Below are positions 1 to 64,000 of a stretch of DNA of 64,000 nt, piece after piece. Within the stretch, counting starts at the first letter, position 1; each line of letters starts with the position of its first letter. The stretch lies in assembly GCA_016617855.1 (NCBI GenBank), contig JAECUM010009300.1, positions 1 to 64,000 of the forward strand, in the 5' to 3' direction. The translations under genes and the position numbers were made by a program. The notes below the pieces were generated by a model. That model was given only the letters and a program-made list of their open reading frames with translations, was not told the origin of the DNA and searched no databases. Source of the DNA: Megalonaias nervosa. Its lineage: Eukaryota; Mollusca; Bivalvia; Unionida; Unionidae.

Positions 1-1041
1 GATATGCCCACTTTGATAGGAATGTCACTGATAATCAGATATGCCCACTTTGATAGGAATGTCAATGATAATGAAATATGCCCACTTTAAAAGGAATGTC
101 ATTGATAATCAGATATGCCCACTTTGAAAGGAATGTCGTTGATAATCATATATGCCCACTTTAATATTAATCTCATTGATAATCAGATTAGCCCACTTTA
201 ATAGGAATGTCATTGATAATCTGATATGCCCACTTTAAAAGGAATATTGATAATCAGATATGCCCACTTTAATAGGAATGTCATTGATAATTAGATATGC
301 CCACTTTAATAGGAATGTCATTGGTAATCAAATATGCCCACTTTGAAAGGAATGTCATTGATAATCAGATATGCCCACTTTGATAGGAATGTCATTGATA
401 ATCAGATATGCCCACTTTAATAGGAATGTCATTGATGATCAGATATGCTTGCTTTAAAAGGAATGTTGTTGATAATCAGATATGCCCACTTTGATAGGAA
501 TGTCATTGATAATCAGATATGCCCACTTTAATAGGAATGTCATTGATGATCAGATATGCTTGCTTTAAAAGGAATGTTGTTGATAATCAGATATGCCCAC
601 TTTGATAGGAATGTCATTGATAATCAGATATGCCCACTTTAATAGGAATGTCATTGATGATCAGATATGCTTGCTTTAAAAGGAATGTTGTTGATAATCA
701 GATATGCCCACTTTGATAGGAATGTCATTGATAATCAGATATGCCCACTTTAATAGGAATGTCATTGATGATCAGATATGCTTGCTTTAAAAGGAATGTT
801 GTTGATAATCAGATATGCCCACTTTAGTAGAATGTCATTGATAATTAGACATGCCCACTTTAATAGGAATGTCATTGATAATAAGATATGCCCACTTTAA
901 TATTATTCTCATTAATAATCAGATATGCCCACTTTAATTGGAATGTCACTGATAATCAGATATGCCCACTTTGACAGGAATGTCATTGATAATCAGATAT
1001 GCCCACTTTGAAAGGAATGGCGTTGTTAATCATATATGCCC
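1..1041. repeat. 37-bp minisatellite with 111-bp higher-order repeat
   Basis: About 28 head-to-tail copies of a 37-bp unit beginning gatatgcccactttgatagg. Between about 442 and 820 the array has a higher-order structure: a variant unit starting gatatgcttgc recurs at 442, 553, 664 and 775, exactly 111 bp (three units) apart, with nearly identical three-unit blocks between. This implies recent block amplification. The array runs off the left edge. There are no direct-repeat/spacer contrasts, so it is not a CRISPR. Confidence 0.95.
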
Positions 1042-1059
1042 ACTCTGATGAGTCACTAA

Positions 1060-1894
1060 TGGTAGTTTTCCTGAGATGATGGCAATCCAAAGTTTATAGC
1101 ACAAAACACTGTAATGCTTGGAGCCTCTACTGTAATTTTCTAACACACTGTTCTTGTTATTTTTATTTTGTCACTAGTTTTGCTGTTGTTATCTTTGTTG
1201 GTACTTTTCTTGCATTTCTTGGTAGTTTTCTGCAGTAAGACAAAATATTTTCATTGATTTTACTATGATTACAAAGTGAAAATAAATTTGAAGACAGCCA
1301 GGTTACAATGACGATGGTAGTGACATTTCTTTTTTTTTCATCATCATGACCATTTTCATTACCATTTTTCCATTTTCTTTCTCATCTTCTTCATTTATTA
1401 TCATTATTTCTATTATCATTATTAGATATCGAGGTGGCTACATTGGAAGAGGTCCATGTTCAAGGTATGCTTTTTTGTAAATTGAATTGCTCTATGTTGT
1501 CATTAAATATAGGCTCGGAAAATTTTAATATTTGAACAAATACACCATTCTCTCATTCAGAATTGTTATTAATTAATTTTTCCTTTATTACCGATGCCTT
1601 GTAAATAAGTTGTAAATCTTTCTGTTATGCCACAGATATTCAGCTATCAGATCAAATAAAATCCTTAAATCCAGCCACCTACAGAAGAAATATGCTGCAG
1701 AATGCAATGTAATATGACATTACTTTCTATGTTGTTGCTTGCAAACGTTATCCTCAATATTCATGAAATTAGGAATCTCATTACTGCACGTCAGGCCAAT
1801 TATGTAGGTCATATGGGTCTAATTTGGTATAGATATGCCAACCTTTAACTTACTGGAAGACCCATTTTACCTATAAATCTAAACTAATTAATGC
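1060..1894 (+). repeat. Segment duplicated at 63.0-63.8 kb (intron-like)
   Basis: This stretch is co-linear with 63030-63800 and in part with 60340-60480: a similar run of T-rich sequence, a TTATTATTAG acceptor-like site, a 39-nt block ending TTCAAG/TTCGAG before GTA, and then matching downstream sequence to about 1890. Seen directly as diverged similarity. It may be homologous intron sequence from two tandem channel genes, or simply a dispersed repeat. Three copies within one window leave both open. Confidence 0.6.
1426..1464 (+). CDS. Possible 39-nt N-terminal micro-exon of the mucolipin gene
   Basis: A 39-nt block lies between an AG acceptor (after tcattattag) and a GTATGC donor. Read with one base carried over from an upstream exon, it encodes an acidic stretch and leaves one base. 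That base fits an acceptor at 4806-4807 opening the first firm mucolipin exon. The equivalent block at 63271-63309 is also 39 nt with the same kind of borders, and 60332-60370 is a degraded third copy. Conserved length and borders support an exon, but it is too short to recognise by sequence. RNA evidence would decide. The true start codon would lie upstream of this window. Confidence 0.35.
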
Positions 1895-4633
1895 TGTTAT
1901 GTATATTTGATTTAATTATTTGTTTGTTAGTTTAAAAGTTTTTTTTTTTTATTTCATTACATGCTACTGTAATGTAACATTGTATGCTGGACTTGACCTT
2001 GTCCAAAATTGAGTTCATTTCTGCTTGACCTGATTGACTCTTTTAAAAAAAATTTTATTTCATTTTATGTAAACAACTAATAATAGCTTCATTATTCTCT
2101 ATGTGTATGAACTTAATATCAGGATTTTTATTGAGGTAATAAAGGAGGAGTAAATATGTTGATTTGAGTCAGGGTGTTGGAATTTCCTAAGTGAATTTTA
2201 CGGGTTATTGTGTTGTAAATAAACAAGGCTCATTAGATCAGTCTAGAATGTTATTTTCCATTAGGTAATGTTTTGTTGTTTTTCTTTTAGAAAATGCTAA
2301 TTGCGACCTGAGGTCAAGTAGAGAACTACATAATCTTGTGATTGTGAGGATTTGGTCATTCATACTTGTGGGGGATTGTTATGGTTGGAGTGGGGTGCTC
2401 CCAATGTTTTATTTAAAATATTATAGAAGTCCCACCCAGGCTCTATTTTGTTGGAAGTTAAATTTAGTGAAAGATAGATGTAAAGCTTCGAGCCCCCAGT
2501 CAGCAATGCCGGCGGTTAGATGGTTAAATACATAAAAGGTTGAAATTCAGTGAATAACAGTTTAATAAGAATTCAATAATCAAATGACTCAAATTTCCAA
2601 TTACACTCCTTCTGTTCGACCCTTTAATAAGACTATTGCATCACTTGGTCAGCAGTATGAGATTGATTTCCACCTGTCCTTGTATTTCTACTCATCTGGT
2701 GTATCCTTTCTCTCTCCTATTTCTCCCACTTTCTTCTCCCTATCCTCCTTGACTTTTCTCCAAATTCCTTCTCCTCCTCCTCCGCTTTCTCTAGATGACT
2801 CCTCCTCCTCTACTTCTCTACCATGACTACTCTTCTGTCAACTTCGACTGTCTCGGCTACAGTCTCAATTCTGTCTCCAACTCTTGAGATTTGGGACACA
2901 ATGGAACCCGAAGTTCTGTGTCCCCAAAAGAGCTTCCTGTGAAAACACAAGGACAGTACAACGTTCTTCCTTAGCCCTTTCACCTCACACTACACACAGC
3001 CTATTATCAGATAACGGCTATTAAATTTCTTCGGTCACGCATTCGTTCACATTCAGATACCCATACGTTCTTGCACGGTAAAACAAATGTCATGATACAG
3101 CATGGTATCAATTACTTCTTATACATATATCAATAAATTCTGTAACATCAATACATATTCCTAATTCCATTATACTACACAATATCACAATAATTAGATC
3201 CATTTCTTTACCTTACAACTCATACAAAGTACACAAATATTCAAATATCCATTCTCTGATACACGCATATGTTCATAGTAACTAATCTTACATTCTTCAG
3301 CCATTCCAAATTCACAATTCAAGCATGTGTAACATAACGCATTAATAAATGCACTAGTTTACTACATAGTGACCTAATAGCGAATTACAAAATCAATTCT
3401 GACCACAAGCTTACAATCTACATAATTCTGCCTCGCATCTAATAATTTTCTATGTAAGCTCAAGCCCATTTCTCAAATACTCATGTAAATGAAACACTAC
3501 AAAGGTAATTCTACATACTGAACGATCCTAGTAATTAAGTATACATACTACAAATAATTACAATTATGATGCCGTAATATTCTGCAAAAATCGAGCAAAT
3601 AACTTACTGACCTTTTCGAATTTTGTCTTTCCTCAGAATCTGTCTCTAAGTTTTGCTGCCAAATTACGAGTGGCTTTGTTCCTGGAGTAACAATATTGAT
3701 ATGCAATCCCTCTAGGTGAATACTACATTTTCTCACATGAGTTTGAAGTAACATTTGGATTGGAATTGTAATCACACCCTCTATCTCATTTCCTATTGGA
3801 TATTACTGTGAACTGATCCAATCAAACTTAGCGGACAATGTCCCTCTCGCTGTCTGTCAATGTGGGGACGGATGAAAAAATGTCCCACTCACCCCGTGGG
3901 CTTCCATTTGATTTTTTGACTAAGCTTTAATACATAGGTGTGATAACTACAAGCCTTTGTTTGGATTGTGCAATCTATTGCCTTTGCTGATTCAAGTTCC
4001 AGTCTCCGGCTGGTCATGTAACCTTGCGTAAGAGATTAACACTAGCCCGCGGCAATCTTTAGACATCAAACACATGGGCGCGGTAATATTCCCAAGACAG
4101 ATAGATTATAGCTTATACATGACTTTATAGCTGGGGCTTAGCAAACATGACAATGCTTTTACATCTAGCACCTTCAAGTTTTATTATGTTGTGACCAGAT
4201 TGGGCTGAATTTTATTTTCTTCAAATTGTTGAATTTAAGTGATTATTTTCTCTGGAAATACAAAAGTGCTCTCATAAAATTCTTGGATAGAGACATTTAC
4301 TGGAATTTATGCTGAGTTCAAACCTGGAATTACGTTACTATGATTCAACAAAAGACTGTTGAGACATCAGCACTCCATAAGCTATATCAGACGTGTCATC
4401 CATCGCCTTCAGTTTTGGATCTCTTCAGGACTTGTACTGAGTTTTGTTCAGGACTTTATATTATTAGGACTTGTGTCTGTAATTCTTGGATTATTTTGGG
4501 ATTTAATTGCAATACTGTAAGTTCTTTTTCTCATTTTCACTTTGTATTCTAGGAAAATAAATTATTTTTTAAATTTTACAAAGCTTGTTGTGTTTCAATC
4601 TTTTCTGTTATTTAAGAGATTAGACTTGTAACA
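1895..4633 (+). mobile_element. LTR-like repeat (copy 1), split by an internal insert
   Basis: The ends match the 893-bp solo LTR at 9915-10807: it starts TGTTATGTAT and ends CTTGTAACA. It is flanked by ATGC (1891-1894) and GTGC (4634-4637), a 4-bp target duplication with one mismatch. The first about 200 bp and last about 430-650 bp align to the other copies. The middle (about 2330-3950) is extra sequence. It includes a C/T-rich stretch (2700-2830) and GC-richer parts, and I see no recognisable gene in it. The short ORFs at 2338, 2584 and 3548 have no family resemblance. Confidence 0.65.
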
Positions 4634-4807
4634 GTGCTTATCAAAGATCAGCTTTCAAACTATGTGCTAATGGTTGCATGGGTACCGTCTGACACCCATG
4701 TTAGCTATCACATTATAGCTTTTGCAAAATTAGATTTTCAATGCTGTATAATTTTTCTGTGCATTTGCAAATAATTTTTACTGCGTTTATTATATACTTG
4801 AACTTAG

Positions 4808-4980
4808 TGAAAGGGCAGAAAATAAATGACAAAGACAAAAAGGGGAGGAACCTGCGAAGATGTCTTCGTCTGTACCTCTATGCAGCTGCCAAATGGAGAG
4901 ACTGTAACTGCTATTTCAACCTGATTTTTTTTATTGTGGCAGTGATGCAGATTATTAAAACTGCTTTCTTAACAAAACAG
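4808..4980 (+). CDS. MCOLN: Mucolipin exon: cytosolic basic segment and TM1
   Basis: Encodes a lysine/arginine-rich stretch, then a hydrophobic TM1 (LIFFIVAVMQIIKTAFL). Basic residues just before TM1 form the PI(3,5)P2-binding region in known mucolipins. The donor is CAG|GTAGGT, phase 0. The 5' border is uncertain: an acceptor at 4806-4807 (phase 1, matching the micro-exon at 1426) or at 4817-4818 (phase 0). The reading frame stays open further upstream to 4741 but loses its family character there. Confidence 0.8.
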
Positions 4981-7900
4981 GTAGGTAAATATAAGCAAAA
5001 ATTCAATACTACATCTGTATCAGTATTTCACACAGTTTTTCCACACGAGGAAAAAGAATCTGAATAGAATAATACAGGGATGAAAGCAGGAAGGTAAAAA
5101 GTGATTGGAAGGTTGATGAGTGAACAGATGGTTAGAAAGAAAGAATAATTGAAAGTCTTGTTTACGGATTAAACATTCTAGAGAACACACCCCAAGATAG
5201 AGTCATTTTATTGTGTTCAGGGAAAATGGAGAGCATGTGATGTTTGGATTAATTAGCCACTTGAAGATTATAAAACGTTCATGGAAGGATATATCTCTAA
5301 TGCAACTGATCTTTGGTGTTAATTCGTCATTGAGATGGATTAAACTTAGAGCATTGTGTTCACTGATTTATTTCTGATTAAGACATTGTTTTTGATATGT
5401 GTTCAATAAACAAGGAAAAACCCATAACCTTTTGTTGCATACAGATGAATATAAAGTTTGGATAATGGCTTTCATAGTATCTTTTCACTTTCTTAGTGCA
5501 GCTCAATTTCTTAATGTACACAGATATAACAATTAGCATGTACATTATGCCTGAACTGGAAGCGTGAGAGATCTTTTTTCATACCTCTTAGCTTGCTTCT
5601 CCTTAGAAGGGATATGTACAGTATTCCTTGTCAGTATGAAATAAATAGATGATTTTTAATTTTTCGTAGATGCTGGAATTTGGTGATCAAAGAGCTCACT
5701 TCCAAGGCCTAGTTGATTGCGGTAAGACAACTTTAAGCCATCTTCTGCTGTCCAGTTGGGAATCTGTTATGGAAGTGCCGCCATATCCTCCCACCAGTGG
5801 AAAATATGCTGTTTATACAATTAATGACCTTACGAAACATATCAACTTTGCTGTAGAAAAGGTGGGGATCTACGGTCATGACCGTTTATTTAGATAACAT
5901 CCTTGTAGATCATATCTCTTCTGTGACCATTTTTATATAACATTTGGTCATTGATATTTTATTATACTCCTGTGGTGTAGATTGATTGCTGTCCCTTATA
6001 GAGTCGAGTATTCAGAAAATTTTTCTGTCCAGACCTGTATGATTCCACTCAATTTTCAATTTATTTATGCTACTTTATAATTTTCAGAATGTTTTTAAAA
6101 GATTTATAAAGTTTTTGATGTATTTTTCAAGAGCTTGCTAACAGACAATTTTGAGGAATTGCAACACAGGTGTTAAAAGTTGTAAAATGCAGATCTTTGA
6201 GTTTGTACTTACATGTATATTTGAACTCAAGTAAGCTTAAACATTTCTAGATATGCCATATTTATTTACACATTCTTTGGGATAGCAAAGGCACTGTAAA
6301 TCGCTATATCAGGAACAGTGTAATGTCAGTATTATTTTACCTTTTACTATGGCATAGCTAGTACTTTTTTGGGAGGAAAATACTCAGCCAAATGACATAA
6401 AATTCCATCCTTCCATAAGTGCGAACCAGAATCTTCCAGAACACTATATCAGCCCTGTGTGAGAGCCCCATACATTGGGTATGCATGAATAACCCTCTCA
6501 TATATTATTCAGTGGCCATGTTGTAAAGTTCAACATTGTTTACATAAAGAGCATTAGCTACCTTTTATGTGTATCAATGAGCAGATTATTTTGTCTTCAA
6601 GGTGTGGGCAAGTGTGGCCTCAAGAAATCTCCTTGAGACATGTAACCCCACTTATTTATTCTGTATGCATTCTAAGAGGTCAGAAGGCTGATGTATCATT
6701 ATCTCCATTCTGTGAGGGTAGAGAGTGAGTCATGCCCCTCCAAGAGTGAGGAAAAGCACTCTCACTTTACCATTAGGATAAGTCGTGCCCTCCCCCATGT
6801 CCAAACAAGCAGAAAGAGATTCATGTCCTGCCCCACAAGCAAGGGGGGAGCAGCACCCTCTACTGACCTACATCTTGATAATGGCTGATTGTGTGCCAAG
6901 TCCCTGTAAGGTGGGTGTAGTACCCGTTGAGCCTTAAAATACCGTTGTTGGTTGATGCAGTCTAGTCCCCTGAAGAAGGGAGTGCTTAGGTCCAAGTCTG
7001 TCAGATCTGAAGATGGCTTATCCTACAGATTGGAGTCACCTGCAGTCCTTTTCTGGTGTACCTGTCACCGGGTACTGAGTGCCAGTCACTGATCAGTGAG
7101 CTTGGGTCTTTGGTGCCCATATGGTATGGAGATGGGTATCAGACAGACTCCCCTCTCTTTCCAAACTACTTTTTCATTGTACAGGGAATTGGCTTACAGA
7201 TGGTGGATGGAGAATTGCCTTAAATCACCAAGAAAGATCACTGCTTGAAACAGTTTGTTTTCTTCTTGGGAGGATTTTCCAGATTAAGTTTCTTCTCCCA
7301 CCAAGTCTTCCTCTAAGTAGAAAGACAGTGGGTTCCTAATCCTGCCTCCCACGAGAGAGTGCAGGATGAAGATGTCCATTCTGTTCTATTGAAGTCAATG
7401 AGTTTGACTCGAGCAGGGCAATGTGGTATCATCTACATTTGGATAACCTTTCCCATCTTAACCTTTAGTTGAGGAGGCAGATGAGAAAGAATCCTGATCA
7501 TTTGATAAAGCTGTGAATGAGGCTTACCACCTCTTGCCTAATGATCTGTGTGCAAACCTTCAGTTTCTTGTGACTATAAGTTACTTTCTAGTTTAGAGAA
7601 ACTTTCTCAGTCAAACTCTTGAATTATCTGTTGCTCCTTCCTCACTCCAAGTAGTTTTCTTCAAGAGTTAGCAAGAGCCAAGCCTTTCCAAGACACCATA
7701 GTGAGTGGTCGGTCCCTACCTCAGTGTTAAAACTCATGATAACTAGCTTCAAGGCTTATACAGTGGTCCCCCCTCTTAATACTGCCACCCCTTCTGCACC
7801 AGGAAAGTGGCCTTATAAGACGGGTGGCCTTTCCAGAGGGGGATTATATTTGTGAGATGTGTATGTATATATATAGTAGGAAAGCTATATATAACTTAAA

Positions 7901-10900
7901 GCAGTTAATATCTTCATTTAAAAGTAGCATTAATTATTAAAATGTTCTTCTTGTCTTAAAAACAGAGTTATTTCAAGTAACATAATAGTTCTTATTCTTA
8001 GGCGTGAAATGTGAGTGGGATGTTGTTGGCATGCGCATTACAAAACCATTGAAAAATGTTATTTAAATCTTGGTACATATGTTGTTATGTATTTACAATT
8101 ATTTGCTTTCCATTTACTCCATTTTCCCACTGCTAAAGAATATTCTCCTTATCTTTTACGGCCTTGTTTATTTGAGTCTTCCAAACGTAAACTCTTTTGG
8201 CAAGTGAACTCTCCCCATTGTCATCAAGTCAAATAACTTTTACTTTTTCTTCTAAAGTATTATTTCTTCATTTACGTGATGACCTGTTAAAGTTTTGTAA
8301 TTATTTATTCCTGTGTTGCTAATTGTACAGTACTGCAATTTAATTTTGCAGACGAAACTTTTGTACACGAAAACCTATAAAGGAAGTGATACATGTACTG
8401 TCACGTGATTTTTCGGCCTTTGTCTGGTACCCTGTTTTGTTCACAGTTGATTGCTGCAGAGTTTGTTTTTAGCCTATCTGACCATGTTATGATCTTGACA
8501 ATTGCATCAGTTGTAATTGTCAAGTTTAAATTTTAAAAAATCTGCTGTATGAAGCCCAAAGCTCTATCAAAACATGGCTGACTCCATTTCTATCTATGTT
8601 ATGGTCTTGACAATTATGTCCGGTCGTAATCGTCAATTAAAAAAAAAATCCGCTTTGTGAAGCCCAGAGCTCTATCAAAACATTGCTGACCACATTTCCG
8701 GCAAACATTGACATTAATGATATAATAACCTTAGTGGTGCATGTACTTTAGTCAACACTTCTTTCAGTAATGAAAACCTACATCCAGAAACTGACATCGG
8801 GAAAGATAATCAGGTTACTTACCTTACAGCAATTAAATATTGGTTCTGGACATATATTAATAATAAAATGTGGCCCCTTGTGAGGAGTAAATTTTACATT
8901 TGTGCACTAATATGTTGGTCGCTGGTTGTGTTAGAGGGGTGGCCTTTCTTGAGGGGTACTTTTGAACACAGACTCGTTGGTGCCAAGGGATTCCAGCCAT
9001 AAAGAGTGGGTGGCTGCTGGTCAAGGGGGCCATTCCTGAGGGGGACAACTGTATTCCTTCATGGCCTACTAAAATACCCACTTTAGATGCTGAAGTGGGT
9101 ATTTCTACAAGGACCTGGGCTTGCCTTCCAGTGAAAACAATGAAATTATTGGAACAAAAGGCTAGGTAATTAGTGACCATAACTTCCCATGCTGACCTCT
9201 TCAGTAGCCTCATTCAGACTATTGAAGGAGGAATCTCTGTCACCAATAGGTCTCCATTTTTGCATTGGAAGCAATGGCAAAAACTTACAGGAATGCGTTG
9301 TTGTTGTCCATGACCTTGTCAGCAGAGCTTCTCCTCCCCCACAGGGATGTGGTGCTGGAAGAACTTTCTGAGGTATGCTCCCCCCAGAGGCTGGAGGTTG
9401 AGACTTTCTTTTAGAGGGCTTTTCCCCTTTATGGCTACATCTGGATTTGAGAGACCATGAACACCAGTCCCTTGCATTCATTCCTGACGCTTTGAAAAGA
9501 AAAGCCAAAAAAAGGGACCCACTGGCAAAATTCTTTGAAGCTGTGCAGCCTCTGTCAAAGCAACAACCCCATTTCAGAATTCCCTCTTGGCAAACAGGTT
9601 TAAGAAGTGTGCACTGTAAAGGCCGAGGGAAGATATTTGCAGGGCCCTTGTCCTTATCTGGGGATGACCAAGGTAGACTTTTGTTTCCAGTTATGGGTCT
9701 CATTTTCACTTTGCAGCCTCTCAAGGGAGAAGGAAAGGTAAGAAAAGACTTTCTAGGTAGATTATCATTGTTTTAGTTATTAAGAGAGCTTGCCAATCCT
9801 TTGCTGATAGGAAACCATCCTTTATGAAAATTAAAGCTCAGGAGATTTGTCATTGCTGCCTCATGGATCTCATTCATTCTTCTGGAGGATGTGATCGAAG
9901 CCATGTTTTGGCACTGTTATGTAGATGTAATTTAATTATTTGTTTGTTATTTTTAAATTTTTTTTATATTGTATTTTATTCCATTAGATGTTATTGTAAT
10001 GATAATTTTGTCTACTGGATTTGATTTTTTTGAGAAATTCAGTTCAGTTCTGTTTGACCTGATAAACAGCCAGTAGTTGAAACATTGTATCTTTTGCTGA
10101 CCTAGATTCAGAACCAGTGTCAGGTTCTGAAGTAAATAACTTTTTTTAAATTATTCATTTCTAGAGTAAAAATCATTGATTTTAGCCAAGGCTATACTGT
10201 AGTACGTGACTTAGACATGTGAGAAAGTTTCCACGATCTTCTAGAAGGTGGTCACGTGACCCCATCCAGGAATCTGTTTTGCATTTTAATTTACTGTATA
10301 GTCGTTTTCTTGAGAAGAAATAGCCAGTTGTGCTTTTAACCTTTGAAGCTCAAAGGTGTTTTGCTGTGACCAGTTTGAGTTGACTTTTTTTATTTTTCGG
10401 AACTTCATTTCTCTGGAAAACATACATCTAAGTGCTCCTCATCAGAATTCTTGGACAAAGACATTTATTGAAATTATTCAGAATTCAAAAACTGAAATAT
10501 TATTCTTTGTGATTCAACAAGGAACTGTTGACACAACAACACTTTGAACGTTATTGAAGACGTCATCGCCTTCCATCTTGGAATTTCATCAGGATTCGAA
10601 CTGTGATTCATTTAGGACTTTTTATTGATAGGACTTATATTTATTAATTCTTGGAATAATTTTTGGATTTGATTCATAAACCGTAAGTCCTTTATCTTAT
10701 TTTTACCTGGTTTTTTTCCTAGGGAAATAAGTTATTTGTTAAATTTTACAAAGCTTGTTGGTCTCACTCTTTTGTTGTTACTTTTGTTTGAGCCTAGACA
10801 CATAACAGCACTCACACAATACAGTTAAAACCTGTTATAATGCCATGCTTGTGGTCCAAGGAATAACATTGCGATATAAGCGGGATTGCGTTACTGTTGT

Positions 10901-11901
10901 CTGTTCAGTTGTCTGAACTTAATAGTTTTTCTTTATTTTCGTTAACAAATATAACACTGCAATATGTTTTAGAAAATTTTGGAAGTTAAGGAAACATTAA
11001 ATGCAGTGCTGGGATTAAATATCTGCTAGGGATATGAATAATCGGCTTCTTCGAGAGCATTATTTAGAATGTTAAAAAAAGAGACCTTAAATTAAAAAAC
11101 AGGAGTCATGCTGCCATTGCATTATAAGCGGAATCGCATTATAACGAATCGCATTATAACGTGTTTTACCTGTACTTTCTACTCGTTTTACTTTCACTCA
11201 TTAACCCATTAAAGAGAAGGCATTTTCTCACTGGGCCCATTGTCATTGCTCAAAAGTGGTCCACATGGATTCCATCCTGCAACAGTCTCCTGCTCTCCAG
11301 TGAGGGTGAGTATTTGTTTTTGTTTTCTATTTATCATTGTTGGGATCATCAGACCTCCTGCCAAACTGACAAATAAGCTATGCAATAGGAACAGGTAAGA
11401 TATTACTGAGTTAAAATGTAGTGATTTGGTTGTGGGGATAAAACTAATTTAAATGATAGAATACTTATCTGTTGTTATCGCCAGATGCCCTCTTGACTCC
11501 CTGCCCTGATGTCCCACTTTAGGATGCTCCCTCAAATATGAGGTCCTTCACATATGCCCAATGTATGAAGCTCTCATACAGGGCTGATTTATTGTTCTAG
11601 AAGATTCTGGTTCACATTAATGGGAGGATGGAATTACCGTCATTTGGTCGGGTACTTTACTCCGGAAAAGTACTAGCTTTGCAATAGCAACATTTAAGTA
11701 TTACATGCTTAAATTTACCCACCAAACAACTAAATTTAAACTCTCAACAGCATGAGAATTACACTGTTTATGATTACTTTGTAATGTTTGGCATGCTATT
11801 ATTTCTTTGTCCAAGTTTCATTCTATAGTAAAATCAGAACACAATGTATTGCCATTTTTTGTTCAGGTTGCACATGGTATTTCTGAATGTGCAGGCAAAG
11901 T

Positions 11902-11942
<41 letters not shown>

Positions 11943-14900
11943 AAAATATTTCAATACTACTTTACTTTACTCTTTACTTCAGCAAGTTGGATTAATTTTT
12001 AGACATTTTGGGAGTTATTTTGAAAATTAAACTACTCTATGCCTCATTTCACTGTTATTTTCAGATATGATTATGATTGTGAGTAGAGTTAAAACAATTT
12101 TATTACTTTATGTAATCAAGCATTTTTTTAAAAATGTGTACCATTTGTCATTGAGTATAACAGGTATACGATACCATATGGGAGACACAGATTATCGAAT
12201 AGCAACAGGCTGTGTAAGTTCTGTCACTGACTATTTGCATGATTCACCTGGAACACTAATTATAAACATGTTTTCTTGGAACCAGCTTTCTGTTGTCTGA
12301 GGTTAATTTTTATGTATTCTTCATGGGGAGAAAGAGAGGATTGGTGAAAAAAGAGAGGGAAAATAAGATGAAAAATTAAGATAGGCCAAATGTGGAAATA
12401 CAGGTCTTAAGAACATATATAAGGGCAGATATACTTTCGAAATGGAAAAGAATGTAGTTCCAAAAGTGATATTGCCACTGTGGCAATTTAATTGTTCTCC
12501 CACTGATAAATTTAAAAATATCATTATGAAAGATATAATAGATATACGTATTTCATGTGTTTGATATTTCATAAAAATAGAAGAAAATCCAATATGTTTT
12601 GGGTTTCAGACTTTTAGTTTGTATGTGCCCCCTGATATTTGTAGATGTGTAGTCTGTCTGAAATTCATATCAATTGTTCTTTTCATTTTCAAAAACATGT
12701 TTTACTTCAGCAAGTTGGGTACAAATGCACTCAGCAATTCATTGTTTGTATTTGAAAAATCAGACAGTAGACATACATCTCACAAATTATGCACAGTGGT
12801 CTAATTTTGTCAAAAAGCATTCCTGTCAGCTGTCATGGAACAGTATGTGCCATTCACTCTAGTAGAATGTTTGAGAGTTTGACTCTTTTTATGTGGAAAA
12901 CTTATGTGCACCTTCTCTAATGCAAATTTTGCATGTATTTTATGCTTTATAATCATGAGAAATTCACCTAGAATTTATGCAAACCTTCCACAGTTTTGTC
13001 TTTTTGAAATTCATGTAGAATTTATGCAAACCTTCCACAATTGTGTTTTTGAATCCGTCTGATGACAGAAGTTACCCACCTTGAATTTCTAAGCATGACC
13101 TAAAGATATACCCATAGGTGCAGATTCTGTTCACAAGTTCTCTTGACTTGCTTTGTTTTGCCAGAGAAAACAAATATTTTTTTCTCTGGTGATCTATCTA
13201 TCTAAATTAACAAACTGGCTTACATTCTGTTTGAAACTTGAGCATATTAATTTTTCATTTCATTTAATAATATATTTGTTCCTTAAAACAGTCTGATCAT
13301 TGATCAGGTACTATTTTTTTGAAAATTCAACATAATTGGATTTTCATTTGATGCCTACATCAGTATTCTTGTATAACATTATATATGATCGTACAAATTT
13401 CTGTCATTTACAAAATGATTCTTTATGAGTATATAATACGATTTCCATCTAATTCATGCAGACCCTGAAAAGAAACTTAATTGTATAATTTAATGGATAA
13501 AAGTAGATAAAGAGATTTACAAACTTTGCTAACATTTAGAATTAAAATGCATTTTGACTGCTTCAATGGCCTAGTGGTTAGAGCATCCACCTCGGATGCG
13601 GGAGATAGTGGGTTTGAACCATGGCTGAGTCATACCAAAGACTTATAACAACGGTACTAGCAGCTGCCTCGCTTGGTGCTCAGCATTAAGTGGTTAGTGT
13701 TAGGACTGGTTGGCTTGGTGCCATGATAATGTGACTGGGTGGGACATGATGCTACATGTCGGCGGCATGATGCCCAGGTGCTAGACAACACTATAAACTA
13801 TCACACTGCAGACATCATAGTAATATGACTGAAAAGTTTTTAAAGCTGTGTTAAAAATCCAAAAACACACACACACACACTCTGCATTCTGCTTCCTTTT
13901 TAGTTGCTTAACAATTCTAAACAATGACAGATTCTTTAGAGTGTTACATGGTTACCTTCTGAGATGCAGTCATGGTTTCAACCACTTAAACTAAGGTTTC
14001 CATTATAGCTAACAACCTGCCATAGCAGTATGCATACCTTCCAACCCCAAAGGGTTCATTTGTCATGCATAATACATAAAAATCAAGCATGCAATATCGT
14101 GCAACTCAAATTGCAGAATTGAATCACATTATCCAAGATTCACTGAGGGGCAGACAACTTAAAATGACGTGGTTGGAGGTGCTGTTTTCCAGGGTACATA
14201 AAACATACTCATAAGTGAACATAAAATTACATTATGATTGGATGATCAGGCTGAGTTAATGTGGAAGATGTACATGGGGAATACTTTGAAGGGACACACT
14301 GACATGCTGTTTACTAATAAAGAACTTTATTGTATGGTGAACTAATATTTAGAAGTTCTTAAGCAGACTCCGTGTGGTTCAAGATATATCTGTTCATGTG
14401 TCAACAAATTATTTAAGATAGAGATATTTTTCTCCCAACACAATTGAGAACATATATGCACAGATTTTCCAATTCAGCAAATGTGTGTGCATTTATTTGA
14501 CACATCAGATAACAGTACCTATATCTCATAAAATTACTACATTCTTTGCATGACCATGAGCTGTATTATCTCTTATTGGAGATGCAATATATCCTTGGAG
14601 TAATTTAAGTTCTTTTTCAAGTGCTTCTTATTTTTGCAATGTTTATGGCACTTAATTGATCATTGACTTCTTCACTCTTTTACTTATAGATTATATACAC
14701 ATATGTCTGCAGTTAGTTTTAAATTTATTGAAGAACAATCACTTCATATCGAAGTTCATTTTTGGTTTTCAGGGAAATTTTCACCCTAACCCAATTTTTA
14801 GGATAGTTTACTTTAGTCTGATAGTACAATGGAAAAATGCTTGATTCAATGAAAAATTGTGTCAACACCCTCAACTAAGACTATTGTTTTCGTAATCCAC

Positions 14901-17900
14901 ACAGACATTTACATGAGAGAACATCTTGAAACATTTTTGCCGAAAACAGTACATTAAACATCCTGGTAACTCAAGGACTATGTATATGAGTGCCATATGC
15001 ACTTATTAATCAGGTATCTCATTGGCTGGAATTAATTACAAGGTCATTTGCTGACCTATTGAATGCTATTGACTTTCTTTATGACCAATATAATTTTTCT
15101 ATCCCTAAAAAAAGGAAACTAATTTAGAATCGATAGATCAATTTTATCAGTATCCCAGTGCATGTAATTGGCGCTGTGAAAAATACACCCTTCTGTTGAT
15201 AACTTGTACCCTGATAGCTCATGAACCCGCTTATACCTTGGTGTCTGGTGTGGATCCTGTCTTTTTTTAAATAAAGAAAATATTAAAAAATTGAGTCCTA
15301 TATGTTGAATGTGAAGAAGATTGCAATCAGAATTGGTAAATGAAACCTTGATATATTGCTCATTTTATCATAATAATGGCAGTTAGTGCCTGAATTGTTA
15401 GAATCAACATTTTAAAATTTGCAAGTTTTAATAAGAAATCACTTATTTTGTAAGATTTTGTTGGGAAAATATATTCTCAATACACTGTAAATAGTATGTG
15501 GCAAAATTGTGATCAGTGAAATATTCTGATAAATGCTCAGTGTAAACAGTATAAGTGTGGCATATATATATATATAAGTGTGGCATATATATATATATAA
15601 GTGTGGCATATATATATATATATAAGTGTGGCATATTCTCTTCTATTAAAGCATGGAAAGATTCAATTGACCATCACATTGATACAAATCAGTACTTCTG
15701 TGAACCTAATTAAGCCCTAGCTGTGTTTTGATCTACAACTTTTAAGTGTTTTTTGCATTATAAAAATTGATTAAAAGATATCTTTGTTGTTTTACCATGT
15801 TAAGTATGTCTTTAGTATAAAATCAAGTAAGAGAGGTACCATAAAATAGTTCAAAGGCATGCAAATCCTACCTGCATAACCTCTTGTGGTCACTATCATG
15901 TCTCAAAAATCAATCCATTTGTTTTTACCAATTAAACATGGTTTCAAATATTATTAAACAGCTTTGTATCATACATAGGGTTCATAATGGTGAAATGAGA
16001 TCAAAAGTTCGTAGAGAACTAACAATTGGCAAGTTGATGCTCAGAGGTTGGTTCCATCATGGATTCAGTTGAAAATGAGCATTGACTTCAAATAATACAG
16101 TATTAATGATGCAGTGTATGCCTGGCTTACACAGCAACATGAACAAGATGTTCCTGTCTCGGGAACAATTCTCAAGGCCCAGGCAGAGAAAATAGTAATG
16201 ATTTTGATTTCATAGCAAACAATGGATGGCTTTGGATATTCCAGCACCAAGACAGAATAAAACAAAATTTGTTGTCAAGAGAGATATGCTTGGTGAATCA
16301 GGCAGTGAAAAATGAAGGGATATTTATCAAGTGTGGCACAAAGTGCAAATATTATCATATTTGCGTATTATTTTAAAAAAAAGGATTTTTTTAGACCCTT
16401 TAAATTTATAACCTTTGAGAATTTATGTTTTTGCATCCTGCAGTAACTAAATCTGTCTTTATATCTATCTAGTCACAAAAGTACCAAAAATTGAAAACAA
16501 CACAAGTTTCCTTAAAGTGTTTATTAAAATGAATATCAATCTTTTCAGGGAAAAGAAATCTTGTTTAATTTTGAATGAATAATAAAACTAAAATGTATCC
16601 AATTCAGTACAAAAGCAGTGATGTAATACACAATGTGTTTAGAAGTACACATGTTGAGTGTATGGAAACCATGTGGAATAATGTTATTAATGATCACTCC
16701 ATTTTATCCTGAAATGAAAGTTAATTTGTAAAGAAAAACAAACTATACCATTATAAGAGATATTTAATCAAAGTTTATTTCAACACAAGTATAAAACGAG
16801 TATTTAACAATGCAACCTGCCACCTGCCCCATACTATCACCTCCCTCTGTTGATTTCCATTCCATTATTAGTTTTTGTTTAGGTCCCTCTGTAATTTGCG
16901 CCCTCACTTTTAGTGCAGTTGATGTTTTTGGACCCCATTGTGCACAAGTTATCGAGGGAGCGGTTTACCTCTATTGATTTCCATCAAGTTTATAGCTTTT
17001 TATAGGTTCCTTGTTAACTTGCACCATCACCTATAGTGCAGTTGACATTTCTGGACCCCGTTGTGCGCAAGTTATCGAGGGAGTGGTGTACATAGAAAGA
17101 AACAGTTGCCAAACATGATCAAGTGCATTAACATCAACACACTCAAATATTGTACTTAGTTTGCATTGATGCCCTGAAAAAGTGGCCTTTGGTAGAAAAC
17201 TAAAGCCTCTCTTTTGGTCTTCCTGATTAAAATATCTAAATTATTTTCTGGTTTGCATGCTTTTAGTCCGCCAGATTTCCAGTAGTAAAAAGGTAATCCC
17301 ACCAATATTTTAATTTTGAATCCCTTTTTTCTGTGTAATTGATTTAGCATTGATGAAATGGTGACTGAAAAATAAATAGAAAAACACAACACATTATTCT
17401 TTATACAACAAGTTCTAATCATCTGCCATTATATTTGCAGTACTATAGTTCTCCCAATGATGCAATTGGCATATACATGTTAAATGGAAGTAAAGATTGT
17501 GTTGATGGTGCAGTCACATTCTGTGTGAACTACTTCACATATGACAGTGTTAAAATGGATGACAGCAAGCATAAAGCAGAAATGCATGGTATGTATTCTC
17601 CAGGTTGTTGTTTTACACACACACACTGAGTTTATTTGCCAAGTTTCCTTTTTATAAAATATGTTTGAAATGAGTGGTATATCAAAGGTACAATGTACAA
17701 ACTTGACATGTATTTTATGTATACATCATGCAAATACACATGCTTACATTTCCATGGGAGTTATGATTGAATGCAGAAAACTAGGTATTGATGTAGTTCT
17801 ACAGCAGCTGCAGCTATTCACAGTGCTTTTGGAAATTATTAATTTCATTTTGTTAGTTTCTGTTTTCATTCAGACTGATTAAATGAATGTAAGAGGCACT

Positions 17901-20900
17901 TTTGATATAAAAAATGACAGTTGGTTTAAGAAGGTAGAGTGCTGCAATCAGTGTATGGCTAGCATCCCCAATATGAAAAAAAACATAGGTTCAGAGAGGG
18001 AGAGAATCTGGGAATCTGGATCCAGGGAATCTGGATCCATTGCGGTAATCCACACGTCCAGAGTGACATATATACACACAGAGGACTGACCATAAAATTA
18101 TTTTCATTCTCCATTGTCTCTCTCTCTCTCTCTGTTGATTAGGTTTGACTGTCAGTTTTACTGTCATAGTTTGAGTGGGAGAGAGAGAGAGATGGATCCA
18201 TTGACTTAAAACCATCATGCTGACTGACCAGCTTAGAGAGGGATAAGTATAACAAAGCAACAGACAGATTACAATATGTGTGTGAAGCTAGACAAGGAAT
18301 ATTTACAGTTTGGACCTATTGTCTCACTAAACTACTGCAGCTTCAAAGCATCATTGGTATCATTTAATGCTGTATTATGTAACCACAGACATTCTGTCCT
18401 CAGGTGTGGTCATTGATGGAGGAAAGTTTTGAATTGCCGAACCATGCAAACTATTTGATGAGATGATCATCATCATAGCAGAACCTAAAGCAGCCTGCTC
18501 AGTTTGAGTCTGCTGAATTACCTTTGTCCATGGAGTGTGGAAAAACCCCATGGAAAGGGTACACATTCAAAGTCATGTTATTTTAAACTATATAGTTTGT
18601 GAATTAATAATAAATAATCGTTGGTTGTCGAAAAATCTCCACAACTGTTTAATCTTTTCTCCATTTTACCCAACCAAATTCTGATTAATGTATGTTATTT
18701 TTTATCATACTGACACTTGGACCACATTTCTTGACAGTTTAAAATATGGCATAAATAGGGACACTGAAAACATTTGAGAAGGTTACTGACCACAGATGAA
18801 TAACAGCATCTTTCTCTGCCCAAATCATTAAACTTTGGACAGTTGACAGGTGCGAAGTGAGCAAATATTGAGGCCCGACACCAGAATTTCATGCAGTGTC
18901 ATAAAAAATATTTCAGTGATAATGGAATCACATGTTCATCTCCCTGGAGCATTATGAAGTTTTTCAAATGTTTCTTTTTCAGATGTATGCTTTAAATCCC
19001 ATCCTAACTTGTTGGATAATGGAAATTGTAGCTATGACATTGTGGCTGACATGAAAAGCAATCATTTGAATGAGTCAATAGTTTTTAACAGGTATGCATT
19101 TAAGTTATAAATATAGTTGATAAAATTGGCAAAGAAGAATCATTTTATGAGATCATTAGCATATAATGGTTATCACAGTTTGTGTTTGAGTGTCTTTTTA
19201 TGAAGACTCCAACATAATACAAATTTCAGATTTATACTGACAGTATCAACTGAATTAAGTGGTTTTGTGGGTTTAGCACCATTTTTCAGCACATGACAGA
19301 CTATACATTAGTGGCCAGTACATTTGGTGGAGGAAGACCCTGTCAAGACTACTAACTCACATTAAGCAGCTGACAAGCTTTCTCACACACCCGGTTGGCA
19401 TGAGCCGAGACTCAAACCCACTTAGGTGCCATGTTAGTGATCTGTATAGGCATGTGCCTTTGGCACCCAAGGCCCTGAGCAGAATTTTGTGAGAATTGTT
19501 GAGTCTATGACTATTTGAAATTGTATATTGCATATAGTAACAGTCATATAGTAACAATCATATAGTAACAATCATTGGATCTGAATACTCTGACAATCTT
19601 TGACCTTGTGTAGAATTATATGTCGTCTCAGAACTAGCTAGGGGCCTAAAAAACTAGAACTAGCTAGGGGCCTAAAAAACTAGAACTAGCTAGGGGCCTA
19701 AAAAAACTAGAACTAGCTAGGGGCCTAAAAAACTAGAACTAGCTAGGGGCCTAAAAAACTAGAACTAGCTAGGGGCCTAAAAAAATGGCTTTGTAATAAA
19801 GGATATATAGCTTTGTCCAAAATCACCTATTGTTTGCTTGCTTTCTATGGGTATGTGGAAGATTCTTAACATATATAATTCTTAAGTTTTGTGAAAAGCC
19901 CCACCCCCACCCCCAATTTGGTGCAGTTCTCTGAAAGGACAGGGTCACATCAAACTCATTTTACACTCGAAATGTTTAAATTCAATTTCATTCGCAATTA
20001 TGCTGGTGCGTTGCTTTTAGCAGAATAAAAAAATGTAATTTTCAACAAATTAATTTTAGAAATACAAGAGTAAGAAAATAAGACTATTTTATTGGACTTG
20101 TTTGACATTTCATATGCTAACTTGGAGTTTGCACACAATAAGTTCTACTTCAGATGCCTTCAAAAAACTTTCCAGGAAGGGACGTTTATAGAAAACTAAA
20201 GACCCCACTGATTTTTCATTTAGAGGATCAAGGGCTTGAGAAAGCTACAACTTCATCTGCAAACGTGATTTCTGCATATTAGATCAAGTTAAACTAAATT
20301 GAAACTAAACTCATACATATATGACAACTTTAGGGTTCTATGTTATCTTCTGAGTTCAAAATAAAAATGTTAAAGGTCAAGATCATTATGAACCAAGATA
20401 AAAAATAATCCCATTCTACAAGGAAATTCCACTCCATATAAATTTTTAAAAAAATTTACAAGTGTGTTGCATGTGAGAGACTATTGTGTTGAAAGGTCAC
20501 CGTCACTTGAAACACAAGTGAAATGGCTTTTTGAGTGGCTTCACACCTACATTTCATACCTACATCAAACTTTATATTGGGCAGGCTTTCTTTTATTTGA
20601 AAGCTGCAACAAACCTACTACATATTAAACTTGAAAGCAAAATTTTCATTGCCACTGTAGTATAAAGAAAATGCCCAATGCAAAGTTTTCTGAGACTTAC
20701 TTATCATATTATCTAGATTTCTTTGCATTGCATTAGAAATTAACAGCTTCAATACAGGATTAATGAATACAGGTAAATGTCTGAACCCAATAAGACCTTA
20801 CCATTTCATATCAAATAAGTCTTACCTGTTGATATTGAAGCTTAATTTATTTTTCTTTTGAAATTTCATAATATACCCAATTCATGTTCCTTGTAATGAT

Positions 20901-23900
20901 TGCATTAAGTACCAATTTTTGGGGGTACTTTTGAATCGACCTATAAAGTATATGATTACGGTTTATGTGATCTTTTTGGTAATTACACTGTGCACTTTGG
21001 CCATATGACTTAGTGTGCATGCAGCAGAAACTGTACATTGTAATTCATTAGAAAGGATAGGAGTACCTAGATTACATTATTATAATTACAAATAGGTTTT
21101 TATAAATAGCTACTGAGCTGCTGCTAGAACAAGTAAACAAAAAATTTTCTTTTAAACTTAAGAAAAATTGATGAAGTCCAAAAGATTCACATTTAGTTTG
21201 AATTAACCTCCTAAACTTGTAATTGTAAAGTTGATGTTACTCATCCATAACACCAGTGTCCACCTCGGTTTGTATACATGAACACTTATTTCAAGACGCC
21301 TGTGCATGTGCTCTTCTGTACATTTAATGGGGCTATTTAAACTAGTTTGGAAGTGTTTTCAACTTCATTCTGTCCACATTGTACTTAACTCTTGTGGCAT
21401 TCATGTAACTGTCAACAGACCACCCAAATTTACTTAAGGATTAGCAAAGTGAAGTGTGGTGCTTGTTTTGACATTGTCCCAGTGTCACTCTGAATTATTT
21501 GAGTGCTAAGGTAAAACGTATTTTATCTAGAAAAAATTATTTACATTATTGGAAAGGCAAGTTTCATTTTCAAAACCTCTCTGTTCATGAGCATAATCAA
21601 TGCCCCATTTAGTTTGGCTTTCCTCCCAAAATATAAAACACTCTAAACTTAGGGTTGATTTTTGTAGTAAGACAAGTTTAATATTTAGTTATTTCCTTTA
21701 AACTTAAGTTAATTTTGGGAGGGAGCTACAAACAGTCATTATTCAAAATATACTGTGAGATAAAGTAAAATGTACTTCCAAATCATTTTTGTAAATTTGA
21801 AATGAAATGGAAGCTTGAAAAAATACAAGGTTTCACTTTTTATGTTTTCACCCATATAACCTGTGAGAAGAATATGCTTGACTGTTGGGCAATCTTTAAA
21901 ATTAAGAGCTACGCCAAAACAGATCCCCTCAAATTTCTCAAATTTTAAACTGCATTTTGGTCCTCCTTTTTCAAATTTATGACCCTTTTATTGCAGTTTT
22001 CTGAAGATCAACTTGACATTTCATCTCTTTTCATTGAGACTTGACATTTCAACTCAAAGCGGTCGATGTCTCAGCATAAAAGGAATTGTGAGTCCAATTT
22101 TGTCATAGACTGTAGTTCTTCTTCAAAGATGACTCAGGCAGTTGTTTATATGTTTTTATTCATTTTACTAATAGTAATAGAATACTGTCACACTTATATA
22201 CCATACTCAATGATGAAAAACATACTGAGGCTTGAAACAGTGCTTATTTCTTTATTATGAAGGCTTGGTCTTATTTGTGAAGTATCTATCAAAACGTACA
22301 CCAGCTGCTCACCATATGAATCATTTGAACCCATCCAGTTTGAAGCTGCTATTAATTTTGTCACTTAATCATTGTTTCTAGTATGTGGTTAAAATGGATT
22401 ACTTCAAGATGAATATATTGTATGTCTTCAGATATCATTTACCAACAAAGATGATAATGGTCAGGCTTTGGTTGATTTACAAACAGATACTGGTGAAATA
22501 AGTTGCAAAGATATTGGTGTGGATTTACCAGGTAAGACTATAACCTTTTTGATCTTCTTTGCATTGATAATCAAAATATGCTGACTTTAATGATGTAAGT
22601 TCTGTGCTTGAAGCAAAAATGATAAGATGGTATTGATTCCAATAAGGAACCAGTCATTTAATTTTCCAAGTTGGTAAATGGGATTTTCTTTCATCTTGCT
22701 ATAAATCAGAGCAAGAAATTTTATTCAAGTTTATTAGGAACCAGAAATTACAGACACCCACAAAAAACCATTCGATGGTTGGTTTCTTAGCAAATTGGGA
22801 GACTGGCTTTGTGGTTGGTAAAGAGGATTTAGGATTGGTGAGCCATGTGTTCAAGTCCCAGCATCATTATCATGTACCCTGGAGCATAACAATTACTTTA
22901 TTTGCTCCATTGGGCTATAAAATGGTTAATTGACATAACTGAGTTAATATTTGATCAAAGGCAATTGGAAATTTACATTCGAAATTGTAACCAATGCATT
23001 GATATGACTCTAGGTCTTAAACTATGTAACAGAAAAATGTGAAACCAACAAGTTTAGTAAAATTAAAATAATATTTTGTTTCTCTAAGTTACTAAGTGAA
23101 CATTTAAGAGGAACTTCCAGTATTGTGAATTAAATCCCAAATAATCCTAAATGTTCTAAGTCCAGAAGATTAGAATGATCTGAATGAATTCCAATATTGA
23201 ATGTGCTGATGTACCAGTAGTCTTGATGTATCACTGTGATGTAATCCAGAATGACTTTGAATAAATTCACTTAATCCCAAAGTAGTATTTCACTTCAAAA
23301 CGTCAGTGAGCGCTTTATAATTCCAATAAAAGATTTAAATAAATTATTCTCTCATATTATATCTGAACATGGCAGTAAATGATTTTGTGGCTGAATTTAA
23401 AACAGGAATAATAATAATTGTTTACCTCGTCCTATATATAATAATTTCACTTATCCTAAGAGAAAATAGAATGCCAGTGATGTGGTTCATTCTAAATCGA
23501 TACATTTCACTAATTTGCAAACAAGGTCATAGTTTCAATAAGCGTGTCTATTCACTAGACTGGCATGCAGACAAATGAGCCACTGCAGCTCCTCATTAAT
23601 TTTTATTGCATTATTTCTAACATGTTAACTTTACTTACTTTGAATTTGAAATTGCAAGTAATGTGTTAAAATTATTTGTAACACATTAACTATACTTATT
23701 ATGCATTATACATTGTAATGTATTTTATGTATATTTTCACGCATTAGATGTGTGTTCTAATGTGTCAGATGCAAGTTTCACTACATCAGTTGTAAATTCT
23801 TGAGGGTTATTTCCAGTGAGAATGTCCTCTACTATTTCTGTTACACAAGAAGATACCTCACATGTATGTTGGTACAGCAGTATACAGAAAAATCGTACAA

Positions 23901-24205
23901 TTTGTTAACTGGAAATTTATTTGCGAGAAAAAGAAACCCCAAAATATTTGGATCACCTCGACCATTTTGAAGATTGGATTGCTGTTGGATTGACTGAGAA
24001 AAAAAATAATTTGATGCATTTACAACTTCTTCATCATTCCTAGTTTGGTGATTATCTGATTGTGTATACTTTGATTACACAGACAAAAGATGTTACTGAT
24101 TTAATGCTTGTATTAGCAGTATATCAAGTTTAAAAAAGACTATGTTCACTTTAGAAAGCATCAATGCAAGGTTGGCAATATTTTAAGGAACTAGAATGTA
24201 AAAAT

Positions 24206-24252
<47 letters not shown>

Positions 24253-24739
24253 TCACACTGTAAATGCACAAGCAACAGAAACTTTGAATTAAATTGGTCA
24301 TAGGCTTTCTTTAATTTGCCATCTTCGCATTTTGTTGTCATATTGTTAATACTGGTTGAAAGTAAATTAACCATTTGTAGGGATGCAGTGATATTCGTAA
24401 GACAGAATTATGAGATGTTTTCATAGGAAATGACTTGTGAGCTGAACAGGATACTTCTAGTGTGTTAATTTAAGTTTAAGCGAACTTAAATATAAAAATT
24501 ATTGTAGTTGTTTTCACTATATCTCTTTCAGACATAAAGACCATAATTGAATCCAACTATGCTGTCATCGTGATGATTTTCTCTTCAATATCGATGGTCT
24601 TTATGCTATTAGATTTTGCAGCAGGAATCTACCTCTATCATGTGAGGCATTTTTTTCTGAGACATTTTAATGTTGAAATGGATTATATTTTAGGCCAAGA
24701 AAAATTTGCATTATTAGGCTTAGGCCAGGTTGGGCGGCA

Positions 24740-24803
<64 letters not shown>

Positions 24804-27800
24804 TTATGGCTATCACTGAATGCTGACTCTTACAACCAAACTGCATAGTAAATGTTATCAAATATTTTTTCCATGATGGCATTAACCAATCTCGTTGAGT
24901 GCACAAGACCTCAGGCCTCCCATTGGCCATATATATTGGTCAGCCATAAAACTCTATATCAGGTATGCATAATCAGCATGATAAATAAAAAAATTCATGA
25001 CATTCACTCATTGGATGCTTTATTCATTGAAAATATATTTGTGAAAAATTCAATATTACAATTTATTAATTTTTATTTTACAAGTTCAAGCTGTTTTTCA
25101 TGTTCACTGTTTTCATTCAAACTGATCCTGTGAAAATGTGTTTTATTATTTATAAAGTTTTTCATTTTATTCCACTGAAAAATATTTATTTTAAAACCTC
25201 TCAATCCAATATACTATAAATATACAGAATTTAAGTTTATATAATTTATCAAGCTTTCCAGCATGAGTTCAAGGCATGCATGCTTGTCAGCTTCAGTGCT
25301 GTAAATTTTGGTAATTTAATACTATGACTGTAAGAAAGTGTTAATGTCAGTCTTTTCTTAATACTGTATAAAATGTTCCTTAACTTAGAGACTTAAGTCA
25401 ACCATGAAAAAGCCCCAGATACAAATTCAATGTCATTATTGATCAAGTACACGTTTTGACATAAGTATTTAAGGAAATAATTTTGTTATAACCATTTTCC
25501 ATCTTTTGATTTCATTTCAGTACCAATTAGTATAATTTGATAATTATCAATGACTAACAGATGCTTATTATTTACAACATATAATGCTAAGTCTCGTGCC
25601 CATTCTAACTAGGATTAAAACAATGGCACAGCATCATGTTCTGATTAACTAGTATAAATAGGTACAGGCAATTTAAGATTCTCATAACACCTGTACTTTT
25701 GAAGGTTACTTTCAAACTTTGTATGTGCTTACATTCATAAGAAAAACTCAAAATGCTGGGTTACTCCAGATGAAACAGTATCTTTCAAAGTAGGTTATAC
25801 TGATCTTTAATTAACTCTACCTTGTACTCTTGTTCTATATCCAACTGTAGTAGACTGCTAATACGTACACTGGATAATCTTAACCATGATATTTCTGTCG
25901 TGTAACCCTTGCATTGAAATAATTCTTACAAAATACAGTTTGCTAAACCTTTAATGCCATTATATGCATGTTGCCATAATTTTGAATCTTGCATTAAAAG
26001 AAGTCTACATATGGCCTGACTGATTTTCTTGTTCAGTGGCTTTTAGGAACTGAAATTTTTTCTTCCCTTTTGTTATATTGTGTCAGGTCAATGAATCAAA
26101 TATTGCTGGCACATGCTGAACACTTTTTTGTCTTAGGGCTACTTCATTAAGGTGTTGTGTTGGTTTGTAAGGTAGCCAGAGGCACTAAGCAGCGCCTGAA
26201 GATTAAAGCAAACTATGATCTTAAATGCATTCAAAGTAAAGTATATTTTAACCTTCCCAAACTAATGCTTACGACAAAATTGAAATATGAATCTAAATTA
26301 ACACTTTACGACTTGGTTTAATAAAAGGCTTGTCTTGGTAGTATTTCTGTTATATTTTAATATACCGTTTATATTTGTATAATTTAATAAACTTGAAAAT
26401 TGTTTCATTATATATGAACTTATAATAGTATATCAAAGTGACATTTATGAAAAACTGTTCTACAGGTTTTGTAAAACCCCGATCAATAATATCTGGGTAA
26501 GTGAGTTCCCAATAAGTTTTATCTTCAGAAAACCAAAGTTCTTTTCTGTAAATGATATTAAAAGTGCAATCAATTTTTAGGGTGATTTTACAAGTACAAG
26601 CACTGCATGTGTTAATAGTTAGGGAAAAAAGGAAATACTTAGAAAATTCTACTTAAAGGTGGGGAAGCAGCATTGCATTTTTTCAATGCAAGTGTTCATT
26701 TACATTTTTAGAAACAGTGGTGTTATGCATTTTATATATATCAATAAATGTACCCCTGTATGCAGTCAGAGTGGTGACTAGAAAGTTCTAGTTCTGAAGG
26801 AAAAAATGCATTGGAGAGCAGTGTACCCTATGGGCATCTGTCACCCCTTTCCCACATCCTATAATGTCATTTTCTTGATGGTATTAAATCCTAACACAAG
26901 CAACATAAGAATGGGAATGTGTTTTCAGGTTCTGCTGACATAGATTTCAGTTGGTTAAAATGTGATGGTAGCTGAGGAATGCAAAAGTCAGTTGAGGTAG
27001 GGATATGTTTCTTTAACAAAATGAAGAAAATATTCACTACTGTTGACAAAAGTGATATGATCGCTTTGTTTTATACAATAAATTTGTCACTACTAACAGG
27101 GAAAACAAACCTTTTAATGGCACACAAGGATTGCAATGATGTACCTTTTTTAAAGATGAATCTTCCAAATTGAAATATAAAAATGGATGAAAAATGAATC
27201 TTTATTTTGACAGCAAACAAACAAATATATGAAGCAGAACTCTGAGAAACACTTTTCTGGACAACGAAATGGCATTCCATTCAAAGAATACGCCTGTCAT
27301 ATAAAGGGGTGGAACCTAGTAGTCATGATTGGAGATCTTTGCACCTTTATTGGTACCATAGGCGCCTACACGATGGACGTAAGTAAAGTACATGCACCTT
27401 TCTATAACAAATCTAAGTATATTTCATTCACATTTGAATTGTAGTTAGGGTTTAGTTTAACCATATTACATGTGGTAAGTTTTATAGTCAGCACAAGATA
27501 CCACATGATACCACAAGATAACCACAAGATGTGGCTGTGTATGTTTTAATCAAGCATGACATAAGAAAACTACAAGATACCACATGACACCAAAAGATAA
27601 CCACATGATACCACAGATAACCACAAGATGTGGCTATGCATGTTTTAATCAAGTACAACATATTACAAGATTACAGGATACCACAAGTTGGGGTGGATGT
27701 GGTGGAGATGCATTTGAAGGAGTGTATAAGCACCTACAGCTAGTAACATTTTGTCAGTGTGATAAGTTAGACAGAAATAATATTTGGCAATACTGTAACA

Positions 27801-29669
27801 TGTCACTCCACATTAATTAGCATAGAACCTGATGATACATCATATTTAAGCCAAATGCGCTGCCTGTGTGGGCCATTCAGAATTAAAAAACATAAATAAT
27901 GAAATTGCCTAAGATAAGAATCACATTTTCTTAATATCATTTAGTCTTTGGCAGTTTCACTGAAATGCTATGGGGATAAAAATTTGTGGTACTTGTGGTA
28001 TCAAGTGGTACTTTTATGGTGAATTGAGGTGCTGATTTCATATGTGTATGAATAGGATGGTACAGTATGAAAAGTACCACATGTATGACTATAGAACTTT
28101 AACCTTATTAAATCTTTACTAATTCATCTCAGTTTTGTCAACTTTCAATCAGTATGTAGGACAGCAACACAAACCAGAAGGAAAAGTAGTGCTTTCACAT
28201 ATCTGTTGATACTACTGTAAAGCTAGTTGGCATGTCCTAAACTTCATCATGTTAAGTTTTAGTATAGAAATCGACAACATTTTATCCATGTCAGTATAAG
28301 AAAATTTTAATTGAATGCATGTATTTATATGTATGATTGTACCAATTTATAAATGTGCCTGCATATAAATCTTAGAAGCAACAGTTAATTTATTAATTCA
28401 GATTCATTTTTAATTGCCCATTTTGCACAAAAGGTATTTTCAGCCCAAGCTTGCAACAAGAGAGGTTCTTCTAGGCTAAGGAGAACAGATGGTAGGCAAT
28501 AAAGAAATCTATATTTCAGCAAGGTTGCAATACACAACATGCAAAAATAATAGTAATATCCAAACTTTGCATGTGTAGAGATTAGCCATGATAATAAAAC
28601 AATTTAGAGTAGTATTCAGACACAACAAAACCATGATAATACCATCAATTATCCATCACTGATATCACCTCTCTCAATAGCCAGTTATTTATGTGCTTGT
28701 AGAAGTTGTCAGTATGGTATTTCCCTTATATAGCTGGTTTAACTTCATCAATTTAAAAAAGTCTTAAAGCAAGAATGTTTCAGTTATGGGAAAGGATGCA
28801 TAAAAAAGGCATTGCATAATTTTGTGTCCATGTAGTTATTTTTTTCCAAATTTCATATTAGACTAACAGATTCATCAATTATGAAAGTTTAGTTGATGAT
28901 GGAGACTTGGCTTAAGTGAATTGAAAGTTTCCACCAAGTGAAGACATGACTACTTATATGAACATTCACTTAGAACGCCATCAGTCCCTTCCATCAGTGA
29001 TTGGATCATCACCATGGAAATACAACAGCAACCATTCCACGCACATTTACCTTGTTTACAGAATGATGTCATGTAAACATCACACACCATCATAGTGTTG
29101 CTTATGGGCAACTTGACTGAGATGTGTTTGTTCTTGGCTGAAATATTCCTAAGTTTCTAATTTCAAACATAAACTCACCAGAGAACTTTGTTTTACTCAA
29201 ATATTGTAAATTATTCCATGTAGGCTTTTGACATGGTTCTATTTTGACTAGCATACTTTGGAGTGAGATTGAGTTCGTCGCCATTTTTCAGCAATTTATT
29301 CCATTTACACTTGTACCATTCAAGTATTTTTGGGATGGAATTTTGTGGAAAAACCATGAGGGTGTTCTGATGACAATTATGTACAAGTTATGGATAGACT
29401 GGCACCATCTTGCAACTGCATGCACATCGACTGATAATCCCGACTTGTGAAATGGAAGAGATACTGAACAAATAGTTTTATCACTTCACTACTGAGGCAT
29501 GGTAAAATGAAATGAAATATAAAAGATATCCACTCTTTTTCCTCATGCAAACATATTTCTGATAAAAAATATTCCTTACACTTGTTTTTCTTGAATTAAG
29601 ATTTTTTGTTACCTATGTCAGTAGTGTGTCTTTTGTACAAGATTTTTCTTAGATTTTGTTTATAATCTT

Positions 29670-29711
<42 letters not shown>

Positions 29712-29858
29712 ATGTAAATGTACATTTAGGTAAAATAGAGGCTTTACAGATTGGATGAAAATGCAATTTGGCTGGGACTTGGTTGTCTTCTCTGCTGGAT
29801 TTCCCTTGCTCGCTATATTCACTTCAACAAGAAGTTCCACGTGAGTGTATGATGCTAC

Positions 29859-29901
<43 letters not shown>

Positions 29902-32900
29902 TATATATGGAAATTATGTTATAGATATATTTTGGTATTCATATATATATGCATACATACATACATATGGAGGATAGCTACATCTTTAGGGTTGTGAAAA
30001 GACAAAGACTCCACTTTGCATGTGAAATATTTCCTTATATCTACTTGAAGAGATGTGGAATTGTCTGTTAGATGCTTTAAAGGAAAAAGCATTGATTGAC
30101 ATTGATTTTGTTTTCCGTTCTGTGATAATGCAGTCAAAGACTTTATTACTACAGTGATAAAAAAAGTTTTGAGATTTTATATTCATTTTAAGACAGCTAC
30201 ATTTTACAAATTTAGTACATATAATACTGCAAATCATGTTTTTGTCAAACTTATGGACTGTTTTCATATGAAAAATAGCAGATTTTTATTTTCATTAACA
30301 CATGTCTTGCATGGATTGATAGAGAGAGCATTGTTGTAGTTCTGTAGAAATAATAAAAATTACTAAAAATACGGATCACTAATATTTGATGGCCTTTATA
30401 ACATGATATCTTTGAACTAAATGTTTTAATGATTGTGAGTTTATCCATAAGGATTAGGCTTTATTTTGTTTATTTCTGCATTCAGACATGAATTAATTGT
30501 CACTTAATTTCAGTTTCCAATTTCAGGAATCTTCTATCATTTTCAGATATGATTTTGATTTTTGTGATAAGAGATAAAATTGTTACTTTCAACAATTCTG
30601 TTACTTTATTTAATCAAGATTATTTCCCTAAAAATCTGAATTACATTGAATGTAACAAGTACAGTATGGGTGACACTGAATGTAAAATAAAAACAGGTCA
30701 TGTTAGTTCAGACACTGACAATTTAAACTATTGGTTTTAAAACTGCTTCTTTTTGAAGCCATTTTCTTTGAAGTATGTTTTCATCATTTTTATTGCCCCT
30801 CATTGGAAAAAGATAGAAGTTCTGAAAGTGATATCACTTTGGTGGCAATAAAAGTGGCATTGCCCATTGTGGCAATATATATTTTTTCCCACTGGTAAAT
30901 TTCATTTTCACATTATGTAGTACATAATAAATATATCTTATCTATTTTCACATAAATTTTGTAGAAATTTTATTATTTATTTACAGTAGAACTTGTGTTG
31001 AAAGACCACTCCTTCTGCCAAAAATTATAGTCTCTCAAGACAGTTGGTCTCTCATAACAGGTCATAACACTATATAACCAATAAATCTGTGCATTGAGAA
31101 TAAAGTCTTTCAAGACAGATGGTCTCACATAACAGTGGTCTTTCAGGAAAGGTTTTACTGTACAATTAACTTCCAGGAATATGTAGTATTATTGGCATTT
31201 CAGTCATTTGGGTTCTCTTGTTGTCATACTGTTCTGTATATTTTGATTTGAAATTTTTATTAAAATAGATTCTTAACTTTTATTTAGAATAATGACATTT
31301 AAAGTACATGTGCTTCATTAATTTTTCCAGTTTGCTTTTAAATATTATACTCATAAAATCAAGAGATCATACATTTTTTTTTTATGTTCAGCATTTTTAA
31401 AGCAGATTTAATTCTTGAATTTTCACATGGTTGATTTTGCTAGTAATCATCATCATTTTTGGCAGTTGCTTTTCAGGACGATGTACCATGCCTTTCCTGA
31501 TGTTTTGGCATATTTATTTTGTGTAGGCCTTCTTTTTATTGGTTTCACCTTATGTGGATATGTTGTCTTTGGTCCTTATCACAACAAGGTAACAACACAT
31601 TTTAATCCCTAAATTTTAATATTAAATGTTTAACATCGATTTGAACAGAAAGTTCTGACTAATTATTTTACACTATATCAGCGGCTTAAGTTGAGGCTTG
31701 AGATACAGCTGAGGTTAACATAAAAGTCGAGCTGAATGGAAAACAAATGATCTTGTGACACGTTAACGTTATGAATATGTTTCCTTAGAACCAAACCAAG
31801 TTTTTGCTTCTTGAATGAAGAACAGCAATATCAAAGAATGTTTCTTGCTACATTGTGGTTTGACTTCCACTGTTCAAATATTGGATGAAGAATGCAAAAT
31901 ATTAGCTTTATACATGTTTTATTTGATAGCACCGAATATTAGATACAAAAAATATCTTTTTGTATTAGTTGCAGGAACAAGTAGTTGTGGTCAATGAATT
32001 TGGCTATATTTTCTTTTGTAGATAGCCAGGTTCCCAACACTTAGTCTAGAGTACCTATGAACCTTTATTGCACAATCCTTTCACTTTTCTGATAAGTCAT
32101 TGAAGTGTTACAGATATGACTAGATCACATAACTCCACTATCCATGATTTGAAATAGTTTCAACATTATTTTGTTGAAACATTAGAATGATAGTACTTGT
32201 ATGAATTATGATTTTTTTTTCTCTCAATCTAGTTTTAGATTGCTGTATGCTAAAAACTTTAAATTCATAAACTAGATTTTTTCCAAAAATTTAGTTTCAG
32301 ACAATGTCCAATGCAGCAGACACATTGTTTGCAACAATTAGCGGGGATGAAATTACCATAACTCTTGCTGCAATTGAGACTGACAAATTAGGCAGTCAGG
32401 CTGTATGGTGGTTTGCAAAGACCTATCTGTGGCTGTTTATATCCATCTTTACCGTCTTCATTCTTAACATCTTAATTGCCATCTTCAACAGCGCATATGA
32501 AACCATCCAGGTGAGTTATAACTTATAAAAACAATTTTTGAATTCGTAAGACTTGTAATTCTGATGCGAGAATTTATGTGAGGCTCTGGGATAAATTGTC
32601 TCCAAAGGTATTAAAGACACCAGCATTAAATGTCAAGCATTGACTACTTGTTCTACTTCTCCCCCCCCCCCAATATTCCAGCAAATTATGCAGGCTTTCA
32701 CTCTGAAAGAACTAAGATGTTTAACCATTTAATTTTAATGTTAATTATGTGTCTTTAATGTGAAATGTGTTAAGAATGTCAGTTCTTATATATATCATAT
32801 ATAACATCAGGTTTATCATTGAAAATTGTTGCATGCTACAAGACTGAATTCTTCTACATAATGATTAATAACTAGTGGTCCTATATCATATTCAGTGACT

Positions 32901-34743
32901 CTTTGTCTCAGTCTCTCTGTCTCTCTCATAGTCTTCTATTTGCATTCAATGTAAGTTGGCAAATTATGTTGGAAACTACCTTACCATCATTGTCCTTATC
33001 ATTTAATTACTAATTAATTACTATTTTGATTAATTTAATTACTAATTACTGATGGTACAGACTGATAAATTGCCAGATGTTGCTAGATCGAGCATCTACC
33101 CATAAAATGGCATACATTTAAATTATATACTGGAAACTAACTTATGTACACTATTATTCATTGAAGGGTTGTAACTTGAAAGAGCCACAAGACTTGCTAG
33201 TTGGTTTCTTTGATATAAAGTGGTTATACATTTGAACTCAACTTTGGGACTGAATAAAAAATTCCAAAACAAATACTAGAAGTGATAACTGAGCAGGTAT
33301 ATTATAAAGTTAGATACAAATTATGTTGAAATATGAAACCTCTTGTAAATCATGTGACTTGCTGTGTAACTGTTTGAAATATATTAATATACCATTTGTT
33401 ATCTCCCATAGATGTCCAAATAATTGCCTCATTGTTTTTGAGATTTGTACCTCTCTTTTGAGACAATTGATGAAGATGGAGGTTCTGTCACCATTCTTTT
33501 ACACAAACATTGAAATGATGTTAATATTTAATTAATTGCAGTAGAACAGTATTGGGTTTTCAATTTAAAATAACCAACCTTTTCTTTTTTGTAGTTACTC
33601 TGTATTCCATTGTTATTCTGGCTGACAGCATTTAATATTTAATTAATTGGTATAGAACTGTATTGGGCTATCAGTTTAAATATTCTATTCTGGCAGACAT
33701 CAACTTGCTGGTATTCAGACAAATGAGATTCTCTGCTTTAGAGAAGCATTTATTTTAATACAAGCTTCCAAGTATGCATACATCTTTCATTTGGTTTAGC
33801 CCAAAACTTTCTTCTGAACATGGAATTGTTTGATTTGAAATTACATGTCCTAAATTACATGATCTGTGTTGATGTTCATGTAGCATCTACATAGTTGGTT
33901 AACAGTCAGCTGGGACTAAAGTATATTGATTTAACTTTAGACCATGCTGTGTGTTAGCATCCTTTATAAACTTCAGTGAATAACATCATCAGGTCTGACA
34001 GGTGCCAATTTTAGGTTTTTGTAAATAGGAGTGATGTGAGGGAACCATATTAGTATTATACTGCTGAAATTTATTTTTCAAAGGCAGTTTCCTCAAATAC
34101 TGCCTTCCACCCATGGAAATTTATGGGTACAGATTATTTATGTTGTATCTATAACCTCTTATCATACGGTCCAATCTTGGTACCAAAAAGAGATTGTCTG
34201 AAATATAAATTTCATATGAAATTCCTCTCCATTAAACTGGTAACACACAGGCAGTGTTTGAAACAAAGTTCATGTCAAACTCAGATCTTGGTTGAAATAG
34301 AAGATAATGGAATGGAAAGTGCTTGTTGTCTGCTGGAATTAGGTAGAAGTTATGCAGCAGTAATAGCTTGAATATTATGAAATACTTATCTGTACCTAGA
34401 ATTATTCTTCATCTTTCAGAAAGAATATGAGGAAAAGAAAAATAACACTGACCCATTACGAAGAGTTCTGCGTGAATTGTTATTCACTGATGACAATTTA
34501 CAGGGCAGTATTGGACAAGTTAAAAATGGGTTGCTTGGAATTTTAAACTGGGAAAACAACACTGACATGTCTCCAAGAGAGTATGACCTGCAACAGGAGT
34601 TAAAAGCTGTTGTAATAGATAATGACACGTCGAGAAAGCCAACAATAAAAGAATTTATGGAGAGTGGAGGAGAACGTCTAAATAAGCACTTCTCACGCTG
34701 GAGAGTTCATTGTATAATCCCAAAAGAAGATGTGGAAGTCTGA
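4808..34743 (+). CDS. MCOLN: Mucolipin (TRPML) lysosomal cation channel gene, 12 exons found
   Basis: Mucolipins are six-TM cation channels of lysosomes and late endosomes, gated by PI(3,5)P2, that release Ca2+ and other cations. Exons: 4808-4980, 5670-5861, 17441-17588, 18983-19091, 21997-22087, 22432-22531, 24532-24641, 27214-27378, 29739-29840, 31466-31588, 32295-32510, 34420-34743. All borders are AG/GT and all phases agree, giving about 616 residues to TGA at 34741. In order they encode a basic N-terminal segment (KKGRNLRRCLR), TM1, a large lumenal domain, TM2-TM5 with the family signature GYVVFGPYHNKF after TM5, a pore helix with filter-like SGDE, TM6 and a long cytosolic tail. Vertebrate mucolipins carry an NGDDM-type filter, so the SGDEI here is divergent. 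The tail has about 108 codons without an obvious dileucine or cysteine-rich motif. The N-terminus before 4808 is not firmly placed. No disruption was seen, so it is probably functional. A distant alternative is another polycystin/TRPML-type channel. Confidence 0.88.
4981..5669. other. Intron, no feature seen
   Basis: AT-rich intron sequence between two mucolipin exons. I see no repeat or gene in it. Confidence 0.6.
5670..5861 (+). CDS. MCOLN: Mucolipin exon: start of lumenal domain
   Basis: A 64-codon phase 0-0 exon between ttttcgtag and AAG|GTGGGG. It continues from TM1 into the lumenal loop. The block KYAVYTINDLTKHINFAVEK has the spacing of the lumenal 'YT..xLY..I..A(V/I)..Y' region of mucolipins. 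The ATG at its first codon is internal, not a start. Confidence 0.85.
6350..6490. repeat. Dispersed repeat, inverted partner at 11520-11695
   Basis: The reverse complement of 11520-11695 aligns over about 130 bp (shared blocks such as gaaccagaatctt, cagccctgt, catacattgggcat). Both lie in the same 11.6-kb intron in opposite orientation. Family unknown. Confidence 0.7.
6570..7760. other. GC-richer remnant, possible retroelement part 1
   Basis: Base composition differs clearly from the flanking intron, and overlapping ORFs occur on both strands. After removing the Tigger-like insert (7761-9051) this stretch would join 9054-9776, so the two may be one old element. No domain could be identified with confidence. 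Confidence 0.3.
7761..9051. mobile_element. Pogo/Tigger-like DNA transposon, non-autonomous
   Basis: Ends are CAGTGGTCCCCCC and, in reverse complement, CAGTTGTCCCCCTC. Both are flanked by TA (7759-7760 and 9052-9053), the target duplication of Tc1/mariner/pogo elements. The 1,291-bp body has no transposase frame. It contains a tandem duplication (8478-8700, period about 117 bp) and the short ORF at 8015, which is not convincing as a gene. Confidence 0.75.
9054..9776 (+). pseudogene. Coding-like remnant, possibly a retroelement gag
   Basis: A run of long open stretches in several frames (+ 9189-9371, + 9447-9776, - 9170-9724). The plus-strand readings show a Leu-rich segment followed by a K/R/G/Q-rich segment (KRKAKKR, CKGRGK), which is gag-like in composition. 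I do not recognise the family firmly; a DIRS-type gag is a guess. The equally long minus-strand ORF is probably a by-product of low stop density. A 12-bp hairpin (aaatacccactt) lies at 9070-9102. Confidence 0.25.
9915..10807 (+). mobile_element. Solo LTR-like element with 4-bp target duplication
   Basis: An 893-bp element with ends TGTTATGT...ACATAACA (TG...CA, 8-bp inverted ends), flanked by GCAC at 9911-9914 and 10808-10811. Related copies are at 1895-4633, 35487-36390 (reverse), 41160-41578 and 61872-62719 (reverse). A conserved sub-terminal block reads ccctagggaaataa...acaaagcttgttg. No internal coding region is attached, so each looks like a solo LTR; which LTR superfamily is unknown. 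Confidence 0.75.
10822..11172. mobile_element. Pogo-like MITE, 351 bp
   Basis: Ends CAGTTAAAACCTGTTATAAT and (reverse complement) CAGGTAAAACACGTTATAAT, both flanked by TA. It sits 14 bp after the solo LTR and has no coding capacity. Confidence 0.75.
11905..11940. repeat. (AT)n microsatellite
   Basis: Uninterrupted AT dinucleotides. Other long AT runs: 24209-24252, 24742-24799, 29676-29708, 29864-29899, 37660-37691 (after TG repeats), 53792-53859, 60742-60795. Confidence 0.95.
12050..12570 (+). repeat. Exon-like dispersed repeat, copy 1
   Basis: Aligns over about 500 bp with 30535-30950. Both begin with an acceptor-like ttttcagatatgatt, have an ORF encoding MGDT(D/E) and VSS.TD, and share a downstream block with gccattgtggcaat and a cccact..taaattt motif. 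Not part of the mucolipin reading frame. It is probably a repeat, though an exonised origin cannot be excluded. Confidence 0.55.
12570..13556. other. Intron, small tandem duplication only
   Basis: AT-rich. A block containing agaatttatgcaaacc is duplicated in tandem at about 12970-13048. Nothing else recognised. Confidence 0.5.
13557..13880 (+). mobile_element. tRNA-derived SINE
   Basis: The head has RNA polymerase III boxes: box A-like tggcctagtggttagagc and box B-like gggtttgaacc. It is followed by a body (gcctcgcttggtgctcagca, then ataatgtgactgggtgggac) that I recognise as a widespread mollusc SINE body. A (CA)n tail lies at about 13864-13880. Not a tRNA gene: the acceptor stem does not close. 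Confidence 0.8.
13880..17440. other. Intron with simple and tandem repeats
   Basis: Contains four copies of a unit of about 23-25 bp, tataagtgtggc plus (AT)n, at 15555-15636. It also has a tandem duplication of about 120 bp at 16870-17095 whose repeat ends in gcgcaagttatcgagggag, similar to pogo-type termini. No exon recognised. Confidence 0.55.
17441..17588 (+). CDS. MCOLN: Mucolipin exon: lumenal domain
   Basis: 148 nt, phase 0 in and phase 1 out, between atatttgcag and CATG|GTATGT. It encodes YYSSPNDAIGIYMLNG and a cysteine-containing stretch (VTFCVNYF) at the position of the lumenal linker of mucolipins. The intron before it is about 11.6 kb and full of mobile elements. Confidence 0.82.
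18110..18197. repeat. Hairpin of TC/GA runs
   Basis: (TC)n at 18117-18134 and (GA)n at 18177-18191 are complementary and separated by about 42 bp, so this stretch of the intron could fold back. Confidence 0.6.
18983..19091 (+). CDS. MCOLN: Mucolipin exon: lumenal domain, N-glycosylation site
   Basis: 109 nt, phase 1 in and phase 2 out (tttctttttcag ... AACAG|GTATGC). It encodes a cysteine-bearing lumenal piece with potential N-glycosylation sites NCS and NES, as expected for the lumen-facing loop. Confidence 0.8.
19259..19490 (-). mobile_element. Diverged SINE (same body as 52667-52931)
   Basis: The shared plus-strand text gggttta.caccatttttcag and the block gctttctcacacacccggttgg match the SINE at 52667-52931. 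The tRNA-like head would be at the right end. Confidence 0.6.
19626..19787. repeat. 26-bp minisatellite, 6 copies
   Basis: Six near-perfect copies of agaactagctaggggcctaa plus aaaact. Copies differ only in the A-run length. Just upstream (19534-19575) a 14-15-bp unit tatagtaacaatca is repeated three times. Confidence 0.9.
19790..21996. other. Intron, nothing recognised
   Basis: About 2.2 kb of AT-rich sequence with no repeat or coding signal that I could support. Confidence 0.5.
21997..22087 (+). CDS. MCOLN: Mucolipin exon: short lumenal strand exon (91 nt)
   Basis: A 91-nt exon between ttttattgcag and GGAATT|GTGAGT. It accepts the phase-2 end of the previous exon and leaves phase 0, exactly what the next exon needs. 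It encodes FLKINLTFHLFSLRLDIST and a following cysteine, which corresponds to the conserved lumenal strands just before 'C..F...I.F.N' in mucolipins. It contains no long ORF, so gene finders based on ORF length would miss it. Phase fit on both sides is the main evidence. Confidence 0.8.
22432..22531 (+). CDS. MCOLN: Mucolipin exon: last lumenal strands
   Basis: 100 nt, phase 0 in and phase 1 out (tatgtcttcag ... CCAG|GTAAGA). It encodes ISFTNKDDNGQALVDLQTD and a cysteine, matching the 'I.F.N.....G...I.L.T......C' pattern of the mucolipin lumenal domain. It could not be placed by ORF length alone. Confidence 0.83.
22795..22875 (+). repeat. Decayed tRNA-like (SINE head) sequence
   Basis: ggctttgtggttggtaaag resembles a box A region and gtgttcaagtccc a box B, with normal spacing. 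Too decayed for a tRNA gene. Confidence 0.35.
23060..23580 (-). repeat. LTR-family fragment
   Basis: Shares blocks (cttgatgtatcac.gtgat, taatccagaatg, aattccaat) with 39840-40310 and 62030-62300, i.e. the interior of the LTR-like family. Confidence 0.5.
24532..24641 (+). CDS. MCOLN: Mucolipin exon: TM2
   Basis: 110 nt, phase 1 in and phase 0 out (atctctttcag ... TATCAT|GTGAGG). It encodes a hydrophobic segment (AVIVMIFSSISMVFMLLD) continuing to FAAGIYLYH, the TM2 of the channel. The next 100 bases of intron hold a long (AT)n run. Confidence 0.83.
24642..27213. other. Intron, (AT)n tract only
   Basis: Long AT run at 24742-24799; otherwise no feature recognised. ORFs through the AT run are artefacts of the dinucleotide. 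Confidence 0.5.
27214..27378 (+). CDS. MCOLN: Mucolipin exon: TM2-TM3 loop and TM3
   Basis: 55 codons, phase 0-0, between attttgacag and ATGGAC|GTAAGT. It encodes a charged cytosolic loop then WNLVVMIGDLCTFIGTIGAY, equivalent to TM3 of mucolipins. The motif GW.L......C..IGTI fits the family. Confidence 0.86.
27480..27690. repeat. Tandem duplication, period about 110 bp
   Basis: Two copies of a block with aagataccacatga, ccacaagatgtggct and tgttttaatcaag. It is itself built from short gataaccaca-type repeats. Confidence 0.8.
27691..29738. other. Intron, nothing recognised
   Basis: No exon or repeat supported apart from the AT run at its end. Confidence 0.5.
29739..29840 (+). CDS. MCOLN: Mucolipin exon: TM4
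   Basis: 34 codons, phase 0-0, between aaaatag and TTCCAC|GTGAGT. It encodes RLYRLDENAIWLGLGCLLCW followed by ISLARYIHFNKKFH. The W...ARY..F motif is the typical TM4 end. The acceptor has a weak pyrimidine tract. It is chosen because it keeps phase and gives the family's spacing between TM3 and TM4. (AT)n tracts lie on both sides. Confidence 0.8.
30535..30950 (+). repeat. Exon-like dispersed repeat, copy 2
   Basis: Partner of 12050-12570: the same ttttcagatatgatt start, the same MGDT-encoding ORF region, and the same gtggcaat block downstream. The two copies are in different introns of the same gene and in the same orientation. Confidence 0.55.
30984..31160. mobile_element. Pogo-like MITE, 177 bp
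   Basis: Imperfect inverted ends CAGTAGAACTTGTGTTGAAA and (reverse complement) CAGTAAAACCTTTCCTGAAA, both flanked by TA. No coding capacity. Confidence 0.75.
31466..31588 (+). CDS. MCOLN: Mucolipin exon: TM5 and GPYH signature
   Basis: 41 codons, phase 0-0, between tttttggcag and AACAAG|GTAACA. It encodes VLAYLFCVGLLFIGFTLCGY and then VVFGPYHNK. The (G)GPYH.KF sequence straddling this and the next exon is diagnostic for mucolipins. Confidence 0.9.
32295..32510 (+). CDS. MCOLN: Mucolipin exon: pore helix, selectivity filter, TM6
   Basis: 72 codons, phase 0-0, between aaaaatttag and ATCCAG|GTGAGT. It encodes a pore helix (ADTLFATISGDEITITLAA), a turret and TM6 (YLWLFISIFTVFILNILIA) ending in IFNSAYETI. 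The position of NGDD in vertebrate family members reads SGDE: the glycine-aspartate core is kept and the second acid is glutamate. Confidence 0.9.
32511..34419. other. Intron with a small tandem duplication
   Basis: A block around agaac.gtattgggcta is duplicated about 110 bp apart (33540-33700). Nothing else recognised. Confidence 0.5.
34420..34743 (+). CDS. MCOLN: Mucolipin terminal exon: cytosolic C-tail and stop
   Basis: 107 codons and TGA, entered in phase 0 after atctttcag. It encodes a hydrophilic tail rich in K, E, D and N, without recognised domains, longer than the tails of vertebrate mucolipins. A clear polyadenylation signal follows. Confidence 0.82.
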   Translation, partial: KEYEEKKNNTDPLRRVLRELLFTDDNLQGSIGQVKNGLLGILNWENNTDMSPREYDLQQELKAVVIDNDTSRKPTIKEFMESGGERLNKHFSRWRVHCIIPKEDVEV

Positions 34744-34962
34744 AAGTTTGTGTTTGATGGAGCAATGATGTTCAGAATAACACTTATGTTATAGGAAAGC
34801 CTATTATGTGGTCCCATTGGAACACATGGGAGTCCTAATGTCCCAGTATGTTCTCATTGTATAGGAAAGTACAATTTTAGAAGCTTTGATTGCTCAAAAT
34901 TCTAAAACCAGCTCAAAATTTTTTAACTCAATTTTAAACTGTTTTTAATAATTGGGTACTTT

Positions 34963-34968
34963 AATAAA
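34963..34968 (+). terminator. Candidate polyadenylation signal
   Basis: AATAAA 220 bases after the mucolipin stop codon, with T-rich sequence just downstream. A second AATAAA lies at 35024-35029. Either could serve the channel transcript. Confidence 0.55.
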
Positions 34969-35486
34969 TTTCTCATAGTGCATGTGTTTATTTTTTAGCT
35001 CTTTTTTATTTGCATACTAGAAGAATAAAGATCTAGAATAATGCAAACATGTGAAATTTGTTATCCTTGTAAAATGTAATTTATAACTGCCTTGACACAG
35101 TGGAAATGAATGAAATGAAAATGGGCAAATTTATTTCTGAGTTTGACATGAACTTTGTCAAAATTCTGAGACACAGTGTGTCATGGTTGTAATAAGTAAA
35201 ATACAAAGTTACTACTCAAATAAGAGAACTTTGCATGTCTCTGCACCATGCAAATCTTCTGCACAGAATGGTGATGACCATGCAGTAACTGGTTCCCTAT
35301 GGCAACTGCATACCAACTGCCACCTTAACTCTCCATTTAATGGTCATTCCTTTATACAAGTTGATAAAAAAAATTGAAAGTCTGTACTGAGAATGAACCA
35401 ACAGGAAATTCTTCAGATGCTATATTTCCCCTGCATCATTGGTACATAATCCAACTAGACCTGTTTAGGAAGATAGGTAGGTCACA

Positions 35487-36390
35487 TGTTACGTGTAGGC
35501 TTGTACAAATGTAACAGAAGAAAAGAGTGAAGTCAACAAGCTTTGTATATTTTAACAAAATAATTTATTTCCCTAGAAAACAATGTAAAAATTGGTAAAT
35601 AGGACTTACAGTTTGTGAATATAATCCAAAATTTGATCCTAAGAATGAAAACACAAGTCCTATCACTAAATAGTTCTATTAGAATCCAGGTTCAAATCTC
35701 GACGACATACAAATATGGAAGGCGATGACATCATATGTGGTCCAATGTACGAATATCAACAATTCCTCAATTGAATCACAGTTTTTGTTTCCGAATAATT
35801 CCAGAATAAATTTCCATGAATATCTTTCAGAATTTTTTATAAGAATGTCAACTTGTAGAGTTTCCAGGAGAATAAATTATTAAATCCAAAAATCAGATGA
35901 AAACAAACAATCTGGCAACAAATAAAAAGAAACACCATGTTCCATCAAGATGTTAAAAGACTCTGCCAGAAGAATATTAAGAATTCGTATTTAAACCCCA
36001 AAAACATCATTTCAAGTCTCGCGAGATGGGTCATGTGGTCTCTTACCACAAGAAATCCATCACGTACGCCAGTGTAACCCCACTTAAAAACCAATCATAA
36101 ATAAACGTTGCTTACACATGGTGATCACGCAAGGAAAGTATGGCCCTGATACTGACCAATCATTTTAACTGCCTGTTTACGTTCTTGCCAGCCCAAGATG
36201 AACTAGGTTAACTAAAAATAATTCTCATGTAACACTTTTACGTCTTAAATAAATAACATTTAGTAAAAGAAAATATTTAATTAGTGAAAAAGAATTTTGA
36301 ATCCTTTCAATAATCATTACAATCAAATGTAATGAAACAAAAAGAATTTCAGAACTAACACACAAGCAATTTAATTACATATACGTAACA
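35487..36390 (-). mobile_element. Solo LTR-like element, reverse orientation
   Basis: A 904-bp element with ends TGTTACGT...ACGTAACA. Its reverse complement aligns along its length with 9915-10807. Flanks are CACA and CACT, a 4-bp target duplication with one mismatch. Confidence 0.7.
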
Positions 36391-37662
36391 CACTACAATT
36401 GTAACATACTTGTATGGGGACTGAAATTTGAGGTAAAGGTCAATGCTAAAGTTTCAGTTCAGAATGAGTGAGTGCAAATGCAAAAAGTTAAACACTGCCC
36501 TTTCAGTGGACATGAAGATTTTCTAAATTTCCAAATCATAGCAAAATTGATCAGATTCAATTAAGACATTTTCGGAACCATTAGCAAAAACGTCTGCTTT
36601 TGAAACATATTTCAATAATAGGTTTTTGTCTAACAAGAACTTTTCATACTAAAGTGTCAGGGAAGTATTCAGACTTGCTTCTGGCTGGATCATAAAATTC
36701 TGATGCTTTTATCTTTAAATACGATCCGCATTATGTTACTACTAATTACAATCATGCTTCCAGTGACTCTTATATTGTTCACAGTGCTTAATTGTTAACA
36801 TGTTAGCCCAGATACATACTGTAATCAGTCTGCAGACCCAACATCACTTGTAATGTAAAACTAGGAATGATAATAAAATAGATCTACAGTCACAAGACCC
36901 TTTAAGTCAAGAAATTGATCAATTAACCAATCAGCGAGCATAAATTAGACACACTTCCATGCATTGCTTATGTCCGCCATTTTCCTTCGACAAGCTGCTT
37001 GTGGCAATAATGAATTGATTATGATAAGTATTTACAATTTTTGCAATGATTTGTTGATGTCTTGATCAATAAGGGTGAAAAAAGGCAGTGGGGGCCTTGT
37101 AATTCTGACTGTCGATATCCACATTGTCTAAATGGAGGAATTGAATTTATTCCTTTCCCGAAACATGGGCAAAACTTTGATGGATAAAGGCCTTTTTTGT
37201 GATCATGTGTAGGATAAGCTGAATATGGAAACAATTGATGGCAATTACAACATGTTTTTCTGCATAAAAGTATGTAGAAAAGCATGTCCCTTTGATGACT
37301 TGAAGAAAAAGAAGAGAAATTGAAAAAATATGTGTAAAAATAAATGTTGCTAGAATATGGGTGCAGCCCCCCCCCCCAACTTTTTGGCTTTGATGTATAT
37401 TATTTTTCTTGTATAGGAAGCACCGAACCCCAGACTGCATTCAAGTTTGAAAATTTACACTTTAATGTTGGCTTGTCCCCAAAGTAATGATTTATTGTCT
37501 TGATCTTTCAGACACTTTTACTGTCTCATTGGGCTGAAGGATGGGTGGGGATACAAAAAAACATAATAAAAAATTACAAAATCAATGGTTTCAGATAACT
37601 ATCATCTGATATGTTAAGCATGCATATTTATAGATAGATATATGTGTGTGTGTGTATGTGTA

Positions 37663-37694
<32 letters not shown>

Positions 37695-38042
37695 GTAGGA
37701 ATTCCCTACATGTGATTCATTTTTAATTGGAAAGTTCATCAAGATGTTTCAAGAAGATTTTCAATTCAAAAAGATAACATCTTATTTACGTCTTAAAATC
37801 ATGGACAAAAATTAGCTACTTAAATTGTTGTTCACAAATGACCATTAGCTTATAGTACAACCTACATTCATGGACTAAAGTTTATGCACACAGTATAGAT
37901 AAAACCAGCCATAGATTAAATGAGGTATGAAAAGTATTATTCAATCAAAATGCTGGTGGCTTAGACATGTTGGGTCTTTCAACTCGGCAACTGAGCAATG
38001 TCCAGTGAAATCCCCCCAAAGATTTGTAATTTTATTAAGGAG
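36391..38042. other. Intergenic, nothing recognised
   Basis: A C-run (37371-37379) and TG/TA repeats (37640-37691) only. Minus-strand ORFs at 37019 and 37147 overlap each other and show no family resemblance. Confidence 0.5.
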
Positions 38043-38840
38043 GTAAGGAAAAACTGCACGGGTGTTGCTCCTTGAAAAAGATGGTCTCACGTTTTATGAC
38101 TGCAGTAACCAAGCAAACATCTTAATTCAAATATCTTTCACAGACTTCATCTAAGAAGGCATACTACATTTATCAGGCCCAGGAACTAGCTATGTATCCT
38201 CCATGTCAGTTATTGTTGTCACTGAACAAGAAGTAATTATGCTGCTGTTTAATGTCAAAACACACAAAACAACAGGTCCAGACCAAATTCCTGGTAGATT
38301 ACAGTAAGAGGTTAGATAATTATGACCTGACCTCTTCAAAATCTCCATAGAAAGTACTAAGATCCCAGACAACTGGACAATCCTCTTAGTTACACCAATT
38401 TTCATGAAGGGATACTGTTCTACACCATCAGACTTTCAGCCAGTATCCTTATCTTTATCTTCAGCGGTAGTGGGACACTTGAACACATCATGCACAGTTA
38501 TATCATCTTACATTTCGAACCTTACAACATAAATTAGTGACTGCCAGCATAGATTCCGGAAGAGGAGGTCATGTGACAGACAATTTGTCATCCCCATATT
38601 GGACCTAGCCAAAGGCATAGATAAACACCAGCAGGACAACACCATCCTACTGGATGTTTCCAAGCCATTGACAGGGTACCCCATCAATGCCCTCGAAGAA
38701 GTTTCTATCTGTGATGTAACAACAGAGGTGGATTGAGATCTTTCTCTCCAGCTGTACACAAAAAGTTGTTGTAGATGGCAATAAGTCCACCAATGTACCA
38801 GTCATATCAGAGAAATGCAAGTTGGAAGATACTCTCTAAT
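38043..38840 (+). pseudogene. Non-LTR (LINE) reverse transcriptase remnant
   Basis: Plus-strand frames read, across frameshifts and stops, the standard order of a jockey/CR1-type reverse transcriptase: a KTHKTTGPDQIPGRLL block, a WTILLVTPIF-like block, PSDFQPVSL, CQHRFRKRRSCDRQ, ILLDVSKP (the catalytic-palm D with FDxV altered) and VVVDGNKS. The sequence stops before the YxDD region, so the element is both decayed and truncated. Minus-strand ORFs here are shadows. Confidence 0.85.
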
Positions 38841-39819
38841 GAACGACATCAGTGTACAAGCATTTAAGTACTGAACCCCATTGCAATATACTTCTCTGGT
38901 CACAAAATACTAAAAAGGGCAGTAAAATATAATGTCACTATGGATTATGATGACAAGGACTCATGTCTTGACTATCCAAATCAAATAATAGATAAATCTG
39001 AAACAAATCTGTTATCCAAGATGATATGCTATCGAAAAATTAATATAATCAATGCAGTCCTGGAAACAATGAATGACCAATATTAAATACACGAGATAGT
39101 AAAGAATGAACAATATTTTACAATAAATTAGATAATGTATGAGCAATATCACAGAGAGAACAAAGAATCAGCAACATTACACAAATGCACACATGGAATT
39201 TGACGAGGGAAGTCCGAGACCACATTGTACATCATCTTACCTAGGGATTATATGGAATTCAAACTTTAGTGGAGCACTAAAGTATGCGAGAATAATTGCA
39301 CACAAATTAAACATTTAAACAAATATGCATTAACATGGGGGATCTGAAAATTTTAAAAGAATTTCTAAACTTAAAGTAGAAAATATCTACTTCTATAATT
39401 GATTGTTGACACTATTTGTTCCTTTGTATTAGGGTTTATATATGCGATGTTAAAATGGATAAAATAACAATACACAAATACATAAATATAACTACAATCC
39501 TAACACATTTTTGCTAATGCTAACACTAATACTGACTAACAATACACACTGATACATGGATTTAAAAGAAGCTGATAAAATGATAAAGTGTGGACTAATA
39601 ACCAGCCTATGATCATATAAACATTTTACAGATTAAAATTTTCACGCTTAGTAATTTGCCAGTTCTCTTGGGGTGCTCATCAGACAACAGACCCCTGCCA
39701 ACATCCATGTAAGTTAAATAAATGTGTGTTGTATGGAAGAACGGAAGACTGGTCTGGTGTTATTGTTTTCTGTAAGAAAAGGTGTTTAGATGGGAGTACT
39801 TAAGCTTATTTTGCCATCT
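38841..39819. other. Intergenic, nothing recognised
   Basis: AT-rich sequence without a feature that I can support. Confidence 0.5.
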
Positions 39820-40500
39820 TGTAACCCCTAAAATCACCTCTTACTATTGCATTTTATTGAATGTGCGCCGCTGTATAAGTAACCTTGAATGTGCCAGTGT
39901 GTAGATAGTCTTGATGTATCACAGTGATATAATCCAGAATGTCCTTGAATGACTTGGTAATAATCCTAAAATAGTGATTTGGTTCAAAAGTCAATAAGCA
40001 CTTTGTAATTCAAATGAATTAATTAAAGAACTCCCATCACAGTATAAATGAACACAACTAAAACACTGATTTCACTAGACAGATGGTAAGATAAGGAGTT
40101 AATAATTCTGATGTAAGCAACATTTATACAAAAACCTAAAACACAATAGGAGAATCAGGATGTGAATCATTTTGACATATAATTCATAAGCAAGTTCGAT
40201 TCTAGAACATTCAGAATTTCTGAAAGAAACTAGACCTGGAATCAAACATAAGTAAGCAATCAATTTATAACTTGCACACAAGACCAAAAGCAAGTACACC
40301 TTCTAGAACCTGTTAAAGTCAAAAGGACATGTCAACATGTTTACATTATCTTAAAATACAATCTACTGTGAAGTCATGGACAAAAGTTAGCTGTGTAATG
40401 TTGTTAACAAAATGACCTGCACAACATACAATCATGGACAAAAGCTGAACACATAATATAGATACAAATAACAGTATAAAACACCAACAAGCTCTTATTA
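39820..40500 (-). repeat. LTR-family fragment
   Basis: Shares the cttgatgtatcacagtgat and ataatccagaatg blocks and following sequence with 23060-23580 and 62030-62640. Confidence 0.5.
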
Positions 40501-41159
40501 AACAAAACACAAGACCACTTTGCAAGTATGGAAAATAAACAACTTTTTATTCCTAAAGTACACCTTTACCACTGCATAAAAATAAAATGTTCCTATGTAC
40601 ATTTGCTACAGCTGAGGTAAATGTCATAATTGTTTTACTGCAAAATCAAAACGTGATCAAGGGACATTAAGATTACTGTTTTTATGCTAGCATGATTCCC
40701 TTGTTGTACTTTGACCATTTTCAAAATTTAAAAAAGGGAATGCAAAAAAGGAAAAGTAAATGAACTTAAAAGTATTTTATTGCTGCTACTTTGAGGAAGA
40801 GGATGGCAGGATTTTTATATTATATCTTATATATATTATCATATCTATATTGTGCGCTTAACTTTTGGTGCATGTCTGTAGATTCTATTTGAAATAGAGC
40901 CTTTAAGTAAACCGTTGACAAATTTTTAACTCAACCTATATAATGAGCCTATTTACGGGTTGGGTCGGTTTCTGAATGGATGATTGAGTATTGTGAAATA
41001 TGTCATGGGAAGATGTATTGTGAAACATGTCACGCAGCGATAAATTGCGACTTATGTTTGTAATGGAGTCATGACAGATGTATATAATAACTGCATTTAA
41101 CAATTAGGTCTTATTCCTATTTTCAAATATTGTTCTTATTTTAATATCAGTCTGCAGAT

Positions 41160-41578
41160 GTATTTAATGCTGTGTTTAGATTCAATTTGAGAGGAATCAT
41201 TTATTTAAATTATTTATTGGAATTATACTGTACTCATATGACTGTCTGGACTGAAGCAGCATTTTAGAACTATTGTGAATTCATTCAAAGACATTGTGGA
41301 TAATGCCATTGTGATACATCCAAGACTTCTGATACTTCAGCAAATTCAAGGATATTGGTACATTAGCACATTTAGGACCTGGCATTCATTCGGAATATTC
41401 TATTCTTTAGGACTTGGGATAGAATTTTCAGGATTATTTTGCATCCAGTTCACAATACTTTAAGTTCCCTTAAATTTTCGTTCTTTAACTTAGAAAATTA
41501 AATTATTTGACAATGTTTACAAAACATGTTGGTTTTGCTTCTTTCTCTTACTTAGTTTAAGACCATAGAGTCGTAACA
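41160..41578 (+). repeat. LTR-family 3' end
   Basis: Shares the terminal part of 9915-10807: ggacttgggatag, the aaaattaaattattt block, acaaaacatgttgg and the terminal GTAACA. The 5' part is not recognisable. Confidence 0.6.
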
Positions 41579-41999
41579 GGATTTACATTTTCTGCAGCAA
41601 GAACTTATGCATGCAAATATGCAAACAACAGTTTGTGTATAACTGCGACACCATCAGTATATAAGGCAATTTGAATTCTAAACTATTCGAACCCATGTGC
41701 TTTTTCTAATCACTTCATTAGTTAAAGTATGACAATGGATTGGGTTGATTGATTGTGAATCTAGGGTAATATGAAACCCATGGCAATTAGGTCTCCCATT
41801 TAAACGTAAGGAAGGACGATGAATCCTATTCCTAGGGGTTGATGTATCCCTTAGGGATAGATGGACTAGAGAGTACAGGTGGGCCTTTTTCTAAAGAATT
41901 ATGGTAACTTTGTTTCGTTAAAACGTAGTGCGACAAAAAATGTGTATCAGGCACCAAACACCAAACCACTATTAATTACACAGTCCTTAGTTATTTCTG

Positions 42000-42250
42000 C
42001 TAATCCCACAGGTGTAATTAGTGCTTAGCTTCCATGTTGTTTTCTCAGCATATGATAGGCTATACATGGCAGCCTGTATGATTGATTAAGGAAAAACATG
42101 TGAGGGCCCCAGGAAGTCCCACAGACCTGCGGGAAGCAACTAGAACGCTTTCTCAAATACTCACGTTGGCCTAGCTGTGACTCAGTACCACACGGAAAGA
42201 GTTGAGAGCGCGAGCGCACTAGACCATTCGGTCATATGGTGGCCGTGACT
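42000..42250 (-). mobile_element. tRNA-derived SINE, diverged
   Basis: Shares the catatgataggctatacatgg and gctttctcaaata blocks with the SINE at 52667-52931. The tRNA-like head is at the right (box A region in gcgcactagaccattcgg, reverse strand). It lies immediately left of the virus-like element. Confidence 0.7.
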
Positions 42251-42334
42251 TAGCCAATTTGTCAGAATGTTTGTTTTCAGATGACTTATTAAATTCTACA
42301 TGTCCCTTGAAGTATTTATTATTGCATTATTGCA

Positions 42335-42763
42335 ATGGCTCTGCTAACGCATGCTGATTTAGTTATGTATAATTGTATACTTTTTGCATCTACCATAGTT
42401 GCTTGAACAGTAACTATAATCGGAGTATTATCCGCCACATACATAATAGCACCACGAATAGGAATTGGTGTTGCAGTCATAACCATTGTTCCTGGTATTC
42501 TCAATATCATCGCAAAAATGCTATCCACGTGCGCGGCTGATAAAGTACACGAATATACAACATTGCTATCAGCGGCAACACAAGCACACGCCAAATTATC
42601 ATCGCTGATATTATCAGGGCTCAATGATGGAATGATATCAGATCAGGAATTCGCAGGAATGATTAAGGTTTACTATGAAGCAACTGGAAACCAACCCCTT
42701 GACTGTCAAGGATTAGAATCCCCAGGGGAAGACTTTGACAAAGACAGATATTTAGATCCCTGA
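42335..42763 (+). pseudogene. Small hydrophobic virus-element protein, one stop
   Basis: One frame runs from ATG 42335 to TGA 42761, about 142 codons, interrupted only by TGA at 42404. The N-terminal half is hydrophobic (two likely membrane stretches, around VTIIGVLSATYIIA and IGIGVAVITIVPGILNII). The C-terminal half is a charged helix region ending with LSSLILSGLNDGMISDQEF, resembling a ...LNDG.ISD.EF... motif I recall from uncharacterised proteins next to such elements. Function unknown, possibly a minor virion or membrane protein. It is the first gene of the plus-strand left cluster; the next ATG is 12 bases downstream. Confidence 0.55.
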
Positions 42764-42774
42764 TTTAAATAATA

Positions 42775-43215
42775 ATGTCGCAAGATCAATCATTGCGATT
42801 GCTAGAACAAATCGTCGCTAATACAACACTACCAACAATACAATGATATCAGCAATGTCAACTAAGCCTGAGTTTGATGTTAGCTTTCCAACGGCAATTC
42901 CAGCCAAGGATATAGCTCTAGCACAATTGCAAGTAAATTACAGCTGACCAAATATTAGAACAAAGTCAGTCCGTGGGTTGCAAACAAATAATTCATTGGT
43001 ATTTGCGTATAAAAATAAGTCTGATGGAACGCCAGACTGAAATGTTGTGGGCATATCTACAGGCAGTTATCAAATCGAACAGATCAACAATGAGTTCAGC
43101 ACAGAATCAAATCTCGCACAGGAAAAGTATCCAAGATAGCTATCACGTTTCATGAGCCAACTTTATCAACCGTGTTAGAAATATTTGCGCCAGATTATGC
43201 CATCTATATATATCA
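42775..43215 (+). pseudogene. Capsid-like structural protein, N-terminal part, broken
   Basis: After an ATG at 42775 the frame stops and continues from 42843 in another frame. There, FDVSFPTAIPAKDIALAQLQ, a YS.PNI stretch, ISTGSYQIEQINNEF and TFHEPTLSTVLEIF follow in order. This order (an '...ALV.LE.Y.S.PNI' strand, then 'P.GSYEI..IN.EI', then 'I....TL...L') is that of a structural-type protein I recall from adinto/Polinton-like elements. In-frame TGA codons at 42945 and 43038 sit at probable Trp or aromatic positions, and a frameshift lies near 43130. A capsid role is inference. Confidence 0.5.
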
Positions 43216-43254
43216 GTCGTAGATCCGAACTATGTTAGGATGGCCAAAAGTACA

Positions 43255-43910
43255 GTGACCAGCACCTCCAGCACCACCACACCCTCAACGATCTGACTAT
43301 TCATCAGATAAGCAAATATTCTTAAACCTTCCAGAGTATCGAAAAACTTTTCCATGGAAATATATGGCAAAAGCCAGTAGCATTATTATTGACAAGGGGA
43401 ACTCCAAGCCAGTGGATGTTGTGAGTGAATATTTTACTGCGACTGATGGTACAAGATTTCCTATATTATTATGAACATGTATATTCCTGTGATGATAATA
43501 CTGTAGAAAGACGCATGTCGACGAAGGTTATATTAAGTCATTTCCTAATGCCATTAGGCCTGAGCACCAGCAAGTAAGCAGCAAACTGCGACAGTCGTTT
43601 TCCAGTTACATACAAGAATATCTCAATGACGATCGAAAGCAACAAATTGTTTGCAATGATACAGCACCCAAACCAGATTGTATCCAACTTCAAGTTTATC
43701 CATCGGGTTATTATTGAAACAGTGATTGCTACTGGTAATAGCTTCGCCGAGATTTCACCTCCTTATTTAATGACAATTAAGCTCAGACACTATGCAATTA
43801 CAGAAGCAGAAGTACCAACATTAATATTACCACGATTGAACACCGATGAGTTGACAAAAACCGTCAGTGATATCTTTGATGAATATTTTCCAAAGATACT
43901 AGAATCATAG
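43255..43910 (+). pseudogene. Unrecognised virus-element coding remnant
   Basis: An open stretch ending at TGA 43474-43476 encodes PPAPPHPQRSDYSSD followed by YRKTFPWKYM and DVVSEYFTATDGTRF. After about 150 bases of broken frame a 94-codon ORF (43626-43910) reads MTIESNKLFAMIQHPNQIV and then FAEISPPYLMTI. Composition is coding-like and the strand matches the neighbours. It lies between the N- and C-terminal parts of the capsid-like protein, so either two genes alternate here or something was inserted. I do not recognise the family. Confidence 0.4.
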
Positions 43911-43942
43911 AGAAAATATCCCCTCTTCCAGGCATTCAAACC

Positions 43943-44259
43943 CATAACAATGATCCAGACGGTGGTGGTCGTCATGTATCACCAGGTGTGGTCCATATCA
44001 TATCAACAATCGCAGTCAATCTCGTGTGTGATGCTATTGATGGCAGCTCTCAAGTAATCTTGAAAGATCCAGGCAGGCACAACAAGGATATATCCTATAC
44101 TCATTTACTCCTGAAGTTCCACCTGGATATTTAATTGTGTCAGTACCTGTTAATCCAGTTTATCTGAGATGTCATAATCCGCTATTGTCACGGATATATT
44201 TCAGACTTACTGACCAGCACAGACACCTTCGTGATTTAAGAAATGAATTTTATCGGTAA
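43943..44259 (+). pseudogene. Capsid-like structural protein, C-terminal part
   Basis: Begins with HNDPDGGGRHVSPGVVHIIS and, after a frame change near 44070, continues YSFTPEVPPGYLIVSVPVNP and RIYFRLTDQHRHLRDLRNEF to TAA 44257. The 'F.P.VPPGY.I...P..PVYL' and 'V.L.DQ.G.L.(D/N)(F/L)RGE' pattern is the C-terminal half of the same family as 42775-43215. It ends short of the usual last strand. Probably one gene with the N-terminal part, separated by about 700 bp. Confidence 0.55.
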
Positions 44260-44427
44260 GTTTGTATGTGAGATCGTGAGACTAGTGCGTTTTGTCCCCT
44301 GACACTAATCAGTGACAATAGTCAGGGATAATAGACAGAGATTATCATTCGGTGTTACAACTTTCACTTTCACAATTCGATTGTTTACAATCATACATAC
44401 TTTTTTTCAACTGTCATGCAAGTGCAC

Positions 44428-44604
44428 TTACGGTCTTTTTGTTGCATATTCTTGAGACAACACTGATCTAATTTTCTCAATCGTCTGTTCTAGTGGATCG
44501 AATTGCCGGACGTTTGTATCATCACATATGTAAGCTAGTGTTTGTTTCATTGCCTGTTGGAAGAATTTAATAAACCTGTGTTCGGTTGCTGGTGTGTATC
44601 TTCT
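44428..44604 (-). pseudogene. Possible small minus-strand gene fragment
   Basis: An open minus-strand stretch of 58 codons encoding RRYTPATEHRFIKFFQQAMK and then FDPLEQTIEKIRSVL, ending at a TAA. It is polar-helical and looks like a conserved small protein, but no start codon is in frame and the family is not recognised. Confidence 0.3.
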
Positions 44605-45180
44605 TCAGATTTTCTTTCTTTCAGTATTTCAGAATCATTTGTCATTTTTTTTCCAGGATGAAGTTGATCGGAAAGTTGTATACCCATACCACAGGTGGAA
44701 GTTGGGTCATGTAATTATTGAATCGCAGAAATAATCGCATTAATATTTTTGTGATTCATTATATAATAAAGATATTACTTTATTACATGTTGTTTTAAGT
44801 AGCAAAAATAGACAGTATGAGCTGAGCAATTTGCCATTCCATGGGGTCCCTTCATGGGGTACCCTTCAATGAGGCTTATTCTTTCTGGCTGACAGTTCTT
44901 TGGTGTCTTTTTATGGCTGTCTTTAATGAGGCTGTGTATTTCTGGCTACCTCCACTTGTGGAGGGGCTCATCACTCTTACTATTTTTACAATGAGGCGGG
45001 GGCTCCTGTTTTTGCACCTCATGAAATCAACAGATTTATACTGATAGCTTTTAAATTTTTTGCACACCTCCCCAAAATCAAACCTGGCAAGTGCAAAATC
45101 AACACCCACCACGTTGTTTGACATGGCGGGGAGGTGTACTTTATCATTAAAATTTTTCTAAAGGCTGGAGCCCCCAATTA
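44605..45180. other. Left non-coding part of the element, nothing firm
   Basis: Mixed sequence with short ORFs on both strands (44841, 44876) that show no convincing family. The basic minus-strand ORF might be a virion core-type protein, but this is only a guess. Confidence 0.3.
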
Positions 45181-45300
45181 TTAAATGCGATTTATTGCAG
45201 CTGTCGACAAAACTGTCAGTCACGGGATTGGAACGCCAGTTTCCACACATTGAGAGTGAACAGCCAGATCACTAACCTCTTGGCCACGAAGCCTTCTTAC
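45180..45300 (-). mobile_element. tRNA-like SINE head inside the element
   Basis: On the minus strand, ggcttcgtggccaagaggtt (box A-type) and ggcgttccaatccc (box B-type) have normal spacing. Probably a SINE that inserted after the viral element. Confidence 0.5.
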
Positions 45301-45732
45301 TATTATATGTTTCAAAAATTATTATGAAATTACCAATATCTTGAAATCCGAAAAATAACATTTGGGGCGTGGCCTATTCCTTGTCAGGGACAAGCACTGC
45401 TACTATTATTCATAGACCCCCTGGTGTGTTAAACCAGGGCTTTGTCAAGGACCACCTGAAGCTTGCCCTCCCTGCCCTCCTGTTCCTCTTGTCCCTGGAT
45501 AAGGACAAGGACAAGGGTAACATTTTTAAGAATACTGCGGAAATTCAGGAACCCCATGATTGTGAGCTGCAGCTGTCATAGAATATTACGCAGTTGATAA
45601 CAGTGCCTTGTAACATGGATACAAGCAAGGCTACTGGATTGGTACTGTTTAATCTTTTGTAAGCTTTATTTCCCGGAGTTATCTCCCTTCACCTGGAGTG
45701 TTTCCCAGAGTGAGATTCTGAAACATTCTTGT
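45301..45732. other. No recognised feature
   Basis: A 70-codon plus-strand ORF (45369-45581) includes a lysine/aspartate repeat (DKDKDKG) from the tandem text ggacaaggacaagg. No family recognised. Confidence 0.3.
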
Positions 45733-46212
45733 TTATTTGTATTTCTTTGAAAATGATGATTCGGTTATATTACCTGCGACACATTGTTCCGAAGCCCGGT
45801 GAATATCGAAATGTTTGGCAGCTGAATATATCGATGGAAATTCTATTTCGTCGCCCGTCTGTGGATTTACAGATTTAACCGGTCTTGGATGATCATTATT
45901 ATTTCCAGTATTTCCTCGTGCAGAATTCTGAATCTGTGTAATACCCTGAATATTATTCAAAGAATTATCCTTGGATCTGAATCAATGTGATCCATCACAA
46001 AACCATCCCCGATCAGGCCAAAGTAACACTCATACACAAATCTGTGACAGAGATAACTTTTTCCCAACAGTGAATTTTAGATAACCGGTATTACTAACAG
46101 AACCGATCAGTCTTTTTAGTCGACAGTGCCTAATTACACCAGCACGCTATGCCTCATAATTCTTGATGATGGGATGCGCTACAAATTCATCAATGCTATT
46201 TCCTTGCTCCAT
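45733..46212 (-). pseudogene. NUMOD4-HNH-NUMOD1 endonuclease, broken
   Basis: Homing-type endonucleases of this architecture cut DNA through a His-Me-finger (HNH) core and bind it through NUMOD modules. From ATG 46212 (minus strand): FVAHPIIKNYEA then a stop, RAGVIRH, GSVSNTGYLKF (NUMOD4-like), HRFVYECYFGLIGDGFV, MDHIDSDPR (HNH core: D-H and the following N), NNIQGITQIQNS, then the NUMOD1 helix-turn-helix IEFPSIYSAAKHFDIHRAS near the end. There is an in-frame TAG near codon 21 and at least two frameshifts. It lies on the strand opposite to the polymerase and ahead of the cysteine-rich gene. Confidence 0.7.
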
Positions 46213-46315
46213 TTATACAGTATATATCACTTGTCTAAATTATTATTTTATTACTAGAAAATATGTGTAGGATGCTGATAGCCCGAAAATCTAGCGAGAT
46301 AGTCTCCAGCATCTT

Positions 46316-46570
46316 TTATCGGAGATTCATTACCATCATTTCTTTATCATAGTACCGTTTCAAAGCTCTGTATTTTCTGTCTCCACAGTCTACACACAAT
46401 TGCGTTTTCCCCCTGTCTCCCTTATTACATTTCAAACACGGCTTTGGTCCTAAACTATCTCGTCGCACAATCTGCAGGTGGTATGTACAGAAATCCGTTA
46501 CACAAGACTTATTACAAGGAGCTGTAGATCCAATCATCAACCACTTGCAACTATTCTTTGCTTGAATCAT
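46316..46570 (-). CDS. Intact 84-residue cysteine-rich (zinc-ribbon-like) protein
   Basis: ATG 46570 to stop 46316, uninterrupted. Cysteine/histidine pairs: CKW...C..SC....C.YH in the first half, then CLKC and C.DC in the second (PCLKCNKG, LCVDCGDR), which suggests two zinc sites. A basic, charged C-terminus follows (RKYRALKRYYDKE). I recall similar small proteins beside the same polymerase-helicase genes, but no function is known to me; nucleic-acid binding is a guess. It is divergent with the polymerase gene, with only 52 AT-rich bases between starts. It is the only complete gene in the element. Confidence 0.6.
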   Translation of the reverse strand: MIQAKNSCKWLMIGSTAPCNKSCVTDFCTYHLQIVRRDSLGPKPCLKCNKGDRGKTQLCVDCGDRKYRALKRYYDKEMMVMNLR

Positions 46571-46622
46571 CGGATATTATAAATTGAAGTTTAATTTAAA
46601 TATATCTTTGGCTTAATTATAG
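46571..46622. promoter_or_regulatory. Candidate divergent promoter region
   Basis: 52 bases, almost all A/T (aagtttaatttaaatatatc), between the divergent starts of the cysteine-rich gene and the polymerase gene. A TATA-like taaatata is present. A bidirectional promoter is inferred from layout only. Confidence 0.3.
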
Positions 46623-49600
46623 ATGGAGAAATTTACAACATTATCTGTGATCAAGCCCTCTAAAGCTACATTTGATCTTGACAGAATAATCCCTGAATTA
46701 CCGAGGCGAGCTCTGGTTGATGTTGGTCCTGAGTCGACGAATCAGACTCTAATCAATACTATCTGTAAATCCAAGAGAGAATTTCGCAACGATGACGCGG
46801 CTTATGTATGGTCAACATTCAGAATTAGGCAAGACGATAAACCCCAGATTGATGCTACAATGAATGGCCAGCGAGCAAGGAAAATCATTAATTATCTAAA
46901 CGAGCAAAGATACCTTTGTAGAATAGAATTCATCGCTGCTCTACTCCTGGCAATACCAGGGACTGTGTCAGGGGCAATGCCAGGAGTGGCAGACGCCGAC
47001 GACGTAACATGGATAATCCATGACGAACGTGACCCTGTTCGAGAATCACACTTCGCTGGGGATGTTGTCACGTTAAGTAAAAATTCCAAACCAGGGATGC
47101 TGACGGATATCGACAATACATATTATGAGCGATCATACCCTGTGACGGTAGTTGTTTATGCGATATATCCGCTGAATGATAAGCCTAGCGTTGATGATCT
47201 TCGACCGATGAGAGTTTCGATCGCTAGCGATCATCTGAATTGTGTAGCCGAAAGAGTCACAGAACATTTTACAAACGCGTTACGGGGAAATGGTCTAACA
47301 GATCTGAGACGTAAAAAGATAAATGAGTGGGCTGAATGTGTTAGACAAAATGGAGCTACGATCAGAGACGTTGCTGAGTTGGAAACGAAATTAAAATTTC
47401 CAAAAAGGGTGAAGACACTGACCGGCGAGATTTTATACGAATCAAAATATAAATCAAGGGGAGCTTCGATAGAGATCATTGATCATAACGCGCACACGTG
47501 GACGCCAGACGTAACATTATTTCCACAAACTCGAACTGTTAAATTTTATGACGGTGATATGTTCGATTTTATCAGAAATATCAGCAAGTGCGACCCTGTG
47601 TCCGTGTGGCTGTTTCAAAGTTCGGAGTATAGCTATTATGATCAGTTTGTGCGGCCTAATGGCGATCTTTATCGCACTGAATCTCTTCATTCAGAGATGA
47701 CAGAGATTGCGTTGAAATGCACGAACGATACTGATGTTATTAAGCGATTACTCGGTAATTGCATCACTGTTCCTTCAGTTGCTGCTCACCTTGTTCAGAA
47801 GGAAAATTCATGGAGGCCATCACGTTGGAATTTCTTGGAGATATACAACGCAGTTGTGTCGAATACGGACAAGGCGGATTGTGGAATACTGACTATGATT
47901 GTGGAGATGTTATCTCAGTTGATATGGCTGCATGGTACCCCAGAAGCTTTCTCGGAATGGGCGCGTAGTGCTATGTATTTTAAAAGATTTGGACATCCAA
48001 CATACGAGATGACATGGGTTGCGATAAATGGACCCTTGCCAGATTTCGACTTAAGTGGATTCGCATGTATTAAGTCATTCGAGTTTGCATTCTCACCGAT
48101 AGAATCGGAATGCCTCCATGCGGTTGTCACTGTTTGGTTTGGTCGTCATTTCAATAAATCCGGGAATGATGAATGTGCAAAACGTGGTCGGGTTCCAATA
48201 GTGTTATTGCGATACATGCTTGATGCAAAGATATTGATATCGCTAACTGTGAGTGAAGCAATAATAACTTATTGCGTACAAAAACAAGTCTGGCTACCAA
48301 AACCTGTTGGAAGCGATAGCTTGGCCCTTAACAGAGTCAAGGACAGCGTCAATGAAGTTGCACTTGCAAAAGAGCTGGGCAGAAAAATAATTGGGAAGTT
48401 TATACAAGGAGCATTATGTGATCATAAACGGCATTGCACAAGATTAATCGTCGACGATGCGGAGCTCGATTTCATAATTGCTGATACAACAAAGAAAAAT
48501 ATATTTGTACATCGAAACAATGTTAACCTATCAGATGGAACCAAACTAGGCACAACTGTAGCTTCATTGATGGTGACTCACCACAGTTTACTCATTTAAA
48601 ATCTTTGAGGTTAGATTATGTTTCGATAAACTTATTATCGATGATAAACATATTTCCTGAGGAAGCTGTTAGAGTCGCCACAGATTCATTTTATATCAGT
48701 GAAAAAAATGTAGGATTGCTAAATGAATTACAGATCGGCGTTGATGCACCATGGGGCGAGTGGAGAGTGAAAAAGTAAAGATACTCAGTTATTCTGAATC
48801 TGCTGATTATAAACCTGTTCAGATATATTACAAAAATAGTCAAATGTCACAAACATCATCAGTACCATCGGTATATGATCCTGTGGTTAGACATAAAACC
48901 GTTTATCTCAACGGACCGGCGGTTCTGGTAAAACAACACGCGCGATTGAATTATTTTGGAATCTTGATATGATTGTACTAACTTCGACTCATCGACTCGC
49001 CAGAGAGATGAAAGAAAGAGGGGTTAAATCTCATAGTTATCACAGTTTCTTTCGATGGAAGGGAGACGCGTGGACACTTGAACGAATGGCTGAGAAATAT
49101 ATTCCTAAGATCATTATCTGCGATGAGATATGCATAGAATCCGTGGACGTTTTAAAGATGTTTCTTGACTGGTTATTGACTCGGAATACTGCTGTTATCA
49201 TGTGTGATGATCATGGTCAACCACCACCTTTTGTCGGCTCATCTCCGCATGACTGGCTGCGAGAATTTATAGATTATTATGAGAAGATATTTGACGATCA
49301 CCGGGCACTTGATTCGACGCTGAGGGAGTTTAAGAAGTTAATCAGGCTGCAGCCAGATAAGATTCAATGGGAGATAATGCGTAAGGTAATTCCAGAAACA
49401 AAGAACGACGATTTTTGGAAATTGTGGAGGCCTGCTGATTTGATAGTTTCAAGTCGGAAGATAGTTCATGATTCACTTCAGCAGCAATTATTTTTGTTAC
49501 ATAACGAAAAATGTTCAAATCTACCTGTTCCATTGTGTTATCGCCAAGCAGGTACACGTAAACAAAATATTTATGTTGAGATTCCTGGGGCCAATGGGAA

Positions 49601-50159
49601 ACAAAAACTTGCATTAAATGATATTGTTTTGGTTCCGATTGATGTTTTGAGAAAGCCTTAACATAGCCATAGTGCTGGACTTTAGGATATTCAATAACAA
49701 TTCATTCATCGCAGAGACTGAAAATCAGTGATACCAGTATTTGGATTGTCGATAATCGTATCGAATGGTCCAACCTAATTTTTCTGGCAGTATCTCGGGT
49801 CAGGAAAATGTTCCACCTATGGAGAATTGTGCTGGATAACTGCACCATTATGGATAATAGTGAAACTCAGGGCAATGTCGATAAAATATTGGCTGGTTAT
49901 CAATGGTGTGACAAAAAATTAACGCGACTTCAATGTTAAGTTTATCATGACACTGAAACAACAACAAAATAATCACTGTGCTTGCTGTAACACAGTAATG
50001 TTGTGGCAGTATTCTCCTAATGACCCACGAGAGTTTACCGTGGATAGAATTAATAGTAGTCTCGGCCACACACGCGAAAATGTGATGCTGACCTGTCTTG
50101 AGTGTAACGGACGTAGAGGAGCTGGTGTCCTCCTAGCGAATCACCCTTCACAGAAGTAG
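46623..50159 (+). pseudogene. Family-B DNA polymerase - SF1 helicase - HNH fusion, broken
   Basis: A replication protein of about 1,150 codons. A long open stretch (46623-48599) holds the N-terminal region and most of PolB. Motif A (SVDMAAWYPRSF, about 47915-47950) is in a different frame, and frame returns near 47975 (FGHPTYEMTWVAING), so two compensating frameshifts hide it. A motif-B-like GKFIQG follows near residue 592. Motif C-like VRVATDSFYI is at 48668-48697 in another frame. The helicase follows: Walker A GGSGKTT at 48918, motif II ICDEICIE, motif III CDDHGQPPPF and conserved IRLQPDK in the 48969-49661 frame, then motif V TIHSSQ (49694-49714) and VI LAVSRVR (49784-49804) after a stop and frame change. 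The HNH end (49947-50159) has CACC, FTVDRINSSLGHTREN and CLECN. The whole is expected to be one protein replicating the element. At least five breaks. Confidence 0.75.
49947..50159 (+). pseudogene. HNH nuclease domain at the end of the polymerase-helicase
   Basis: CxxC near the start (CACC), a D-R-I...H..EN core (FTVDRINSSLGHTREN) and a second CxxC (CLEC) form a zinc-bound HNH fold. An upstream lysine-rich helix (MTLKQQQNNH) leads in. By position it is the C-terminal domain of the fusion, separated now by a frame break near 49925. The ATG at 49947 is probably internal. Confidence 0.7.
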
Positions 50160-50163
50160 GCCT

Positions 50164-50780
50164 TTACAAGAGTGAAGGCGGTGGTAATTGTGTATCTTCA
50201 AGAATTGCTTGTAACTGTTCACGTACAAATCCACTTTGAGGAGCAGTTGAATCTAGTTTGTAGATTGCAGGTCAACCCGTGGATCTTACCACGCTGGAAA
50301 TTTTATGCGTGGTTACACTCCAGACTCGGTCAGTCGCTCTTTTTTTACCCCCTCTCTCAAGCTCCCCCGGCTCATATAAATATCTGACAGTCACATTACC
50401 TAGTACTGGTTGTTTTGAGAAAGACCATGTCGCTTAAATGGTATGTGTTTCTTCGAGATTGCATTGATGGGGGTCATATAAATTCCAAGAGTAATTTCAT
50501 TATTTAACGCTATCAGACTTGGTAGTCTTGCAACCTATTCACGAGATCTCTTGTCCGCCTGAACTTTGTTCAGGGATATTTCCTGCGCATACGTCTGTCC
50601 AAACAATCGCTCAGCAAGTGTTTGATTAAATTGCTCAATGATTGCCTGATCGCCATAAATTTTAGTATGGACCTCGTCAGATTTTGACGTTATGTTGTTG
50701 CATCAGCAATGTTACTGCACAAAAAAATTCTTTGCCAGATCAACCTGTAGCAACTGTGGCCATCGCAGGTCGCCACATTG
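50164..50780 (-). pseudogene. Retrovirus-like (rve) integrase, C-terminal part only
   Basis: Integrases of this kind insert viral DNA into the host genome with a D,D-35-E active site. On the minus strand: LLQVD (second catalytic Asp), then after a break GDQAIIEQFNQTLAERLFGQ (catalytic Glu in IIEQFN), YAQEISLNK, VARLPSLIALNNEI, then a C-terminal domain with VTVRYLYEPGELERGGKKRA, TDRVWSVTTHKI and SGFVREQLQAILEDTQLPPP before TAA at 50164. The C-terminal YEPGEL...RATD..WS pattern is one I recall from integrases of such elements. The part with the first Asp is absent, and several stops and frameshifts are present. Confidence 0.7.
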
Positions 50781-50835
50781 ATAAAGTCGTTAAAATGCAG
50801 ATGCAACTGCCCGTTTGCAATATGTCGTTGTTGTA
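50781..50835. other. Deletion junction between integrase and PLA2 genes
   Basis: Recognisable integrase begins at about 50780 already inside the catalytic core, and the PLA2 protein becomes unrecognisable after about 50836. Both genes are on the minus strand, so one deletion probably removed the PLA2 C-terminus and the integrase N-terminus together. Confidence 0.45.
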
Positions 50836-51184
50836 GACCTGGATTTTATACGAGACATCATGAACGTGGCACGCTTGATCAATCGCATTTATTGGATATT
50901 CTCCAAGTCTTGATTGATCCTTCTCGTCAATTCAGATATCAAGTCGGGTTCCAGGACCACAATACTTATATCCAGGAAGATGTTTCTCGCCAGGATACTC
51001 AGTTCATGGAGCCATAGTAATTTTTCCAGTAAAGCAGCCGATATCTCCGCCTGTTGCATGAGAGATAAATTTGTAATTTTTTGTACCACATTTCACACCT
51101 GCCTATAAGTGCACGCTTTATATTCCTCGTCGTTATTGTTTTTAATCCTCTGGTCCAGTGGGTGCTCTGCATCGAACACAATAT
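50836..51184 (-). pseudogene. Zinc-ribbon plus parvovirus-type phospholipase A2 protein
   Basis: Minus strand. At 51184-51040 a short cysteine motif region reads YCVRCRAPTGP ... KCGTKNYKFI (two CxxC-type pairs, like the small zinc-ribbon DUF5679-type virion proteins). After GGDIGCFTGKITMAP comes LPGYKYCGPGTRLDI (calcium-binding loop) and INAIDQACHVHDVSY (catalytic His-Asp of PLA2). This loop-plus-HD pair is the signature of the VP1 phospholipase of parvoviruses, also present in adinto- and Polinton-like elements, where it is thought to breach the endosome during entry. TGA codons at 51004-51006 and near 50938 and a frameshift/stops near 51100 break it; the C-terminus is missing. Confidence 0.7.
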
Positions 51185-51216
51185 AAAGCCATATAATTAT
51201 TATATATTTCTACAAC
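51185..51216. promoter_or_regulatory. Candidate divergent promoter region
   Basis: A short AT-rich gap (aattattatatatttc) between the divergent starts of the zinc-ribbon/PLA2 gene and the ATPase gene, with a TATA-like tatatatt. Inferred from layout. Confidence 0.25.
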
Positions 51217-51880
51217 ATGAATGTCATTGATTTCTCAGCGACACGAAAGCAAGAGCCAATCAAGCATCATACTGCGCTACTAAATTCTATCAGAGCAATT
51301 AACATAGGTCCATCTGGGTCTCGTAAAAAGCAATTGTTGCTTAACCTGATAATGAGATGGCTCAAGTGGGATAAGTTGTATTTAGTGGCACCGTCTGTAG
51401 ATGATCAGCTATGCTACGACGTGCTTAAAGATTTTAATAAAAATGCAAAGTTGTTGGACGAGAACGGCAATGATATTACTGATTTTATCACCGACATCAA
51501 CGATGCGCCTTTGGTAGATGATCTCAAAGGGGGCATCAACAATCTCGTAGTATACGATGATGTGATGCTAGACAAACAATCAAAAACAACTCGGATATTT
51601 TCCCGAGGCAGACACAAAACACCGATATTATATATGTTACTCAGCGATATGCGCAAATACATAAAGTGATGAGAGATAACTGCAATCTTCTGGTTATCTG
51701 TAATGGTGTTGATATCCACACACTAAGAAACATCCACCAGACTTGGTTTTCAGGGGACATGGATATAATTCAGTTTAAAAACTTCTCAAAAGCGCAAGCG
51801 ATTCCGCATGGATTTATCAGATAAATTTACATGATCCTCGGTCGCGATATCGCATAGGTCTCGATAAAATGTTTGTTTGA
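51217..51880 (+). pseudogene. A32-type genome-packaging ATPase, one main frameshift
   Basis: Packaging ATPases of the FtsK/HerA class pump viral DNA into capsids. ATG 51217 opens 150 codons: EPIKHHTALLNSIRA, a P-loop reading GPSGSRKKQ, and Walker B NLVVYDDVM. The frame shifts near 51622. The other frame carries YVTQRYAQIHKVMRDNCNLL and DIHTLRNIHQTWFSG, and a further shift leads to LHDPRSRYRIGLDKMFV and TGA 51878. The order (HHT.LL, GPSG.GK, Y.D....., T.R....H..R.N.N, ...RYR.GLD) matches ATPases of these elements. The P-loop lacks the second Gly and the Ser/Thr, so it could not bind ATP normally. Confidence 0.8.
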
Positions 51881-51908
51881 GAAACCTGTCACCTAACCGC
51901 TACGCTAC

Positions 51909-52159
51909 AGCAGCGGGGTGGGTGAATGACGACCAACAGTGAATGTTCCGGGTCGGTAAACGAGGACGCATAATAATTTGACACACAAGCGTCAAGAGAA
52001 AAAATAAAATGCGCTAACCCTGTAGTGGCCTCGGTTTAGTGCAACCCGGTTAGAGATCTAGGTTTAGCGTTATTGACGCTTGTGTGTCATTTTCGTAGGC
52101 GGTTTTATTTTCACAAATGGAATGTTCTAAAAAGTAGTATCTTCACCCACTCTGCTGCT
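51909..52159. repeat. Imperfect palindrome at the right edge of the element
   Basis: Outer arms 51909-51926 and 52142-52159 (agcagcggggtgggtgaa against its complement, 16 of 18). Inner arms 51979-51995 and 52073-52089 (tgacacacaagcgtcaa, 17 of 17 perfect). Together they form a nested fold-back of about 250 bp. It could be a small MITE or a remnant of the element's terminus. No matching copy was seen at the left end. Confidence 0.7.
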
Positions 52160-52560
52160 CAACACATAAACTATACTTCTAACACTTACGAAATTACAAA
52201 AGCGTTAAGAAATATGCTAGACAACATTAGGAGTGCATTTTAACGCGTTAGAAGTCTATTTTATCGCGTAAGATGCATTTTCAAATGCATTAGTTGCAAA
52301 ATCGAACTCGTAACTTAATCATGTATTTGTCATCAATGACCTCTTATACCTCTGTCACACCGCACGCACAACTTCTGATACATCAGATATACCGTACATT
52401 CCTGCTATGCATTTGTCTAATCAGAACACGGTGGACATACCTGGTAAATTTGGGCAATTCCAACAAAGCGATCGCAGGTTTCTAACATCGTTTAACACAC
52501 TAATTAAGAAGTAACTTACAGTCGCAGAGCACGGAAGAGACTCTCTGTAGTTAATATTAC
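52160..52560. other. No recognised feature
   Basis: Short repeats around gcattttaacgcgtta and gtctattttatcgcgtaag only. Confidence 0.4.
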
Positions 52561-52569
52561 ATTTACTTT

Positions 52570-53789
52570 GAGTGGTAGTTAAAGAAAAAGTTAGTAGCAG
52601 TTATGATTGTAGAAGTAACGCCGCTAATGGAAATAGCATTAGTGGTAGTGGTAGAAGAAGACGAGGATTTTTGTTGTTGTTGTTGTTGTTGTAGGGTTTA
52701 ACGCCATTTTTCAGCACACGATAGGCTATACATGGCGGCCAGTATTAATGGTGGAGGAAGAACCCAGGTAACCCCGGAAAGAACCACCGACCCACGAGAA
52801 GCTACTGGCAAGCTTTCTCACATATCCACATTGGCCGAATCCGAGACTCGAACCCACGCAGACAGAGGTGAGATGGCAGTGATCCGTAACGGTGAGCGCT
52901 TTAGACCACTAGGCTAATCGGGGCCTCCAGGAGACGAGGCAGTTAGTAGTATAGTAATAGTAGAAGTAAAAATAGTAATCGCCGTAGTAGTAGTAGTAGT
53001 AGTAGTAGTAGAAGCAGAAGCGTTAAAAGTAAAATTACTGGTAATATTGTAGGTATGACAGGCAGAAAGGGGCCGAAGGATGCAAAATATGGAAACTATG
53101 TATACAAGCACTCATATTTGCTGTCGCAGTAATATATGATCTGCTCGTGTCACTACCGTCTAACTATCTGCCTTAGCATGTACTAGACTCCATCCACTTG
53201 AACAAGATACACCTCTCTCAGGTTATCACTTTAAGTTTCCACGAATAGCCCTCCACTTATATGATTAAAATTTGCCCGAGTTAGGTCATGTTTTATGATG
53301 TAGCTCGTTGCTATGTTCATGCAAAAATTCAATGCACTGATAAGTCGTTTTACTTAAAAGAAGATTTTGTCTTTGGAAATGAAACAAGTGTCACACATAT
53401 AAAGGAGTGCACAAGTTATTTCAAGAAGCTTCATTATTAAGGAATTTATATGAATTTCGTAAGTATGAGTTCTCTGTATATGATTTTTCAACAAATTACA
53501 TGTTCTTGGAATATACTATTTTTTCAGACCAATGCCATTCATATTGCAATGTGTGCATAGATCAGTGAATTTCTATGGTGTCAATGTCAAAATTAAATTG
53601 GAATGTTTTCGTACTTAATAAAAACAGCCCATGCCGTATTTGAAAAGAGACATACATTAACAGGCAGCCTTAATGAAGTACTTATATCAATCTTTGCGTA
53701 CAACTTTACCTTAGATTCCATTACTCAAGGGAAGCGGGGGATATGGATTTACCTGTAATGCTCGACTTCATTATATCAGGGGAATCGCG

Positions 53790-53791
<2 letters not shown>
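52570..53791. repeat. Duplicated module, copy A (with SINE insertion)
   Basis: Aligns with 55548-56343 and, beyond a 2.5-kb insert in the other copy, with 58880-59040. Shared landmarks: gtcactaccgtcta, catccacttgaacaagataca, ttaggtcatgttttatg, gaatttctac/tgg.gtcaatg and cttatatcaatc.ttg. TAG/AGT-type trinucleotides open both copies. Function unknown. Confidence 0.85.
52667..52931 (-). mobile_element. tRNA-derived SINE with 8-bp target duplication
   Basis: Flanked by AGACGAGG at 52659-52666 and 52932-52939. The tRNA-like head is on the right: in reverse complement, gattagcctagtggtctaaa (box A) and gggttcgagtc (box B). The body holds gctttctcacatatcc and taacgccatttttcagcaca. A (TTG/CAA)n tail is at 52671-52692. 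Clean ends make this the best-preserved SINE here. Confidence 0.9.

Positions 53792-53859
<68 letters not shown>
53792..53859. repeat. (AT)n microsatellite
   Basis: 68 bases of AT repeats following gaatcgcgggc. The corresponding position in the other module copy (59030) has no AT run, so it expanded after duplication. Confidence 0.95.
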
Positions 53860-53863
<4 letters not shown>

Positions 53864-53874
53864 CAACGTCGGGT

Positions 53875-53975
53875 GTCCAATCAGTCAGACACCAGCCGTC
53901 CAGAGATCAGGATCGGAACCCCTGCCATGAAATGGGAGGATGACACTGTGACAGCCAGTGCGGCCACGTCCATCT
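53875..53975 (-). mobile_element. tRNA-like SINE head
   Basis: In reverse complement, tggacgtggccgcactggct (box A-type) and ggggttccgatcc (box B-type) with normal spacing; body not identified. Confidence 0.45.
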
Positions 53976-55547
53976 AAAGACCAGCCAGTTACTTAGTATG
54001 AGGAAGTAGGGGACATAGCTGAGTATACGTGGCAAAACGACACAGAAGACGGCCAATCCTTCCCCTCCGCCTCCGAGTCAAAGAGCTGAAACGTTTCAAG
54101 CGAGAAGAATTCCGATAAAGCAGACGAGTCTACAGCACATCAGGCTAGGGGAGAGCTTTCCAGTGAGGAATAGGAGAGGCAGTCTTTCTGCAAAAAGCAG
54201 GCTGCCATTCAGTTTCATTTAGGAGTGGAAACAAGCTGGATAATACCAGACGTTTCCTGGACCTGCAAACAAAAGACCGATGGCTTTCAACAACCTTTGA
54301 GAGAATATCATTCACGTGCATCCCGTCAATTTCTGGGAATGCAGTTCATAGAATGACTGGTTTGGATCAACTTGCCGAGGACTCAGCAGGAGAAGTAGCT
54401 AGTTCATCATCTCCTGCGGCGGACTGATCAAGATTCCCTGGCTACAAGGGACTTTCCTTTCAGCTTATATAAACCCCTCTTGATAAACCTCTTTTATAGC
54501 ATAAATTTGATCTATTTGATATCACCGTCAAAAATATAACTACATCTTTGTAAACTAACGTGCGATGCTAAATTAAATTGAGCAAAATATGCTCACGAAC
54601 AGTATCATTTCTGGAATATAATTTACATTATGTACTCCAAATTCAAACTTAAATCTGAATTATAAAGGAAATTTGTAACTTATTGGATTGGATGAATTAA
54701 GCATCTGGCTAACACGTTATTGGTTGTTAGGGATCACCGAATTTAGGTGACACTGAGCAGAAAATGATAACATGAGTTCGTTTTCTGGCGTATCAGATAG
54801 TACCAGTTGACTTTTGGAGCCTCCGGCTGGACATTTCCTCCTTTTCTCCTCACAGATATGTTCTCGAGTTGCAGTGCGAAATGCACAAAAAGAAAATCCC
54901 AAGACAAATGCCATGATGCACGCTGGACTGGATTTCTTGAAGTGGTTGGCCATTCCTCACACGAGACGATTAATTTTAATTAGCTTTTAATCCCCCAATA
55001 AGAACGATGTTTGTGCCTACTAGGGGTATCTTGCTAGATGATGGATTAGTTCCCATCCAGCGAGAAATTAATTAGTACGCAGAGTGCAAGACTTTTTATT
55101 AATAGCATGCGGTGCATGCGCAAACGCTTATGGGAGTGGAGCTCTTTTTCTCCTTCAAATACGTCCCCCAATCGCATTACGTTAGGAATATTAGCCTACT
55201 ACCTCAAGAATCCAGCCCTACTAAAAGAGGAAAATCGTCTTTTCCTGTCTATCTTATATGGACTAAGGGCAATAACTCTTGTCTATTACCTCCACTTGCC
55301 ACTGACAGTTGTCGTTAGTTTTTAGTTTCGCTGCTGTACTGATAACATCGTACCTCTGCAATTCAGGCAATTTTAGTGTTCAAAGTGGACCATTCAACAT
55401 TCGTTTTAAATTTTCTTTTTTATGTGGGGCAATCAATCTTCTGCATGTTGTATACATTACTTTTACAATTTCTGAAATTTTTTTTAACTTTGTCACCTTT
55501 ATGGACTTTGTCTATTAAAGACCACATTACACCACGCTATCATTGAC
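53976..55547. other. Intergenic; one possible small minus-strand ORF
   Basis: GC-richer stretch to about 54450. A 78-codon minus ORF (54953-54717) starts with a hydrophobic, signal-like segment (MAFVLGFSFCAF after an internal Met) and has two cysteines; it might be a small secreted protein or a first exon, but nothing else supports it. ORFs at 55107-55325 overlap in two frames and are not convincing. Confidence 0.3.
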
Positions 55548-56347
55548 CCCATGTTATTATTAGTAGTAGTGGTATTCGAAGTTAATAGTAGTCAAAAGTA
55601 ATTCTACTGGTATTAGTACCAGTGGAATACTAAAAAGTAAGTAGTAGTGGTAATAATAGAAGTAATACGAGTAGCAATAATAACTGCAGCAGAAGCAGAA
55701 GAAGAAGCGGAATCGTTCAATGTTAAAGTACTAGTATTAGTATAGGTAGACCAGGCAGTTATTTTTGTGAACCTAACGGTAGATAGGGACCGACAGATGC
55801 AAAACTGGAAGATGTTTATGCAAGCTCTGTTGTCTTCTGCCACAGTAATCTGTCATTTATGCGTGTCACTACCGTCTATCTGTCTGCCTTGGCATGTACA
55901 AGACCCCATCCACTTGAACAAGATACACTTTATGTTTCCACAAATAGTCCTCCACTAATATGATTAAAATTTAGCTAGTTTAGGTCATGTTTTATGGCGT
56001 AGCGCGTTGCTATGTACATGTCTAAAATCTCTGCAGAGATTAGTCCTTTGCTTAAAAGAAGGTTCTGTCTTGGAAAATGAAACAAGCATCCCACATCGAA
56101 GGGAGTGAACAAGTTAATTCGAGAAGCTTACATTTTAATGAACTTATATAAATTATTTAAGTACGAGTTCTCTATATATGATTTTACAACAAAATACATA
56201 TTCTTGATATATACTATTTTTAAGACCACTGCCATTCATATTAAATGCGTATCAGATGTGTGAATTTCTACGGGGTCAATGTGTGATTTGAAATTGAAAT
56301 TTTTTTTGTACTTAATAAAATCAACCAATCTCGTATTTGAAATTCCG
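55548..56347. repeat. Duplicated module, copy B
   Basis: Matches copy A (52570-53650) without the SINE, which shows that the SINE inserted after the duplication. Interrupted at 56347 and resumed at 58877-59040. Confidence 0.85.
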
Positions 56348-56439
56348 TATGTGAAATTGTTGTGAGGGGAAAGATTATGTTGTATTATCTGGATTGTATA
56401 GTAAAGGTTAATGTTAAATTTGCAAAAGAGCAATAATGA

Positions 56440-56600
56440 TGAGGATCTAGGATTACTCAATGTTAGCGCTACAGACTTTCGACCGGAGGGTGCGGGTTCG
56501 AATTCTGCCATAAGCAAATCACGACAGCCGCCATTGTGTGTCTCTAAGTAGCCTATCATTTACTGATGTGCCGTTAAACACCAATTAATTCAATTTTTTT
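56440..56600 (+). mobile_element. tRNA-derived SINE
   Basis: A box B-type ggttcgaattc follows gttagcgctacagac. The body ends tgatgtgccgttaaacacca and an A/T tail, a 3' end I recall from mollusc SINEs. Confidence 0.65.
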
Positions 56601-56986
56601 AAACTACGGCAATCATAAATCATTCCTGCCGTTCAATACCATTTAAGTCAATTTTTAATTACAGCAATCATAAATTAATCCTGCCGGACATTATTTACCC
56701 AAGTAATAAGACGATACCAGATTTTAAGAATAATCTGTTTCTTGATCTCTTGAAGTCAAACTGTAAGTCTCAAACACTCAATAACATTATCGAACTTGAC
56801 AAAAGAACTTAGATTATATGCCTTAAGACTTGTAGCCATACAACTTAAGCTACTTGCACGTACATAACTTTTCAATATATTTCTGCGTTTTGTTTACTCG
56901 GTCAGGTGTAGGAAAGAAAAGGCTGGAAATTGGGAAAGATACGACAAAGCCAGGTTATGAATTTTTGTAGTCTGTTAATTATTATA

Positions 56987-57111
56987 GGTTATTGCATTTG
57001 TATGGGAAAATATGAATGAGTTTTTCGCATGGAAATACTGCACGACCTTGGGAGTGCAGTATATCCATCCGACAAAACGAGTTCATATTTTCCCATACAA
57101 ATGCAGTAACC
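56987..57111. repeat. Large near-perfect hairpin (57-bp arms, 10-base loop)
   Basis: Left arm 56987-57043, loop 57044-57053, right arm 57054-57111. The left arm's gcatttgtatgggaaaatat and atactgcac are mirrored exactly in the right arm, with few mismatches. It could fold as a cruciform or, if transcribed, as a long stem. Confidence 0.9.
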
Positions 57112-57359
57112 TTTTTGTTATATGCTCAGTTTCTTATACTACCTAAGGCTTTATTATATAAACAAAAATACACTACAAGAAACAAAGTAACCGAATGTAT
57201 GCCGTATTCCAAACTAAATACACGAGCGTAGATTCATCATTACACAACAACTACATTATTAATGCACACTTAACTCCGCCCAGATAAATTTGAACTTGAA
57301 ATTTGGAATCAAATTGTGAATAAATGCGCATTGCAACAACTTTTCCATTTGATCTGGAA

Positions 57360-58870
57360 TGAATAGATTTTGGGGTTTTTTTTTTTTTTTTTTTTTTGTC
57401 GATTCTACGAAATGTCGTGTTTAAGCACTAGATTTATCTGTGCCAATTCTACATGAAGTACATCGGATTGCAGCAGCGAGGACCAACGTGTTGACATGTG
57501 CAAGTGTGTTTCTGTTCTCTCATTGAATGTTAGAAATCATAATGTGGGAAAATTATGAAGTCTTTCAATTGCAATTATCAAAAAGACTCTATGGAATGTA
57601 ATGTTTATTTCATTTTGAGTGCAGTAAGGAGGATGTAATTGCACTTGGAATGTAGTCGAAATTACATTACAATTTCGAAATGTGTAATCAAGCTTCAGAA
57701 CCCATGATATAGCTCATGTAATTCGGATTTACAGAACTAAGAAAGTACATTTTGAGGAAATTCAGGATGTAAATCTGTAAGTATATTTTTGCCATTCTTA
57801 TTACCAGCTAAATAAGACAGTTTATGCCTTGTCTCTTGCATGTTATTTGTAAGGACCCTGTCTGGCGTCTATCGCTAGCCTAAATCGGAAACATTGTATC
57901 AAAAAAGTTAACGCGGAATGTGGCAAAGCAGCTGTTATGTGGCAGTCCACGAACGTCTGCTTTATTTCATTCAGAAACAAATTTAATCAATCAAAACGTA
58001 AAGGGTCTTCTACATGAGTGTACATGATTTGTTTACAAAGTAGTTCCTAATACACTGTTGGGCACACGTGTCGTGTACGTGAGTTCAATATGAACTACGC
58101 ATGAGTGCAATATCGTAAAATATTGCTCGATACTGACAATATAAAGTTAACGGAGAAAAAAAGGAGCATATAATAATAATTGATATTGCAATGGAGGTAG
58201 ATTACTGGCGCTTGTGAATGTGAAAAAAGTGATTTGAATTAATCAATCAAAACAATCAATATTGTTTTATGTACAACACGTATTCTAGTTCCAAAAAGTG
58301 GAATTATTTTAATATGGTTCTAACTCAGTGGGATAACACCTTATGAATCGGAAACTCACAATCATTTTATCATGAATTCAGGGAACTGATCACTTACTCA
58401 TACATTCTCTTTCTGTGCGACTAAACTAGTTGTTTCTGCCAGTACCTGTTCCTCACTCACCGTTACGGAGGGTTAAATCTTTCAAACCTGTGCTGTACCT
58501 GAAACGAATAACACCAGCCATTGAGCTTTAACATTTTCAATGATCATTTTTAAATTAGAGTATCCGCCACTGCATAACAAAGATTAATAGCCTTTTATCT
58601 GACTGTATAAAGCACACATACCCGGGACTACGTCACTAGAAACGGATCTTGTAAAAATAATGCAATACACATTTCAAGACTATGAAACCTTCTAATCATA
58701 ATGATTAAACAACAAATTGTAAGGCAATAGCAAAGGAAAACTCTATTTCTCTGCGTGCAAAGAAAGCAACAAGCAAAGAAAAAGGTGCGAATTTGAGAGA
58801 AAATGCATAAACAAATAGGATTTTTTGAGTTATCGACCACTGCTGTACTTGGAAGAATTTATTTTTGCCA
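57360..58870. other. Rest of insert, nothing recognised
   Basis: A poly-T run (57375-57398) and no gene that I can support. The minus ORF 58628-58840 has no family resemblance. Confidence 0.4.
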
Positions 58871-58974
58871 ATCAATATTCCGACGGAGACAAATATTAGC
58901 AGGTTCCTTTACTGAGGTGCTTATATCAATCGTTGTGTAAAACTTTACCTGAGATTACGTAACTCCGGGGAAGC

Positions 58975-59335
58975 AAGAGGATATGGATTTACCCGTAGTG
59001 GCCTACTTCCGTATAATCGGGGAATCGCGGGCATGTAGATTTACATACAACAGCGGACGAAAATAATCTGGAGGAAGCTTGGAGATATGAATTTATATAC
59101 AGTAGCCGACTTCCATCAATCAAGGGAATCACGTTGATATGGATATACCTACGACGGCCTGCTACAATAAATCCGGGGAAGCAAGGGATATGAATTTACA
59201 CATAATGGCCGACTTCCACAAGTCTGCAAAGCACGATAATATTGATTTAGATACAAAGGTCAATTTCCACAGATCAAACGAACCACTGGAATATTGATTT
59301 ATATACAACGCCTGATGTCCATAAATCCGGGTAAA
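58975..59335. repeat. Diverged minisatellite, unit about 52 bp
   Basis: About seven diverged units, each with gatatg(g/a)attta, ata.a.(a/t)ggc, gacttcc and aat(c/a)(c/a)ggg-type blocks. It overlaps the end of the duplicated module, which contributes the first unit. Confidence 0.75.
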
Positions 59336-59339
59336 TGTA

Positions 59340-60034
59340 ATATACTTACCAGGTTTTCACAGCTGACTAAACTGCAGTGTGCAGAAAAACAGCGAGTTGA
59401 ATTTCTCAAAGTTTAAAACAAAGTCAAAAATTTCCACTCTAGTTAGTGGATTATATGTAAGTCTCAATCATATTTACGTACAAACCCCATATATGCACAC
59501 TTCTTCAAAGTCTGTTGACAATAAGGTATGCAATTTTTTAAATTTTAATTTATTTTTTCACAAACTCCCTGCTGAGTGTTACATGAAACTTTATTCAAAG
59601 AAATGGGACATCACTATTACCAAAATGAATAGCCATATCCTCACAATGAGAGTTCCATCTTCCGCCCACCAGTGCTGCTGAATAATGCATTACCAACAGC
59701 CCTTAAAATCATATGTTGACCCTAAGTGAAATGAACATTTTCCGGCAGTAGGCAGTCTTGTAGTGCCGAATGACTTTCATTCTAAATGAACAGCTGTATA
59801 TACCCAAAATAGACAGGTTTAAATATAACGGTATGTGTACATGTGGGATTCCAGCGTGAGCTCGTGCATTGAAAATTCAAAAAGCTACCAAACAGCACGC
59901 TTATTGGGACTTCCTTGATGACAAAGGTGATAATGACATTTACAGGGTGTGACTGCTACAAATTTACGATGTTTTTGAATTATTAAGTTTTATTACCATG
60001 TGTTTTGAATATGCAGCTTATCTTTTACTGGCAG
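59340..60034. other. Upstream region of putative second gene
   Basis: No repeat recognised. ORF 59379-59681 (100 codons) has no family resemblance. Confidence 0.4.
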
Positions 60035-60109
60035 TAACTCACAAAATGAAGAAAAATGAATCTACTAATGAAGATATGGGGCCTGTACCTGAAGATGAAA
60101 TTGTGCAAG
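60035..60109 (+). CDS. Candidate first coding exon of a second channel gene
   Basis: Acceptor ttttactggcag, an ATG at 60046, then 21 codons reading MKKNESTNEDMGPVPEDEIV and Q, and a CAAG|GTACGA donor that leaves one base (phase 1). The acidic start followed by a phase-1 donor is what the micro-exons at 63271-63309 and 1426-1464 would accept. Mucolipins have acidic N-termini, so this may be the start of a tandem paralogue whose later exons lie beyond the window. Evidence is splice signals and phase only. Confidence 0.35.
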
Positions 60110-60267
60110 GTACGAAAATCTCACTATCACTGAAATGTTAATAATTTGCTATCTGAAACGCAGACAGAAGACATAATAAAGCGTATTCGTATAGATTTCT
60201 AGACTGAGTATTCGTTCCTCTTCCCCGTTTCTTCGTCGTCTTTATCTTATCCTTCACCAGCCTCTAT

Positions 60268-60268
<1 letters not shown>

Positions 60269-60322
<54 letters not shown>
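60269..60322. repeat. (AAT)n microsatellite
   Basis: 54 bases of AAT trinucleotide repeats directly before the degraded micro-exon copy at 60332-60370. Confidence 0.95.
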
Positions 60323-60323
<1 letters not shown>

Positions 60324-60331
60324 GCAAGTAG

Positions 60332-60370
60332 ATAGTTAGAGAGCATAAACAGAACTGATGCATGTTCAAG
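60332..60370 (+). pseudogene. Degraded copy of the 39-nt micro-exon
   Basis: Same length and right border (TTCAAG|GTATAC) as 1426-1464 and 63271-63309, with similar intron sequence after it. A microsatellite has replaced the pyrimidine tract and the expected phase meets a stop, so it is probably not used. Confidence 0.35.
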
Positions 60371-60736
60371 GTATACTAATTTGCCAATAAACTGATTTTT
60401 GTAAAGTTTTCATTGCATTCAATATAGATTTAGAGAATTTTAATATGATTAAGCAAATTACCCCAGGAAACGTAGAGTTCAGTCTTTAAACCAGGAAACA
60501 CTGACAACAATACCATCGTCCTCAAACTAATGAAACTGATATCAGTGTTGCTACTACTACATCTTATTGTATCATTTGTTTATTTTTCAAGGTTAATTCC
60601 ATAATCTGTTGAAGAAGAACAAAAGTGTTTAAATACTATATGTCGTCAAATACTCCGTATATACATCATCTTTACACCTGACAAACCATAGGAAGTATAT
60701 GATACATCGATCTGAAAGGGGAAATAGCTATAAATT

Positions 60737-60795
<59 letters not shown>

Positions 60796-60798
<3 letters not shown>

Positions 60799-61871
60799 TA
60801 TTATTGTCATTAATTTGCAGAATCTTTGTAATTTTTATAATTTGCTGTCTGGAAGGCTGAAGGAAGACTTGGTGTGTGTATGTATTGATTTCCAGACATA
60901 TTCCTTTTTCTCCTTCGTTACTTTAAAAATACGGTCGAACAATATTTTAAAAAAAAACAGCAAAAGAAACAAACACCACCCCCAAAAACCCCCAAACAAA
61001 CAACAAACTAAGAAAAGAGAAAGGACCTGGAATGAGAACCAGTAGACTTTATGTCATCAATAGTATGAACCAATCAGAACCACTGTACGATAACGTGCAT
61101 TTGGACAGAAAAGGTCAAAACCTGGAGCATTATACACACGTCTTGCAAAAAGCTTTTTTTAAATGTTTTGTGTCAAAAAGTGATATCAAAATGAACTAGA
61201 ATTCATTTCGGTAATGATCTAGAAGTTGACTTAAACAACCTATGTGATATTAACATCAGAAAAATTTGGAACAGGGCTCATGATAAGGATATGAAAAATA
61301 TGTGATCTACTGACAAGGAGGCTCTAATTCTTATGTAAAAGCTATATACACAAAAAATGTTGGCCGACGAAAGAATGTTTAGTGGATTTAATTTCAGGAA
61401 GCGGTCTATACTGAACACATTCCTTTGATTCCAAATTGCAAAAAACACCTAAGTATGACATGATGTCGATGATCCCACCCCCAAGTAAGTTCTGCTAATT
61501 TGTGGGTAACATTCCAAGGAGACTAACCCGCTGACAATAATCGGGGTGGAGAGGGAGAAATCCGCAATTTCAACAGTTTGGTGAGTAACAAACAGGAAGA
61601 GAAAGCCGGTCCAAGCAAGGCGTGTCAGAAAAATTTGAAACCTTTCTGTCTGATTTCCTAAAAATAGCTATTATAACAACGAGTCCAGCGCAAACGGCAG
61701 AATGAGAGCTCTTATGATGACTAGTAAATTATGTCTATATTTTCCTATAAAATCCACAAAATACCATTTAAACTGCAAGTCCACACACGGCAAAATCAGC
61801 GAGAATTATGAGTTTTGCAATCCGATAGTTTTTAACTCAAAGCTACCTTATGATTCTGAGATCTTAAGCTA
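60796..61871. other. No recognised feature
   Basis: A/C-rich stretch (60945-61015), otherwise nothing that I can support. Confidence 0.4.
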
Positions 61872-62719
61872 AGTAACATAAAAGGGCGATAACCAACAAC
61901 TTTTCAAGAGATAAATTTATTTTCCTAGAATACAAAGTGACAATTTAAAAAGAACTCAAAGTATTATGAAATAAATCCTAACAATTACTAAAAGTACTAT
62001 CACAAGTCCAAATATACGTAGTTCCTATTGACTTCCAGTGGTATTCCAAAGCAATTCTAATATTGAAAGTGTTGATGCGCCTGTAGCCTCGAATGTGCTA
62101 ATGTGCAAATGGCCTGGAATGTGGCGATGTGTTAACAGTCATTTTGATGGGTGTATCACAGTAATAGAACCAAAATGTTCCTTGAGTGAATTCACTGTAA
62201 TTCCAGATTAATGTTTTAGTCTAAGAATACTATTGACCATTTTGTAATTGCAGTGGAAAATATCTTGAATGAATCAATCTACCCAAATTAAAAACTGAAC
62301 ACATCAACAAGAATGATTTCGCTTTGGATATTAAGGCAAGAATGAGTAATAGTTCAAGTAAACAACCTTTATATAAATAACTAAGACACAATAAAAGAGC
62401 CAGGATGTAGGTCAGGCTCCTTTCTAAAACCTTTAAGCTCTCAACAAGTTTAAGAGTTTCCAAGCTCAAAGCTAATATCCTACCTAAAAATTAAAAGTAA
62501 ACATGTTTATGTACAAACTAAATGATCAGAATATTCAGTCTATAATCATAGAGAAATATTATATAAATATTGTGTTGTTTACAAAATAAATGTCACTAAT
62601 GAGCGACAACATTAACTTGATTTTGGACAAAGACCAAGTACGAGGTACATATATAAATAACATATAATCATGCAGAAAAGCCAACAAAAATACAAATTAC
62701 CGGGTAAATATACATAACA
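61872..62719 (-). mobile_element. Solo LTR-like element, reverse orientation
   Basis: 848 bp, starting AGTAACATAA (the terminal T of the family appears mutated) and ending TACATAACA. Flanked by GCTA at 61868-61871 and 62720-62723, a perfect 4-bp target duplication. The interior matches 39840-40480 and, more weakly, 9915-10807. Confidence 0.65.
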
Positions 62720-63029
62720 GCTATAAATCTCAACAATATTGGGTGACATTCAGTTATAAGATAGGTTTCAAACAAAGTTATTGAGATCAAGCTGCCTATC
62801 AAACTTGTAAATAGTTGGATTGAAATGGAAAATATTTGGTACAAGGCGATAGTAAATGAACAAGATGTGACAATGAAACAATCTGGGAATGTTCATACCA
62901 AATGATCTTAAAGAATAAGAAAATACATAATTAAATATGTATTTGAGTCAAACTTATAATAAAATCTGCCTATTTGTTTATGACCGTGACCTAAGTTATA
63001 TGGCAAACAATATTGTCATACTTTGAGTT

Positions 63030-63800
63030 TCTGTCTTTCAAACACAATGTTCTCCATTGTTTTAGTATCGTCTTTACGTTTGCTGCTGTTATCCTTGTGC
63101 GTAGTTTTCTAGTATTTCACATCAGTTTTGTGTGGTAAAAACATACTATTTTAACTGGATTCGCAGATTACAAAGCGAGAACAAATCTGAAAACGACTAG
63201 GCGACGATGGCTAGTCTTCTGTTTAATCATTATCATTACCATTCTTATCATTATTTTGTTTTATTATTAGGTAGCCAGAGAGTCTCATCAAAACGGATCC
63301 GTGTTCGAGGTACAGTATTTTGCAAATAAACTGAATTGTTTAAAGTTTTCATGGCATTTAATATCGGTTGGGGGAAGTTTAATATGTTTAAGTAAAATAC
63401 ACCATTTTCTCATTCAATATTGTTTTTTCTTTATAAGTATTGTTTTGGAAATGAATTGTAAATCTTTTTAAGAAACTGCAGATAGCCGGTAGTCAGTTAA
63501 AGTAAACCTCCTGTATCCAGCCACCTAAAGAACAAATGTGCTACAATACACCATGAAACATGGCTTTGTTAGTTTCCACACCTGAGTACAAAATGGTTTT
63601 GAGTTGCAAAGTTATTCGCATCATTGATTGTGGTATGAACTACATCATATGTCCCGATTGCTTCACAGCGGGCGTAACGTGTAAAGGTCCAGTTTGGTGC
63701 AGATATCCGCAGCTTAACTTATTCGAAGATTTATTTTGCCCATTTGAAAAATCTGAATCAATTACTGCTTATCGAAGACTTCAGTGAATCGCTAACCAAC
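63030..63800 (+). repeat. Segment duplicated at 1.06-1.89 kb
   Basis: Co-linear with 1060-1894, including the micro-exon position. The ORF 63560-63787 inside it is not open in the other copy and is therefore probably not coding. Confidence 0.6.
63271..63309 (+). CDS. Possible 39-nt micro-exon of the second channel gene
   Basis: Acceptor tgttttattattag and donor TTCGAG|GTACAG. Read with one carried base from 60109 it stays open. Same length and borders as the block at 1426-1464. Too short to identify by sequence. Confidence 0.35.
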
Positions 63801-64000
63801 CAGCTTGCGAACAAGGAGCTAATATATGCATGATGGCCATTTGACACTTATGTAGTTCTCACATTATTGAATATGTAGTTTCACAATGTTAAAGCTTTAA
63901 AATGATTCTCAGAATGTTTGCAAACGAGTTTTATAATTTATATTTAATATCTGAGTACAGTAAAAGAACAAACAATGAAAGACAAGGATTCCAAGGAGAG

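Follow-up and report, generated by a model that had tools for sequence, protein, structure and literature searches.

Remnants of capsid-like, replication, packaging and integrase genes lie close together on both strands of a freshwater mussel contig, which raises the question of what kind of element they belonged to. The window, i.e. the whole analysed stretch of 64,000 nucleotides from Megalonaias nervosa (contig JAECUM010009300.1), had been credited in a preliminary description with a fossil polinton/adintovirus-like integrating DNA virus at 42335..51880, carrying an unusual replication protein and assignable to no named group. The gene remnants were mapped by tblastn with proteins of relatives from the same genome, and each of the genes named earlier was present in pieces, matching these relatives far above chance. 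The region 42356-52159 holds one copy, broken and truncated, of a virus-like element of the integrating kind, whose extent had to be slightly corrected: the right end is nearer to 52159, where the alignment with the related locus L034 reaches the terminus (score 102.5 against at most 28 in 200 shuffles), while the left side is broken off near 42356 within the gene of a hydrophobic protein, which we read as membrane-spanning. Terminal motifs of the AGCAGCAGGNAGGGTG type were found three times in the window against 0.47 expected. A search for inverted repeats around the copy returned only a direct SINE-like pair, and no tRNA genes were detected in the window under the bacterial code. The following features were recognized:

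42356..52159, plus strand (replicase orientation): whole decayed element, from the tblastn gene map and the L034 alignment; truncated on the left, degenerate terminal motif on the right
42356..42742, plus: hydrophobic protein gene remnant, residues 47-169 of 178 (tblastn with L031:1696-2232, 37%, E 2e-14)
42840..44247, plus: penton (minor capsid) gene remnant with several frame changes (tblastn, best piece E 1e-44)
44434..44759, minus, opposite to the replicase: fragments of an unassigned gene of 105-147 aa (48% and 40% in tblastn against L031:4833-5150; E 4e-6 and 4e-11)
45718..46212, minus: stand-alone HNH (NUMOD-type) nuclease remnant (tblastn 43%, E 2e-32)
46340..46570, minus: cysteine-rich small protein remnant (tblastn 56%, E 7e-26)
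46641..50233, plus: replicase gene, fused OTU-like/palm-like/SF1B helicase/HNH (tblastn with the 1157-aa ORF L031:6169-9642)
47909..47941, plus: palm motif A remnant VISVDMAAWYP (motif alignment; ORF 47759-47968, frame 2 within a 658-aa ORF of frame 3)
48668..48700, plus: palm motif C, VRVATDSFYIS (ORF 48527-48778)
48918..48941, plus: helicase Walker A, GGSGKTTR (ORF 48897-49661; AAA_19 E 1e-4, under cut-off)
49914..50135, plus: HNH nuclease region at the replicase C-terminus (PHROG endonuclease VII E 1.8e-8; tblastn 68%)
50188..50861, minus: rve integrase remnant covering residues 97-319 of 326 (tblastn 53-81%, E 5e-63)
50845..51270, minus: PLA2 protein remnant (tblastn 54%, E 1e-44)
51217..51874, plus: A32-type packaging ATPase remnant in three frame pieces (tblastn 60-89%, first piece E 3e-66)
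52144..52159, minus: degenerate terminal motif, probable right end (two mismatches to AGCAGCAGGNAGGGTG; the L034 alignment runs to it)

The profile check proposed earlier gave only weak results with the window itself: three matches from the 10 translated pieces scanned against Pfam had E <0.001 (AAA_19 1e-4, AAA_30 2e-4 and Phospholip_A2_4 8e-4), and none of them reached its curated cut-off. Since the window pieces match so weakly, the gene identification rests on the relatives, which matched known families better. The packaging ATPase, PLA2, integrase and stand-alone NUMOD-HNH genes were correctly named. The ATPase relative matched Pox_A32 (E 2.3e-11, over cut-off), the PLA2 relative Phospholip_A2_4 (E 6e-13) and DUF5679 (E 9e-12), and the stand-alone HNH relative HNH_3 (E 1.5e-12), NUMOD1 giving only E 0.057, below its cut-off. 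The integrase relative (L030:553-1533) stayed just under the rve cut-off (E 2.8e-7, 31.2 bits versus 32.6) and also matched an IS481-type transposase (E 3.8e-14, under its cut-off). The relative of the hydrophobic protein had no Pfam family above its cut-off, and the cysteine-rich small protein, zinc-finger-like in our reading, matched no Pfam family.

Linkage of these genes was reproduced in the relatives, in support of an integrating DNA virus; the refuting condition set earlier, a lack of such linkage, was not borne out. Counts of the terminal motif across the genome were 2,875 + 2,897, against zero for the control. Four copies with both ends read measured 13.2-16.5 kb, all four with terminal inverted repeats (58-1016 bp), flanked by a target duplication of 6 bp in one copy and 5 bp in three. 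Among 31 element ends examined, an ATPase match was present within 1.5 kb of the terminus in 15, with PLA2 also present in 11 of those 15, and the integrase was reached in eight of the 31. The gene order was common to the C39813, C3396 and C33 copies, and on three contigs hexon and replicase were placed some 9 kb apart on one strand.

The capsid-like gene of the window was correctly recognized as such but encodes a penton, not a hexon: it corresponds to a single-jelly-roll protein, although its model was of middling quality (mean pLDDT 60.4). An initial candidacy of the 501-aa protein as major capsid protein was dropped after fold comparison. Neither the hexon N-half nor the penton profile drew anything useful from PDB sequence searches. 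A capsid-less self-synthesising transposon, or a transpoviron-like plasmid retaining just part of the virion genes, could be proposed from the window copy, which yielded no hexon, protease or fibre-like gene, and from the 13.2-kb C39813 copy, between whose TIRs no hexon was detectable; furthermore, two of 14 end pairs were just 7.4-7.8 kb apart. The idea of a family devoid of hexon was, however, abandoned once the 16.5-kb C33 copy had been read, since it carries penton, ATPase and a double-jelly-roll (DJR) hexon in two overlapping frames (PF21738: C-half E 4.9e-8, over cut-off; N-half 8.8e-4, under). Moreover, identity was at least 83% throughout the best 150 hexon loci (counting that of the query itself), many with open frames of 468-469 aa, which makes the capsid-less explanation unlikely. 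An adenain-like protease was suggested by weak Peptidase_C5 matches (E 0.021 and 0.012, both below cut-off), and a fibre-like protein was tentatively named by us from its repeats.

The genes previously listed separately as PolB, helicase and HNH were present, but they are a single gene, for one protein of about 1,160 aa, with OTU-like Cys/His motifs, palm-like motifs A, B and C, an SF1B helicase and a C-terminal HNH nuclease in this order. In the window it is broken into at least seven pieces in shifting frames (tblastn identity 52-83%, E down to 0). Among its 53 homologues (P0001-P0053) were named ones from a freshwater mussel, a stony coral and clam-symbiont MAGs, and there were homologues from Sinanodonta and Potamilus; 34 of the 53 entered alignment A2 (P0005 first) and 28 the tree, the short ones being left out. 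Across 20 long homologues the palm-like motifs occurred in order, with TDS of motif C and Walker A each present in 19 rows and the C-terminal HNH motifs in 15; the five others have gaps or diverge at that place. The most frequent family form of motif A was SIDMKACYP. The OTU-like NC motif was found in 19 rows, the remaining one having a gap, and HNxH[AT]W in all 20. In the predicted model (mean pLDDT 65.8, middling) motif C is placed in a beta hairpin and the OTU-like Cys at the start of a helix.

The palm-like and OTU-like assignments are tentative, being made from ordered motifs without significant homology. No Pfam polymerase family matched the palm in the 34 homologues, no exonuclease family was detected, and hhalign of the replicase against phi29, PRD1 and a polinton PolB from the same genome gave no significant match. 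With the palm only, the best local match paired the two C motifs with E 0.1, and 9 of 60 shuffles attained the global score. The chains listed in the fold comparison all aligned over 735-1080, the helicase part, and were uninformative for the other domains; the top BFVD match of the model was H6WBE3 (999 aa, E 1.2e-15). A PDB sequence search with P0001 gave one helicase below E 0.001 (RecD2, 2.8e-5), while the window ORF gave nothing useful. The C-terminal HNH of L031 reached only E 0.17 with Pfam HNH.

In an ordinary polinton or adintovirus the usual pPolB gene might merely have decayed in the window copy. The integrase, ATPase, hexon, penton and PLA2 are indeed of kinds known in these elements, and ordinary pPolB genes exist on other contigs of the same genome (frames of ~1,367 aa; DNA_pol_B_2 E 6.6e-18). 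This explanation is nevertheless very unlikely: the C3396 relative has the fused replicase with all four motif groups in one 1,157-aa frame, 13 of the 69 replicase rows listed had frames of 1,039-1,189 aa with no stop within the match, and DNA_pol_B_2 was not matched at E 0.1 in any of the 34 homologues. Also, no contig was shared between the replicase (at least 65) and pPolB (at least 75) contigs among the matches listed, and no usual pPolB was seen between the element ends of the three copies read. The chance placement of a cellular Pif1 helicase element, Helitron-like or otherwise, beside an unrelated polinton can be practically dismissed, given that the OTU-like, palm-like, helicase and HNH motifs share one frame in C3396 and likewise in long database homologues, and that the integrase follows the replicase in the C39813 and C33 copies, as integrase and PLA2 matches do in the window.

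The term fossil suits the decayed window copy but not the family, which as a whole is not simply fossil, judging by the abundant terminal motif, the long stop-free replicase frames and a dN/dS of 0.16-0.24 in all six usable replicase-replicase pairs. The latter were part of 21 pairs, from which 12 mixed ones were dropped as meaningless and three were HNH-HNH (0.24-0.30), because the longest ORF taken in L016-L018 was the HNH gene. An open frame is not proof of activity, since the C3396 frame is open, yet some of its motif residues depart from the family form, including the second His of the OTU-like motif.

What the window contains is very probably one dead and truncated copy of an endogenous virus of the preplasmiviricot type (a 'Tlr1-type polinton'), which has multiplied to thousands of ends in this genome. 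Matches to the DJR hexon, the penton fold, A32-type ATPase, PLA2, rve integrase and the fused replicase with SF1B helicase are linked, and these virus genes are enclosed by inverted repeats, with target duplications of 5-6 bp. In such a virus the integrase would insert the linear DNA, and the replicase would copy it by protein priming: a putative terminal-protein-like N-terminus (no terminal-protein domain was identified in the replicase) might be released by the OTU-like protease, the palm would extend and the helicase would open the duplex instead of a proofreading exonuclease. The packaged linear DNA would end in AGCAGCAGG, the ATPase would fill the hexon/penton capsid with it, and fibre and PLA2 may serve entry.

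Whether the family represents a separate undescribed lineage of animal viruses is, in our judgement, evenly balanced. Such a lineage would consist of integrating DJR viruses found in bivalves and corals, in which a protein-primed fusion of polymerase, helicase and nuclease takes the place of the pPolB usual in animal polintons. They would still be making copies, or have done so recently, beside ordinary polintons of the same genome, so that two replication strategies would compete in one host. A Tlr1-like replicase in animal chromosomes, with virion genes and thousands of ends, would widen the host range of this replicase, and the proposed exonuclease-for-helicase trade-off, as outlined in PMC11071308, would become testable in one genome holding both kinds of replication genes. 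No confirmed relative emerged when IMG/VR viral contigs were scanned with the ATPase, the hexon C-half, the window ORF and both alignments A1 and A2, nor from a pattern scan of GTDB genome contigs, which is weak evidence of absence because both kinds of scan require exact short patterns; such IMG/VR searches may overlook a lineage of this replicase, hexon and ATPase. Relatives may already be described in the work of Krupovic from 2016 and of Stephens from 2024, the latter on coral polintoviruses.

Among known systems, the animal polintons/Mavericks and adintoviruses have in common with this family the rve integrase, DJR major capsid protein (hexon), penton, A32-type ATPase, inverted repeats and short target duplications, and possibly the adenain-like protease, for which matches here were weak. 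Adintoviruses also have a PLA2 gene, and polintons a 6-bp target duplication. In contrast to both, the usual pPolB (Pfam DNA_pol_B_2) is replaced here by the fused replicase, and the duplication was 5 bp in three of four copies. The OmPLV of Oxyrrhis marina likewise combines SF1 helicase and pPolB in one protein, but, according to PMC12721341, with the helicase N-terminal and the exonuclease kept, while the mussel family has its helicase at the C-terminus and gave no match to an exonuclease family. Transpovirons, outlined in the literature as ~7-kb episomes of giant viruses, share the Tlr1-like helicase architecture by published description, whereas the present family is chromosomal, with target duplications, capsid genes and an integrase. 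The family can also be compared with a type that does have a name, contrary to the earlier view: the replicase looks like the Tlr1-like pPolB-S1H fusion, outlined in PMC11071308 for the Tetrahymena Tlr1 element and Tlr1-like helicase polinton-like viruses (PLVs), and so far described mainly from single-celled hosts (a ciliate as well as algal, cryptophyte and metagenomic PLVs, besides transpovirons). Both are large proteins (~1,000-1,400 aa) that have an extension at the N-terminus and Cys/His motifs of the OTU type. In the palm-like motifs of both, another residue stands in place of the first Asp of motif C; no exonuclease family was detected, and an SF1 helicase and a nuclease of the GIY-YIG or HNH type, HNH in our case, are C-terminal. 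By published description, Tlr1 also unites genes for an rve integrase, an A32-type ATPase, a hexon and a penton in one element. Likened to Tlr1 by description, not by sequence, the mussel family differs from it in its occurrence in animal sequences, with thousands of ends in one genome, and in its weakly matching adenain-like protease, PLA2/DUF5679 protein and fibre-like protein.

According to the preliminary description, one 9.5-kb stretch holds gene remnants for a capsid-like protein, PolB, helicase, HNH nuclease, packaging ATPase, rve integrase, PLA2 and NUMOD-HNH, and this was borne out: the pieces were visible in the stop-to-stop ORF list, including a 658-aa uninterrupted frame at 46623–48599, and their identities were settled through relatives of the element in the same genome. 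The identification was made through relatives because the window's own Pfam matches were weak: for the 10 pieces scanned, three matches had E below 0.001 (AAA_19, AAA_30 and Phospholip_A2_4), all short of the cut-off. One HNH piece matched phage endonuclease families (best E 1.8e-8), and no hexon (major capsid), protease or fibre was matched in the window copy, bar one stray weak match at 37.4 kb. The left side of the element is broken inside the hydrophobic-protein gene, near 42356, and no left end was found, while the right end is a degenerate terminal motif at 52144–52159, to which the alignment with the own-genome locus L034 extends (score 102.5 vs. at most 28 in 200 shuffles). At this edge, the terminal-like motif occurs as an inverted pair with a spacing of 235 bp (51909–51924 and 52144–52159), on either side of an imperfect inverted repeat (51967–51995/52073–52101); the arrangement could represent a short inverted-repeat element nested there or an end that has been rearranged. 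A SINE-like repeat, tRNA-derived in appearance, forms a direct pair on either side of the element (42041–42208 and 52707–52873, 72% over 170 bp); ARAGORN found no tRNA in the window. Further repeats include duplicated blocks at 53085–53645 and 55801–56342 (79–92% alike, near-constant spacing of 2.7 kb) and a 37-bp unit repeated 28 times in tandem at 1–1044.

The copies on contigs C3396, C39813 and C33 share one gene order: protease-like, fibre-like, hydrophobic protein, penton (minor capsid) and small protein, then HNH nuclease and cysteine-rich protein on the opposite strand, followed by the replicase, integrase and PLA2 (opposite strand), ATPase and the end. Pfam identified in relatives the A32 ATPase (E 2.3e-11), PLA2 together with DUF5679 in one protein (E 6.2e-13 and 8.6e-12) and a stand-alone HNH_3 nuclease (E 1.5e-12); rve in the integrase (E 2.8e-7) fell just short of the cut-off, and the adenovirus protease (E 0.021) was also below it. 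The fibre-like, membrane and zinc-finger-like proteins matched no Pfam family over the cut-off, and we read these labels from repeats, hydrophobic runs and cysteines, respectively. The hexon of the C33 copy lies in two overlapping frames (PF21738, double jelly roll, E 4.9e-8 and 8.8e-4); of 30,017 candidates the best 150 loci were scored, that of the C33 hexon among them, and its N-terminal half matched every one. Many of these loci carry frames of 468–469 aa. Among the matches listed, a hexon shared the contig with a replicase in 3 of 65 replicase contigs, each time about 9 kb apart on one strand. In the window (44434–44759) and in L034 (7208–7513), a gene of 105–147 aa runs opposite to the replicase, but in C39813, C3396 and C33 it shares the replicase strand, perhaps reflecting an inversion that separates subfamilies. 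Some 7 kb downstream of the ATPase in the C3396 copy, a second hexon gene starts (L032:8690–10000), with a p97 match ahead of it at 7059–7295; another family copy may adjoin the C3396 copy.

Four copies read at both ends carried inverted repeats and target duplications there.

Ends of four copies in the M. nervosa genome
C39813 copy: inverted repeats of 1,016 bp, 95.9% identical; 6-bp target duplication
C33 copy: inverted repeats of 281 bp, 97.9% identical; 5-bp target duplication
C47 copy: inverted repeats of 58 bp, 96.6% identical; 5-bp target duplication
C128 copy: inverted repeats of 278 bp, 97.8% identical; 5-bp target duplication

In the whole assembly (2.19 Gb, 54,709 contigs) the 24-base terminal motif, with up to one mismatch allowed, occurred 2,875 + 2,897 times; the reversed-pattern control gave 0 + 0. 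The ATPase was matched within 1.5 kb of the terminus at 15 of 31 ends, with PLA2 also at 11 of these 15, and the integrase was reached at 8 of the 31. Adjacent +/- end pairs on one contig (14 among the 100 places listed) were spaced mostly by 13.2–16.5 kb (11 pairs), with two at 7.4–7.8 kb and one at 29.8 kb. Such elements would add up to very roughly 40 Mb, or close to 2% of the assembly, provided that the majority of the ends belong to them. The two short pairs (C414:7640–14995 and C497:79416–87248) suggest shorter, possibly non-autonomous members. The replicase search scored 67 of its 26,846 first-look candidates and gave 69 rows; 13 rows had frames of 1,039–1,189 aa free of stops inside the match, and others contained stops. 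The dN/dS of 0.16–0.24 in all six pairwise comparisons of loci L022, L023, L028 and L031 indicates recent selection on these replicase genes. In the C3396 copy the replicase frame is open, yet some of its motif residues depart from the family form, so an open frame is no proof of activity.

A DNA_pol_B_2 search of the same genome turned up 12,983 candidates, of which 75 PolB loci were scored, and many of these have frames of about 1,367 aa; one on contig C7000 (44300–47300, L069), partly read, had the standard motifs DVCSLYP and DTDS. Among the matches listed, none of the 75 contigs coincided with the 65 replicase, 150 hexon or 81 end-bearing contigs. Ordinary polintons, as judged by these PolB genes, appear to coexist with the fused-replicase family in one genome.

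The 658-aa frame retrieved four of 5.8 billion proteins, the top one being P0001 (1058 aa, 52% identity), and a second round with their alignment gave 53 homologues. The source-named minority came from the freshwater mussel Sinanodonta woodiana (P0023), the stony coral Desmophyllum pertusum (P0032) and MAGs of Candidatus Thiodiazotropha (P0022, P0053); the latter bacteria are lucinid-clam symbionts, so host contamination is likely for both proteins. Sources named for penton homologues were Potamilus streckersoni and S. woodiana. A midpoint-rooted tree was built from 28 database proteins, four own-genome copies and the window ORF (33 rows in all). In it, the window ORF and own-genome copies formed a single group (support 100/98) adjoining P0001, with P0002, P0003, P0005, P0006 and P0023 on the same side of the root and P0032 and P0022 on the opposite side. 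The window branch was long (0.6 vs. 0.06–0.16), as expected from decay; that of P0023 was also long, making its position unsure.

Alongside the established linkage, ends, target duplications, gene families and selection on the replicase, a life cycle can be proposed in which the rve integrase would insert the element, the fused replicase would perform protein-primed copying, the A32-type ATPase would package DNA into a hexon/penton capsid matured by the protease, and the fibre and PLA2 would help entry. The portions of the literature on Tlr1-like fusions, polintons and PLVs available to us yielded no report of such a fused replicase in any animal, bivalves included; there, Tlr1-like fusions are described from a ciliate, algae, metagenomes, cryptophytes and transpovirons (PMC12721341, PMC11071308, PMC11071296, PMC3671162, PMC4642659, PMC10120064, PMC12220804, PMC10294476). 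According to a citing paper, PLV-like elements are already known from animals, namely insects with entomopoxviruses and stony corals (Barth 2024; Stephens 2024).
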